Part shown: piece by piece, positions 1-50,936 of the stretch
How positions within the stretch are numbered: the stretch's first letter is position 1
How the letters are laid out: each line of letters begins with the position of its first letter
Source of the DNA: a virus
Length of the DNA stretch: 50,936 nucleotides
Direction: 5' to 3' (one strand)
Virus record (IMG/VR): IMGVR_UViG_3300050026_000127
Location: 1 to 50,936 of that record
Notes under the pieces: model-generated
Told to the model about the DNA's origin: nothing
Databases searched by the model: none
The model's input: the letters and a program-made list of their open reading frames with translations, nothing else
Program-made: the position numbers and the translations under genes

Positions 1-11
1 GAGGTTCGGCC

Positions 12-221
12 ATGATGGGTGACCAGCATAAGCGTTGCGACAAATGCGGAAGGCCTATCCAACCGTGGAGAAAGGGCTGCGTAGTCCACGGTGAAAAACC
101 TGTAAGGCTGAAGGTAACCACTGCGAGTCCGAGGAAAGTCCTGGCGGCGGTTCAAGCACGAGAGAAGCGGTCTGACGCCAAGTTAGGATTGAGGTTAGGA
201 AATGGAAAATCAAACCGTTAA
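12..221 (+). CDS. small zinc-knuckle-like hypothetical protein
   Basis: An unrecognised basic protein of 69 residues. Its N-terminus shows Cys9-x2-Cys12 and Cys23-x2-His26, a spacing that suggests a small zinc knuckle; the rest is rich in Lys and Arg and could contact nucleic acid. It is the first complete gene in the window and overlaps the next gene by 20 bases, as in the dense early operons of phages. ATG at 12 is followed by a second ATG at 15; either could start translation. The zinc-binding role is inferred only from the Cys/His spacing. Confidence 0.5.
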   Translation: MMGDQHKRCDKCGRPIQPWRKGCVVHGEKPVRLKVTTASPRKVLAAVQAREKRSDAKLGLRLGNGKSNR

Positions 222-408
222 AGTAGGACAAGTTTGGCAGGATCGCGACTGGCGAATGTCCGGTCGCAAGATTAGGGTAGAACGGACTGATGAGAAGTAC
301 GCTTATTGTTCAGCGGCCAGCTACTCCAGCGGGCGCACGATCCGTATTCGGCTGGACAGGTTTAAGGCGAACTCTACCGGATATGACCTGATTGAGGAAA
401 GGAGTTAA
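202..408 (+). CDS. small SH3-like phage hypothetical protein
   Basis: A 68-residue protein beginning with a pattern (VKVGQVWQDRD, then GRKIRVER) typical of small beta-barrel 'vWkD...r.ivV' phage proteins of unknown function. It alternates hydrophobic and charged residues as expected for a short beta-rich fold. It overlaps the preceding gene and is followed after two bases by the next ATG, so translational coupling is likely. No catalytic motif is visible, and the fold comparison is by eye only. Confidence 0.55.
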   Translation: MENQTVKVGQVWQDRDWRMSGRKIRVERTDEKYAYCSAASYSSGRTIRIRLDRFKANSTGYDLIEERS

Positions 409-410
409 CT

Positions 411-629
411 ATGAAAGACTTACGAACGCCAATCGCGCTAGCACGTGATCAGTGGCTTGAATCGGATGAGGGAAAGAGATGCAGTGAAGGTACGACCAGC
501 GGGAAGGGTTTAGAGAACCGCTTGATGTGCGCATTTGTGGCGGGCTGGAACGCCAGAGAAAAACAGGAGAAGGCAGAGCGGGAGTTTGACGTGGCCTGTC
601 CGCCTGAGAGAAAAGCCAATGCCAGTTGA
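411..629 (+). CDS. small hypothetical phage protein
   Basis: A 72-residue protein with the phrase AFVAGWNAREK, a pattern common in small phage proteins that are often annotated as hypothetical. The start is supported by an AGGAG about six bases upstream of the ATG. Its last codons overlap the start of the HNH-like gene at 619 by 11 bases. Mostly charged, no membrane segment. Function unknown. Confidence 0.55.
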   Translation: MKDLRTPIALARDQWLESDEGKRCSEGTTSGKGLENRLMCAFVAGWNAREKQEKAEREFDVACPPERKANAS

Positions 630-993
630 CATGAGCAAGTATCCCGAAGGCTGGAAGCAGTTCTCTGACCGGATTCGATTTAGGAGGGCTCTTGGCGTCT
701 GTGAATGCCTAGGAGAATGTAATTTGCATTGCACGCACCCAGGCCCTCGGCGCTGCACGGAAACGCATGGAGAAAATGCAAGATACGCCAAGGGAAAGGT
801 GATCCTAACGGTTGCTCATAGTTGTGCATGTGATCCGCCTTGTATGATTGATGAACACGTCCGCGCAAAATGCCAGAGATGCCATCTTAGAGCGGACATT
901 TCTCTTCACGTTAAACATTCGAAAGAGACTCGGGCTCGAAAGTTTCGAGAAGCCGCGCTCGCTGCTGGACAATCTGAAATGAGGTTTCTATGA
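619..993 (+). CDS. HNH-like zinc protein
   Basis: A 124-residue protein resembling the small HNH-nuclease-like proteins encoded by many tailed phages. Visible are an N-terminal cluster Cys28, Cys30, Cys34, a KVILTVAH stretch ending in His67, and the C-terminal knuckle Cys85-x2-Cys88-His89 (AKCQRCHLR). This matches the family layout KVVLTVAH...CQRCHL. The usual 'HLDH..N' centre is replaced by a Cys-rich HSCACDPPC loop, so nuclease activity is uncertain. ATG at 619 was chosen over an upstream in-frame start at 535 because it gives the short 11-base overlap with the preceding gene and the family's usual length. It ends in an ATGA overlap with the next gene. Confidence 0.65.
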   Translation: MPVDMSKYPEGWKQFSDRIRFRRALGVCECLGECNLHCTHPGPRRCTETHGENARYAKGKVILTVAHSCACDPPCMIDEHVRAKCQRCHLRADISLHVKHSKETRARKFREAALAAGQSEMRFL

Positions 994-1307
994 TCGACGA
1001 CCTTAAAACTTTCACATCATTCGCATGCGGGGCTGCTGCCGTGGCGCTGCTCGTGCGCCAACCGGCCTACTTTGAATTGGGTTTGCTGGTAACGGGGCTC
1101 ACGGCCTTTTGGGCTCCTATGTCGCGGCTTGCCCTGGAAGTAGGATTTGACCGTGACGAGCGGCGGCTGGAACTGGCGCTAAGGAAAACTTGGCATGTAG
1201 ATTGTGATGCTTTAACAGCCTTCCGGCTGCTTGTTGAGGTTCGGAAGCCACGCCAAGGAAAACCGTGTACACAGGTTCAACCTGTATTAGAATGGGCGGT
1301 GAGGTGA
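990..1307 (+). CDS. small membrane protein, unknown
   Basis: A 105-residue protein starting in an ATGA overlap with the HNH-like gene. Residues about 9-25 (FACGAAAVALLV) and 28-46 (ELGLLVTGLTAFWAP) are hydrophobic and could form a membrane hairpin; the C-terminal half is soluble and basic. The stop is three bases before the methyltransferase start, so the genes are co-transcribed. No family recognised. Confidence 0.55.
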   Translation: MIDDLKTFTSFACGAAAVALLVRQPAYFELGLLVTGLTAFWAPMSRLALEVGFDRDERRLELALRKTWHVDCDALTAFRLLVEVRKPRQGKPCTQVQPVLEWAVR

Positions 1308-1310
1308 ACG

Positions 1311-2498
1311 ATGGCGAAGGCGAACGGCAAGGTTTCGCATATCAAGGATTTACGGCCTGACAAGCGGAATCCTCGATTGCACCCAGAACGTAATATTTCT
1401 TCTTTGGAAAAGAGCTTAGAGGACTACGGGGCGGCTCGTTCCATCGTGATAGATGAGAAAAATAACGTTATCGCTGGAAATGGAATCTTGGAAGCCGCCG
1501 CGAACGTAGGCATCGAGAGAGTACGAACGGTTGAGGCTGATGGGAATGAAATCATAGCGGTTGTGCGCCGAGGCCTAACGAAGCAGCAAAAACGTGGGCT
1601 TAGTATCGCGGATAATCGTGGAGCCGAGTTAAGTTCGTGGTCTCCTGAAATCCTCGAAGAACTTTCAAAAGAAATTGACCTTTCCAAGTTCTGGACTGAC
1701 CAAGAATTAAACGATCTTCTGCAAACAGAGCCAACAGAAATTGATGAGGGTCCGGAACCACAAATCGATAAGGCGGATGAGTTGCAGTGCAAGTGGAAAG
1801 TTAGTCTCGGGGATATTTGGAAGATGGGGAAACATCGATTGATGTGCGGGGACTCGAACTCACCAGAAGATGTATCTAGGCTGACCGGGAGCATTAAATA
1901 TTCTGCTTTGGTATTTGATCCGCCATGGGAAATCGAATATGGGAAGCCTACTGGGGAATGGGAATCTATGCTTGTGTTCACAGACGGAAGACGATTGGGA
2001 GAATCCATAACAATGTTTGGGAGTCCAACTTGGAGTTTTGTATGGGACTGCGGGGCATGTTGGTTCACTCCGAATCGTCCATTGCAATCCTCGAAACTCT
2101 GCTTGTGGTATGGAGATTTAAAAAAGTACGACATGAATGGTTCGCATTATGGAGATGCTGGCGAGGCGCACAAAGCAAGCAATTCACGTGGGTCGTATTG
2201 GTTTGTTCCTGATGATCGCGGCAAGCATCTTGCGGACATATTCAAGTTCTCTCTTGTTAAACTTCATAACAACGGATGGCACGAGCATGAAAAGCCACTC
2301 GATTGGGTGAGGTTGCTAATCGGGAATTGCACGGAAGGAACTATCTTTGATCCTTATTCTGGGTCTGGTACCTCATTTGTAGCCTCCGAACAAATTAACC
2401 GCTGCTGCTATGGTATGGAGATTGAACCTAGATTTGTTGCGGTGGCTTTAGAACGTATGAGCGAAATGCACCTAAAAATAAGAAAAGAAAAGACTTGA
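1311..2498 (+). CDS. ParB/Srx-like domain fused to DNA methyltransferase
   Basis: A 395-residue protein of the phage 'ParB N-terminal plus DNA methylase' type. Residues about 8-110 form the ParB/sulfiredoxin-like domain (DLRPDKRNPR at 13-22, then AGNG in place of the ParB GERR box). After a linker, residues about 160-390 are an N6-adenine/N4-cytosine methyltransferase: GDSNSPEDV near 180, catalytic DPPW at 203-206 and the SAM-binding DPYSGSGT at 347-354. Motif IV before motif I is the beta-class order. It probably methylates phage DNA to resist restriction or modulate packaging; the target sequence cannot be read from the gene. A GAGGTGA lies just upstream of the ATG at 1311. Its stop overlaps the -35 box of the next promoter. 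Confidence 0.85.
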   Translation: MAKANGKVSHIKDLRPDKRNPRLHPERNISSLEKSLEDYGAARSIVIDEKNNVIAGNGILEAAANVGIERVRTVEADGNEIIAVVRRGLTKQQKRGLSIADNRGAELSSWSPEILEELSKEIDLSKFWTDQELNDLLQTEPTEIDEGPEPQIDKADELQCKWKVSLGDIWKMGKHRLMCGDSNSPEDVSRLTGSIKYSALVFDPPWEIEYGKPTGEWESMLVFTDGRRLGESITMFGSPTWSFVWDCGACWFTPNRPLQSSKLCLWYGDLKKYDMNGSHYGDAGEAHKASNSRGSYWFVPDDRGKHLADIFKFSLVKLHNNGWHEHEKPLDWVRLLIGNCTEGTIFDPYSGSGTSFVASEQINRCCYGMEIEPRFVAVALERMSEMHLKIRKEKT

Positions 2499-2523
2499 CA
2501 GGATTCCAATGCCACGCTATCCT
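2495..2523 (+). promoter_or_regulatory. sigma70-type promoter for leader cassette A
   Basis: TTGACA (2495-2500), 17-base spacer, TATCCT (2518-2523). The -35 overlaps the methyltransferase stop codon. The expected transcript start (about 2530) lies just before the conserved leader at 2536, the same arrangement as the second copy near 14 kb. Confidence 0.6.
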
Positions 2524-2535
2524 ATATCTGTAAAT

Positions 2536-2583
2536 GGGTGGTGACCCACACCAGAGCGGCCTAATCAGCCGCAGGAGATTCAA
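2536..2583 (+). promoter_or_regulatory. conserved structured 5' leader, copy A
   Basis: The first 22 bases (2536-2557, beginning GGGTGGTGACCC) are identical to 14132-14153. They are followed by a hairpin GCGGC-loop-GCCGC (2556-2572) and AGGAGATT just before the ATG. In copy B the hairpin is CCGCT-ACC-AGCGG: the stem is kept but the bases differ, as expected for a structured RNA. GGGT-GGTG-ACCC can form a first small hairpin. It probably controls translation or stability of the downstream gene; no known riboswitch class was recognised. Confidence 0.6.
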
Positions 2584-3189
2584 ATGAACAACAATCGTAA
2601 TCTGAAAATTGAGGATGCTATCAGTCCCATGATTGAGCGAGCGAAAATAGCGTATCTGACGTTTGAAGAGCGCGTGACGCTGTTTAATGGCAAATGGGAA
2701 CAACCGACAGAGGAGATGCTGGCACCAGGTCGAGAGGAGTTCGACCGTCTCCGCGCTGAACTCTCTAATCGAATCGCTGACCCGGTTAACGCCAGATATC
2801 CAGTATTTGTGGACGATGCAAAATCTACTATCGCGTCGATGGATGAGGATGGCTCTGATGTGTTTTCCACGCGATTGGGCAGGCAGGAGGAGTGGACGAC
2901 TATCCTGAACGATGGCAGGCCGCAACGCGCAGAAATAAAATTGGCATTTTGTGGGAAAGGGCTCGGGAAAATCACTCACGATGAGGCGAGGGCGGTCATT
3001 ATCCGGTGTTTTCTGCGAGACACCCCAGAGGACACCACCACCGAATTCAGTGAGCTGGGACAATTTCAAAAACTCGCTCGCGTCGTTTCGAGTTGGATTA
3101 TGGACGCATTTGACGATGCATGCATGATGACTGAGGGTGAGGCTGAGGATTGGCTCGCCTCTACGCGTCCTCATTCTATCGCTGGTTAA
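2584..3189 (+). CDS. unknown protein in leader/trailer cassette A
   Basis: A 201-residue soluble protein that I do not recognise. It is acidic and helix-rich, without signal peptide, membrane segment or obvious catalytic motif. An AGGAG six to seven bases upstream supports the ATG. The gene is bounded exactly by sequences shared with the unrelated ORF at 14178-14495: the shared leader ends at the ATG and the shared trailer begins at the TAA. It has its own promoter, so it is likely expressed separately from the upstream operon, possibly early. Radical-SAM gene 3296 follows after the trailer. Confidence 0.6.
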   Translation: MNNNRNLKIEDAISPMIERAKIAYLTFEERVTLFNGKWEQPTEEMLAPGREEFDRLRAELSNRIADPVNARYPVFVDDAKSTIASMDEDGSDVFSTRLGRQEEWTTILNDGRPQRAEIKLAFCGKGLGKITHDEARAVIIRCFLRDTPEDTTTEFSELGQFQKLARVVSSWIMDAFDDACMMTEGEAEDWLASTRPHSIAG

Positions 3190-3290
3190 TCTCCGTTGAG
3201 CGCCACTCCGCACTCGTGGGGCGTGTGGTTGATAACCACCAGGGCAGAACGTAGGCTGCCCATAATCCCCTGTCAAGGGAAGGAGAAATA
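3187..3290 (+). promoter_or_regulatory. conserved 3' trailer, copy A, with hairpin series
   Basis: Starting at the stop codon, 3187-3218 matches 14493-14524 at about 30 of 32 positions (TAATCTCCGTTGAGCGC, then ACTCCGCACTCG). Downstream are further hairpins: GTGGTT/AACCAC (3225-3239), GGGCAG/CTGCCC (3242-3261) and CCCT/AGGG (3268-3279), then an AGGAG before the radical-SAM start. There is no U-tract, so this is more likely a processed or structured intercistronic RNA than a terminator. Confidence 0.5.
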
Positions 3291-3295
3291 ATATT

Positions 3296-4171
3296 ATGGA
3301 GATGGCGATTAAAGGGTGTTCTTACATCTATCCTCCGCGTGGGCAGGCAGGAGAATATGCTCCGCTCGCGGCGAATCCATATCGAGGATGTGGACACGGA
3401 TGCTGCTATTGTTACGTTCCGCTGGTGCTAAAAATGCGCCGTGAAGAATTTGATGCCGGGGCAGTACCGCGTCCTGATTTTATCAAGAATCTAACTAAAG
3501 ACGCCAAGAAGTACCAATCGGCGGGAATAACTGAACAGGTTATGTTGTCGTTCACAACTGACCCGTATCACCGTGGCGATACCTCACTCACGCGTCAGAC
3601 CATCCAAGTTATTCAGTCATACGGAATGGGAATCTGTACGCTAACAAAGGGAGGCTCAAGAGCCTTTCGAGACCTTGACTTGTTCCGTCCAGACCGGGAT
3701 TCATTCGCGTGCACTCTCACCAGTCTGGATGATGAATTCTCAAGGCGGTGGGAACGCAATGCAGCTCTTCCTAGTGACAGGATAGATGCTCTGCGGAGAT
3801 TTCACGATGGCGGAATATTTACATGGGTAAGCCTTGAGCCCACGTTGGATGTTGACAGCAGCCTTGCTATTCTACAAGAGACTCATGGATTTGTTGACCT
3901 ATTCAAAATTGGCCGCGTCAATTATTTACCAATCACAAAAACAACAAATTGGAAGGCATACACTGAGCGTATGATTGAACTCTGTGCAAAGCTTGGCGTG
4001 AAGCACTACGTAAAGAAAGACCTTCAACCGTTTTTGCCGGACGGGTATTATAATCCTCTGCGTATTCAGCAGCATCATGAGTCAGATAGCGTATTGAAAA
4101 GAATTCCCGATAACGTCTCCGAGATTAAGATTGAAAGCGCTGTTGACAGCGGCGAGAATGCGGTAATCTGA
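3296..4171 (+). CDS. radical SAM protein, SPL-like
   Basis: A 291-residue radical SAM enzyme. Cys32-x3-Cys36-x2-Cys39 (in GCGHGCCYCY) is the iron-sulfur cluster motif that cleaves S-adenosylmethionine. The preceding NPYRGC and the following FTTDPY and CTLTKG motifs match the spore photoproduct lyase-like/Rv2578c-type radical SAM family found in bacteria and some phages. The natural substrate of this subgroup is not established; DNA repair or nucleic-acid modification is a guess from the SPL relationship. AAGGAG lies 12 bases upstream of the ATG at 3296; a second in-frame ATG at 3302 is possible. The gene follows the structured trailer of cassette A and probably shares its promoter. Confidence 0.8.
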   Translation: MEMAIKGCSYIYPPRGQAGEYAPLAANPYRGCGHGCCYCYVPLVLKMRREEFDAGAVPRPDFIKNLTKDAKKYQSAGITEQVMLSFTTDPYHRGDTSLTRQTIQVIQSYGMGICTLTKGGSRAFRDLDLFRPDRDSFACTLTSLDDEFSRRWERNAALPSDRIDALRRFHDGGIFTWVSLEPTLDVDSSLAILQETHGFVDLFKIGRVNYLPITKTTNWKAYTERMIELCAKLGVKHYVKKDLQPFLPDGYYNPLRIQQHHESDSVLKRIPDNVSEIKIESAVDSGENAVI

Positions 4172-4200
4172 TTACGGTATATTGGAAAGATTTATCCGCC

Positions 4201-4365
4201 ATGGAAAAATTGACGTACACAGGCCGATTGCCTTACGTAGGATTGCTGGCAATAGGAATAACGCTCTGGATGTTCGGAGTGATTGAGACCTGGAACGGAC
4301 CCGGCAAGATCATGCTGGGGTACGGTTTATTCTGGTTAGCAGTGCTATGGATTATAAGGAAGTGA
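4201..4365 (+). CDS. small two-helix membrane protein
   Basis: A 54-residue ORF beginning MEKLTYTGRLPYVG. Two hydrophobic segments (about 12-27 and 37-51) are separated by a short polar loop with ETWNGPGK, giving a likely membrane hairpin. It is followed three bases later by another small membrane protein gene. Ribosome-site support is weak. The size and topology would fit a holin-like or other inner-membrane phage protein, but nothing specific identifies it. Confidence 0.45.
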   Translation: MEKLTYTGRLPYVGLLAIGITLWMFGVIETWNGPGKIMLGYGLFWLAVLWIIRK

Positions 4366-4368
4366 GCG

Positions 4369-4518
4369 GTGTCGAACTCTGACAAATTCGTGCTGTTCAC
4401 GCTGATGGTCTATGTGGTAATTCAGGCTGTGGTAATTGGCAGTATTCAACTCTGGTTGAACCGAAGAGAAAAGGCTCAACTCAAAAAAGTGAAAGGAATT
4501 CGACATGAAGAAATCTGA
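4369..4518 (+). CDS. small single-helix membrane protein
   Basis: A GTG-start ORF of 49 residues with one hydrophobic segment (FVLFTLMVYVVIQAVVIG) followed by a basic tail (NRREKAQLKKVK). It overlaps the next gene by 14 bases, which supports translational coupling. Together with its neighbours it makes a run of three small membrane proteins; a lysis role is possible but unproven. Confidence 0.45.
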   Translation: MSNSDKFVLFTLMVYVVIQAVVIGSIQLWLNRREKAQLKKVKGIRHEEI

Positions 4519-4918
4519 TTTGATTTTTTTAGCGGTAATTACCGTGGTGATCTTTGCTGTACTGATTTTAACGGAAGGATTGAAAGCTCAGCAACCACCC
4601 GCAGCTCCGACTTCCCCAATGGAAGTCCGTCCATTCAGTCCTATGGGGAAACTGGCTGCGAAGACGATTCATCAAGACATTCAGAACGTGCAGAATGAGA
4701 TACAGGAGTTCATCCGTGCGGAGATGGCGGCCCAAAAAGTAACAGAGCAAGAGGGGTGGAATGTAAACCTTCAAACCGACCAGATGGAGCGGCGGGCAGC
4801 GCCTCAAGCTCAGGTGGCTCCGAAACCTTCTTCGGCAACTCCACCGATTACAAAGCCAACCATTCCAACTCCAGCGTCTCCAAAGCAGCTTCCGGCTGAA
4901 AAACCTACGAGCAAATAA
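4505..4918 (+). CDS. N-terminally anchored, proline-rich protein
   Basis: A 137-residue protein with an N-terminal hydrophobic segment (residues 5-24, starting DLIFLAVITVVIF) that could be a signal anchor, then a helical middle (residues 45-75) and a Pro/Ala/Lys-rich C-terminus with several PT and KP repeats. The topology, a single membrane anchor with an extended periplasmic part, recalls spanin-type proteins, but there is no sequence match I can name. An AAAGGAATTCG precedes the ATG. Third of three consecutive small membrane-protein genes. Confidence 0.55.
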   Translation: MKKSDLIFLAVITVVIFAVLILTEGLKAQQPPAAPTSPMEVRPFSPMGKLAAKTIHQDIQNVQNEIQEFIRAEMAAQKVTEQEGWNVNLQTDQMERRAAPQAQVAPKPSSATPPITKPTIPTPASPKQLPAEKPTSK

Positions 4919-4932
4919 GAAAGCGAGGAATC

Positions 4933-5316
4933 ATGATCCGCGAACATATCTTTATGGGAAGTTCGAACGTGGAAAGCGCCCGCTACAACCAGGAAAATAA
5001 AACTCTGGACGTCTGGTTCAAGAAGGGCGCACCATATCGCTATTTCTACATTACTGAAAAGAAATTCGAGATGTGGATGGTAGCCGAAAGTGCTGGTGGC
5101 TTCTTGTCGAAAGAGATCGCGCGTCGGCATGAGCATCCCTGTGTCAGACTGGCCTGTGGGTTCTGCGCCGAAGTCCTTGACCTAACGGAGCCTTTCAACA
5201 TTTACAAGCTAGTGGACGGAACGCTGCGAGCTTATCACCCCAAGTGCTCGTCCACGATCAACGCTCAACTATTTAATCCCGAAGAACTATTGGATTCAAA
5301 GCCGATACCCACATGA
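4933..5316 (+). CDS. KTSC-domain protein with C-terminal Cys motif
   Basis: A 127-residue protein. Residues about 8-62 match the KTSC domain: SSNVESARYNQ, then LDVWFKKGAPYRYFYI and a closing SAGGFLSKEI. KTSC domains occur in phage and bacterial proteins with RNA-related neighbours; their role is not established. The C-terminal half carries CGFC and HPKC, which could bind zinc. GAGG lies five bases before the ATG. It is the last gene before the accessory zone. Confidence 0.7.
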   Translation: MIREHIFMGSSNVESARYNQENKTLDVWFKKGAPYRYFYITEKKFEMWMVAESAGGFLSKEIARRHEHPCVRLACGFCAEVLDLTEPFNIYKLVDGTLRAYHPKCSSTINAQLFNPEELLDSKPIPT

Positions 5317-5349
5317 GATCCGAAACGCGGGTAGTGGTGCAGTTTGAGG

Positions 5350-5377
5350 TTGCCTTTAAAAAACTTGGCACTATAAT
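5350..5377 (+). promoter_or_regulatory. leaderless sigma70-type promoter
   Basis: TTGCCT (5350-5355), 16-base spacer and a perfect TATAAT (5372-5377). The ATG at 5386 is only eight bases downstream of the -10, so the transcript should begin at or within a base or two of the start codon. Confidence 0.55.
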
Positions 5378-5385
5378 TGCGTGCC

Positions 5386-6144
5386 ATGTTTCTCGAGCTC
5401 CTAGTAATTCTACTCCCGACAATTTTTGCCTTGAGCATCGAGGTTGTGAGTAAAGAAATGAAAGAGCGTCCATACTATCGGATAGGGATTATTGGTTTTG
5501 GAATTCTACTTAGCGGCCTTACGTGGCTTCAGATTTATCGGGCTCATAAGCAGGCGGCCAAAGAGCAGGAGATCGCTATCGAGGAAACCTCCGAGCGCGT
5601 TTCCTCAAAAGTATCTGAGTCCGTTTCAAGAAGTGTCACGAAATCAGTAAGTGAACAATATACGGAAACCATCAATAGCTTACAATCCAAAATTGGCTCG
5701 CTTGAATCCCAACTTGCTACGCAGGGGAAGAACGTAGAACTAATAAAGAGCAGCAACATTGTAACTGGAAAGCAGCCGATTCAAGTCGAATTAGCCAACC
5801 CAGGGTCTCTACCAGTAGGAGAATCTCCGTTAGATATACATGCTTCTGAAATGCAAGCAACTCCGAATCCGCAATTTGGTAAGCACGCCCGGCAAATTAT
5901 CGTTACTACCAATAAGGTCATGAACGGGGGAAAGGCATTGGTTACCTGCAAGAACAAGATTAATAGGGGAGAAGTTTGGATTTCTGGATCGGATATGAGA
6001 ATGGGTGGAGGAGGCATGCAGGATGAAAACACATTTCTATCTGGGATAACCGTCCCGAATTGGTCACCAAGCTCTCCCCTTGTCATTACCCTGTATTTTG
6101 ATGAGGACGACTTGGGAGCCTGCAAAGTTACCCCGCTTTTTTGA
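5386..6144 (+). CDS. membrane protein with coiled coil, unknown
   Basis: About 252 residues from the ATG at 5386 (a TTG at 5377 in frame lies within the -10 box and is unlikely). Two hydrophobic segments (about 2-19 and 33-50) are followed by a Ser/Lys/Glu-rich coiled coil (about 65-120, with repeated SxSVSxSV patterns) and a C-terminal globular part. No family recognised. The -10 TATAAT lies eight bases before the start, suggesting a leaderless mRNA, unlike the surrounding operon genes. The last few codons run into the left end of the decayed IS element, so the original C-terminus may have been altered by that insertion. Confidence 0.6.
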   Translation: MFLELLVILLPTIFALSIEVVSKEMKERPYYRIGIIGFGILLSGLTWLQIYRAHKQAAKEQEIAIEETSERVSSKVSESVSRSVTKSVSEQYTETINSLQSKIGSLESQLATQGKNVELIKSSNIVTGKQPIQVELANPGSLPVGESPLDIHASEMQATPNPQFGKHARQIIVTTNKVMNGGKALVTCKNKINRGEVWISGSDMRMGGGGMQDENTFLSGITVPNWSPSSPLVITLYFDEDDLGACKVTPLF

Positions 6145-6156
6145 CCGCTCTATCTG

Positions 6157-6981
6157 TTATACGCCAACTCTGACAAGCATTTCCTCGATCGTCCACACAT
6201 GATCGGTGATTCCTGCTTCCATCGCAGGTGTAACGCGCAAGGTCTGGCGAATGCGGCAGAAATTGTAGGTGCATATAGTGAATCGCCACTGAGTAGGCGT
6301 GGTTCTCTACCTTCTTTGAGAAGCCATTGGTCAGGCGCGTGAATCGCCGCATACTCATCCGCATAGTTAGGTTCTGGCGCTCTACAAAGCTCGTAGAGAT
6401 GTGCGTAGGGTCGGGATGGCCCATGATAGGCTTACTCTCACAGCTTGTGCATACGGCTGGACTGTAGCGGGTTTCTTCTTGGCTTGCCGCGTAGTTTTTA
6501 ACCAGCATCGCATAGTCGATTTCACAGCCGAAAGCGCCTTCGATTGCCTCAAGATAAACCTTCAGGCCGTCTGAGGTAAGCTGCACGCGGGTGGCAAGAC
6601 GGCTGGCAAGATCATCAATGAACATTGTTGCGGACCGCGCATCGCGGTTGCCGGTCATAAACGAGGGTACGAGCTTTGTATCAGCATCAATCGCAACCCA
6701 AGTCCAAACATCCCCGAATCCAAATTGACCTTCTTTTCGGCAGGCACGTTCTTCTCTTTCGCGTAAACAAATTGCCAAATTTCATCAACCTGAATCTTCC
6801 GGCACTTCAGGTTGCGAAGCGTACGGTCCTGGTAATCGGCAGCCGCAACGCCAACGTCTTTGATGAGTTTAAGGATTGTGTGCTTGGCAGTTCCCGTCAT
6901 GCGTTCGATAGCGCGGATGCTGTTTCCTTCTATCAGCGCTGCGATTACTTGGGCTTGTTTTGTACGGTCAAGTCTGTTCAT
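6157..6981 (-). pseudogene. IS1-family-type transposase, two frameshifts
   Basis: The reading frame starts at 6981 (MNRLDRTKQAQVIAALIEG, a helix-turn-helix start) and carries QVDEIWQF. Near 6735 the frame changes: VPAEKK continues as GQFGFGDVWTW only with one extra base, after which DADTKL, VQLTSDG, ERQNLTMRMSMRRFTRL and KKVENHA follow, hallmarks of this IS1-type family. Near 6260 a second shift of opposite sign is needed to recover YNF, RVTPAME and DHVWTIEEM, ending at a TAA (6157-6159). The two shifts cancel, giving an ancestral protein of about 274 residues. A programmed -1 shift at the first site is conceivable; the second, close to the C-terminus, argues for decay. Confidence 0.75.
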
Positions 6982-7004
6982 GGCGTCTCCTCAATTACAA
7001 GACA

Positions 7005-7033
7005 ATTATACGTAATCGGCTTACGTATGTCAA
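7005..7033 (-). promoter_or_regulatory. consensus promoter of the IS transposase with palindromic operator
   Basis: On the minus strand: TTGACA, 17-base spacer, TATAAT, a full sigma70 consensus, followed by GAGGAG before the transposase ATG. The spacer and -10 form a perfect inverted repeat ATACGTAA-N5-TTACGTAT (7008-7028), a strong candidate operator. Confidence 0.7.
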
Positions 7034-7066
7034 GAGAAAAGTGGGGGGCGAGCGAGAATATTTTTG

Positions 7067-7095
7067 TTGACTTTCCTAATCCGCTTACGTATAGT
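7067..7095 (+). promoter_or_regulatory. leaderless promoter, twin of the IS promoter
   Basis: TTGACT (7067-7072), 17-base spacer, TATAGT (7090-7095). It is identical at 23 of 29 positions to the divergent IS promoter and keeps one TTACGTAT half-site (7085-7092). The ATG at 7103 follows after seven bases, so the mRNA should be leaderless. Confidence 0.65.
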
Positions 7096-7102
7096 CCTAG
7101 AC

Positions 7103-7291
7103 ATGAGCAAGGCCAAGATTCCGGCTGAATTCCGGGCTTATCTCGCCAAAATAGGCAGTAAGGGCGGAAAGATAGGCGGCGCAAAGAGAGCCGCTAATAT
7201 GACGCCGGAGGAGCGTAGCGAGAGCGCACGCAAGGCGGTACAAGCTCGCTGGGCAGCGGAGAAGGCCAAGCAAACAAAAAATGATGTATAA
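7103..7291 (+). CDS. small basic KGG-type protein
   Basis: A 62-residue protein. Its core, KIGSKGGKIGGAKRA followed by MTPEERSESARKA and QARWA, is a widespread pattern in short bacterial and phage proteins of unknown role (Gly/Lys-rich start followed by a basic helix). Nucleic-acid binding is plausible from charge only. ATG at 7103 was chosen because it sits seven bases from a perfect-spacing promoter; the in-frame ATG at 7064 would precede the promoter. It lies just outside the decayed IS and shares the IS promoter sequence, so it may have travelled with it or be co-regulated. Confidence 0.65.
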   Translation: MSKAKIPAEFRAYLAKIGSKGGKIGGAKRAANMTPEERSESARKAVQARWAAEKAKQTKNDV

Positions 7292-7371
7292 TAGCGGACG
7301 TAGGCAGGAGAGGGCCGTCCCCGTGAAGAGAAGGCCCAATCCAACCTGTTAATTAGCTGGCTTTAAGCCAG

Positions 7372-7461
7372 CTACGGTGGTACTTCTAGGGTCAATGTCA
7401 CCCGCTTGAACCGGATGATAATTACGTAGCCCCTAGGGGAACGCGTAATTGAATAGCGCAA
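7372..7461 (-). CDS. candidate 29-residue minus-strand small ORF
   Basis: A TTG codon (7461-7459) lies eight bases downstream of a full AAAGGAGGTG ribosome site (7477-7468) and opens a 29-codon frame (MRYSITRSPRGYVIIIRFKR...) ending in TAG. The peptide is basic and beta-prone. In the RNA the ribosome site can fold into an AAAGGA/TCCTTT hairpin that would mask it. It lies downstream of the minus-strand winged-helix gene and could be its operon partner. Against it: strong palindromes lie inside the frame, which fits a structural RNA better. Confidence 0.35.
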   Translation of the reverse strand: MRYSITRSPRGYVIIIRFKRVTLTLEVPP

Positions 7462-7488
7462 AGGAATCACCTCCTTTCGTTCGATTTG

Positions 7489-7540
7489 CCCCTAGCCAGT
7501 GTTACCAGCACTGACTAGGGGTTTCTGCTTTATGGCAGAA
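7489..7540 (+). terminator. tandem terminator-like hairpins
   Basis: A 12-pair stem (7489-7521, one mismatch, loop TTACCAG) is followed by TTTCTGC and a second 6-pair hairpin (7523-7540) followed by CTTTTG. It separates the + strand gene at 7103 from the minus-strand genes beyond and could terminate transcription in either direction. The U-tracts are short. Confidence 0.5.
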
Positions 7541-7581
7541 CTTTTGCACACCCCTTTGATGGTCTGAGAGTGTGAAGAGAT

Positions 7582-8037
7582 TTAGTTTCTAAGTCGCCAA
7601 ACATTTCCCCCAATATTCTCGAAGCCCCCGTCACGCATCAGAGTGTTTCTGAGGACGACTTGAAATTTATCGGCGGAGCTTATGTATCCTTGGGCCTTAA
7701 CGGTTTTTTCAATTTGGCTACCATGCATTTGGCTATCTTCGGTCAGAAGAACCCTAACAGCATCGGCCAAGGTAGATCCAGAAAACCGATGAAGGGCTGG
7801 CTTTGGAGGTTCAGCGCTTACAGCCGAAGCAGCGGCAGTAGGAATAGCCTGTGAGGTTGACCCTGTTCCATTATGGCTCCCAATCTCATCCACTACGAAT
7901 TTTTCGACCGCCTTTTCGATTTGCTCAAGACTCTGGAAGATGGCATGGGATATGCTCACCCTGGACCGGATGCTATCAGCCTCCGCCAATTCCTTCGTCA
8001 GTACTCCGAGTTGTGATACTGCATCTTGGATGCTCAT
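7582..8037 (-). CDS. putative winged-helix DNA-binding protein
   Basis: A 151-residue minus-strand protein. Residues 1-50 are helical (possible dimerisation), 52-82 a Ser/Ala/Pro-rich linker, and 88-150 a winged-helix-like domain: LADAVRVLLTEDSQMHGSQI, then KVVLRN-type recognition helix (here KFQVVLRNTLMRD) and a beta wing NIGGNVWRLR. This layout resembles HARE-HTH-like domains, suggesting a transcription factor. It runs against the structural operon and is a candidate regulator of the accessory zone. No ribosome site is evident; a weak promoter-like pair (TTGTAC, TAGCTT) lies so near the ATG that the mRNA may be leaderless. Confidence 0.6.
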   Translation of the reverse strand: MSIQDAVSQLGVLTKELAEADSIRSRVSISHAIFQSLEQIEKAVEKFVVDEIGSHNGTGSTSQAIPTAAASAVSAEPPKPALHRFSGSTLADAVRVLLTEDSQMHGSQIEKTVKAQGYISSADKFQVVLRNTLMRDGGFENIGGNVWRLRN

Positions 8038-8040
8038 AAA

Positions 8041-8288
8041 CTAAAGCTACCATGCTTGATGCCATCGGTACAACCTTTATTTTTATGGCCACACTATCAG
8101 ACCCCAAGTGATATATACGGTTGATATACTCCGAAAGGTCTTTCGGGGAAGGAAATCACTATTCGTAGTGGGAGCGGATGCTCTCCATACCAACTATTGC
8201 GGTTTGCATTATTTTCCCGCTAATGGGTTTCGAGATGAACCAAAAGGAGGCTTGATTGCGGTGTTCGTGGAGAGGGCTTCGACGCGAC
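8041..8288. other. intergenic stretch without a firm gene
   Basis: Between two minus-strand genes. A GTG-start + strand frame of 66 codons from 8108 exists and AAAAGGAGG occurs at about 8240, but the frame shows no protein-like features and overlaps the end of the minus-strand gene. I see no convincing gene here. Confidence 0.4.
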
Positions 8289-8690
8289 CTAAGATTCGCT
8301 GCGCCTAATTGTCTCTTGCACTGCCCGAAAAGCGGCTTGGTTAAAGTCCTCTTTGGGCTGGCGCTTTGGCTTGCTCTTGAGGCTGTTCTTCATAGGCTTC
8401 TTTGGAATGGGGTTTCTTATTGCCTTTTCTTCGTGACCCTTGAGAACGACGCTGTTCATGGGTCCTTGTACATCCGCTCTCGCCATCGCTTGCTCCTTGA
8501 CCCTCAATGCGCCAGTCCGCGACTCCCTGTCACACCACGAGGTTTGTATTATTAGTTGCCAGTGGGGAAGTTGCGCAGGCTTATTCCACCAAGCCGTTGC
8601 GCCTTTAATTCCGAAAGAACTCAGAGTTGCTGTGAGCCTGTGTTCAATGTCTTTTCTTTCGGTTTCGGATAACGAGGTCCAGTCTGGCAT
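8289..8690 (-). CDS. basic protein of unknown function
   Basis: A 133-residue minus-strand protein starting MPDWTSLSETERKDI. The N-terminal half (residues 1-65) looks folded, with two helices and a strand; the C-terminal half is strongly basic (KKPMKNSLKSKPKRQPK), as in nucleic-acid binding proteins. The start at 8690 was preferred over an upstream in-frame ATG at 8726 because a TGtGATACT extended -10 box lies seven bases upstream. It heads a minus-strand pair with the winged-helix gene. No family recognised. Confidence 0.55.
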   Translation of the reverse strand: MPDWTSLSETERKDIEHRLTATLSSFGIKGATAWWNKPAQLPHWQLIIQTSWCDRESRTGALRVKEQAMARADVQGPMNSVVLKGHEEKAIRNPIPKKPMKNSLKSKPKRQPKEDFNQAAFRAVQETIRRSES

Positions 8691-8697
8691 GGCTCGG

Positions 8698-8726
8698 AGT
8701 ATCACACGGCTCTGACCTGCACGCAA
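8698..8726 (-). promoter_or_regulatory. candidate leaderless extended -10 promoter
   Basis: On the minus strand TTGCGT, 17 bases, then GATACT preceded by TG at the extended -10 position. Seven bases separate it from the ATG at 8690, the same geometry as at 5386 and 7103. Confidence 0.4.
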
Positions 8727-8831
8727 GGGCCGTGAAATTCAAACTGCACCACTACCGAAACGCGCCATGCCAATTCGATCCTTAGAAAAGCACTAATCGA
8801 GGAGAGATTGGCTTGGCGTTTTGCAGTGTTA

Positions 8832-8936
8832 ATGAGCAAAGTTCCTGTCCGCTATGATTATGACCTACATTCTGCGGTGGCGGCATATTACCGGATGCGA
8901 TGGAGAGAGTTAAGAGGAAGGCGGAGAAGCGTTTGA
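8832..8936 (+). CDS. possible 34-residue basic small protein
   Basis: An ATG frame encoding MSKVPVRYDYDLHSAV followed by an Arg-rich helix. The composition is protein-like (Tyr-rich N-terminus, basic C-terminus) but there is no clear ribosome site or promoter. It sits in the 250-base gap before the terminase genes. Treat as tentative. Confidence 0.25.
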   Translation: MSKVPVRYDYDLHSAVAAYYRMRWRELRGRRRSV

Positions 8937-8979
8937 TTTCTTGAGTCTTTGAGATGTAAGATATCCGAAGAGTAAAGCG

Positions 8980-9642
8980 ATGAATAAAAAGTCAAAGCGC
9001 GCAAGAAAGCTACGAGTAAAGGTTCGTGTTGAACTACCAAAAGAGAAGAAAATCCCAGAAAAACCTTACCGCATATCCAATCCAGTAGGCCGTCCCACTC
9101 TGTATACAAAGGATTTAGAGGACCGCATTTTGGAGCAAATAACTACGACTCCTTATGGCCTGAAGCGCATATGTGAAATGAATGAAGACTTCCCCGAAGT
9201 TAAAGCGATTTTCCGATGGTTGCGTGAAAATGAAGAATTTAGCCAGCATTATGCGCGTGCGAAGCAAGAACAAGAAAGGGTTATTTATGACGAAATGATG
9301 AGCACTGCTGGGATGACTGAAGATGGAAAGACGACGCTTGTCAGGGATATTGGAGTTGGAAAGAGCCGGCGCATAGAAAAAGAAGTCAAGCTTTCCGACA
9401 TGACGAACCATCGTCGCCTGAAGATAGACACCTACAAATGGGTGCTGGCGCATTTAAACCCAAAGAAATACGGAGACAGAATCGAAATCGAAGATAACCG
9501 CAATCCCATAAAAGATCTCGTGGATGAGTTCCGCGGTATTCATGCTGAGATGGTGAAAGAAGACCATCAGCAGCTTACACCTTTCTCGGATAAGATAAAT
9601 CCACCTACGCCAGAAGAGTCTGCCAATGGCTCCAACACTTAA
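8980..9642 (+). CDS. terS: terminase small subunit
   Basis: A 220-residue protein of the Sf6-type terminase small subunit class. After a basic tail (residues 1-35), GRPTLYTKDLEDRIL and CEMNEDFPEVKAIFRWL form the DNA-binding helix-turn-helix, followed by the long YARAKQEQERV helix used for ring assembly and a C-terminal region that should contact the large subunit (HLNPKKYGDR is typical). It recognises the packaging site in phage DNA. It overlaps the large subunit gene by 17 bases. The ribosome site (GAAGAG) is weak. Confidence 0.8.
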   Translation: MNKKSKRARKLRVKVRVELPKEKKIPEKPYRISNPVGRPTLYTKDLEDRILEQITTTPYGLKRICEMNEDFPEVKAIFRWLRENEEFSQHYARAKQEQERVIYDEMMSTAGMTEDGKTTLVRDIGVGKSRRIEKEVKLSDMTNHRRLKIDTYKWVLAHLNPKKYGDRIEIEDNRNPIKDLVDEFRGIHAEMVKEDHQQLTPFSDKINPPTPEESANGSNT

Positions 9643-10888
9643 TTATGGGAAACGCCTTAAAAGATGGGCGCTCACTCCTCCTGAATTAGACGCAAAAATA
9701 AACATTGCCGAAGGTTCAATTCGGGCTGGAAAAAGTTGGGCACTTCACGCCAAGGCGTTATATGGTTGTCAGTATCCAGTAACCGGATGGAAAGTCTTCA
9801 CTGGAGTAACAAAAGAAACTGTTTATCGGAACGTTTTGTATGATCTTGCAAGCATCGTGGGAACTAGCAATTTTTCATATAACCACCAGAGCGGGCGGGT
9901 CAGATTGTGCGGTACAGATTGGGTGGTCATCGGAGCTCATGATGAAGGTAGCGAGCAGTATATCCGGGGGTTAACCATCGGATACTGTATTGCAGACGAG
10001 TTAGTTTTTATGCCGCAAGGATTCTTCGAGATGCTGCTTACGCGGCTCTCACCTCCAGGCTCCAGGCTTTACGGATCAACGAATGCTGACTCTCCCTTGC
10101 ACTACCTCAAGACAAATTATCTCGATAATCGAGAATTACGGGAAAACAGACTGCTCGATTCTATTCATGTAACAATGGACGACAATCCAAATCTCACAGA
10201 ACAATTCAAGAACTCACAGAAGATGCTTTATCGTGGTCTGTTTTTCAGAAGATTCATTGAAGGCCTGTGGGTGATGGCCGAAGGCTCAATCTACCGGGAC
10301 GTATGGGACGAAAAGCGGGTACTATTCGACGACTCGGACATGAGCGAGATCATGAAGGCCGAAGTATACGGGGGTAAGACGGCGGGGTTAAGAAAAGCGC
10401 GGTGGGTCACCGTGGACTACGGAACCGACAATCCATGTTGCTTCCTGGATTGGTGGGATGACGGAAAGGTGATCTGGATCATGAATCAGTATTACTGGGA
10501 TTCTCATAAAGAGATGCGCCAGAAGACAGACGGAGAATATGCGGCCGACCTTGACAAGTTTGTTGGCGGTGATCGAAAGGCTCAAATCATAGTTGACCCG
10601 AGCGCGGCCAGCTTGAAGGCTGAATTCCAGAAAAAAAAGTTTTGGGTTAGTGACGCCAAGAACGATGTGCTCCCTGGCATCCAGAAGAGTTCCGCGTGCT
10701 TGGCAAAGGGGATTGTGCGCATCCACCGGCAGCGTTGCAAGCAGTTGATTCAGGACATGGAAGTTTACGCCTGGGACCCTAAGAAGAGCGCTAGAGGTAT
10801 CGAGGAGCCGCTTCATGCAAACAGCCATGGACCTGATTCCTTCCGATACGGATGCGAGACCAAGATTCCTTCTTGGCGTCTAATGTAG
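9626..10888 (+). CDS. terL: terminase large subunit
   Basis: A 420-residue packaging motor and nuclease. The Walker A motif GSIRAGKS is at residues 30-37, Walker B CIADE ends at Asp124-Glu125, and a coupling motif GSTNAD follows near 152. The C-terminal RNase H-like nuclease shows Asp264 (TVDYG), Asp324 (IIVDPS) and Asp404 (HGPDSFRYG). It pumps DNA through the portal and cuts concatemers. Length is normal for the Terminase_3/6-type family. It starts inside the small-subunit gene and is followed by a 126-base gap before the portal. Confidence 0.93.
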   Translation: MAPTLNYGKRLKRWALTPPELDAKINIAEGSIRAGKSWALHAKALYGCQYPVTGWKVFTGVTKETVYRNVLYDLASIVGTSNFSYNHQSGRVRLCGTDWVVIGAHDEGSEQYIRGLTIGYCIADELVFMPQGFFEMLLTRLSPPGSRLYGSTNADSPLHYLKTNYLDNRELRENRLLDSIHVTMDDNPNLTEQFKNSQKMLYRGLFFRRFIEGLWVMAEGSIYRDVWDEKRVLFDDSDMSEIMKAEVYGGKTAGLRKARWVTVDYGTDNPCCFLDWWDDGKVIWIMNQYYWDSHKEMRQKTDGEYAADLDKFVGGDRKAQIIVDPSAASLKAEFQKKKFWVSDAKNDVLPGIQKSSACLAKGIVRIHRQRCKQLIQDMEVYAWDPKKSARGIEEPLHANSHGPDSFRYGCETKIPSWRLM

Positions 10889-10890
10889 CA

Positions 10891-10931
10891 GTTTGCTATC
10901 AATTTCAATTTGCTATATTTCAAATTGCTGT
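10891..10931 (+). repeat. three short iterated repeats before the portal gene
   Basis: GTTTGCTAT (10891), ATTTGCTAT (10908) and AATTGCTGT (10923) occur at 15-17 base spacing in an AT-rich gap between terL and the portal gene. They may be binding sites or a packaging-related signal; no function can be assigned. Confidence 0.35.
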
Positions 10932-11014
10932 AACTCCCCCCGCGCATCAAAACCCTTCCCCTCTTACAATTCTGTGGTATTCTTACGCCGAAACGATCGT
11001 GATCGAGGGTGGGC

Positions 11015-13081
11015 ATGAGCGACGGCAAAGGAACGGGAGTGAAAGTGACTGACCGCAGGCTGTTCTTGGCGGATGGCAGCCGCAACACAGACATTCCAGA
11101 AGCAGAGCAAACCATCAAACCATCGGACAAAACCAATGGCAACGGAGGCATGGGCAGGGCGATGGCGCTAGACACGTTCCGCAACGCTGTGGCCCGCATG
11201 GGAGCTGGAACAGCCTCGATTCCAGAGGCAACCGAATATGTGATGGAGAGGATTTCTCTTAACTTTTGGTTACTCCTTACGATGTATCGCAACTCGTTCC
11301 TTGCCCGAAAAATCGTGGACATCCCATCCGAGGACATGACGAAGAACTGGTGCAAGATTGCCTCTGAGGTGTCGCCGGATGACATCAAACGATTTGATAC
11401 TCTGATCGAAAGCACAGGAACATCCTCTGGGATAGAACAGGCCATCAAGTGGTCAAGGCTTTACGGCGGGGCTGGATGCCTCATCTGCATCAAAGGCCAC
11501 GAGGACCATCTTGATAAGCCGCTGGACGTAGACGATGTTGAGCCGCATTCCTATCAAGGCTTAATCCCGTTCGACCGCTGGGTAGGGATAACTCCCATCG
11601 GAGAAATCTCCTCAAGTTTTAATCTTCCAATGGACTTCGGCCTGCCTGAGATGTACAGCGTTCAATCCGCGGTCGGCGGACAAAGCTTCTATATCCACTC
11701 GAGCCGCATCCTAAGGTTCTTGGGGCCAGAGGTTCCCAAGCCTGAATTTCAGGCGCAGCAGTATTGGGGAATTTCAGTGCTCGAGCCTGCCTTCGAAGCG
11801 ATCCGCATGTTTGACAACTCGCTGTGGTCGATGCTCCAGCTTCTCTTTCGTGCTCAAATCCTGGCGCAGCGCAACAAAGACTTGACGGAGTTGATGTCGG
11901 GCCTGGGCATGAGCGAGAACGCTAGCCAGATGTTCTATGGCCGCATGGAAGCGCAGAACCAGCTTCTCTCCAACCAGAGCATGATGATTCTTCCGGAAGA
12001 TGGAGAGTTGTTCGCAACCCAATACTCATTTTCGGGGTTGGATGGCGTTATCGATAAGTTCATGCTGGTGGCGGCCGGCGCCGCTGAGATTCCCATGACG
12101 CGGTTGTTTGGGAAGAGCATCGGGGGACTGGGGCAGACGAATGACGCTGACGAGAGGTACTACGAGGAAAAGATTGCGCATGACCAAGTGAGCCGCCTGA
12201 AGCCTCAGTTGATGAAGCTGTACCCAATCATCGCAGCGTCATGCTGGGGAGAAGTTCCTGACGACTTGGCGATTAAGTTCCCGAGCGTTCGCGTAATGAC
12301 AAACCAAGAGAAAGCCGACATGGCGGACAAAGGATCTGCTCCGGTCATCGCCACCTATAATGCCGGCATGATTTCTCAGCAGACCGCGGGCAAGGAATTG
12401 AAAGAGCTTTCCGAAACAACCGGAATCTTCACAAACCTTACCAATGAAGACATCGAGAAAATGGAAACTGAGATCCAGATGCCCGGCGAGATGGGCATGG
12501 GAAGTATGGGCGAAGAGGAACCCGGTGAAGCTGGCGAAAGTGGGAAAGGCGGAAACGAAAAGGAGAAAGGCCCCGGGGAGAATACGGGACTTTTTGCAAA
12601 GCCGAACCCGCGGAAAGAACTCAGGCAGCTTGCGGGCGGCGCGATGGACGAGCGCAAGCTGGCAAAGCGCTTGACCTGGCACGGCCTGGACGTGTCCATT
12701 GAGAACCCGGCAGGATCGGTGCGCAGGGGTACAGATCACGACGGAAACCCGTGGGAAGTTACGCTCACGTACGATTACGGCTACCTACTTGGAACCAGGG
12801 GCGTAGATGGGGATCACGTCTATGTATTCATGGGGTCTGACCGCAGAGCCGAAAAGGTTTACGTTGTCCACACGCTGAGGGCCCCGAAGTTCACAGAGTT
12901 TGATGAGGATAAGTGCTTCGTTGACTTCTCCTCCGAGTGGGAAGCGCGCACCGCATTCTTTTCAAACTACGACCGGCCCGAGCACTTCGGAAGCATGGAA
13001 ACGCTAAGCGTTGGCGACTTCATCGACAAGGTTCTGGCCACCAAGAAAATCCCGAAAGCGATCACGGCGGCTGGCGATTAA
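11015..13081 (+). CDS. portal protein (DUF1073 type) with C-terminal InPase-like domain
   Basis: About 688 residues. Residues about 60-480 match DUF1073-type portals: NSFLARKIVDIPSEDM and KWSRLYGGAGCLI in the N-terminal half, then AAEIPMTRLFGKS, and the YEEKI helix. This dodecameric ring is the DNA gate. A flexible Gly/Glu/Lys-rich linker (about 480-545) leads to residues about 553-680, with DVSIENPAGS, GTDHDG, YDYGYLLGT, VDGDHVYVFMG and NYDRPEHFGSM, matching the phage 'inorganic pyrophosphatase' (InPase) domain known from polyvalent phage proteins. ATG at 11015 is used because GAGG lies six bases upstream; a GTG at 11009 is in frame. The extra domain may be carried into the virion or the host. 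Confidence 0.9.
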   Translation: MSDGKGTGVKVTDRRLFLADGSRNTDIPEAEQTIKPSDKTNGNGGMGRAMALDTFRNAVARMGAGTASIPEATEYVMERISLNFWLLLTMYRNSFLARKIVDIPSEDMTKNWCKIASEVSPDDIKRFDTLIESTGTSSGIEQAIKWSRLYGGAGCLICIKGHEDHLDKPLDVDDVEPHSYQGLIPFDRWVGITPIGEISSSFNLPMDFGLPEMYSVQSAVGGQSFYIHSSRILRFLGPEVPKPEFQAQQYWGISVLEPAFEAIRMFDNSLWSMLQLLFRAQILAQRNKDLTELMSGLGMSENASQMFYGRMEAQNQLLSNQSMMILPEDGELFATQYSFSGLDGVIDKFMLVAAGAAEIPMTRLFGKSIGGLGQTNDADERYYEEKIAHDQVSRLKPQLMKLYPIIAASCWGEVPDDLAIKFPSVRVMTNQEKADMADKGSAPVIATYNAGMISQQTAGKELKELSETTGIFTNLTNEDIEKMETEIQMPGEMGMGSMGEEEPGEAGESGKGGNEKEKGPGENTGLFAKPNPRKELRQLAGGAMDERKLAKRLTWHGLDVSIENPAGSVRRGTDHDGNPWEVTLTYDYGYLLGTRGVDGDHVYVFMGSDRRAEKVYVVHTLRAPKFTEFDEDKCFVDFSSEWEARTAFFSNYDRPEHFGSMETLSVGDFIDKVLATKKIPKAITAAGD

Positions 13082-13146
13082 GTCAGACATCCAGCACGAC
13101 CTGTGCCGCGAGTGCTTCAGGGATTTGATGAACAGGGAAAGAGAAA

Positions 13147-14011
13147 TTGAAACGGATGGACCGAAGCCAATGGAATCGACGCCTTCGAATTGAATCTTGG
13201 TATCGTCGTAAAATTTATCAATTCCTGCAGTCCTATCTCGCCGTTCCCACCGCAGCCTCGCTTGGCGAGATCGTCGCATCGTTGTCAAACTGGCAAAACC
13301 TCCAAAACTTCTTCGCGGACGCATCGACGACGATAGCGGCCCGCATGGCGACTCAAATCAATATCGAGAATGCGCGTTCGTGGAAAGAGGCTGCTCGACA
13401 GTCCAGCCGGGGTCTGCAAATGTATCGGGCCATTGAATCGGAAATGGAAACCAGCATCGGAGCGCGGATGCGCGAGATCGTGGCCGAGAACGCTCAACTC
13501 ATCAGTTCGATTCCTGAGAAAGTCCGTGAATCAGTGAACCGTGAAATCTCAGGGCTCCAGCGCCAGGGACTGCGGCCTGAAACCATCGCGGCCTATCTCC
13601 GCAAGCGGATTCCTATCCTAACACATAGCCGGGCAGCACTGATCTCCAGGACCGAAACTTCAAAGTCGGCTACGGCGTTGACGCGGGCTCGCAGTGAAGA
13701 TTTAGGAATCGAGTGGAGCCAATGGGTCAGCAGCGAGGATGCAAGAGTACGTCCATCGCATCGTAATCTTGACAAGGTTCTCATGCGGCTGGATGATCCG
13801 CCCCAGCCCGAAAAATTGTTCGGAGAGAAGTCCTCGCTCGGCCGCGGATTGGCCGGCGAGTTTCCCTAACTGCCGTTGCGTGATGTTGCCACTGATCAAC
13901 CTCGATCAAATCTCATGGCCTGCGAAGGTGTATCGAAGCGGCTCGATCCGGAGCATGACGCGGGTTCAATTCAGGAGAGTGGCGGGACTAGAAGCGGGAT
14001 TCAGATCGTAA
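13147..14011 (+). CDS. MuF-type head protein, split by a +1 shift at CCC-TAA
   Basis: A MuF/SPP1 gp7-type minor head protein. The first frame (13147-13869) has the family's helical body and ALISRTETSKSATALTRAR, then VSSEDARVRPSHRNLD, and stops at TAA right after GEFP. The conserved ending PNCRC continues in the +1 frame from 13865 and runs to 14011, giving about 287 residues in all. The junction TTT CCC TAA is a shifty-stop arrangement: slipping one base on CCC restores PNCRC. A one-base mutation or sequencing error is the alternative. The start is TTG at 13147 (AGGGA eight bases upstream) or ATG at 13156. MuF proteins sit inside the head near the portal. Confidence 0.8.
13861..13870 (+). promoter_or_regulatory. 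candidate +1 recoding site in the MuF gene
   Basis: TTT CCC TAA C in the zero frame. CCC followed directly by a stop codon allows the P-site tRNA to slip forward onto CCT, giving CCT AAC TGC CGT TGC (PNCRC). Comparable CCC-stop sites direct +1 shifting in Listeria phage PSA. No downstream pseudoknot was established. Confidence 0.4.
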
Positions 14012-14021
14012 TTCCTACCCT

Positions 14022-14029
14022 TTAAATTG
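14022..14029. repeat. target-site duplication, left copy
   Basis: TTAAATTG immediately before the IS1595 element; an identical copy is at 15709-15716. Eight bases is the usual duplication length for IS1595-family insertions. Confidence 0.85.
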
Positions 14030-14088
14030 GGGACTTATATATTTAACTTCCCCGCTGCATGTTACTGATAACAGGCTCAATAAAGTAC

Positions 14089-14117
14089 TTGACTTCCTTG
14101 AGGCAGTTATGTATAAT
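14089..14117 (+). promoter_or_regulatory. sigma70-type promoter of the IS1595 cassette
   Basis: TTGACT (14089-14094), 17-base spacer, perfect TATAAT (14112-14117). Transcription should begin a few bases before the conserved leader at 14132, matching the arrangement at 2495-2536. Confidence 0.7.
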
Positions 14118-14131
14118 AGTCTTGTTAATAA

Positions 14132-14177
14132 GGGTGGTGACCCACACCAGAGCCGCTACCAGCGGTAGGAGATTAAA
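14132..14177 (+). promoter_or_regulatory. conserved structured 5' leader, copy B
   Basis: Bases 14132-14153 are identical to 2536-2557. They are followed by the hairpin CCGCT-ACC-AGCGG and then TAGGAGATTAAA and the ATG. The hairpin sequence differs from copy A while pairing is preserved. Confidence 0.6.
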
Positions 14178-14495
14178 ATGAAATACCAAACGATTTGGAT
14201 CAGTACTCGCGGATTTGCCAACGAGGGTGTCTACGCATTTGGAACAGAGGCGGACGTGCAGCGCACATGGTATGCACATCGTGACAACAATCCCGACGCC
14301 AGGTATAGCGTGCAGAGCAGCCACAACACACTGGACGCAGCTCGTCAGAGTGCGGGGAAATTGGTGCGCTGGGAAGAACACTCCGCGAAACGGAACGCCT
14401 ATCAGTGCAACATCTCGACATTGGACGCCTCTGAGTACGTTGGTCATCTCGGACCTGATGAGCCGGTCAGGGCAGCTCTCCGCTTGACTTTGTAA
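14178..14495 (+). CDS. IS1595 passenger ORF, unknown
   Basis: A 105-residue protein (MKYQTIWISTRGFANEG...) carried inside the IS1595 element between promoter and transposase. It has an alpha/beta look with many Arg, Ser and His residues and no recognised motif. It is unrelated in sequence to the 2584-3189 protein, although both are flanked by the same leader and trailer. AGGAG lies seven to eight bases before the ATG. IS1595 elements are known to carry passenger genes; whether this one is an accessory to transposition or cargo cannot be told. Confidence 0.6.
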   Translation: MKYQTIWISTRGFANEGVYAFGTEADVQRTWYAHRDNNPDARYSVQSSHNTLDAARQSAGKLVRWEEHSAKRNAYQCNISTLDASEYVGHLGPDEPVRAALRLTL

Positions 14496-14578
14496 TCTCC
14501 GTTGAGCGCAACTCCGCACTCGCGGAGCCTCTCGGGTGGTACCGAGGGCCGGTAGGTAACCCGGCAAATCTCTGGAGG
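14493..14578 (+). promoter_or_regulatory. conserved 3' trailer, copy B, with hairpin series
   Basis: From the TAA stop the sequence repeats copy A for about 32 bases, then forms CTCCGC-ACTC-GCGGAG (14512-14527), CTCGG/CCGAG (14531-14546) and GCCGG/CCGGC (14548-14565). A GGAGG follows four bases before the GTG of the transposase. The fold may limit transposase translation. Confidence 0.5.
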
Positions 14579-14582
14579 CACT

Positions 14583-15500
14583 GTGAGCAAATCCACAATC
14601 AGCACGTTTAAACTTTTCGAGACGTTTCCCAACGAGGAAGCGGCGCGCGTCTATTTGGAAGGTCTGCTCTGGCCTGTGGGTGTCAAATGCCCTGACTGCA
14701 AGAGCGGCGAACGCATCACTGTCCGCAAATCGGGATACTACCGCTGCAACGCCTGCAAACTCACGTTCACCGTGCGGACCCGCACCATTTTCGAGCGCTC
14801 CCATGTCCCTCTGCACAAATGGGTTTACGCCATGTACCTGATGGTGACCGCCCGAAAGGGAATTTCTTCCATGCAACTTGCCAAGGAAATCGGCATCACT
14901 CAGAAAAGCGCTTGGTTCGTCCTGCACCGGCTCCGCGAGGCGTGTAACGATGAGAACATTAAGCTGAGCGGCATCGTAGAAATAGACGAGACGTTCATCG
15001 GCGGCAAAGAATCCAACAAGCACGAAAAAGACAAACTCAAGATGGGGCGCGGAGCGGTAGGTAAGGCTCCCATCCTGGGGATGCGCGAACGCGGTGGTAA
15101 AACTCTGGCGATGCCCATTGAGAATACGAGCATGGCGGAAATTCAGAGCGCCATCCACGCCCGCGTCGAAGTCGGCTCTACGCTCATGACCGACGAGGCA
15201 GGGGCCTACAGCGACATGGATGGCCTGTTTTTCCGGCAAGAGAGCGTGAATCATTCGGCTGGTGAGTACAAGCGCGAATTGGCCCATACTAACGGAATCG
15301 AGAGCGTGTGGGCGGTGCTCAAGCGTGGCCTGCATGGAGTCTACCACCACGCCAGCGTGAAGCATCTTGGCCGGTACGTTGATGAGTTCGCCTTCCGGCT
15401 GAACGAAGGAAATGTCGATCGCCACACCTGGGAACGTCTGGCAAGTTTTGTGAATGCGGTAGCCGGAAAGCGAATCACATATAAGGAGCTGATAGCATGA
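14583..15500 (+). CDS. IS1595-family (ISXO2-like) transposase
   Basis: A 305-residue transposase. An N-terminal zinc ribbon (Cys36-x2-Cys39 and Cys55-x2-Cys58) is followed by a helix-turn-helix (SSMQLAKEIGITQKSAW) and the ISXO2-like catalytic domain with Asp135 (EIDETFIGG), Asp204 (LMTDEAGAY) and Glu240 in NGIESVWAVLKRG. It cuts and joins the element ends. Starts at GTG with GGAGG four bases upstream, after a chain of hairpins that may damp expression. The frame is intact and of normal family length. Confidence 0.93.
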   Translation: MSKSTISTFKLFETFPNEEAARVYLEGLLWPVGVKCPDCKSGERITVRKSGYYRCNACKLTFTVRTRTIFERSHVPLHKWVYAMYLMVTARKGISSMQLAKEIGITQKSAWFVLHRLREACNDENIKLSGIVEIDETFIGGKESNKHEKDKLKMGRGAVGKAPILGMRERGGKTLAMPIENTSMAEIQSAIHARVEVGSTLMTDEAGAYSDMDGLFFRQESVNHSAGEYKRELAHTNGIESVWAVLKRGLHGVYHHASVKHLGRYVDEFAFRLNEGNVDRHTWERLASFVNAVAGKRITYKELIA

Positions 15501-15646
15501 AAGAAGTCCCAAAGGCATTGGACGTGATAGCCGGGGCGGTCCTACGATACCGCCCCAAACCAAAGACAAAGGCGGAACGGCGCAAGATTCGGCGCGACAA
15601 GCGCGAGGCTCGCAAGCTGTCAAACCTGACGCCAGTGTCGGCGTAA
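15497..15646 (+). CDS. small basic ORF downstream of transposase
   Basis: A 49-residue protein overlapping the transposase stop by ATGA. The N-terminus (MKEVPKALDVIAGAVLRYRP) is amphipathic and the C-terminus is rich in Lys/Arg. Short basic ORFs in this position occur in some IS1595-group elements; their role is unknown. Translational coupling to the transposase is likely. Confidence 0.55.
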   Translation: MKEVPKALDVIAGAVLRYRPKPKTKAERRKIRRDKREARKLSNLTPVSA

Positions 15647-15708
15647 ATCGAGGCGAGCGGCTATGAGGCATCACATTTTTAATCGAGGAAGTCATCTATA
15701 TAATTCCC

Positions 15709-15716
15709 TTAAATTG
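15709..15716. repeat. target-site duplication, right copy
   Basis: TTAAATTG directly after the right inverted repeat of the IS1595 element; pairs with 14022-14029. Confidence 0.85.
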
Positions 15717-15894
15717 CTGCCTGCTCTTGCTTAGCATATTCAACTATTGACAATTCAATAACGGCCACGCGACTGATGCGCTTCTTGGTTGCAATGTCCG
15801 TGATCGTGTTATAGGCAGCGTCGCTGAGTAGGAATTTTCGGAGAGTCCTATCGACGAGCCGATGACTTCCATTCTTTGATTGGGCATGTTTCAA
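15709..15894 (-). CDS. ribbon-helix-helix-like small protein
   Basis: A 61-residue minus-strand protein. The C-terminal half (NTITDIATKKRISRVAVIEL) resembles the two helices of ribbon-helix-helix regulators, preceded by a short strand-like VDRTLRKFLLS. The start is TTG at 15894, supported by AGGAG six bases upstream; an ATG at 15924 lies farther back without a ribosome site. Its TAA stop is formed inside the IS1595 target duplication, so the insertion left it complete. It is the only minus-strand gene in the head module and could be a repressor of neighbouring genes. Confidence 0.5.
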   Translation of the reverse strand: MKHAQSKNGSHRLVDRTLRKFLLSDAAYNTITDIATKKRISRVAVIELSIVEYAKQEQAAI

Positions 15895-15944
15895 GGTATT
15901 CTCCTGGACATGATTGGGTATCATATCGGGTCAACTTCGTCAGA

Positions 15945-15973
15945 AATGTAACCGAGATGTCTCGCAAAGTCAA
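15945..15973 (-). promoter_or_regulatory. promoter of the ribbon-helix-helix-like gene
   Basis: On the minus strand TTGACT, 17 bases, TACATT, about 45 bases upstream of the TTG start at 15894. No other gene is visible in the gap 15895-16052. Confidence 0.5.
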
Positions 15974-16052
15974 TCATAACCGTTGCGCCAGATTAAATCG
16001 GGTGTAAGTTAATAGCGATTGAAGCCGCACGAAGCTGCGAGGTAGAGCAAAT

Positions 16053-17066
16053 ATGGGAACACTCTTCTTAGGTGCAACTGCTGGGTCAAGCGCCACGCCG
16101 AGTTACAACAACCTGATTGGCAGCAACCTTCCTGCGATACAAACCACCGGAAATGTCTACTATGTTGATCCCGTGAACGGCTCTGACTCGAACGGAGGCG
16201 TATCGCCGGCGAGCTCCATGCTAACTCTCGCAGCGGCCTTTGCGCTGACGGTCGACGGGCACAACGATGTTGTGGCGCTAATTGCGAACGGACTGACAAG
16301 CGGGGCTGCAAGGTTGTCCGCTAACTTCGCATGGAACAAGAATGCCACCCACCTCGTGGGTATCTGCCCTCCAGGACGTGTATCGCTTCGTGCCCGCATC
16401 GCTCCAGCGCTGAGCGGATCAAACAGCGTGGCCGCATTTGCGAACTTCTTCACTGTTTCCGGTAATGGCTGCTTTTTCTCGAATGTTGAATTCTACCAGG
16501 GCTTCACGACTGGCATTGCCGCTGAAATCTGCCTTACCGTTACAGGCGGACGGAACGTGTTTCGAAATGTCCACATTGCCGGCATGAACGATGCAGTGGG
16601 AGCCAACGATACCGGAAGCAGAAACCTTCTGGTTTCTGGGAGCACGGGAGAAAACCTTTTCGAGAAATGCACCATCGGAGATGACAGCACGGCGCGGACA
16701 GCCTTAAACGCTTCAGTTGAGTTTGCGAGTTATGCCGTGCGCAACATCTTCGAAGATTGCATTTTCCCGGCTTACGTGACTGGGAGCGGAACGGCCGCGC
16801 TAATCATCTACGCCGCTGCGACTCACACCCTGGATCGTTGGACGCTGTTCAAGCAGTGCAGGTTCCTTAACTCAGCAACCAAGGCAGGCGGGGCGCTGAT
16901 GGCGGCCCTGGCGACGCTCGGTGCCGCGACAGGCGGTGAGGTGCTTCTCGACAACTGCCAGGCGACCGGAATCACCGCAATTTATTCCGATTCGGCAACT
17001 CAGAATCAGATTTACCTTTCCGGGCCGGTGCAGGCTCAAGTACTGGCGATGGTGCTGCCGAGCTAA
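16053..17066 (+). CDS. beta-helix-type structural protein in head module
   Basis: A 337-residue protein rich in Gly, Ala, Ser, Asn and Thr. From residue 40 ([15 protein letters not shown]) it shows the pattern of short alternating strands and repeated FxNVxF/NxFxxC steps typical of right-handed beta-helices, such as [19 protein letters not shown] and [10 protein letters not shown]. The start YYVDPxNGSD is common in phage surface proteins with pectin-lyase-like folds. Its place between the MuF and protease genes suggests a head fibre or decoration rather than a tail fibre. GAGG lies about ten bases upstream of the ATG. Confidence 0.65.
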
Positions 17067-17077
17067 GAGGTTTGACC

Positions 17078-17365
17078 ATGCCGCTGGAAACAGGAAGTTC
17101 GCAAGGTGTTGTGGGAAGAAACATAGAGCGTGAAGTCCACGCTGGAAAGCCGCAGAGACAAGCCGTGGCCATCGCAATGAGCAAAGCTGGAAAATCGACC
17201 AAAGACGCGATCACTTCAGTTGGCCAGGAAGTACGCACAGAAAACGCCTTCGTAACCTCTCAGCAGTACGCACTTCAGGGCAGTCTGACAAAACCTCCGA
17301 TGAATTTTGACGAAGTGAAGCGGCACGTGCAGATCACTAATCCACGAACGGGCGGGAAATTTTGA
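17078..17365 (+). CDS. small phage protein, GKPQxQAVAIA type
   Basis: A 95-residue protein starting [19 protein letters not shown] and containing [18 protein letters not shown], a signature of short conserved phage proteins found near head genes. The function is not established. ATG at 17078 is preferred to the in-frame TTG at 17072, with AGAGG upstream. It ends in a TTGA overlap with the protease gene. Confidence 0.65.
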
Positions 17366-18936
17366 GTGCGAATGCAATCCTCGATGCCAATCGGGTCAAG
17401 TATTACGGCGAGAAACTTAGCGAGAATATCGCTGAAACCCCAGAAGGCTACCTCATCTGCCGCAATACAGTTATTGGACGCACAGGCTCCCAGAAATACC
17501 TCGTTTCAGAACTCTCCGACCCTGACGGGTTGGTCAAGGATCGCGGGCCAGGCGATGAGGTTGAGGTATGGCGCGAACCCGATCAGGTGTTTTCACCTGC
17601 TACTCTCGCATCTTTTGAGGGAAAAACTTTCACGGTTCGTCATCCCCAAAACTTTCTTGGCCCCGATGATGAACGAGAGCACCATGCCGGGCACGTCCAG
17701 CATGTCCGAAAGGGCGACGAACCATTGCAATCCGGAGACTGGCCGATCTTGGCAGACATTCTGGTCACTGGTTCTGAGGCAATCCAAGCGATATGCAACG
17801 GCGACCGGCAACTCTCTTGCGGTTACTCATACCGGCTTTACAAGTCCGGTGACAGGCTCGAAATGCGCGAGATCATCGGAAACCACGTGGCGCTTGTGGA
17901 ATCCGCAAGGGCTGGCAAAGAGGCGCGTATCAATGATTCCGCTCCTCGAAAGGGGTTCACTGTGAAAAATCTATGGAAGCATCTCTTTGGCCTTGGTTTG
18001 AAGGAATTCTCCAAGACGACCGACGATCCCGAAGCCATCGCCACGATGGTGATGGATGCCATGCCGGCAATGACCAAGGAAGAGGGCAAGGCTGATCCTC
18101 CGCAGAGCCAGCTTGACGAGGAAAAGAAGGATAAGGCCGATAAAGAGGCCGAAGAAAAGCGGAAAGCGAAGGACGCCATGAAAAGCTGCGACGAAGAGAA
18201 GAAAGAAGAGAAGGGAGATGACCGTGGCGCGCGGATGCACAAAGCTCTTGATCTGATCCTTGCAAACGAAAACAAAAAGAAAGAAGCCGTCGATGTCGAC
18301 CTTGACGAACTCGGCAAGTTGATGGGCCAGTATTTCCAGGAAGAGAAGGGCGAGACCGAGCACCAGACCGATGCCAAAGAAGAAAAGGAAAACAAGGAAC
18401 AAACCGGAGAGTCCGAGAAGGAAGCCGAAGAGAATGTTGAGGATGAAGAGGAAGTTAAGCCAATCTCCGAGGAAAAAGCGGCCGACAAAGAAGAGGAAAA
18501 GAAAGAAGAAAAGGCCGAGGACGACGAAAATAAAGAAGCGGAGGACGCTGAAATCGTTCAATCGGAGCCGGAGTTGGCACCGAACGAGCGCGAGGAGTCG
18601 CAGATGGATGAAGAGGCCGTGAAAGCAATCGTCAAGTCCTCGCAACTCGACGTACTCAAGCGCCTGCGCCCAATCATTGCCCGCACCAAAGACAAGACCG
18701 TTCATGCGGCTTTCGACACTGCGCTTCGCCGGATCAAGGCCGGAGATGCCGCCAGCAAGAACGGCGGAACCTACAAGGAATTTGCGAAGGCTGCGGAGCG
18801 TTCGACTGCCTCCGACCAGCTTTCCAAGATGGGCGTGGATGACCTGACGCCAATGCAGAAGCGGGCCAAGGACGTTGAGGACATCTACAAAAAAGCGATG
18901 GAAACACGGATGAAATCGGCAATCCGCGCGAAGTAA
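17362..18936 (+). CDS. DUF2213-type prohead protease with scaffold-like tail
   Basis: A 524-residue protein starting at TTG inside the previous stop. Residues about 20-190 match DUF2213 (Gp20-like): [24 protein letters not shown], then [11 protein letters not shown] and [20 protein letters not shown], resembling phage head maturation proteases. Residues about 235-410 are extremely rich in Glu, Lys and Asp and should be extended or coiled, like scaffolding proteins. The last 110 residues ([14 protein letters not shown]... to the end) fold again as helices with LKRLRPIIA. The layout suggests a protease-scaffold fusion that guides capsid assembly and is then removed. Long GAA/AAG runs make the reverse strand look falsely open. 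Confidence 0.8.
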
Positions 18937-18955
18937 ATGGTTTGATACATCGTAA

Positions 18956-18980
18956 AGCCCTTGGCAACAATGCCGGGGCT
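18956..18980 (+). other. hairpin before the cement gene
   Basis: AGCCC and GGGCT enclose GGCA-ACAA-TGCC. There is no U-tract, so it is more likely an mRNA-stabilising or processing structure than a terminator. It sits between the scaffold/protease gene and the abundant cement and capsid genes. Confidence 0.4.
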
Positions 18981-18994
18981 GACAGGAGAACATC

Positions 18995-19801
18995 ATGGGT
19001 GCTTTCGGAGCTGTGATTCCCGTAACGGGACTTAACAACGGATTCCTTGGCCAAGTTTCGCGGACTGGTGCGGGTGAGCCCCTCATCGTGGCACGCCTTG
19101 CGAATGCGAGCAACAAAAACAACATCGTGTTCGGAGACCCCGTGGTATTGCAACAGGACTCGACGGGGGGAACTTATACTCAGGTCAAGGACTTTATCAC
19201 CAACAATTCTGGCCTTGTCACCCCGACTCGTGCTCCCATCGTTCCTGTTACCAATGTGCTTCCGTTCGCTGGATTCGCGGTACGCGAGGTGAAGACATAC
19301 CTTGGATATCCGCTCCCTCCGGGCACGAGCCAGGTCGGTTACTACGCGGCCGGCCAGATGTGCGAAGTTCTTGAACGCGGTTCGATCTGCGTATCTATCC
19401 CGCTCGGCGGGACCGCCTACGCGAACGGGCAGGTGTACTTGCGCATCCTGGTGGATTCTGGTTCGGCAGGAACGCTTGGAGACCTCGAAGCGTCGGCAGA
19501 CGTGGCGCTCGCTACTACAATGACGGCGAGTGCGATTGGAACTTCTCTAACCGTTGCGTCGTATACAAACGTCGCAAATGGGCAATATGTTTCTGGGCTT
19601 GGAATCGCCCCTGGAACCTTCGTTACGAACGTCAACACAAACACGATCACGATCAATCAGAATACCGTTGGAATCATCGCTGCCGGGACACCGGTAACGT
19701 TCAGCTACACAATCCCTCTGCCGGATGTGGTCTTTAGAACCGGTGTGATCGATTCAAACAACGTTGCCGAAGTTACGATCATTAACCGCGTGGCGGGGTA
19801 A
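18995..19801 (+). CDS. structural cement-like protein with inserted beta repeat
   Basis: A 268-residue protein directly before the capsid gene, in the position of phage capsid cement/stabilisation proteins. N- and C-terminal parts (VARLANASNKNNIVFGDPVVL, later PDVVFRTGVIDSNNVAEVTI) have the family's small beta-barrel look. Residues about 168-245 are an extra repeat-like segment (SYTNVANGQYVSGLGIAPGT, then NTITINQNT) that resembles a segment in the connector at 21502. AGGAG lies upstream of the ATG. It likely binds the outside of the capsid shell. Confidence 0.65.
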   Translation: MGAFGAVIPVTGLNNGFLGQVSRTGAGEPLIVARLANASNKNNIVFGDPVVLQQDSTGGTYTQVKDFITNNSGLVTPTRAPIVPVTNVLPFAGFAVREVKTYLGYPLPPGTSQVGYYAAGQMCEVLERGSICVSIPLGGTAYANGQVYLRILVDSGSAGTLGDLEASADVALATTMTASAIGTSLTVASYTNVANGQYVSGLGIAPGTFVTNVNTNTITINQNTVGIIAAGTPVTFSYTIPLPDVVFRTGVIDSNNVAEVTIINRVAG

Positions 19802-19858
19802 GCAGTTTAAAGGGTTCGACAAGAAGGAATTGATCGGCTCTGAAATGGAGAAACGAAC

Positions 19859-20947
19859 ATGCTGACAAAAGCAGGGTTAACGCAAGTAGCGGGTGGAGCG
19901 TGGTTTTACGGACGCGGAAAGAGCGCTGGGGCGGCGTTCGATTCGGCCACCCCGGGGGTTCATTTCTCAAAGTCCTATGCGTTTGACGCGGCGTCGGGAT
20001 CGGGTATGGCATTTCTGGCCTCGCAACTAGAGCTTCCCGACACGAATCTTGTCGAACCGTTGGCTGCCGTAACCCATCCGCGTGACATGATCATCAAGTC
20101 GGGAGGCGGATATGTCGAGTACACTTCCCGCTGGGCGGTGGACTATGCGACGACCGGAGGAAACCAATACGGCCTGCAAGGCACAGAGAACACCCAAATC
20201 CCAATGGTGCAAGCCAATATCATCAAGGGAACGTGGCCCGTGATCCCGTGGCAGGCAACACAGATGATTACGTTCATCGACCTGCAACGGTTGATAGACG
20301 CAAAGCGCCTCGGAATCCCTGCTCCCGTTTCTATCCAGCAAGTCCTTGACGATGGCGTGAAGCTGATTTGGGGAAAAGCCCTTGACCGGCTGACCTATCT
20401 CGGATGGGCGAACCAGCCAGGATTGATCAACAACACGAACGTCAGTTATTCGCTGGCTGCACCTGGTGGAGGTGGGTTCAGGGCATGGTCAAAGAAAAAC
20501 ACCACCGAAATCTTGAACGATATAAACACCGTGCTGCTTTCGACCCAGCAGAATTCAGGCTACGACATAGAGGGCATGGCCGACAGCATCCTGGTGGACT
20601 TCGAGCACTGGTCTTTGCTCAATCAGCCTATGACTATCGGCGGGTTCAATTCAGCGCTCGAATACATCCTGGCAAACAATGTGGCGCGGCGCCAGGGCGT
20701 CGACCTGACAATTCTTCCGCTTCCCGATAATTGGATTTCAACGCAGGGAACTGGAACCTCATCGCGCATGGTGGCGTACAAGAAGGTTGAAAAGAGCCTC
20801 TATCTAACGGTGGCGCAGCCGATTCAAAAAGTGATGACCGTGCCAACCGTCAGTAAGGGCGGAGCTTACGAGACGCTGTTCAGCGGGGCCCTGGGCGTTG
20901 TGGCTCTCTTCCGGCCTACGACAGTGGAATATTTAGACGCAATTTGA
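19859..20947 (+). CDS. major capsid protein, DUF2184 type
   Basis: A 362-residue protein with the features of DUF2184 capsid proteins: SGSGMAFLASQLE, YTSRWAVDYATTG, AKRLGIPAPVSIQQ, LTYLGWANQPGLIN, and the C-terminal LTVAQPIQKVMTVPT and GALGVVALFRPTTV. It has the HK97-type fold known for the family and forms the capsid shell. Size is normal. It follows the cement gene with its own ribosome site. Expected to be the most abundant virion protein. Confidence 0.85.
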   Translation: MLTKAGLTQVAGGAWFYGRGKSAGAAFDSATPGVHFSKSYAFDAASGSGMAFLASQLELPDTNLVEPLAAVTHPRDMIIKSGGGYVEYTSRWAVDYATTGGNQYGLQGTENTQIPMVQANIIKGTWPVIPWQATQMITFIDLQRLIDAKRLGIPAPVSIQQVLDDGVKLIWGKALDRLTYLGWANQPGLINNTNVSYSLAAPGGGGFRAWSKKNTTEILNDINTVLLSTQQNSGYDIEGMADSILVDFEHWSLLNQPMTIGGFNSALEYILANNVARRQGVDLTILPLPDNWISTQGTGTSSRMVAYKKVEKSLYLTVAQPIQKVMTVPTVSKGGAYETLFSGALGVVALFRPTTVEYLDAI

Positions 20948-21024
20948 CGTATAGGGCTGAAAATTGCCGAAAGCATAACAGTTTGCTGATCTAACTTGAT
21001 CTCGGAAAGGAAAGGCGGTTTGCG

Positions 21025-21474
21025 ATGCACGCAATTTTCTCTCAAAGCTGTAAGTTTCACGAGCCGGGCCATCACGTTCGATTCATTCCTGCCGGTCCTG
21101 GCCCGGTTATTGTAGAAGATTGGATCCGCAAAACCGGAACGTATCAAGCGGCGCTGGACGATGGAAAGATCCGCGAATTGGCGAATCCTACTGACGCCGA
21201 CAAGATTACGATCTCAAAATCCGAGCATGAGGAATTCTTGGCTTGGAAGGTGCTGAAGACTGGAGCGCTGCCGGTTGCAGAGCCCGAGATCGAAAAATCA
21301 TCTGACTCCCCAGAAGAGCAAACCAAAGCTGAACAGAAGGCACAGGCAAAGCAAGACCGCAATGACAAGCGCGACGAAGCAAAGCGCGAGCAGGACGCGG
21401 AAGACAAGAAAGATGACTCCGATTATTCGGGCTTGCAGCTTCAAGCACCAAACGGAAAGCGCAAGAAAGCTTAA
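21025..21474 (+). CDS. hypothetical head-module protein with charged tail
   Basis: A 149-residue protein. Residues 1-70 form a compact domain (HHVRFIPAGPGPVIVEDW) like short proteins that follow capsid genes in related phages; residues 85-130 are a Lys/Glu/Asp/Gln-rich helix; the last residues are YSGLQLQAPNGKRKKA. No family identified. GGAAAGGAAAGG precedes the start. Confidence 0.5.
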   Translation: MHAIFSQSCKFHEPGHHVRFIPAGPGPVIVEDWIRKTGTYQAALDDGKIRELANPTDADKITISKSEHEEFLAWKVLKTGALPVAEPEIEKSSDSPEEQTKAEQKAQAKQDRNDKRDEAKREQDAEDKKDDSDYSGLQLQAPNGKRKKA

Positions 21475-21501
21475 CTGAAAAGGAAATTAGCGTGAGGTAC
21501 G

Positions 21502-22656
21502 ATGGGTGCGAACCCAACACCAAACTGGGACCAATGGCTGGACACCTGCTGGGGGATCGGCTATGATGCCATCGGCAGCCTGCCTTCATTTGCCGGAGCC
21601 TCCAACCTTGTAACCGGAAAAAACCCACCTTACACGATCCAGGACTTTTTAGCGATGTACCCGAAGTGGGGAGGGACTGCCTCGCTTTTGAGCGCCACCC
21701 TGACGGAGGGAAGCCAGACCGCCATGGTGGTAAATATCTCTGCGTTGACGCTTGGATGTCCTGTTTCCGGAATTGGAATTCAGGCTGGAACGACGATCGC
21801 AGGAATTTCACCAGGTGGAGATGCAACGATCACCTTTCCTGCGCCTTTGACAGGATCCTGGAATTTGCAATGGTTCACTGGCCCGGTGACATCCTTACCG
21901 GTTCAGAATTCTGGAGACAATCAGAACTTTACGATCCCCTACGCTGTAGCATCCGGCCAGATTTGGCAGTTGTTTAACAACGGACAATACCTGCAGCCAG
22001 GAGTGGGGAATAATTACACGATCATCGGAAATCAAATAGCCTTTCCTTTTCCTCTGATAACTGGAACTTTCAATCTGCAATTCTTCATCGGCAGTGGGAT
22101 GGCGATTGTTCCTGTTAACAGCGGGGATGATCAAAACTTCACTGTGCCGGGTTCGGCAGTGACCGCTGATTCCCAATTATTCAACCAAGGCCAGTTGCTT
22201 CAGCCGGGAGATGCCCAGAATTATACGCTGACCTTGGCCAGCGCTACGGTGACGCTATCGCTTCCGGCGAAGGAATCGGTAAGCACCTATATGAGCGTCT
22301 GGACGGCTCCGCTTGTTCCATTTGGGGTGATCTTGGCGTACCTGAATCTTGCGAACGCTTGCTTGGTTCATGCGCGGTGGCAGGCGCAATGGGCAACAGC
22401 CATGGGATGGTTCATAAGTCATTTCCTAACGTTGTACGCAGTTTCAGATGGCAATCCGAATGCCACGACAGCACAGGCGGCTGCACAGGGTTTATCGATT
22501 GGGATCACCGTAAGCAAGTCGGTGGGTGATGTTTCAGTTTCGTACCAAATCATGCAAGGGTTGGTGAGTTGGGGTTCTTGGAATCTCACGATTTTTGGTC
22601 AACTTTTGATAACGTGGGCTAAGGTCGTGGGTAGTGGCCCGATGCTTTTATATTGA
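21502..22656 (+). CDS. DUF4054-like head-tail connector with large beta insertion
   Basis: A 384-residue protein. The ends match DUF4054 connectors: YTIQDFLAMYPKWGG near residue 34, and the C-terminal helices LAYLNLANACLVHARW, AQGLSIGITVSKSVG and SWGSWNLTIFGQLLI. The normal protein is only about 140-180 residues; here roughly 200 residues are inserted (about 55-265). The insert holds a VSGIGIQAGTTIAGISPGG unit like that in the cement protein and two tandem units containing NNGQYLQPGVGNNYT and NQGQLLQPGDAQNYT. The connector closes the head below the portal; the insert would project from the neck. Confidence 0.7.
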   Translation: MGANPTPNWDQWLDTCWGIGYDAIGSLPSFAGASNLVTGKNPPYTIQDFLAMYPKWGGTASLLSATLTEGSQTAMVVNISALTLGCPVSGIGIQAGTTIAGISPGGDATITFPAPLTGSWNLQWFTGPVTSLPVQNSGDNQNFTIPYAVASGQIWQLFNNGQYLQPGVGNNYTIIGNQIAFPFPLITGTFNLQFFIGSGMAIVPVNSGDDQNFTVPGSAVTADSQLFNQGQLLQPGDAQNYTLTLASATVTLSLPAKESVSTYMSVWTAPLVPFGVILAYLNLANACLVHARWQAQWATAMGWFISHFLTLYAVSDGNPNATTAQAAAQGLSIGITVSKSVGDVSVSYQIMQGLVSWGSWNLTIFGQLLITWAKVVGSGPMLLY

Positions 22657-22710
22657 ATGTAAATAGTGGTGAGCCTTTGTCATTATAGCAAGGTTTGAGG
22701 ATAAGTAAAG

Positions 22711-23274
22711 ATGGGTCCAACGATCACAGTCATGAAGAACGTTACGAGCCAGCAGGAGTTCCGGGACGCGCTCGCAAAATTGCAGAGGATGGAAGTGTTG
22801 GTAGGGATTCCGCAAGAGAGAGCATCGCGGCGCGGCGATAAAATCAACAACGCGGAACTCATGTTTATTATGACGAACGGTTCTCCAAAGAAAAACATTC
22901 CACCACGTCCTGTTATTGAACCTGCTATAAATTCGCCAGGAAACCGTGAAATCATCGCGCAAGAATTGCAAGAAGCTGCTGCGGCGATGTTGCGCGGCGG
23001 AAGTTCGAGGACGGCGGGTCCGGATGCGGCCTTGAGGTATTTGAAGCGGGCAGGAATAGCAGGTCAGAATGCAGCCCGTTCATGGTTTACGGACGCCAGG
23101 AATCAATGGCCTCCGAACGCACCCTCAACGATTCGTAGGAAAGGATCGGACCGGCCTCTGATCGACACGGGGGCGCTTAGAGCTTCCATCGTTTTTGTTA
23201 TCCGCGGCGATACCGGACAGCCGACGCAGGTGCAGCAGCTTGAACTCGACAACGCGAAGAAGTCAAACCCATGA
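22711..23274 (+). CDS. tail completion / virion morphogenesis-like protein
   Basis: A 187-residue basic protein in the HK97 gp10/virion-morphogenesis position between connector and sheath genes. It has MEVLVGIPQERASRRG, then PPRPVIEPAI, and a C-terminal DRPLIDTGALRASIVF motif, the 'LidTGaLr.Si' ending typical of these neck proteins. It is expected to sit at the head-tail joint. ATG at 22711 has TGAGGATAAG upstream. It overlaps the next gene by ATGA. Confidence 0.75.
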   Translation: MGPTITVMKNVTSQQEFRDALAKLQRMEVLVGIPQERASRRGDKINNAELMFIMTNGSPKKNIPPRPVIEPAINSPGNREIIAQELQEAAAAMLRGGSSRTAGPDAALRYLKRAGIAGQNAARSWFTDARNQWPPNAPSTIRRKGSDRPLIDTGALRASIVFVIRGDTGQPTQVQQLELDNAKKSNP

Positions 23275-23630
23275 TCGAAGTCAGTGCAGTGGTTAATTCG
23301 GCAGAATTCGCAGAGTCGTTCACGATCCAGCGCTCGAATGGATCATACCTGAACGGAACATGGACTTCACGGATGGTGAATCTTTCAGGATTCGGAGTGG
23401 TTAGAGTGGCAAGTCAAAAAGACATCATGATGACACCCGAAGGGGACGTCATCAAGGGAGACCGGGTTTTTCATTCTGTGAATCCTCTTTATACGACGAG
23501 CGCGGAACATGCGAGATCGAGCGATATTTTGATTTGGGAAGGACAGCCATACCGGGTCATGCGGGTTGATAATGCATCAAACTTCGGTTACTACAAGGCG
23601 ATTTGCGTGCGGATGAAGGCGGCGGGATGA
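23271..23630 (+). CDS. neck / head-closure protein, probable
   Basis: A 119-residue beta-rich protein starting in an ATGA overlap. TPEGDVIKGDRVFHS and SDILIWEGQPYRVMRVD resemble the 'g.yri..v.' ending of head-closure or tail-joining proteins in related myophages. Identification rests mostly on position between the virion morphogenesis and neck terminator genes. Ends in an ATGA overlap with the next gene. Confidence 0.55.
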   Translation: MIEVSAVVNSAEFAESFTIQRSNGSYLNGTWTSRMVNLSGFGVVRVASQKDIMMTPEGDVIKGDRVFHSVNPLYTTSAEHARSSDILIWEGQPYRVMRVDNASNFGYYKAICVRMKAAG

Positions 23631-24235
23631 CGAGCACTCTATACCCTTCGGGACAAACACTCGCTTCAAGTGCGCTAACTCTTTCGGAGATTCAGGAGCT
23701 CATCCAGCAGCTCACTCTCGGAATGATTGGGCAGCCCGTAGTGGCAGAATCTTCCGCTGTGAGAATTGAATTTCCAACTCAAGGCGCTCCGTTCGCAGAA
23801 GTATCAGTTGATGTCTGTTACATCCGGTGCATGACCCAGGACAATCCGTATGATAAGATCCGGTATAAGTTCTTGGAGGCTGGGCCTGGAGATCTTGACA
23901 CGGAGCTTCAAAACTATACGCGGACATGGAAAATTCACTGGTGCTTCTATGGTCCGAACTCGACGGACAATGCGCGGGCTTTGAAGAGCGGCCTCTTCCA
24001 AGATTGGGCCTGCTACTCCCTGGCGCAAAGCAATTTGTTCGCAGTGACAGATTATCCAGAGCCGATACGAGCACCAGAAAACATCAATGGTCAATGGTGG
24101 GAGAGGGTAGATTTTGAAGCCACCTACCACGAATTTGTGACAGAGACAATTGAGGATCAAACAGTTTTGAGCGTTGAAACAATCGTGAATGACAATTCTG
24201 GCGTGACCGCGGATTTCACGACTACGAAGAGTTAG
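23627..24235 (+). CDS. neck terminator-like protein
   Basis: A 202-residue protein resembling the LIC_12616-type phage neck terminator family: a helical start (LTLSEIQELIQQLTLGMIG), AEVSVDVCYIRCMT, and NYTRTWKIHWCFYGPNS followed by DYPEPIRAPENINGQWWERVD. Such proteins cap the tail below the head connector. The start at 23627 gives an ATGA overlap with the previous gene and is preferred over an upstream in-frame ATG at 23603. It is followed ten bases later by the sheath gene. Confidence 0.7.
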   Translation: MTSTLYPSGQTLASSALTLSEIQELIQQLTLGMIGQPVVAESSAVRIEFPTQGAPFAEVSVDVCYIRCMTQDNPYDKIRYKFLEAGPGDLDTELQNYTRTWKIHWCFYGPNSTDNARALKSGLFQDWACYSLAQSNLFAVTDYPEPIRAPENINGQWWERVDFEATYHEFVTETIEDQTVLSVETIVNDNSGVTADFTTTKS

Positions 24236-24245
24236 GAGATACATC

Positions 24246-26090
24246 ATGGTAGGCCCCCTGCCGGTCGGAGATTTTGTTAGCGTCATAGTTTCAGCCGCGA
24301 CGAACGCCATCGCGCCGGAATCGTTCAACCAAGGTTTGATCGTTGGGCCATCGACGGTGATTCCTTCCTATGGAGCAAATCCCCGCTTACAACCTTTCCC
24401 GAGCACTGCGGCGATGCTCTCGGCAGGGTTTACCAACGCTTCCCCGGAATACATCGCAGCCGAGGCTTACTTTGGGCAGAATGAAGTTCCTTCTCAAGTG
24501 TGGATTGGTCGGCAGGACTTGACGGCGATCCAGACGGTTTATCCGCATGGCCGTAGGGTTGCGGATGGGGCAATGTCATCCACAAGCAACCCAACCCAGC
24601 TGTCATCGGCCACCGCCTCATTCGTAAGCGGAGATATTGGAAGCGCTGTTCGGGTACCAGGGGCAGGAACTTCTGGAGCGGATCTTTCCGCCATCATCGT
24701 GTCGATTTCAAGTGGAACTGTGGCGGTTTTGAATACAGGGGCAACAACGACGGTGAGCGGAGCGGCCGTGACCATCGCTGCGGCAGGCGGAAGGACAATC
24801 TCAGACGCCGGAATGTCATCCAGCAGCAACCCGACATACCTTTCATCTTCAACTGCGGCGTTCGTTACCGGAGACGTGGGGAGCGTGGTGGTAGTTCCTG
24901 GTGCTGGAGCGGCTGGAGCTCCGCTCATCGGAATCATTGTTTCGATCAACAGCGGAACGGTTGCAATTCTTTCAGTAAAATGCCTCACTACGGTATCAAA
25001 CGCAACAATCATCCTTCCCGGCCTCAGCAACTATGCTGCCGGGACCACCTTCAGCGTGGCGGGCGGAATGAATGCTCTGCTGACTGTTCTTGAGGTTGCG
25101 CTGGGTGGGATCCCCGTGGAACTTGGAACCACGATTGGAAATCAAGGAACAGGTTTCACTGCCACAACAGAAACGACCACAACTGTAACTGGAACCGGTT
25201 CAGGCATGAGCGTGGACATCTCAGCGGTTGGAGAAAGTTACCTTCAGGCTGTAGAAGCGTGCTCAACTTACAACGATCCTTGGTACTTCGTGATGTGCTG
25301 CAACGCTTCTGACGCTGACCACTTGGCGCTTGCTGCCTGGTCGAATGCCAACTGGCAGACGGCGCTTTACGTGGGGGCTTCCACAACGACTGCGATTGAA
25401 GCTGGAACTGCCGGAAACGTCGCGCTACAACTCCAAGCTTTGAAATACAAGGCGATGCTGATGTTCACGACGACACAATCGGCGGAGTATCCGAACAACG
25501 TTTACGGCGCTGGGGCGCTGATGGGGTTGGCCTGCGGATTGAACACCGGACTCGCTGGCTCCTATTTCACTATGAACCTCAAACCCATTTCCGACGTGGC
25601 GCCAGAGCCGGTGAGCGAAGCGCAGGAAACCGCGATCCTGAACGCCTATTGCAGCTTCGTAGGAACATGGGGCCCATACATCGGATACCTGCGGGCTGGA
25701 CAGCTTTCGAGCGGAGATTACATGGACCAAATCCTGTTCCGAGCCATGCTGGTGAATGAGATTCAGGTCAACTTGATGAATGTTCTTATCAGCACGCCAT
25801 CGGTCCCGCAGACGAACCCTGGAGAGCATCAACTGATTCAGGCCGTCGAGCAGGCATGCGCGAACCTGGCAAGCATCGGTTATATCGGACCTGGAGTTTA
25901 CACCGGAGCGACCATTCTCAATCTTTTGACCGGAACTTCATTGCCATCCGGGTACCGCGTGCAAGCACAATCCTATGCCGGTCAATCAGCCGGCGACCGC
26001 GCGGCGCGCAAGGCTATGCCGATCTACGCGACGATCTTGGAGGCGGGGGCTGTGCATACCGTGCAGGTGCTTGTCAGTGTTAGCTTATGA
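24246..26090 (+). CDS. tail sheath protein (DUF3383 type) with tandem beta insertion
   Basis: A 614-residue contractile sheath protein of the DUF3383 class: SVIVSAATNAIAPESFNQG at the start, YFGQNEVPSQVWIGRQ near 80, later EACSTYNDPWYFVMCCNAS, ALAAWSNANW, and RAARKAMPIYATILEAGAVH at the end. The inserted residues 101-258 form two tandem units of about 79 residues: GAMSSTSNPTQLSSATASF and AGMSSSSNPTYLSSSTAAF, each followed by VPGAG and V-SI-SGTVA steps. These would decorate the outside of the sheath. An intact sheath shows that the tail contracts. Confidence 0.85.
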   Translation: MVGPLPVGDFVSVIVSAATNAIAPESFNQGLIVGPSTVIPSYGANPRLQPFPSTAAMLSAGFTNASPEYIAAEAYFGQNEVPSQVWIGRQDLTAIQTVYPHGRRVADGAMSSTSNPTQLSSATASFVSGDIGSAVRVPGAGTSGADLSAIIVSISSGTVAVLNTGATTTVSGAAVTIAAAGGRTISDAGMSSSSNPTYLSSSTAAFVTGDVGSVVVVPGAGAAGAPLIGIIVSINSGTVAILSVKCLTTVSNATIILPGLSNYAAGTTFSVAGGMNALLTVLEVALGGIPVELGTTIGNQGTGFTATTETTTTVTGTGSGMSVDISAVGESYLQAVEACSTYNDPWYFVMCCNASDADHLALAAWSNANWQTALYVGASTTTAIEAGTAGNVALQLQALKYKAMLMFTTTQSAEYPNNVYGAGALMGLACGLNTGLAGSYFTMNLKPISDVAPEPVSEAQETAILNAYCSFVGTWGPYIGYLRAGQLSSGDYMDQILFRAMLVNEIQVNLMNVLISTPSVPQTNPGEHQLIQAVEQACANLASIGYIGPGVYTGATILNLLTGTSLPSGYRVQAQSYAGQSAGDRAARKAMPIYATILEAGAVHTVQVLVSVSL

Positions 26091-26127
26091 AAATACTGCA
26101 TGAGAAGCTTAGAAAAGAAGGTGAATC

Positions 26128-26625
26128 ATGGGTGGACTGCTAACGACCGCACTTGGATTGCTTGGACAGAATCCTGTTGCTACAACTTATAGTTTCAAAG
26201 ATTTAACCGGGGTACTGTCGAATAACCTTCTCTCTGCGACGATTCCACTGACGGGCGGCAACATCGGCAACGGAACAATCACGATCCGCATGCTGACGGA
26301 ACGCACGAGTCATCACGTGGGTGCGGACGGAACGGTCATGCCGACCTACAAAGCCGGAGACAACGGAGAAATCACCATCGAAATGCAGCAGACCTCTTCG
26401 CTTCATCATGCTTTGATCGGGTTGTTCAATGCATGCATCACGGCGGCGAACGGCGGAGACATTTCGGGATGGGCAGGAACGACGATCAGCCTGCGGACGA
26501 TCCTTGACGGATCTGGTCACTACTTGTCGGGAGTGAGTTTTCAGAAGATTCCCGACAAGCCATATGCGTCCGATGGCCAGAACGTCACATGGACGCTTCT
26601 CGCTGCGAATGTGGTAACGCAATAG
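26128..26625 (+). CDS. tail tube protein, DUF3277 type
   Basis: A 165-residue protein with DUF3277 features: YSFKDLTGVLSNNLLSATIP, GTITIRMLTERTSHHVGADG, NGEITIEMQQTSSLH and GQNVTWTLLAANV. It forms the inner tube through which DNA passes. It directly follows the sheath gene, as in related phages, with AAGGTGA before the ATG. Confidence 0.85.
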   Translation: MGGLLTTALGLLGQNPVATTYSFKDLTGVLSNNLLSATIPLTGGNIGNGTITIRMLTERTSHHVGADGTVMPTYKAGDNGEITIEMQQTSSLHHALIGLFNACITAANGGDISGWAGTTISLRTILDGSGHYLSGVSFQKIPDKPYASDGQNVTWTLLAANVVTQ

Positions 26626-26650
26626 CAAAAAGTAAAGAAAGGAAGGATTT

Positions 26651-26950
26651 GTGATCAACGACCAATTCGGAAAGAGAATTTATGAAGGAAACCGCGTCGT
26701 AATGAGCATCGGTGGACAGATGATGTGTGGGATCGTCACGAAGATTGACGAGGGAAACGTTGTGCTGGCAGGTGTCAATGGAACAAAAGCTCGCCAAGGG
26801 AAGATGGTAGTGGAGTTTGATTGGAATCTTCAATGGAACCCTGCTATGGGAGACAGGCTCGGAGGCGTTATCTTGAGCATGGATCAACCGGAAGTTTGCA
26901 ATGCGGATTTTGAAACACCACGCACAAAGGGTGAATCCTCAACTCAATGA
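26651..26950 (+). CDS. small SH3-like protein, unknown
   Basis: A GTG-start protein of 99 residues with GGAAGG upstream. KRIYEGNRVVMSIGGQMMCG then GNVVLAGVNGTKAR gives a small beta-barrel (KOW/SH3-like) appearance. Located between tube and chaperone genes, where tail genes of related phages usually have none. Ends in an ATGA overlap with the next gene. Confidence 0.5.
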   Translation: MINDQFGKRIYEGNRVVMSIGGQMMCGIVTKIDEGNVVLAGVNGTKARQGKMVVEFDWNLQWNPAMGDRLGGVILSMDQPEVCNADFETPRTKGESSTQ

Positions 26951-27174
26951 ATGTTTCACGTGAAACATCAAACGAAGCGCGATGGCGGCAAGGGGGCCAC
27001 ATAAGGGTGAGTGCTAACGAACAAGGCGAAGTGATCGTGGAACTTCCGTCCGAGCACAACAAGATTCTGGCGCTGACGCCGGCGAACGCCAAAATATTTG
27101 CTGGCATGCTTGGGTTCTTCGCGGAGAAGGCCTCCAAGAAAATCGGCATGAAAGCGATGGTAGCTACAGCATGA
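26947..27174 (+). CDS. small protein gene containing a parS site
   Basis: A 75-residue protein starting MNVSRETSNEARWRQGG. The start codon overlaps the previous stop (ATGA). Codons 2-7 are made of a perfect parS sequence (26952-26967). The C-terminal part (NAKIFAGMLGFFAEKASKK) is a helix. No function is recognised. The gene ends in an ATGA overlap with the chaperone gene, so it is translated in the tail operon. Confidence 0.6.
   Translation: MNVSRETSNEARWRQGGHIRVSANEQGEVIVELPSEHNKILALTPANAKIFAGMLGFFAEKASKKIGMKAMVATA
26952..26967. other. perfect parS centromere-like site
   Basis: TGTTTCACGTGAAACA is a perfect 16-base palindrome and fits the consensus parS site bound by chromosomal ParB proteins (TGTTNCACGTGAAACA). 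A 16-base match is not expected by chance in 51 kb. It lies inside a coding sequence of the tail module. Confidence 0.85.
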
Positions 27175-27817
27175 GAGAGAAGACGACGAAGATCGAAGTC
27201 AATGGGACGTGGTACCAGATCGGCAAGTTCAAGCCGAATGTGGGGACCGGAATCTTGATGAAGGTGATTGGCGCGGTCATCAAGGCAGGCGGCGAGAGTT
27301 CACAGGCAAGAGAACAGACTGCACCGATAGAAAACGCAAAGAAGCCGTCTCCGGAAGAGATTGCAAGGACAATTTGCTCCGCGGCGCTGTTTGGGAACGT
27401 GGACCAGGAGTTTCATGATTACGTTCAGAAGGAATGTCTTGCGGTATGTGCGCGGCTTGAGGCAAACGATTTGCCGATGCCGATAGCGACGGCCACCGGG
27501 CTGCTGCCTGATATTGCGGATGACTTCGGTTTGATCATACGGCTGATGCTGGAAACGATGGTGTTTAACTTCTCGGGTTTTTTTTCGGACGGAGGGATGA
27601 TGGCGGTCATGGGGCAAAGCTGAACTTTGAGCCCGCCGAGTTCCCTGAGCATTTGCAAGCAATGGCCTGGCGGCCAGTTATGGAAGGCTTCTGGCAGCAG
27701 CACGAACTGACCGATGGGACTTATGATTTTCAGGACTTGCTTGAGATCATAGCGGTGATGGACAACAAAGCCGAGAACGAAAAACGGTATGCGGGATGGC
27801 TGAGAAAACAAAGGTGA
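27171..27817 (+). CDS. tail assembly chaperone with -1 frameshift extension
   Basis: The short form (27171-27623, 150 residues) starts MREKTTKIEVNGTWYQIGKF and resembles tail assembly chaperones. Near its end a T_TTT_TTT heptamer (27578-27584, in frame after GG) allows a -1 shift. The shifted frame stays open to 27817 and encodes FPEHLQAMAWRPVMEGFWQQ, DGTYDFQDLLEI and NEKRYAGWLRKQR, the typical T-domain ending. This is the gpG/gpGT arrangement that helps tape measure and tube assembly in tailed phages. The extension has no own start signal, supporting frameshifting. It directly precedes the tape measure gene. Confidence 0.85.
27578..27584 (+). promoter_or_regulatory. -1 frameshift slippery heptamer
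   Basis: T TTT TTT in the zero frame (codons GGT TTT TTT TCG). Slipping back one base gives TTC GGA CGG and opens the T-domain frame. Confidence 0.75.
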
Positions 27818-27981
27818 TTAATGCCACGTATGAAGGGACAATCGGAGCGCATCCTCTGGCGGCCAGCCGCTATTTATTCTTTGTTTGATTGTGCCTAGAT
27901 TCATACCTATTTTTTCAGCCCAATCTTTTATTGTGTGAGTCTTCCGCATATTTGGTTGGTCAAATCGATAGGTTTTGCCAT
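27818..27981 (-). pseudogene. small HTH gene fragment, one-base frameshift
   Basis: A minus-strand coding stretch between chaperone and tape measure. The frame ending at 27818 encodes HTIKDWAEKIGMNLGTIKQR then INSGWPPEDALRL, the 'W...GI...T...R...GW...AL' helix-turn-helix common in phage HNH/NUMOD-type and stand-alone proteins. ATG at 27949 gives 43 residues. The ATG at 27981, six bases from an extended -10 box, would read MAKTYRFDQPN into the same protein (54 residues) if an A were added to the AAAA run at about 27975; as it stands it stops after 17 codons. It looks like a small moron gene broken by a homopolymer deletion. Confidence 0.5.
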
Positions 27982-27987
27982 GAGAAT

Positions 27988-27996
27988 ATTATAACA
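27988..27996 (-). promoter_or_regulatory. extended -10 promoter, leaderless
   Basis: TGtTATAAT on the minus strand, with the ATG at 27981 six bases beyond. No -35 match. The box overlaps the region just before the tape measure start on the other strand. Confidence 0.45.
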
Positions 27997-28007
27997 CAAA
28001 GGTATGT

Positions 28008-29618
28008 ATGCCTGGGTTCCTTGATTCATATTTAGTGCGTTTGGGTTTTTCTGCTGACCCGGTGCAATACGGTCGCTTCCAAGCGATTCTGCGCGAAGCC
28101 TCCAACCTTGTTGACATCAACGCCTCGAACATCGCAAAGAAATTCCTGACAATTCAAACTGGAATAACCGGGGCATTCGCCGGCATCGGTGCTGGATTCC
28201 TCGGCCTCGCCGACAACGTGGCGATGGCCGACCAAGAGTATCGACTGTTCGCACTGCGCATGTATACGAGCTTGCCCGTGGCCCGCGAGCTGAAGATTGC
28301 GATGGATGCGCTCGGCCAGCCGCTTGAAAACATCGCTTGGGATCCGGAACTTGCTGCTCGGTTTCATCGACTAGTAGAAGACCAAAAGGTGATGACGAAG
28401 GAGTTGGGGCCAGACTTCGAGAATCAGATGCTCCGCATCCGTGATGTTCGGTTCGAGTTCTCGCGTTTTGGTGTAGAATTGAAATACCTAACATTCCTTG
28501 TCATCAAGGACTTTGCGCGGGCCTTCGGAACGGACGTGAACGGTCTTCTCGAACGGTTCAGGAATTTCAACAACTGGCTTATCAAGAATATGCCGAGAGT
28601 GTCGAAATGGATTGTTACAAACCTCAAGCCCGTGTTGATGGACGTGCGAACCATCCTGGGTGAAACGGCTCAGGTGGCACAGTTGACTGGGACCGCGTTC
28701 GCCAACCTGATTGGATTGCTTTCTAGAGACAAATCGCTTGAAGGAACAGCGCTAAGCTTCGACAAGATCGCGCGCGCCATCCAGACAGCGCTTGGATGGA
28801 TGACGGAATTCGTGAAGGGCATCATTGACGTGGAGACGGCGGCTCTGCACGTTATTAACGCTGCGGTTCTGCTCAAAGAGCATAAATACGGTGCGGCTGC
28901 TGCCGAAATGAAGATTGCCGGCCAGAGTATTACTCCGACAAGCGGAATGGTGGGCGGCATGGTGCTTGGAGCTCCTGGGGGTCCTGCGGGGATCGTGGTG
29001 GGCGGCGCCATCGGCTTGGGCGCTGGAGAGGCCCTGCAATACCACAGGGATCGCGACCAGGCTTTGCGCAGCGCGCAGCAGGTAGCTCCCGGATACGCTG
29101 CCGCCGCCGCTGCCCAGCTTGGCATCCCAGCATCATGGATTATCGCTCAAGAGGCCGTTGAAACAGGAGGCTTTAAATCGCTCAGCATGGCGCTGCTGAA
29201 CAACCTAGGCGGCATCATGAACCCGGGAGGCGAGAAGGCAGGCCTCCGCGGATTCAGATCGGTCGGAGATTACAATGCGATGTATGTGAGCACGATTCAG
29301 GATAAAATAAAACGCTGGGGCCATGTGCCGGCGAGCATGCATGAGTTTGTACAGATGCTTTATGGAGAAGGTCGAAACTCATATGTTCAGAGCGGCCGAG
29401 CGGAAGATTACTTGGCTAACATGCAACGGTTCTCTGGGACGCAAGGGCCAGTTGCGGATCATGTAGAAACCAATGTCAGCGTTTACGTCAACGTGACGAA
29501 TCCTAACGCGACGGCGGATGAGATTGCAAACAAGGTTGGAAAGAAAGTAGCGGAAGCGCAGCAGAAGCAGACGCAAAGAAATCTGGCTGAATTTTCAGCT
29601 CCTGGGTGGTCCTACTAA
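28008..29618 (+). CDS. tape measure protein with glucosaminidase-like domain
   Basis: A 536-residue tape measure protein. The start SYLVRLGFSADPVQYGRFQA is typical of tape measure N-termini; helical stretches and a Gly/Ala-rich hydrophobic region (VGGMVLGAPGGPAGIVVGGA, about 320-345) follow. Residues about 365-470 resemble a glucosaminidase/lysozyme-like domain: AAAQLGIPASWIIAQEAVE, with a likely catalytic Glu, then NNLGGIMNPGG. It sets tail length and probably opens the cell wall during injection. AAAGG lies five bases before the ATG. The length suits a short contractile tail. Confidence 0.8.
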   Translation: MPGFLDSYLVRLGFSADPVQYGRFQAILREASNLVDINASNIAKKFLTIQTGITGAFAGIGAGFLGLADNVAMADQEYRLFALRMYTSLPVARELKIAMDALGQPLENIAWDPELAARFHRLVEDQKVMTKELGPDFENQMLRIRDVRFEFSRFGVELKYLTFLVIKDFARAFGTDVNGLLERFRNFNNWLIKNMPRVSKWIVTNLKPVLMDVRTILGETAQVAQLTGTAFANLIGLLSRDKSLEGTALSFDKIARAIQTALGWMTEFVKGIIDVETAALHVINAAVLLKEHKYGAAAAEMKIAGQSITPTSGMVGGMVLGAPGGPAGIVVGGAIGLGAGEALQYHRDRDQALRSAQQVAPGYAAAAAAQLGIPASWIIAQEAVETGGFKSLSMALLNNLGGIMNPGGEKAGLRGFRSVGDYNAMYVSTIQDKIKRWGHVPASMHEFVQMLYGEGRNSYVQSGRAEDYLANMQRFSGTQGPVADHVETNVSVYVNVTNPNATADEIANKVGKKVAEAQQKQTQRNLAEFSAPGWSY

Positions 29619-29619
29619 G

Positions 29620-30342
29620 ATGGGAAACGGACCGTACAGACCTCCGCAGTGGAATCAAAAACCGGGAATCCAGACTGTGATGCTGATCTTTCCAGGCCAA
29701 TCCACGGCGGCGCAATACAACTCGGAAGGCATCACGGCAACGCTTCCGCAAAGCCAGACGACCTACGTTTTTGATGCGGTGATCCGCAACGAGCATGAGC
29801 AGCGAGTGACGAAAACACAGCATCCCATCCAGACCGGGGCATCGATATCAGACCATGCCTACATTGAGCCGGCGCGGTTGACGCTTGAAATTGGCATGTC
29901 GGACGCGATGGATAGCTACTCGCAGGGCTTATGGGTTGGAAGTTCAACGAAGAGCGTTTCAGCCTACCAGATTTTACTCGCGATGATGTTCGCGAGGATT
30001 CCTCTGATTGTGAATACGAAACTTCGCAATTACCAAAACATGGTGATCGAGAATCTTGCAGCCGAAGACACAGCAGAAACGTTCGCATCGCTCAACGCCA
30101 GGGTTACGTTCTCAGAAATCTTTGTAGCGAACATTCAAGTGGTGGTGCAGAGCGCGCGGCCGCAAGATACGAATTCAACGGCTCAAGGAACAAAAAATCC
30201 GACGTCACCAACGGCATCGCAGGTGAGTCAGAACCAAGTACCGGCGAACATTAGCCAGACGTTACCGCAGGCTGATCATGTTGTTGGAGCGGGGAACTGG
30301 TCGAGCGTGAATACCAGCAATCTGCCGCAGTTAGCACCGTAG
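29620..30342 (+). CDS. Dit-like baseplate protein
   Basis: A 240-residue protein with the Dit-like N-terminal pattern: VFDAVIRNEHEQRVTKTQHP, then GASISDHAYIEPARLTLEIG. This domain links tube end to baseplate in Pam3-type and related phages. The C-terminal 60 residues are low-complexity (Thr, Ser, Gln, Pro). It starts two bases after the tape measure stop. Confidence 0.75.
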   Translation: MGNGPYRPPQWNQKPGIQTVMLIFPGQSTAAQYNSEGITATLPQSQTTYVFDAVIRNEHEQRVTKTQHPIQTGASISDHAYIEPARLTLEIGMSDAMDSYSQGLWVGSSTKSVSAYQILLAMMFARIPLIVNTKLRNYQNMVIENLAAEDTAETFASLNARVTFSEIFVANIQVVVQSARPQDTNSTAQGTKNPTSPTASQVSQNQVPANISQTLPQADHVVGAGNWSSVNTSNLPQLAP

Positions 30343-30350
30343 GAGAAGAA

Positions 30351-30809
30351 TTGAGCGCACAAGTCATTCCACTTAGTTCGGATCCCAACCAAAGCTTCTC
30401 CGTGCAGCTTCAGGTTGATGGTGCACCATTGACGCTGAACATTACGATCTCGTGGTCGTCGATGGCCGGTTACTGGGTGATGTCAGTTTTCGATGTGAGC
30501 GGAAACCTGCTGGCGGATTCCATCCCGATGATTACGGGTTGGTATCCCGGTGCGAACCTTTTGGCACAGCAAGTTTATCTGGCCATTGGAAGCGCGTTCA
30601 TTATTAACAATGGGAATTCGGAAGCAGACTATCCGGGAGTCAACGATCTTGGCGCAAACTTCTCTCTGCTGTGGGATGACACTCCGGTAAATGAGCGGAC
30701 GCCAGCTCCAATAACTCCAAAGAAGTTTGTATATAAAGTGCCTGTACCCAGTCCACCAGGAGAGGGATGGGGAAGCGAGCCGTGGGGAACTGGACCGTGG
30801 GGGCTGTAA
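30351..30809 (+). CDS. baseplate plug-like protein
   Basis: A 152-residue protein starting at TTG with AGGAG five bases upstream. QSFSVQLQVDGAPLTLNITI, YWVMSVFDVSGNLLADSIPM and GANLLA resemble the small baseplate plug/gp18-like family of Pam3-type cyanophages. The C-terminus ends in a Gly/Trp/Pro-rich tail. Follows the Dit-like gene as expected. Confidence 0.6.
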   Translation: MSAQVIPLSSDPNQSFSVQLQVDGAPLTLNITISWSSMAGYWVMSVFDVSGNLLADSIPMITGWYPGANLLAQQVYLAIGSAFIINNGNSEADYPGVNDLGANFSLLWDDTPVNERTPAPITPKKFVYKVPVPSPPGEGWGSEPWGTGPWGL

Positions 30810-30833
30810 AATATTTTCAGGAAGAGGACGATA

Positions 30834-33296
30834 ATGGGATCTTACACCCCGATCAATAAGCTGTACCAACCGCCCATAGGGAATACTAACTGGGGAGGTC
30901 AGGTCAACAACAACTTCGCCGTTATTGACAGCGGGATGCCGTACAATGTTAAGGCTTACGGTGCGAATGGGGACGGAACATCCGATGATACCGGAGCGAT
31001 TCAATCGGTTTTCGATATCTTCACTAACGGTCGATCCGCGATTGCTAGTGGTACGGTATATTTCCCGGCTGGTATTTACAAGATCACCTCCCCGATAACC
31101 TATGTAGGTAGCCCCGGAGTTCCGATTCATGTTATCGGAGAAGGAAGCGGAGAAACAACTTTGGGAAGCGTCTTGCTATGGGCTGGGCCGGCTGGTGGTA
31201 CGATGCTGGAGTTTCAAGGGGCCAATAAATTCCTCATCCAAGATATCACGCTAGATCAAGCAGGATTAGCGCGAATCGGGCTGCATATCTCGGCGGATAA
31301 TGCGATCAATACGACGCTTGGTACTGCGGTGGCTCCTGGCTCACAGACCGTTACTCCCGCCTCAATGTCGGATATCACTGTTGGTACCCTGCTAACTATC
31401 GACGCAAGTCCAAATTCTGAACTGGTTTATGTTACGGCTAAGGACAGCAGCACATTCACAGCAACATTCTCGAAAGCTCATTCTTCTTCAGCCCAGGTTG
31501 GATATTCGGCAGGGTCATCGAACGGAGTCCTTAATCGCGTAGCGACGATGCAGATGCCGAATAGTTCAACGGATTGGGTAACAAGCCCTGGAACGGCGTC
31601 GGCGGGAATCGTAATTGGCAATCCCACTTCAGGTGGAACGTCCCAAGTTGATACGATGACTCTGTACAATCCGCTCCTTTACGGTTCGGGGACAGCATCT
31701 GCCGGGATCGCTTTTCCTGAAGGGGGAAATTGCAAACTTCACTTCATCTACAGCGGGGTTTTTTACAACTCGCAGTATGGAGTGGACGCGGGTATAAATC
31801 AAGGACCGATACAAATCATCGGCGGCTCTATGCTTGGCATCACGGTTTCGGATATAAGGCTATCAGGTTATGACAACGGTGATCTTATCCAAGGTGTAGA
31901 AAGTGAATCTGTGACCGGACACAGATTCTTGAGTTCTGTGAGTGGGAGTGGCGGTGAAGCGTCACAGATCACCCTCATTGCAAATTCGTTTCAGTCAAGT
32001 GCCCCATCAGATGATTTCGTTATTCAGTATGGAGGATCGATCAATCTATTCGGGAACGTGCTCTACAATACACGGACAGGATCATCCATCGCCAAGCTAA
32101 AACTCGGCTCTCCTCTTTTCACTGCGAATAGTCCATTTGCGATTAATAGCAGCGGAAACTTCTACCAGAATGCCTCAGGATATGCTCCGTTTTATGATGG
32201 TGGTGGATCTAACCTTTTGCTCCCTACCTACTATAACAATCAACCTGTCGCCGTCACTTCGGTTGGTGACAGTGGAGGGGTGAACAATCCGTCGGTAGTC
32301 AAACTTAATAACTATCTCAATGCCTCGATTTTGTCCTCCCAGGCGGCCGCCTTTATTCCGAGTACCGGGTTGGTTCGCGCTGGTGACACTGATACCGCGG
32401 TGGCCTTTCGCAATCATGCGAATAACGCCGATGTGAATGGCCTAAGTAAAGCAACCAGCGATATCGTTAAAGTTGGAGATGTCCAGGGAATCGTAGTTCC
32501 GGGACCGCAAAGCTCGGGGGCTCTTTCATCGCCTGCTCTCACCGTCACGGAGTTGCCTTTTCCAACTTGGAATGGGCCTCAGTCTGGATCGGGGCCGGGG
32601 GCAGGAACGCTTAACTCCGGGACGACCTACTGCTATCGAGTTTCCGCACTGGACGGCGTCGGCGGTGAGACTCTGGCCTGGTCTCCAGAACGGTGCCTTA
32701 CCACGGGAGCAGGGCCCAACACCTACTCTGTGTCCATAACCTGGATACCCCTTCCTGGGGCGGCTGCATACAACGTTTACGGCCGCACTGCTGGAGCGGA
32801 GCTGCTCATGACTCCGACTCCGGTCCCCGCGAGCCAGACACTGACGTTTATTGGGTATGGGACGTTTGTGGTATTCACCGATACAGGGGCGGTGACCCCC
32901 AGTGGAGCGCTACCTTCTGCGAATACAACCGGAGCGATCCAAACAACTGGCCAGCTCAAATCGACGATTTCTACAGGGACCGCCCCGCTCTCCGTTACGA
33001 GCATCACTCCAGTCGCTAATCTGGGAACGGGTCTGGGCGGGACAACTTCATCCATCGGAGGTTCTGCGCTCACACTCGGACAGACGGCAACTGGCACCGT
33101 TTCAGTCTCGGGGGCAAGCGCGGCGGTGGCGGCGGGAGCCACGATCATAGCCACTCCGGTAACACAGGGAGACCCCGGCGCGGGGTTCGTCGTGCAGGCA
33201 TATTTGTCTGGAAGCGATACGATCACCGTGAGTGTCATATGCATCGTGGCGGGAACCCCAACGGCAACGACTTATAACGTGAAGGTGATTCACTGA
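30834..33296 (+). CDS. tail fibre with pectate-lyase-like beta-helix
   Basis: An 820-residue fibre or tailspike. PIGNTNWGGQVNNNFAVIDS near the start is an anchor-like motif shared with the fibre at 40952. Residues about 37-240 carry the pectate-lyase superfamily signature VKAYGANGDGTSDDTGAIQS and GTVYFPAGIYKI. Around residue 520 AFRNHANNADVNGLSKATSD recalls a motif in the next but one protein. Residues about 575-690 look like a fibronectin-type domain (TTYCYRVSALDGVGGETL). The C-terminus is beta-rich. It probably binds or degrades a host surface glycan. It sits between plug and hub genes, an unusual place. Confidence 0.8.
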   Translation: MGSYTPINKLYQPPIGNTNWGGQVNNNFAVIDSGMPYNVKAYGANGDGTSDDTGAIQSVFDIFTNGRSAIASGTVYFPAGIYKITSPITYVGSPGVPIHVIGEGSGETTLGSVLLWAGPAGGTMLEFQGANKFLIQDITLDQAGLARIGLHISADNAINTTLGTAVAPGSQTVTPASMSDITVGTLLTIDASPNSELVYVTAKDSSTFTATFSKAHSSSAQVGYSAGSSNGVLNRVATMQMPNSSTDWVTSPGTASAGIVIGNPTSGGTSQVDTMTLYNPLLYGSGTASAGIAFPEGGNCKLHFIYSGVFYNSQYGVDAGINQGPIQIIGGSMLGITVSDIRLSGYDNGDLIQGVESESVTGHRFLSSVSGSGGEASQITLIANSFQSSAPSDDFVIQYGGSINLFGNVLYNTRTGSSIAKLKLGSPLFTANSPFAINSSGNFYQNASGYAPFYDGGGSNLLLPTYYNNQPVAVTSVGDSGGVNNPSVVKLNNYLNASILSSQAAAFIPSTGLVRAGDTDTAVAFRNHANNADVNGLSKATSDIVKVGDVQGIVVPGPQSSGALSSPALTVTELPFPTWNGPQSGSGPGAGTLNSGTTYCYRVSALDGVGGETLAWSPERCLTTGAGPNTYSVSITWIPLPGAAAYNVYGRTAGAELLMTPTPVPASQTLTFIGYGTFVVFTDTGAVTPSGALPSANTTGAIQTTGQLKSTISTGTAPLSVTSITPVANLGTGLGGTTSSIGGSALTLGQTATGTVSVSGASAAVAAGATIIATPVTQGDPGAGFVVQAYLSGSDTITVSVICIVAGTPTATTYNVKVIH

Positions 33297-34147
33297 TGGG
33301 AAGTTCCTACAGTCCGCTCTGGCGGTCATCGCAATTCGGATCATCAGCCTTTCAGCCGGGCTACAACGTCAAACCCGCGCAACCTCTCGCGTTCGACATT
33401 CTTGGAGAATCGCCGCTGCAAATGCGCCTCATGCCGCCACCGATAGCCAGCGGAAATCTTGACATGCTGACCGTCCAGACCGGCCCCACGCTCAATCCCG
33501 CCGCAGAAGTAGTCATCGGCATCCTCGATTGCCTGACTCCCGCCATCAAGTGGGGCGCCATGGCTGATTTACTGAGCCAAGACGGAGAAGCGCAGGACTT
33601 GAAGCGAGCCGCCTACTGCCGGCAGCGTTATCTAGAATTTGTCGAAATCGCCCGCACTATGGCAGTCATCATTCAAGCCCAAATCAATGGGGTGGTCTGT
33701 CCAACCGGAGCCGTGGTAGACGCCGACTCGTTTTTCACAGGATGGCAGACACCTCCTACCGCGACACAGCAACCAGTTTCCATCATCTCGGCGGGCCTGA
33801 ACCTCATCGCGCCCTGCCCGCAGCCGGACTCGACAGGACCTTACTCGGTTACGCTGGACCTCGTGACGAATGCCAACATCCCGGCGAACAACGGCGCCTA
33901 CGTCCAACTCGGGCAGGAACAGCTCGATGCTATCCTGGACGAAGGACAATCACTCGCCCTTTTCAAGGAAGGGGGCAATGAAGCATTGGCGGGCATAGCG
34001 TTGCATCAAAATTTTGTTCGGGAGGCGGGGATTTACAATGACCGTCTACGGGGGACCAGCACCTACCTAGACGCTGTACAGGGGCAGAGTCAGCGCGAAG
34101 CGGCCAAGGCACCACGGCGAGAGAGTGACGTAGAGGTGACGCCGTGA
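33296..34147 (+). CDS. fibre-block protein, unknown
   Basis: A 283-residue protein starting one base into the fibre stop (TGATG) and ending in a GTGA overlap. It begins MGSSYSPLWRSSQFGSSAF and has a helical middle with QRYLEFVEIARTMAVIIQAQ. It is coupled between two fibres and may be a fibre adaptor or chaperone; no family is recognised. Confidence 0.55.
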   Translation: MGSSYSPLWRSSQFGSSAFQPGYNVKPAQPLAFDILGESPLQMRLMPPPIASGNLDMLTVQTGPTLNPAAEVVIGILDCLTPAIKWGAMADLLSQDGEAQDLKRAAYCRQRYLEFVEIARTMAVIIQAQINGVVCPTGAVVDADSFFTGWQTPPTATQQPVSIISAGLNLIAPCPQPDSTGPYSVTLDLVTNANIPANNGAYVQLGQEQLDAILDEGQSLALFKEGGNEALAGIALHQNFVREAGIYNDRLRGTSTYLDAVQGQSQREAAKAPRRESDVEVTP

Positions 34148-35637
34148 GCGTCATCACCGGACCCGGCGTATACCCGCTGCTTCAGAACGTCCGCTCCTAT
34201 GCCAAGGACATCTTGGAGTCGCGCCCCGGAACTGTCCTCATCGGAACCTGCACTCCGCCGGGGGGCTCCGCTGGACCCGTGCACTCCCTCAAGCGGTTGA
34301 ATGACCTGATCCCCGGAGCATCGTCGTCATGGACGCGCATCGCTGGTTCTGGAGACCGCCTGTTCTTCGGTGAGAGCGCCTTCAACCTCGTAACGGCATC
34401 AGCGACGATCAATGTGGGTTTCCGCTATGGATGCATTGTAGAGGGAGTAGGAGTTGGATTTTCAGTTGCCACCTCTCCTGCATCAATAAAATGGACAGGA
34501 GCGGCGAATGGAACGGTTTTTAACTTTTCTGACTGCCTGAAGTGTGTAACATCGAATTTCACGATTGATGGAAATAATAGCGAAGGAATAGGTTTGGCGA
34601 ATACTTCGACGACCGCATCATCTCAGGGAAACATCTATGAAAACCTCAATATCATCAATGTAACCGGGAGTCCTGGTTATGCGATCTACAACGGGAGTTC
34701 CACAAACCGACAGGTTGATACCGCCACCTTTAAAAACATAACTGTAAACAATGCTGCCCTATGTTGGTATGAAGATGGTGTCAATACCGAGGCTATTCTA
34801 TACGAAAAAATGAATTGTCAGGATACCACTTCTGGATACTTTGTAGTTCAAAGCGGTGACTTTACGACAAAGGACAATGTTTATTTAGGTCCGAATACAG
34901 GAGGCGGCGTAACAAACCTTTTCACCATTTCCAATGGTGTTTCCCATGCAACGCTCATCAACGATCACTTGGAGATATCTGGACCCGTCACAAATGTGTT
35001 CAATTTTCCTGGCGTGATAAATGTCTCCGGTTCAACCGTTATTATCGAGGGCGCGACGTACAGTGTAGCTCAGATAGCAAATTGGTTTCAGTACACGCAA
35101 AATGGGTGGCTCACGATGATAGGAAATCGTTTTTCTGGAGTTTCTGGAGACACCTTTACATTCTCGCCTCTTGGGGGTATTGCCTATGGACAGACTGCCT
35201 TTCTTAGTTTCTTTGGGAACAATTACATCGGAGACCCAACCTTCACGTTCAGCGGACCCTACGCGCTTTCCGAGTTAGATCCTGACCTTAATTTTCTTTC
35301 TACTACAGGACCATGCGGACCAGCCGCTTTTGCGGTTTATTTAGAGGAGTGTTTTAAGGGTGTGAACCTGCAATTCATCAACGCTCCCATCACGCTTAGC
35401 GATGGAACAAACAGCGTTATTAATTTCAGGAATCATGCAGCAAGTGGGTTTATAAAAGGGGTCAGCAAAGACTCTTCGGATATTGTGCATTTAGGTGACA
35501 GTGCCGGCGTAGTACTCGGAGAAGGTTCGAATCTGATCTACCGGTGTACTGTGTCAGGTACACTTCCTATTGGGGCTTTGACAATCTCCGCGGGTAATTG
35601 CGGGACGGCTGTGAGCACAGGAGTAACAGCACAGTGA
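34144..35637 (+). CDS. beta-helix tail fibre / receptor-binding protein
   Basis: A 497-residue GTG-start protein. Residues 1-85 are a distinct N-terminal domain (SVITGPGVYPLLQNVRSYAK). From about 100 on there are short strands with repeated Asn/Gly/Thr turns (FTIDGNNSEGIGLANT, ENLNIINVTG), typical of right-handed beta-helices. Near residue 425 VINFRNHAASGFIKGVSKDS parallels the 30834 fibre, suggesting a shared module. It is likely a receptor-binding or glycan-degrading fibre. The stop is followed by a remnant of another fibre end. Confidence 0.7.
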   Translation: MSVITGPGVYPLLQNVRSYAKDILESRPGTVLIGTCTPPGGSAGPVHSLKRLNDLIPGASSSWTRIAGSGDRLFFGESAFNLVTASATINVGFRYGCIVEGVGVGFSVATSPASIKWTGAANGTVFNFSDCLKCVTSNFTIDGNNSEGIGLANTSTTASSQGNIYENLNIINVTGSPGYAIYNGSSTNRQVDTATFKNITVNNAALCWYEDGVNTEAILYEKMNCQDTTSGYFVVQSGDFTTKDNVYLGPNTGGGVTNLFTISNGVSHATLINDHLEISGPVTNVFNFPGVINVSGSTVIIEGATYSVAQIANWFQYTQNGWLTMIGNRFSGVSGDTFTFSPLGGIAYGQTAFLSFFGNNYIGDPTFTFSGPYALSELDPDLNFLSTTGPCGPAAFAVYLEECFKGVNLQFINAPITLSDGTNSVINFRNHAASGFIKGVSKDSSDIVHLGDSAGVVLGEGSNLIYRCTVSGTLPIGALTISAGNCGTAVSTGVTAQ

Positions 35638-35644
35638 GTTGTAG

Positions 35645-35710
35645 ACGGTTGTCCAATACACTCAGGTGACGGTTGGTTCGACGACTTATTGGTTGCCGTT
35701 GGTGCAATAA
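35645..35710 (+). pseudogene. remnant of a fibre C-terminus
   Basis: In the gap after the fibre stop, the frame from 35645 reads TVVQYTQVTVGSTTYWLPLV and then Gln and TAA. GSTTYWLPL-type endings are typical of fibre proteins. It has no start codon, so it appears to be the leftover tail of a replaced fibre gene. Confidence 0.4.
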
Positions 35711-35715
35711 AAGCT

Positions 35716-36768
35716 ATGGAGACTTCGACCTCTCAAATCCCGTTGTGGGGAAGGGCCTGGAGCCTGACGGTGCAGTATGCATCGGGAGGGCAGACAGGCA
35801 CTAAAGAAATCCTCTCCCAGCAATCCTGGGAACCGGAAGCTTTGCGCATGACTTTCGAGGTTCTGGAAAGCACGCTGCCTTCGCCGTTCTGGTTTGCGGA
35901 CATTTCAGTTTATAACCTGAACGACCCGGAGGCGCAGAATGCGATATTGAATGCGACGTGGGTTACTTTTCAGGCTGGCTTCCAGGCCGGGCCGACGATA
36001 TCTTCGATCATTTGGGACGGGCCGGTGCTCCAGGTTCTTTTCGACAGGGAAGATGTTGTGAACACGAAGGTTACGTTCCATTGCGTGGCGAGCATCCCGC
36101 TGATCAACGACAATATCGTAAACTTCGCGCAAGGTCCGTTCTCTTCGCAGGCGCAGCTTGTAGCCCGCATGGTATCGACAATCGGTGGAACGTTTGCGGT
36201 GCAACAGAGCGCAAAAGCGAGCCAACTTCTTGCATCCAAGCAATATCCGCGCGGGAAGACGGTGTTCGGAAAAGTTAGCAAGTACCTTTTTGAGATGGGG
36301 AGCGACAACTTCCTCTCGCAATGGATGGACGGAAAGCAGGCATATCTGAGCGAGATGGATTCTGGAGCCGCGCCTCCGGCGAACGTGCTGACTTACAGCC
36401 CTGCTCCACCTCCGGGTTTCAATCCGAGTGGGTTGAAATCAACTGTAACACAGAGCGTGTTGAGTGTTCCCAGGCAGACTCCTTTCGGCGTGATCTTCAC
36501 CGTGCTCTTAGATCCACGCCTCAAGGTTCAGATTCCTCCGATGCTGGTGCAGCTTGATCGAACGATCATCGCACAAATGAAGGTTCAGTATGGCCAGATC
36601 CAGACGCCGCTTGATCAGAACTTGACGTTTGTAGCGGCTCAGATTAGGCACCGGGGCGACACGCGGGGAACGGACTGGCAAACTGAAATCACGGGATACA
36701 GCCGGACTTATGCACAAGGGTTGCTGAACGGGATGTTCACTCCAAACTCTGCGGGGGTGACGCAATGA
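35716..36768 (+). CDS. baseplate hub-like protein
   Basis: A protein of about 350 residues beginning METSTSQIPLWGRAWSLTVQ. FEVLESTLPSPFWFADISVY, YNLNDPEAQNAIL and FDREDVVNTKVTFHCVASIP fit the hub proteins that form the centre of simple contractile baseplates; the C-terminal HRGDTRGTDWQTEITGYSR supports this. ATG at 35716 was chosen over an in-frame TTG at 35689, which would run through the fibre remnant; ribosome-site support is weak. It overlaps the spike gene by ATGA. Confidence 0.7.
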   Translation: METSTSQIPLWGRAWSLTVQYASGGQTGTKEILSQQSWEPEALRMTFEVLESTLPSPFWFADISVYNLNDPEAQNAILNATWVTFQAGFQAGPTISSIIWDGPVLQVLFDREDVVNTKVTFHCVASIPLINDNIVNFAQGPFSSQAQLVARMVSTIGGTFAVQQSAKASQLLASKQYPRGKTVFGKVSKYLFEMGSDNFLSQWMDGKQAYLSEMDSGAAPPANVLTYSPAPPPGFNPSGLKSTVTQSVLSVPRQTPFGVIFTVLLDPRLKVQIPPMLVQLDRTIIAQMKVQYGQIQTPLDQNLTFVAAQIRHRGDTRGTDWQTEITGYSRTYAQGLLNGMFTPNSAGVTQ

Positions 36769-37469
36769 GCACACCCTCAACCCAATTGACTCCACTTACG
36801 CCAAGTCAAATAAATGCGGCTCAAAGTGAACAGTGGAAGGCTGCTTTACGTCAAGCTGTGGTCGATTTGAGGGTGGCTGTCCCGGGAATCATTCAATCGT
36901 TCGATGCTGTTGGGCAGACGGCAACTGTCCAGATCGCCATCCGGGAACAGGTTCGGACGAACAGCGGACCTGATGATGTTACGGTGGCTCCGATTTACAA
37001 AGTTCCGGTGGTTCTTCCAAGGGCGGGTGGATTCTCGCTGACGCTTCCGATGAAGGCTGGAGATGAATGCCTGTTGGTTTTTGCTGATGCTTCGTTTGAC
37101 CTGTGGTGGCAGCGGGGAGGAGTGCAAAACCAGTTTGAGATTCGCAGGCATGACGTGACGGACTGTTTCTGCATCCCTGGACCTTGGAACCAGCAACGGC
37201 TTCTGTCGAATTATTCGACAACCTCGGCCCAACTGCGGAGCGACGACGGAACAGTGCTAATTGACATTGCGGAGACCGGGATAACGGTGACGGCGCCGAA
37301 AGTAATCGTCAACTCATCGGGAAGTCTGGGTCTGTTTGGATTACCGATCAGCATAACGGAGTTGCCGGTTTATGCGAACAATGCCTTGGCGGTGGCGGGG
37401 GGATTACTGCCTGGCAACCTGTACCAGAACGGCTCAGGAGGGGCAAGCGCGGTCTGTATCGTGACTTGA
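36765..37469 (+). CDS. baseplate spike, Gp138 N-terminal type
   Basis: A 234-residue protein. LRVAVPGIIQSFDAVGQTAT followed by VQIAIREQ is the Gp138 N-terminal/OB-like signature of central spike proteins; LPMKAGDECLLVFADASFDL and FWWQ-type turns follow. The C-terminal ITVTAPKVIV repeats suit a triple-stranded beta-helix needle tip. It punctures the outer membrane on contraction. Overlaps the hub gene by ATGA. Confidence 0.8.
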   Translation: MSTPSTQLTPLTPSQINAAQSEQWKAALRQAVVDLRVAVPGIIQSFDAVGQTATVQIAIREQVRTNSGPDDVTVAPIYKVPVVLPRAGGFSLTLPMKAGDECLLVFADASFDLWWQRGGVQNQFEIRRHDVTDCFCIPGPWNQQRLLSNYSTTSAQLRSDDGTVLIDIAETGITVTAPKVIVNSSGSLGLFGLPISITELPVYANNALAVAGGLLPGNLYQNGSGGASAVCIVT

Positions 37470-37553
37470 GGACCGAAAGGCTGGTTTCTGACCCCATGGG
37501 AAGCGTTAGGCGCTTGAATTAGGCGGGTTGGAGGGATTCTAAGGGTAGAAGGG

Positions 37554-37590
37554 AAGGGGCGCTAGGAATCGATCCTGGCGCGATTCTATG
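37554..37590 (+). promoter_or_regulatory. hairpin between ribosome site and gp25-like start
   Basis: A purine-rich AAGGGG (37554-37559) is separated from the ATG (37588) by a nine-pair hairpin (37559-37567 with 37573-37581, loop ATCGA). Folding would bring the ribosome site to about six bases from the start, similar to the split initiation site described for T4 gene 25. Confidence 0.45.
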
Positions 37591-37980
37591 CCATCGATTC
37601 AATATCTCAGGCTGGACGCGACGAATGACCCCATCTTTGTACCCCAGGCCGCCCTCGTGGACGGTTATGCGGTGGCTCAGGCCATCCTGACGAGTTTGCG
37701 GCTGTTTTTGGCAGAATGGTTCGAAAACATTAAACTTGGCGTGCCTATGTTTCAATCAATCCTGAACGCTCCAGGGACGGCGCGCAGCCAGCAAGTCATG
37801 GCGAGTTTGCTGAACCAAGTGGTGCTCAGCGTGCCCTATGTGTCATCAGTTCAGGATGCTGTCGTAATTTATGACCCAGCTATTCGGAGTTTTAAATACT
37901 CGGCAGTTGCAAACACGGCGTTTGGTCCGGTCCCGGTAACGATCTCGCCGGGATCTTCTGCCTCGATTGCAGGAAGTTAA
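37588..37980 (+). CDS. baseplate wedge protein, gp25-like
   Basis: A 130-residue protein beginning MPSIQYLRLDATNDPIFVPQ. GYAVAQAILTSLRLFLAEWF and NIKLGVPMFQSIL match the gpW/gp25-like wedge family that forms the baseplate wedge centre. A 118-base gap with a strong hairpin precedes it, unlike the overlaps elsewhere. It is followed by the gpJ-like gene. Confidence 0.75.
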   Translation: MPSIQYLRLDATNDPIFVPQAALVDGYAVAQAILTSLRLFLAEWFENIKLGVPMFQSILNAPGTARSQQVMASLLNQVVLSVPYVSSVQDAVVIYDPAIRSFKYSAVANTAFGPVPVTISPGSSASIAGS

Positions 37981-37984
37981 AATT

Positions 37985-39478
37985 ATGGCTTACGCTCCTA
38001 TACAGATAACGGCTGCGGGGATTACGATCAACTCGTATTCTGATATATTGGACTCAAACCTTGAAGGTTTTCTTGAAATATACGGAAATTCACAGTACGT
38101 TTCCCCGTCTTCGGCTGTGTATGAAATGCTCGCAATTATCTCCCTTAAGCAATCAGACGTTGAGAAGGCTGTTCAACTTGCATACAACCAATCTTCGCCA
38201 CTGACCGCAATCGGGACCGGCCTTGACAGGGTGTGCAAGATGAACGGAATCGCGCGCCTGCCTTTCACTTACTCAACGGCGCTGGTGACGATCACAGGGG
38301 TTGCAGGAACGGTCATCAATAATGGCTTCGTTCAGGATACGAGCGGCAATCAGTGGGCGCTGCCGACCACCGTTATGATTTCTTTGGGAGGATCGATCAC
38401 CGTTAACGTGACGTGCACGACGCCGGGAAACGTGGTGGCAGAGCCTGGAACGATTACAATCATTGCAAGCCCGGTGGGGGGATGGACATCGGCGACGAAT
38501 GGCGCCGCATCGGTAGCCGGTAATCCAGTTGAAAGCGATTCCAAGCTGCGGGCTCGCCAAGCAATCTCCGTGGCGCTGCCTTCCTCGACGCGGCTTGATG
38601 GAACGATTGCAGGAGTAGCGGCGCTAGCGGCCGTCACGCGGTCATCGGCCTATGAGAATCCCACAGGAGCGACGAGCGACGGAACTACGATTTACGGTTA
38701 TCCGGCCAATGCTCCGCTTCCTGCCGGACTGCCCCCTCATTCCTTAACGATGGTGGTCGAAGGCGGCACGGATTTAGATGTTGCCACAGCGATCTATCAG
38801 AACCGCGGCATCGGGCCTTACACGAACGGCACAACTTCTGTTAACGTGACCGATCCGAACACTGGGTACATTACGCCCATCCGGTTCTACAGGCCCAGCT
38901 ATGTTCCAATTTTCGTGAGCATGACCGTGCACGGGTTGCAGGGCTTCACGACAGCAACGCTCGCTGCCATCAAAACGGCCATCGTGAACTATCTGAACAG
39001 CCTTGAAATTGGAGAGCTTGTTACGGCTTCAGGGATCACGGCAGTTGCCATGTCAGTGACGCCGAATCTCTCGAACCCGCAGTTCACGGTTCGAAGTCTC
39101 ACTCTTGGGGCCGGTGGGTCAATCTTAACGGTAACGGTGGGAGTTACAGGAGGAAACAGTTACTTTGCAGGGAACCTTCTCGTGCCAACCCAAGCGGGAA
39201 GCGGCGGTGCGAATATTCCGGTTGTGCAGGTAGCATTTCCTGGAGATGGGCATGTAGAGGCGGTCAGCATGAATCCCTTACTTGGTGCGCTCGCGGGTTA
39301 TGGATACACCGTGGCGAACAATGTTCCAACCACTGGGGGCCAGGGAAGCGGGGCGGAGGTGGATATCACATCGGTAATTCAAGTCGGGACGCCACCTACT
39401 GGAACAGTGGACATTCCGCTTCTTTTTTCACAAGTTGCAGAAGGAATAAATGCAAACGTGATTATAGCATCGGTATAA
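37985..39478 (+). CDS. baseplate J-like protein
   Basis: About 497 residues from the ATG at 37985 (AGGAAG eight bases upstream; an in-frame ATG at 37967 overlaps the previous gene). Baseplate J features: SDILDSNLEGFLEIYGNSQY near the start, YNQSSPLTAIGTGLDRVC, then NPVESDSKLRARQAISVALP and TRLDGTIAGVAAL, and later VVEGGTDLDVATAIYQ-type and PIRFYRPSYVPI motifs. It forms the baseplate wedge that links hub and fibres and transmits contraction. Confidence 0.9.
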   Translation: MAYAPIQITAAGITINSYSDILDSNLEGFLEIYGNSQYVSPSSAVYEMLAIISLKQSDVEKAVQLAYNQSSPLTAIGTGLDRVCKMNGIARLPFTYSTALVTITGVAGTVINNGFVQDTSGNQWALPTTVMISLGGSITVNVTCTTPGNVVAEPGTITIIASPVGGWTSATNGAASVAGNPVESDSKLRARQAISVALPSSTRLDGTIAGVAALAAVTRSSAYENPTGATSDGTTIYGYPANAPLPAGLPPHSLTMVVEGGTDLDVATAIYQNRGIGPYTNGTTSVNVTDPNTGYITPIRFYRPSYVPIFVSMTVHGLQGFTTATLAAIKTAIVNYLNSLEIGELVTASGITAVAMSVTPNLSNPQFTVRSLTLGAGGSILTVTVGVTGGNSYFAGNLLVPTQAGSGGANIPVVQVAFPGDGHVEAVSMNPLLGALAGYGYTVANNVPTTGGQGSGAEVDITSVIQVGTPPTGTVDIPLLFSQVAEGINANVIIASV

Positions 39479-39482
39479 GAGA

Positions 39483-40148
39483 ATGCCTTTAAACATCAAT
39501 CCGAAGAATGATCCACTTAACTTTCCGTACGGAATAGGAGGCTACGGGTCTGGCTACTTCGGGAATTTGCCGATTGAAGTTCTCCCGATCGGGTATTACA
39601 TGCAGTTGCTTGCATCTCAATATCAGCCGCCGAACTCTCCAAAGCTGAACGCTCTGCTCTACATACTTCTGAAAAAGTTTGATGACGCGAGTCAATGTTT
39701 GGTGCAACTCGACACGGCGTTCGATCTTGACTATGCGGAGGGAGTACAACTCGACACTTTGGGGGTGATTGCTGGCGTCTCGAGAACGGTGCCATTCCAG
39801 CCGAGCGGTGGGGTTAGTCCGGTTCTGGACGACGCGACTTACCGAATTCTGATCAAGGCGCAGATCGCGCAGAACCAGTGGGACGGAACAGTGGGAAGCT
39901 TGCAAGAAATATGGCAGGAGTTGTTTCCTGGAGGCACAATCATCATCGCGGACAATCAGGACATGACGGCTGACATCATCCTGACCGGAAGTTTTACTTC
40001 GATCATTCAGGATTTGATTATAAATGGCATGATCGTTCCCAGGCCGCAAACCGTGCTCTATTCGTTCGTGTTTGGTAATCTTCCGAAGTTTGGAGCGGAC
40101 CTGAATAACGCTTGGGTTGCTGGTGCAGATTTAGGCTACACGGTGTAA
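39483..40148 (+). CDS. baseplate protein, DUF2612 type
   Basis: A 221-residue protein with DUF2612 features: FDLDYAEGVQLDTLGVIAGV, then DDATYRILIKAQIAQNQWDG and SLQEIWQELFPGG. In related phages this protein follows gpJ and anchors the fibres. Starts four bases after the gpJ stop. Confidence 0.85.
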   Translation: MPLNINPKNDPLNFPYGIGGYGSGYFGNLPIEVLPIGYYMQLLASQYQPPNSPKLNALLYILLKKFDDASQCLVQLDTAFDLDYAEGVQLDTLGVIAGVSRTVPFQPSGGVSPVLDDATYRILIKAQIAQNQWDGTVGSLQEIWQELFPGGTIIIADNQDMTADIILTGSFTSIIQDLIINGMIVPRPQTVLYSFVFGNLPKFGADLNNAWVAGADLGYTV

Positions 40149-40157
40149 AGGAGAATT

Positions 40158-40955
40158 ATGGGTTTATCAAATTTCTTGGTTCATGATCCTGGACAGGCCA
40201 ATATGGAGTCGGATGCAGAATATTCAACCGATGCAATCCGAACGTCTGGAATTCAGACGAACCAATTGCTTCCTTCGCCATGGCTTAATAAGGTCTGGTA
40301 TCAATCAAGCACGTTCGTAGGTGCTCTGGCAGCAGCCCTCGCAGCGAAAGGATATCCAGTAAGTGATGTAAACTTTAGCGTGCTTCAGTCAATCCTTTCC
40401 AACCTCCTGACGAGCGCGGACCTTCCAATTCCAGTCCCCACGAGTAAGGGGGGGACTGGAGCAACATCACTTCCGGGAGCTGGCATCATGACGACCGGAT
40501 ATCTTCCGCTTGCCATCTCGAACGGAGGAACCGGAGCAACATCGTTCGCCGGGGCGGGCCTTGTGACATTGTCTCAACTTGAAAATTATCCCAACAACGC
40601 CATCGGGATCACGAACAGCCCTTCAACGAATAGTGGGTCGCCATCACTTCTGGCTGAGATGACGATAACTGCGGGTTTAACGGGGCGTAAAGTTCTTATC
40701 AATTTCACGTGTGAATTTTCAAACAACACAACGGGAGGAAACGCTTTCTTTCAAATTTGGCAGGACGGCGTGGCATTGGGGCCGAGCCTGACGTTCTCTT
40801 CCCCCACAGCTAACCAAAATGAAACAGCGCAAGGCATGTGGATTGTGAGGCCTTCGGCGGGAAGCCACACGTATGCAGTGTATTGGTGGGTAACAGGCGG
40901 GACCACCGCGACGGCTTCGGGATATAACAGAACGTTGCAGGTGACCGAGATATGA
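40158..40955 (+). CDS. tail fibre with GGTGATS motifs
   Basis: A 265-residue fibre protein. After a virion-attachment N-terminus (PWLNKVWYQSSTFVGALAAA) it has two KGGTGATS/NGGTGATS motifs (near residues 97 and 118), hallmarks of phage fibres, and a beta-sandwich C-terminus (GRKVLINFTCEFSNNTTGGN). No signal peptide. It ends in an ATGA overlap with the large fibre gene, marking the start of the second fibre block. Confidence 0.75.
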   Translation: MGLSNFLVHDPGQANMESDAEYSTDAIRTSGIQTNQLLPSPWLNKVWYQSSTFVGALAAALAAKGYPVSDVNFSVLQSILSNLLTSADLPIPVPTSKGGTGATSLPGAGIMTTGYLPLAISNGGTGATSFAGAGLVTLSQLENYPNNAIGITNSPSTNSGSPSLLAEMTITAGLTGRKVLINFTCEFSNNTTGGNAFFQIWQDGVALGPSLTFSSPTANQNETAQGMWIVRPSAGSHTYAVYWWVTGGTTATASGYNRTLQVTEI

Positions 40956-43900
40956 CAAAACGATTTTTTTTGTTATTGCTTTCGTTCTCGCTTACTGCCG
41001 GATGCTTCGGGCAGTCTACGACCGTTACTCCGAACATCGGCCTTCAGGTTCCGGCCTTCAACCAGCCCAACTGGCAAGTTCCTCTTAACTATGACTTGAA
41101 CCGCTTAGATCTTTTGCTCTCAGGAAACTTGCCGCTTCCGGGAACGAGCCAGAACTATTTACTGTTGACCTCCGTTCCATTTGCATCACTTGAGAATTGC
41201 ACTGGAATTTCACTCGGAACGGTTGCGGCGGTTTCTGATTCGACGACCAATGCATGGGGTGCAACGATTTCTGGCGGGGGAAGTTCATATCCTTACGTTG
41301 AGGCTTACTGCAATGGCACAGCATGGATCGTGAACCCTTCGGCGGCTGGTGGAATCAATAACGGATTCACCAATCCAATGACCGCATTTGGTGATCTTCT
41401 TTATCAGGGATTATCTGGACCTGCGCGCTTAGCTGGAAATACCACGAATACACCGATGTACCTGAAATCTCTAGGGTCGGGAGGAATCGCAAGTTCTCCT
41501 GTCTTGGCTCAGATCAACGTAGACGATTTGACGGGAAACTTCCCACTTGGAAACCAGACGAACGTGATCGATGCCAGCAAAATGGCCGGGGCCGATGAAT
41601 GCACGAAGTTGAATAATGCAGTTGCAGTAATGCCGTCGAGCGGAGGGTTCATTAATGCACAATCTTTGAGCGGCGGGCAGGCCTGTAACACGAGCGTGAC
41701 GTTTAGTTCGTCTTCCCAGCCTATCACGATCCTTTTGGCAGGTGGGTTGACGCTCACTCGCACCAGCGGTTCACAGTTTCAAATCGGAACGAACGGAAGG
41801 TTGATAGGCCAGGGGCGAGGATCAACGGTCATCACCGGAACCGATTCGACGGCCGCAGTGTATGGCCACTTTGCGGGAGGAAATCCTCCATCGAACGTCG
41901 AGATTTCGAGGATTCAATTCATCAACAATGGCATCGGAGCAGGGATCGATTTTCTACAATCTGGAGGTGTTGTAGGGGCGAACATACACGACAACATCTT
42001 CCAAGTCGCTACTGGCGTGATGATCACTGGTTATTATAGCCAGATTTACAGAAATTTCTTTTATGGAAACCCGGGCGGAACGATGTGGGCAGGGACAGTA
42101 CTTGATACGAATGGGGGAGGACAGCCGAACGCTAACCACATCTATGATAACGTCTATCAGGGGAATGCCCAGGGAACTGGCGACTTTGTACGGGGAGGTT
42201 ACAGCGATACATACGATGGGGTGCAAGATTACGAGAATGGCGATTTGGCAATGTTCATTTCCGGGGCTGCGATTAACGTTCATTTAGGCGGAGACGTCGA
42301 AAATCTTGATTGCAACAGCCGGGAAGCGTGGGCACCATCAACTACCTATGGACGTGGAGCGGTGATTTACGACTCGAACGGAAACTGTGAAATTGATGTG
42401 ACCCCGACAACTTCCGGGTATTCCACGACAAGCAGCCTAAGCACCCCGGCTTGGTCAGCAACCCAAGGTGGAACGGTTGCAGACAATGGAGTAACTTGGG
42501 AAATGTACTCTGGAAGCGGCGGAGAGTCTGCATTTATAGTGCTGGATTCTACAAGCGGAACGAATGTTGTGGACGGGACGATTGGGGCTAACCCCTATAT
42601 CGATGATCTTGCTTATGTGGTCAACGGTAGCACTAACAATTCGATTCACACGGTTGGAAACTTGGCATGGGGAAGCTCTGGATCTCCTCAATACAATGAG
42701 GGAGCATATGGTGGGTTGGGATCAGGATTCATCTTGTATTCATCTCCGAGCGTTCCAACACAAGCGATAGGGAGTTTCAACTTTGGAATGTTCAATTCTG
42801 GAGACCCGAACTCAATATTAAATGGGGCAGAATTCGATATTCCTTCTAGTTCCAGTGAATGCACGACATATCAATACTGCGGACATTTGAACGTAAGGAT
42901 GGCACAGCTTCAATCGGTGGCTGGAATAACCGACCATGGTCCGGTCAACGTCTACCCGCTTCCAGATCCAGCCGCGCCAACCGTTTCAGTTGTGGGAACT
43001 GCAGGTTCGACAAGTGCCACCTATTATCTGGTAGCGCATGTCAATGGAGGAGTTACACTGCCAAGCTCTGGAACGACGATAACGAACACTCCAGATTCGT
43101 TGAGCGGAACGAACTATGATCTGATCAAGGTTCCTACGATAATCAGCAGTTTCAATCCTGAGATGTGGTCCGATGCCACGTGGGATGTTTTGAAGGGAGA
43201 TACGAGCACATCGCTTTACACGAATATCCGTATTGGACCCGGTGGGGTTGGTGATCAAGGGGGAGCCACAAGAGCCTATACAACTCCAAGCAGAAACACG
43301 ACCGGAGATGTGGTCGTTAATGGACAGTTTCGGATAGCGAGCCTGACCCCGAGCGTTACATCTTGCATGCAAATCAGCACGACGGGAGTCGTCAGTGAAA
43401 CCGGATCAGCGTGCAGTGGATCTGGGTCGAGCATCTTCACGAGTTTTCAGCCGGGGAGCAATACAGCGATAACCGGAACGGGAAATTATTTTCAAATCGC
43501 GCTTGGATCTGGCATGACTGACGGTGGAGTTACGGGAGCTGGAACATCTGGAAGCCCCTACGTGTGGACCATCGGTTCGACGGGAGGTGGAAGCGGATTG
43601 TCCAGTTTCACAACAGGCAATCTTTCTCCGCTCTTCACGGCAGCTCTGGGAGCCAATCCCACGACTGCTCCAGCGCTTGCCTTCATACTATCGAGCGCAG
43701 CGCAGAATTCGGTACTCGCTGGACCGCCAACGGGTGGGGCAGGAGCGCCATCATACCAGACGGCTCCAACCATCAGCGCGGCAAACATGACAGGCTTTCC
43801 TTCTGTGACAGTAAATACCGAAACGTGTTCATTGGGGTCATCTTGTACGATTCCATTTCAACACAACACAGTTAATAATACATCGCTGGCAGGAATCAAC

Positions 43901-44899
43901 TTGATCAATAGTACGGTTAATGCAGTTGGATTAAGTGTGACGATCAGCAATCCCGCAACCAACCAAATCAAGGCTGAGATTACGGGTGGAAGTTACTCGG
44001 GAACTTCTGCTACAGCATCGGCTGCTGCCACAACGCCGGGGCTTTGCCCCACCGGCCAGGCTCCTACGGGCATCCTGGCGAATTTCAGCGCAACCGGATG
44101 CGCATTGATAAATTTAGGACTTTCTAATCCCATGACTGTTATTGGACAGATGATCGGTGCGGGGGCGGCCGGATCGCCAGCGGCGATAGCAGCCGGTCTG
44201 ACCGGTCAAGTGGTCATGGCTACCCATGCTGCGACTCCTGTATTCACCTCGCCGGGGCTTGCGGGTGGAAACGGCGGAAGCAACGTCAGCGCGTCAACCT
44301 ACACGGTGCAGTGCGACACTGGAACGGCGATTATTGACCGGGGGACAACTCTTACCTTCGCGAGTGGAGCCGCGACGGTTACGGTTCCCGATCCCGCCGA
44401 TTCAGGCTGTACGGGTGGATTCGCCTTCGTGGCCCTCGATAATGGTGCCGGACCTCTAGTCTTTAATCGTGAGTCGGCGGCGACGTTCAGCGTGTACTAC
44501 CCTGCTGCCGGGATCGTTTTGAATGGCCAGACTACTCTTACAGTTCAAAACGGGGCGAACCTGACGTTCAATGCGGATGCGACGGAGCACTACAATGTGC
44601 GCGTCATCCAGGGGGTTGCCGACATCCGGATCACCGTGGGGACAACGACGATCCCGGCCATGAGCTGCTTGCCCACGAACACGACATACACATCGACGCC
44701 AATGCCGGGGCTTCGAGCGACCATGGTACCGATGTTTGCTTGGAGCGATGATTACAGTTCAGTGTGGACTCCTGCGTTTTCGGCTCTATATTTTACAAGT
44801 TACGCAGTGGACGACACGCTCCTTTATCAAGTATGTAATGCGTCAGGAATTGGACTAACTCTAGGGTCGACCGTGGTCTGGAATGTTTCATCCCGATAG
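40952..44899 (+). CDS. large fibre-like protein with signal peptide
   Basis: A 1,315-residue protein with a Sec-type signal: MTKRFFLLLLSFSLTAGCFG followed by QSTT (basic start, hydrophobic core, likely cut around AGC or FGQ). Directly after comes IGLQVPAFNQPNWQVPLNYD, the same 'P...NW...N' anchor pattern as at the start of the non-secreted fibre at 30834. Residues about 210-480 look like a pectate-lyase-type beta-helix (GRLIGQGRGSTVITG, ISRIQFINNGIGAG). Later parts hold fibre-like GGxxG repeats and beta domains. A secretion signal on a fibre is unexpected; possible routes are display on the infected cell or a domesticated host gene. The gene is translationally coupled to the previous fibre. 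Confidence 0.75.
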   Translation: MTKRFFLLLLSFSLTAGCFGQSTTVTPNIGLQVPAFNQPNWQVPLNYDLNRLDLLLSGNLPLPGTSQNYLLLTSVPFASLENCTGISLGTVAAVSDSTTNAWGATISGGGSSYPYVEAYCNGTAWIVNPSAAGGINNGFTNPMTAFGDLLYQGLSGPARLAGNTTNTPMYLKSLGSGGIASSPVLAQINVDDLTGNFPLGNQTNVIDASKMAGADECTKLNNAVAVMPSSGGFINAQSLSGGQACNTSVTFSSSSQPITILLAGGLTLTRTSGSQFQIGTNGRLIGQGRGSTVITGTDSTAAVYGHFAGGNPPSNVEISRIQFINNGIGAGIDFLQSGGVVGANIHDNIFQVATGVMITGYYSQIYRNFFYGNPGGTMWAGTVLDTNGGGQPNANHIYDNVYQGNAQGTGDFVRGGYSDTYDGVQDYENGDLAMFISGAAINVHLGGDVENLDCNSREAWAPSTTYGRGAVIYDSNGNCEIDVTPTTSGYSTTSSLSTPAWSATQGGTVADNGVTWEMYSGSGGESAFIVLDSTSGTNVVDGTIGANPYIDDLAYVVNGSTNNSIHTVGNLAWGSSGSPQYNEGAYGGLGSGFILYSSPSVPTQAIGSFNFGMFNSGDPNSILNGAEFDIPSSSSECTTYQYCGHLNVRMAQLQSVAGITDHGPVNVYPLPDPAAPTVSVVGTAGSTSATYYLVAHVNGGVTLPSSGTTITNTPDSLSGTNYDLIKVPTIISSFNPEMWSDATWDVLKGDTSTSLYTNIRIGPGGVGDQGGATRAYTTPSRNTTGDVVVNGQFRIASLTPSVTSCMQISTTGVVSETGSACSGSGSSIFTSFQPGSNTAITGTGNYFQIALGSGMTDGGVTGAGTSGSPYVWTIGSTGGGSGLSSFTTGNLSPLFTAALGANPTTAPALAFILSSAAQNSVLAGPPTGGAGAPSYQTAPTISAANMTGFPSVTVNTETCSLGSSCTIPFQHNTVNNTSLAGINLINSTVNAVGLSVTISNPATNQIKAEITGGSYSGTSATASAAATTPGLCPTGQAPTGILANFSATGCALINLGLSNPMTVIGQMIGAGAAGSPAAIAAGLTGQVVMATHAATPVFTSPGLAGGNGGSNVSASTYTVQCDTGTAIIDRGTTLTFASGAATVTVPDPADSGCTGGFAFVALDNGAGPLVFNRESAATFSVYYPAAGIVLNGQTTLTVQNGANLTFNADATEHYNVRVIQGVADIRITVGTTTIPAMSCLPTNTTYTSTPMPGLRATMVPMFAWSDDYSSVWTPAFSALYFTSYAVDDTLLYQVCNASGIGLTLGSTVVWNVSSR

Positions 44900-44902
44900 C
44901 CG

Positions 44903-45670
44903 ATGACTCAACTCGTTCTCGCACTCTCGCTCTCGCTTGCTGCTCTCTTGGGGCAGTTCACTGTGGGTTCACGTTCGTTTTATTCTGGAACGCCAGCGAT
45001 CTCGGTTGTCGAAACGATATGCGTCAGCCATGCGGCCAGTTATTATCCGTGTTCGGACGGGGGATCGGGGACGAGTTTTGCTGCAACTTTTGGAACGCCC
45101 ACAACTGCCGGGGAAATCATCATCATGCCTGTGTGGTCAGGTTCCGGTGGAACTTCAAGCGGTTCAGTTCTGGATAGCGGCAGCAGTTCGCTCACGCAAG
45201 ATCCAGTGGTAAGAATTACCGGCTCGCTGGCCAATTACGATTCGACGATCTTCTACGAGTGCAATGTTCCATCCGGAGTTACTGGAGTCACGTGGACATT
45301 TGGAAGTGGAGATACAGCCAATTTTTCTTGGATGGCTGTGGCACATGCCAAGGTTTCCGGGTCGAGTTCCTGCGCAGATGTGGCCGCGAACTACGGGAGC
45401 TACGTCTCGTCTCCTTTTACAAGTGCATCCACCCCCACGACAAATTATGCCAACGAATTACTCATGGGGATCGTGAACTATTATTCGAATACCACGATTA
45501 CATTTTCGCCTACAGGCGGATGGATCATGGGAATTCAAGGGCAAGACCGTGAAGGAATATCCCATGCGATCTTTTTACAGACGGTAAACGCTACAGGATC
45601 ATACGCCGTCACCGGGACGGGCACGGGAGTAAATGCAAGCTACATTTCAGCGATAAGGACCGTTCATTGA
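44903..45670 (+). CDS. probable exported beta-rich protein
   Basis: A 255-residue protein starting MTQLVLALSLSLAALLGQFT, a hydrophobic N-terminus that could be a signal although it lacks basic residues. The remainder is Gly/Ser/Thr-rich with SYYPCSDGGSGTSFAATFGT and other beta-sandwich patterns and paired cysteines. It is seen in the same operon, three bases after the large fibre stop, and ends in a TTGA overlap with the GH30 gene. Function unknown. Confidence 0.55.
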   Translation: MTQLVLALSLSLAALLGQFTVGSRSFYSGTPAISVVETICVSHAASYYPCSDGGSGTSFAATFGTPTTAGEIIIMPVWSGSGGTSSGSVLDSGSSSLTQDPVVRITGSLANYDSTIFYECNVPSGVTGVTWTFGSGDTANFSWMAVAHAKVSGSSSCADVAANYGSYVSSPFTSASTPTTNYANELLMGIVNYYSNTTITFSPTGGWIMGIQGQDREGISHAIFLQTVNATGSYAVTGTGTGVNASYISAIRTVH

Positions 45671-48600
45671 AGCGCATTTTAATGATTTTCGCTTTCTTGG
45701 TTTCAGTTCCATCGTTGTGGGCGGCTGGAGGGACTTGTCCGTCTGGGGCCAACTATCTCAGCGAACCCACGGATGCTTTGGTGACGCTAGCCACCTTGGG
45801 TGTGACCAACTGCTACTTCATTGCGGCGGCGGGAAATGACGCCAATACTGGAACAGATGAGGCTCACCCTTGGGCGCACGCGCCAGGGATGTACGGCAGC
45901 TCATCCAACAGTCTAGCCAATATCAACCTTAGTCCCGGAACTGGCATCATCTTCCGTGGCGGCGATACATGGCACTATGGGAATGGAACCACGACCTCAA
46001 CCGGCCTACCGTGGACATGCGGCTATCCTCACAGTTGTAGCGGGACGGCCACGAATCCAGTTTATATTGGGGTCGATCTGACTTGGTACGCAGGGGCTTC
46101 GTGGACTCGCCCGATATTCAATATGGACAATCCCTTAAGCACCTCCACGGTCGCGAGCTGCGTTTACGACGACGGGTCCATGACGGGTGCGCTCAACCAC
46201 GAACCCGTTTTCTTCTACAGCGTCAGCTATGTAATTTTCGACGATTTCGAGTTCAAGGGATATTGCTGGGATAAGCAGTACGGAACCTACATCTATGAGA
46301 ACGGAGTTGGTTTGGAGATGCTACGGCTCTATTTTCATGGTTGGACCTACGTGCCCGAGACGGGTGCCACCTGTAATGGTGGTTTATGTGATGTGAACCA
46401 CATGATTACCGGAGGAGCTGGTCCTGTAACCTTCGCGTTCAATACGTTCGACGGGTTCGATTCTTCGCCGAATAGCGGCGCGGCGATGTATGCACAGAAC
46501 GCATACGATGTGCATAACAGTGTTTTCCGCCATCTCTCGAACGGGATGGTCGGTGGGCCAATCCACACTTTCCACGATAACCTAGCGGAGTATCTAACTC
46601 TCAGCTATGACAATGCGACTCACGCCAACGTGTGGGAGTTCCTTTCGGCAGACCCAGGAAATAACTACTACTACAATAATGTCATTCGTAATGTTTCCAA
46701 CGATGGCGGAATTAAATTATGGGTTCGCACGGGATCGCAAACGTCAACAGATTATGTATATAATAACGTCATATATGGTTCAACAAATACCAACTGTTTC
46801 AATTACTCGCAGGCCGTTGCTGGCACCACGACGAACACGGTAAACTTTTTCAATAACACCTTCGATCAATGCACAATTGACTCTGCCGGCAACTCCTTAA
46901 CTCACGCCTTTGCCGGAACTTTCAACTTTGAGAATAATCAGTTCATCGGATATGGAGCACAGAATCTTGCTGCGGTGTGGTCAGCTGGTGGGACAACTAC
47001 GACGGCAGTTGACCTCGGGGGGAATATATACCAGACTGAGGCCACAGCAAACTCTCAGGGGTATGTGGCAGCCACCAATTACCTTGTGACCTCTGCTTCT
47101 GGTGCGACGGTAGGGGCAGGGAGCAACTTAACAAGCACATGCTCGACGGTGGGGACGGCGCTGTGCAGCGATACGACGCTGGGCGACACAAGGACTCCCA
47201 ATGCTCGCCCCACAAGTGGCGCTTGGGATGGAGGAGCATCTCAATATTCAACGACTTCGACCGTGTCGGTTCCTTCCTGTACGCCAGTAAGTGGGGCGTA
47301 CTCGTCGGTGACGATGACTTGTACCGACGCCACCCCCGGGGCTTCGATCTATTATAACCTGAGTGGAACAGCGACGTGTTCAAGCACGCTTTACAGCGCC
47401 CCGGTAGTCTTGACGCTTCCAGTAACGGTCAGTCTCATCGGGTGCAAATCTGGGTACACGAGTTCAGCACCGACACTGCCCCCCTATGCCTACACGAGTA
47501 GCAGTGCGTCCACCGTAACCGTCAACTGGACAACCCAACATCAGGTCATCGACGGGTGGGGTGGGGAGGGCTGGATTGATACGATATCCCCTCCCAATAA
47601 CGGCTATAAATTAACCTCTAGTCAGGCGGCACAGTTCTTTTCACCGACCCTGGGAATAGGATTGGAGTACATTCGCACTCAAAATTTTGGCTGTCCAGGA
47701 ACTGGTGCTTGTGAAGTTTCTACAAGTAACATGCCGGACTTGGTAACTCTGCAAGAGGCGGTTTCTGACGGAGCAAAAATTGAGGTAGATATCAATCCTC
47801 CCGCGAACCTTCAATATAGCGGGACCAACGGCGGTGCAGCAGGGGCGAACGGAACGTGCATTCCAAACGCTAACTGGAGCACCTTCGCAACATATACTGT
47901 TAATTGGATTCAGATGTTGAACGTCAGTGGTGCTCCTGTATCTGTCTTGGGGGTGGCCAATGAACCCAATGATACCATGTCTGGAACGGCAAATACATTC
48001 ACGACCTGTATGTGGTCGGCTGCCGGGCTAGATTCGTACATCGGTGGGACGTTAGGTCCAGCCCTTTCTTCGGCTGGTCTTCTTTCTTCCGTTAAAGTAA
48101 TGATGCCACAAACGTCCGGGTGGTTTTCTCCTGATGACGCCAGCACTTGCCTCAACGATTCAACATGCTCACAATATGTTTCGATTGCTTCTAGTCACGG
48201 GTACGATGGAGCTGGAAGCGTAGATGGAACGGGTAGCCAGTATTGCTGCGCAACCGCAACAACACCCCCAATGAGTACCAACGGCAAGCGTATCTGGATG
48301 AACGAGGTCAACGGCGGGTTCAACTACGACAGTACCAGCGGGGTATGGCTCTGGGAAAACACTATGCAGGATGCTTTGGTCTGGGCGCACAGTATCCACG
48401 ACTACTTGACCAAAGCCAATGCAAGCGCATGGTTTTACTGGCAACTACTGGATACGTGCGGTGGTAATTATAGCGGTGGCTGTGTCAACGGACCTCTGAA
48501 CGATGGTTTAGGGTACCCAGTTGGAAGCGGGCAGATCCCTTCCAGTCTTGTCCTTGCTTCACGCTTTTATGCGGTGGGCAACTGGTCGAAGTTCGTGCGC

Positions 48601-49260
48601 TCGGGCTACTATCGCATCGATGCGACTGCGAACCCGCAGTCTGGGGTTTACATCACGGCCTTCCAGAACGCAGTAGCTGGAAACATCGTGATCGTAGCAG
48701 TGAATAGCAATTCTTCCACTAAGTCTCAAACGCTTGCCATCACGAATGCCCCAACATTCAGCAGCCTGACGCCCTATGTGACTTCGGCCAGCCTGAATCT
48801 GGCCGCGCAGAGCGCCGCCACCTTGACGGGGAACAGCTTCACGTACACGCTCCCGGCAAGTAGCGTTACGAGCTTTGTGGGTATAGGCGCGACATCTGGG
48901 CCTGCTGTCAGCCTAAGTCCAGCTAGCCTGACGTTTTCGAGCCAGATTGCCAGGACCACCAGCCCGGCGCAGAGCATCGTTCTGACCAATACCGGGGGCT
49001 CTACGATGACCATTTCGGGGATCTCAATAACCGGTACAAACTCTGGAGATTTCAATCAAACGAATACTTGTGGTTCATCTCTTGGAGCTGGAAGCAATTG
49101 CAGCATCAGCGTGAGTTTTACGCCATCGCTCGTTGGTTCAGAAAGTGCGTCGATTAATGTTGCAGACAGTGCGGCCGGCAGCCCGCAGACGGTAAGCTTA
49201 GCGGGTACGGGGGTAGCGCCACTGCCACCCATTCCGTCGAACGTGATACTCTTACAGTAG
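45667..49260 (+). CDS. secreted modular GH30-like glycoside hydrolase
   Basis: A 1,197-residue TTG-start protein with signal peptide MKRILMIFAFLVSVPSLWA. Residues about 50-510 form a beta-helix (AAAGNDANTGTDEAHPWAHA and repeated NNxF steps); about 535-610 resembles a chitobiase/hexosaminidase C-terminal beta domain; about 616-1078 is a GH30-like clan A hydrolase with VIDGWGG, acid/base Glu766 (ANEPND) and nucleophile Glu880 (WMNEVNGG); about 1080-1185 is a choice-of-anchor D domain (SLTFSSQIARTTSPAQSIVL, GSNCSISVSFTP). GH30 enzymes cut beta-linked glucans or xylans. Its architecture is that of a bacterial secreted enzyme captured in a phage fibre block. Confidence 0.8.
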   Translation: MKRILMIFAFLVSVPSLWAAGGTCPSGANYLSEPTDALVTLATLGVTNCYFIAAAGNDANTGTDEAHPWAHAPGMYGSSSNSLANINLSPGTGIIFRGGDTWHYGNGTTTSTGLPWTCGYPHSCSGTATNPVYIGVDLTWYAGASWTRPIFNMDNPLSTSTVASCVYDDGSMTGALNHEPVFFYSVSYVIFDDFEFKGYCWDKQYGTYIYENGVGLEMLRLYFHGWTYVPETGATCNGGLCDVNHMITGGAGPVTFAFNTFDGFDSSPNSGAAMYAQNAYDVHNSVFRHLSNGMVGGPIHTFHDNLAEYLTLSYDNATHANVWEFLSADPGNNYYYNNVIRNVSNDGGIKLWVRTGSQTSTDYVYNNVIYGSTNTNCFNYSQAVAGTTTNTVNFFNNTFDQCTIDSAGNSLTHAFAGTFNFENNQFIGYGAQNLAAVWSAGGTTTTAVDLGGNIYQTEATANSQGYVAATNYLVTSASGATVGAGSNLTSTCSTVGTALCSDTTLGDTRTPNARPTSGAWDGGASQYSTTSTVSVPSCTPVSGAYSSVTMTCTDATPGASIYYNLSGTATCSSTLYSAPVVLTLPVTVSLIGCKSGYTSSAPTLPPYAYTSSSASTVTVNWTTQHQVIDGWGGEGWIDTISPPNNGYKLTSSQAAQFFSPTLGIGLEYIRTQNFGCPGTGACEVSTSNMPDLVTLQEAVSDGAKIEVDINPPANLQYSGTNGGAAGANGTCIPNANWSTFATYTVNWIQMLNVSGAPVSVLGVANEPNDTMSGTANTFTTCMWSAAGLDSYIGGTLGPALSSAGLLSSVKVMMPQTSGWFSPDDASTCLNDSTCSQYVSIASSHGYDGAGSVDGTGSQYCCATATTPPMSTNGKRIWMNEVNGGFNYDSTSGVWLWENTMQDALVWAHSIHDYLTKANASAWFYWQLLDTCGGNYSGGCVNGPLNDGLGYPVGSGQIPSSLVLASRFYAVGNWSKFVRSGYYRIDATANPQSGVYITAFQNAVAGNIVIVAVNSNSSTKSQTLAITNAPTFSSLTPYVTSASLNLAAQSAATLTGNSFTYTLPASSVTSFVGIGATSGPAVSLSPASLTFSSQIARTTSPAQSIVLTNTGGSTMTISGISITGTNSGDFNQTNTCGSSLGAGSNCSISVSFTPSLVGSESASINVADSAAGSPQTVSLAGTGVAPLPPIPSNVILLQ

Positions 49261-49284
49261 GATGATCTGGAACTGGAGGCTGAA

Positions 49285-50936
49285 ATGCGATTCGTGAAAC
49301 TTCTTCTTGGCGTTGCCTTGCTATTCGGTATCGTCGGACAGGCTTTAGGGCAGGGAATCGTATGCAACAGCAACGGGCCTTGCCAGGGAACTATCAAAAC
49401 GAACGCCGATGCCGTGGTGCTGCCGCTCACGGGAGGTACAGCCTCGATTTACGTTACGGTTGGTCCGACCACATGGACAGGAACGGTCACATTCAATCAG
49501 AGCGGAGATGGAGGGGCAGATTACGTCAATGCAAGCTGCTCTCCGCAACCATCGGGAACTTCCATCAGCACAGCAACTGCGAACGGCCAATGGCGCTGCA
49601 ATGGTTCTGGACTGACGAATTTCGAAGTCTTGGCAACGGCCGCCATAACCGGCACTGCAACGGTCACAATCAACGCATCGAGCGGCTCGGCAGCATCTGG
49701 TGGACAGGGAGGTTCCGCCACCTCAGTCCCTTTCTCCGGAGTCACCGCAGGCGTTAACACCTATACGTTGCACATTGGCAGCGGAGGAAATCTGACGCTG
49801 GACAGCGGGGCAATGCTGGAGTGCGCAAGCGGTTCAACATGTCCTCCCGGTTCTCCCACGCTCAATCAAGTGCTGGATCCCACGGCGAGCAAGGTATTTG
49901 CCATGGGCGGATACTCTCTTACGTTGACGACTGGGAATTTCGGTGTCGGGGCAGCACCCCGCTTGAGCACGGATATATATGCGGGCCGCTCCCCGTACAT
50001 TTCTTCCCCCATCTACACTTCAGGCGGAGTGCATACGAAAAACGATGCCACCTTTAGCGGGACTCCAGTTTTGCCGGTACGTCAATTCTGCGTCGAGATT
50101 GACGGGCTCGGAGGGGATGGAGGACCCGATACGTTTTCATGGGGTGTCGCGGGTTCGTGCACGAGCGGCTCGACGGGCGTTTCAATTACCGGATCTGCGC
50201 AGTTACTTGCAAGCGCCACTTCGGTGACGTTTTCCTCCGGTCCTCCATACCAGGGGCATAACATTGGAGACACTTGGACGGTGACATCATCTCCAGGCGG
50301 AATCATAGACGCCTCAACAGGATTTCAAATTGGTGACACGGCAACCAGCGGACACTGCCTGGTGGGTTCGAACGGAGTGTACATTGACGGGGCATGTGTA
50401 ACCCCCGGCTCTCCCGCTCTCTCCGTCCAAGGGGCCGACGCAGCAGGGACGGCGTTTGTCGGAATCCCGAAGGTGTCCTTCGATGCGACTACAGGAGTGA
50501 TTAACTTCGCTTCTGGCGGCGGCTTCTCCTGTGCATCGGGCTCAACCTGCACCGGCCAAACCGCGGCTCAGTTGAATGGCGGCTCAGGGTTTGCGACGAT
50601 GTTGTACACAGACACAGCCGTCGCCAATGCGCTCGCGGCGACGAATCCCGCCATAGCCGTTCAGGTGGCCACGAGAGCAGCAGCGGATACCAGCGGATTG
50701 ACCTATCTCAATGGAGTAGCCGGGGTCGGCGCAACCTTCACCGGGTCATTGAATACAGCCATCACGATAGACGGGGTAACGTTTACCGCAGTTGGCCAAC
50801 GCTTGCTGGTCAAGAATGATACGCAGTCGCCCTCGGGGGCCTTCAACGGAATCTACTCACTAACCACCTTGCAGACAGTCGGAGTTGCCCCTGTCTTTAC
50901 CCGCGTAACGGACTACGACACGCCTTCTAACATGAA
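49285..50936 (+). CDS. fibre-like protein with signal peptide, partial
   Basis: Open to the window end (550 codons seen). GGAGG lies six bases upstream of the ATG. It starts MRFVKLLLGVALLFGIVGQA followed by LGQG, a clear Sec signal with a likely cut at ALG. The body is Gly/Ser/Thr-rich with repeated CASGSTCPPGSP-type turns. Near the end TAITIDGVTFTAVGQRLLVK, then NGIYSLT and TRVTDYDTPSNM form a known phage fibre module ('dGv.l..GdrvLvK...nGiY...tRatD.Dtp'). So a fibre domain and a secretion signal lie in one protein. Its C-terminus is outside the window. Confidence 0.75.
   Translation, partial: MRFVKLLLGVALLFGIVGQALGQGIVCNSNGPCQGTIKTNADAVVLPLTGGTASIYVTVGPTTWTGTVTFNQSGDGGADYVNASCSPQPSGTSISTATANGQWRCNGSGLTNFEVLATAAITGTATVTINASSGSAASGGQGGSATSVPFSGVTAGVNTYTLHIGSGGNLTLDSGAMLECASGSTCPPGSPTLNQVLDPTASKVFAMGGYSLTLTTGNFGVGAAPRLSTDIYAGRSPYISSPIYTSGGVHTKNDATFSGTPVLPVRQFCVEIDGLGGDGGPDTFSWGVAGSCTSGSTGVSITGSAQLLASATSVTFSSGPPYQGHNIGDTWTVTSSPGGIIDASTGFQIGDTATSGHCLVGSNGVYIDGACVTPGSPALSVQGADAAGTAFVGIPKVSFDATTGVINFASGGGFSCASGSTCTGQTAAQLNGGSGFATMLYTDTAVANALAATNPAIAVQVATRAAADTSGLTYLNGVAGVGATFTGSLNTAITIDGVTFTAVGQRLLVKNDTQSPSGAFNGIYSLTTLQTVGVAPVFTRVTDYDTPSNM

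Follow-up and report, generated by a model that had tools for sequence, protein, structure and literature searches.

The nearest described system to the locus analyzed here is the CUP (conserved upstream) regulon of the IncN plasmids R46 and pKM101 (Delver and Belogurov 1997, as cited in PMC6289460 and PMC5371602). In this regulon a repeated conserved block stands upstream of different small genes. According to the passages on CUP in the two citing papers, its promoters are controlled by ArdK; these passages deal with promoters and ArdK sites and describe no RNA element. A conserved structured region 5' of several establishment operons has also been described for pLS20 (EGeRS1, PMC8708921). 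Phage morons are unrelated accessory ORFs that lie between phage genes under a promoter of their own. In mRNAs of the hok type, a 3' segment is complementary to the translation start region and inhibits translation by folding back.

The window (the whole 50.9-kb stretch of DNA that was analyzed) is the record of a tailed phage with terminase, portal and head genes, not the leading region of a conjugative plasmid. Like the CUP regulon, it displays a repeated upstream block ahead of different small genes, here two (cassettes A and B). The R46 leaders, too, form two hairpins near the transcript start, and a leader-bearing gene of IncI2/IncX4 plasmids shares 48% identity (E 1e-32) with the CUP gene ccgD. 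However, hairpin 2 of the IncN leaders does not abut the Shine-Dalgarno (SD) sequence, and the window promoters, which reside in a phage, have no obvious spacer palindrome. EGeRS1, compared by description, is 400-600 bp long, belongs to Gram-positive hosts and lacks a strong promoter. The cassettes resemble morons in their promoters and in their position between phage genes, but their trailers have no U-run and so provide no intrinsic terminator of their own; moreover, a further gene that may be cotranscribed lies 3' of either cassette (radical SAM and transposase, respectively). The likeness to hok-type mRNAs lies in the predicted pairing of the trailer with the SD region, a complementarity that is absent from the plasmid members of the leader group.

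Anatomy of the two cassettes

The earlier note described two unrelated ORFs framed by the same promoter-leader and trailer, and its account of the anatomy holds. ORFs A and B show no similarity to each other, and no relatives of either were found in Pfam, PHROGs, IMG/VR, the phage collection or the plasmid collection. Their AlphaFold2 models had mean pLDDT values of 36 and 43 and were left unused. The two genes may be establishment or counter-defence genes. Each is preceded by a promoter (Table 1); both promoters fit sigma-70 well, with boxes 17 bp apart, and inspection by eye revealed no spacer palindrome in either. The leaders start with a common 22-mer, GGGTGGTGACCCACACCAGAGC, which occurs in exact form only twice (2536-2557 and 14132-14153), with none expected in shuffled sequences even if three mismatches are allowed. 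Outside the 22-mer the stems of leaders A and B keep their shape but not their letters. Both start codons follow the SD block in the form AGGAGATT(C/A)AAATG, and in both cassettes the SD is predicted to be mostly unpaired (0.73-0.78). The shared leader ends at the start codon and the shared trailer begins at the stop codon in either case. For hairpin 1 of leader A, single-sequence folding prefers GGGTGG/CCACACC with a bulged A over the register of the plasmid consensus.

Table 1. Features of cassettes A and B in the window
Feature	Coordinates	Strand	Source
Promoter A, TTGACA-17-TATCCT (boxes at 2495/2518)	2495..2523	+	sequence scan
Leader A hairpin 1, GGGT-GGTG-ACCC, register of plasmid consensus	2536..2547	+	
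Leader A linker ACACCAGA	2548..2555	+	
Leader A hairpin 2, GCGGC-7 nt-GCCGC, abuts SD	2556..2572	+	
SD block AGGAGATT of ORF A	2573..2580	+	
ORF A, 201 aa, pI 4.7, orphan	2584..3189	+	
Trailer A from stop codon: AATCTCC complementary to AGGAGATT, then GC hairpin	3187..3222	+	
Further hairpins between trailer A and SD of radical SAM gene	3223..3287	+	
Promoter B, TTGACT-17-TATAAT (boxes at 14089/14112)	14089..14117	+	sequence scan
Leader B hairpin 1, GGGT-GGTG-ACCC	14132..14143	+	
Leader B linker ACACCAGA	14144..14151	+	
Leader B hairpin 2, GCCGCT-ACC-AGCGGT, abuts SD	14152..14166	+	
SD block AGGAGATT of ORF B	14167..14174	+	
ORF B, 105 aa, orphan	14178..14495	+	
Trailer B from stop codon: TAATCTCC complementary to GGAGATTA, then hairpin CTCCGC-ACTC-GCGGAG	14493..14528	+	
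IS1595-family transposase gene 3' of cassette B	14583..15500	+	

No relative of the phage was found through its terminase, and no relative with an empty site was found for the cassettes. The gene directly 5' of cassette A (1311-2498) combines an N-terminal ParB-like part with a DNA methylase domain at the C-terminal end. Hairpins are densely packed (fold z-score -3.4) in the interval 3187-3295, which leads from ORF A to the radical SAM gene. The portal protein (11009-13081) is a fused two-domain structural protein, the C-terminal domain of which matches PF18823 (InPase, inorganic pyrophosphatase).

Searches for the leader in plasmids, phages and bacterial genomes

A BLASTN search of plasmids with leader B returned 156 records (best E 0.07), and the best matches were situated directly 5' of annotated small CDSs in IncI2 plasmids. 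In R721 and pRM13516 the same promoter-leader precedes each of four different small ORFs. With the leader of the IncI2 plasmid R721 as the query, 1385 places in 410 plasmid records were identified. They include IncI2, IncX4, IncU, IncX6-containing and Proteus plasmids, in which the leader stands ahead of unrelated ORFs. The idea that varied ORFs lie behind this leader is therefore borne out by several incompatibility groups, with several copies each (up to eight) ahead of different small ORFs. Pfam gave no informative match for the majority of plasmid leader genes; one encodes a J-domain protein. Judging by neighbouring rep, MipZ and relaxase genes rather than by a mapped oriT, they probably reside in the leading region.

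The common plasmid form consists of a hairpin GGGG-loop-CCCC, the linker AATCACCAAA, a GC hairpin, AGGAG and the start codon; the counterpart of the window linker ACACCAGA reads AATCACCA[AG]A. The leaders of IncI2/IncX4/IncU-type plasmids (R721, pRHB35-C09_4, pCKPC18-1 and others) resemble those of the window in hairpin 1, the linker CACCARA, the GC-rich hairpin 2 and AGGAG, and the plasmid cassettes likewise continue with a small ORF and a post-stop hairpin. They differ in having promoters with palindromic spacers, in the letters of stem 1 and in loop lengths, and the trailer sequence is not common to plasmids and window.

To describe the plasmid leaders as a group, we used a covariance model (R1) based on 14 of them and on no window sequence; one further plasmid leader, with a base left out, was used in a trial alignment (A2) only and is excluded from the model. 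In the 50.9 kb scanned with filters off, R1 ranked leader B first (21.4 bits, E 1.8e-4), a score that is not fully independent because the plasmids were found through leader B. Leader A, which shares 22 nt with leader B, ranked second with a score of only 13.6 bits (E 0.037). In global alignment with the R721 leader, either window leader scored better than all of 2000 shuffles in which SD-ATG was kept. The matching parts are the linker CACCAGA, the hairpin position and the SD register.

The earlier note also pointed to compensatory change in the leader hairpin. The two window copies alone cannot test this, but both leader stems covary on the plasmid alignment. In that alignment 97.6% of pair cells are paired, compared to 34-56% in slid controls, and the stems display 8 double changes vs 2.7 in shuffles, with none of 500 shuffles reaching the observed value. 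In an IncX4 plasmid (L097) the leader occurs inside an operon, five bases past the stop codon of the preceding gene and ahead of a gene for a CcgD homologue, and no good promoter was found nearby. Furthermore, the palindromes in the plasmid promoter spacers vary between groups while the leader persists. Taken together, the covariation, the persistence of the leader despite changing spacer palindromes and the promoterless operon copy speak for a function at the level of the transcript. The spacer palindromes themselves (GGTCAG..CTGACC, ACGACTT..AAGTCGT or CCGCAC..GTGCGG in L095-L105, depending on the plasmid group) are likely operators of different repressors. At the operon-internal locus of L097 (4726-4780, minus strand), leader hairpin 1 doubles as the post-stop hairpin of the preceding gene. 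We also envisaged an H-type pseudoknot for hairpin 1 but rejected it, as the pairing is not kept by the plasmid loops.

A scan of 369 gammaproteobacterial genomes with R1 produced three matches (25-32 bits) and no convincing copy: two look like chance sites inside genes, and the third (L109), which lies ahead of a methyltransferase-like ORF and has no hairpin 2, was also judged to be chance. In IMG/VR a leader 21-mer had no match. A looser leader pattern matched 22 contigs, most of them with copies of one unrelated terminator-like palindrome. A leader 16-mer also matched 22 contigs, none of them in a promoter-leader context, and the five contigs matched by a further gapped pattern all lacked a matching leader. 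Our searches, including these pattern scans, detected the leader in no other tailed phage. The palindrome, GTGGGTCACCC...GGGTGACCCACACCCCTTGGGTTTTTT or a close variant, is common to about 20 viral contigs (L009, L010, L012-L015 and L017-L030); it is conserved, lies just 5' of AGGAGA and a start codon, and is unrelated to the cassette leader.

Trailer and post-stop hairpins

The two copies of the trailer, TAATCTCCGTTGAGCGC[C/A]ACTCCGCACTCG[T/C]GG[G/A]GC, begin at the stop codons (3187 and 14493) and agree at 33 of 36 positions, with no such match expected in shuffles. The reading of the trailer as functional RNA at the 3' end stands in part. A post-stop hairpin is a general property of the leader genes, but the trailer as a specific shared motif is unsupported because no search recovered its sequence outside the window; a trailer 16-mer matched four IMG/VR contigs, all without the trailer hairpin. 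In 14 plasmid leader genes the 40 nt after the stop codon fold with a mean of -17.1 kcal/mol vs -6.3 kcal/mol in 94 other genes on the same plasmids (p 1.4e-7, a value that overstates independence because the compared genes come from few families). The corresponding folds in the window reach -12.1 (A) and -15.5 kcal/mol (B), and the best among 37 other window genes is -11.4 kcal/mol. The GC hairpin of plasmid leader genes almost always begins within ~5-13 nt of the stop codon, L101 being an exception. Lacking a U-run, the trailer hairpin does not qualify as a canonical terminator.

The AATCTCC of the trailer is complementary to AGGAGATT of its own ORF. The predicted trailer-SD duplex has -12.2 kcal/mol in cassette A and -15.0 kcal/mol in cassette B, whereas 37 other stop regions have a mean of -6.2 and a best value of -10.5 kcal/mol. 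A second calculation, which included plasmid leader genes, yielded -2.3 to -5.1 kcal/mol for these against -10.2 and -11.1 kcal/mol for the window; a single plasmid leader gene, with an altered downstream context, reached -10.0 kcal/mol. As nearly all plasmid genes are without SD complementarity, it could be a refinement peculiar to the window, namely fold-back inhibition; the other reading is a coincidence that both copies inherited. Neither this complementarity nor the resemblance to the leaders of plasmid establishment genes is present in the earlier note.

Several other roles of the trailer were considered. Coupling to the SD of the downstream gene is unsupported by accessibility calculations. 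An integron attC site was dropped, as no partner core site was seen by eye and Rfam gave no match, and a self-cleaving ribozyme was dropped for want of an Rfam match.

Proposed role of the leader and alternatives

Standing before two unrelated phage genes and many unrelated plasmid genes, the leader looks like a reusable 'start here' module. We think it reasonably probable that the cassettes are autonomous accessory-gene units, and that the leader is an RNA-level module for translation initiation and mRNA stability reused by mobile elements. Such a unit would comprise a sigma-70 promoter, a folded mRNA leader of ~45 nt, an exchangeable ORF and a hairpin soon past the stop codon. As we infer from this anatomy, hairpin 1 would form ~5-8 nt from the presumed transcript start. 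The GC-rich hairpin 2, abutting AGGAG, would keep the region from SD to AUG single-stranded and unaffected by the downstream ORF, and the post-stop hairpin would guard the 3' side. An insulating module of this kind could give any small ORF a stable, well-translated and self-contained mRNA, and would have been reused, both by the tailed phage of the window and by conjugative plasmids of IncI2/IncX4/IncU type, ahead of small genes that are unrelated and probably serve establishment or counter-defence. The proposal of an exchangeable expression cassette is supported as regards the leader before varied plasmid ORFs, and unsupported as regards a specific trailer motif and spread by IS1595.

The scarcity of copies might suggest a private event instead: promoter, leader, ORF and trailer were duplicated within the phage, the ORF was replaced, and the likeness to plasmids reflects convergent GC hairpins ahead of a good SD. 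The record does contain only two copies, and our searches detected neither the trailer elsewhere nor the leader in another tailed phage. However, the ORFs are unrelated, the promoters and the hairpin-2 letters differ, and the plasmid leaders agree with the window in linker, hairpin position and SD register; convergence is also opposed by the lack of convincing copies in the gammaproteobacterial genomes. We regard this explanation as rather unlikely. The strong predicted trailer-SD duplexes, both beyond the best of the 37 other stop regions, could alternatively mean that the trailer is a fold-back inhibitor, with AATCTCC pairing to AGGAGATT and translation of the full-length mRNA shut until the 3' end is processed, as in hok. 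With one exception the plasmid leader genes have no such duplex, and the two trailers amount to one homologous event, so that this role appears unlikely.

It is also conceivable that the conserved block acts as DNA, either as an operator or as a single-stranded-DNA promoter, and that its RNA fold is incidental. There are precedents: the CUP elements of IncN plasmids are binding targets of the repressor ArdK, according to the CUP passages of PMC6289460, and ssDNA promoters are common in leading regions (PMC11541004). Yet the block is situated 3' of the -10 box with its end at the SD, shows covariation as RNA and has a promoterless copy within an operon, and the spacer palindromes of the plasmids were not seen in the window, which makes a DNA element very unlikely. 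As for the IS1595 element, which the earlier note took for the vehicle that spreads cassette B as a passenger gene, the transposase gene is real and begins ~87 nt past ORF B. However, no terminal inverted repeats enclose the cassette above shuffle level (best score 29.5 vs a shuffled maximum of 33), cassette A has no transposase, and the plasmid leader copies looked at are not linked to IS1595. This reading is hardly credible.

Returning to the portable leader module, if it is real, a non-coding element would connect accessory genes of phages to the establishment regulons of plasmids despite their unrelated proteins, and would represent a natural insulating 5' leader that, with its post-stop hairpin, makes expression independent of the ORF. 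As far as tested, the leader is undescribed as an RNA family (it has no Rfam match above the gathering score), and its logic is close to that of CUP. A broader reading, which we offer tentatively, is that of an undescribed family of short structured mRNA leaders common to tailed phages, filamentous phages (L055, see below) and conjugative plasmids that marks rapidly exchanged establishment or counter-defence genes. Such a mark could then serve as bait to find these genes by sequence search, providing a sequence handle for unannotated counter-defence candidates (compare the regulatory-sequence approach outlined for archaeal viruses in PMC11065993).

The possible filamentous carrier comes from a scan of the genome collection. 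Of the 33 loci detected, nearly all apparently lie inside GC-rich genes (a Caballeronia locus, L035, was judged to be chance), and only L055 has the full leader context. L055 is a 5.1-kb contig in a Clostridia MAG, filamentous-phage-like in its rolling-circle Rep and small hydrophobic ORFs. It carries TTGACA-17-TATAAT, the exact first 17 nt of the leader, AGGAGAT and a 56-aa ORF, with no hairpin 2. Among 391 genomes of the same class, the 17-mer with at most one mismatch occurs only in L055 and at a single one-mismatch site. L055 may be a third type of carrier or a chance match. The contig also has two hammerhead-type sequences at its opposite ends (59-121 and 4986-5040, both on the minus strand). 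One of them directly follows the stop codon of the leader-bearing ORF, and the second copy matches Rfam Hammerhead_1 with 22.3 bits (E 0.0023), below the gathering score.
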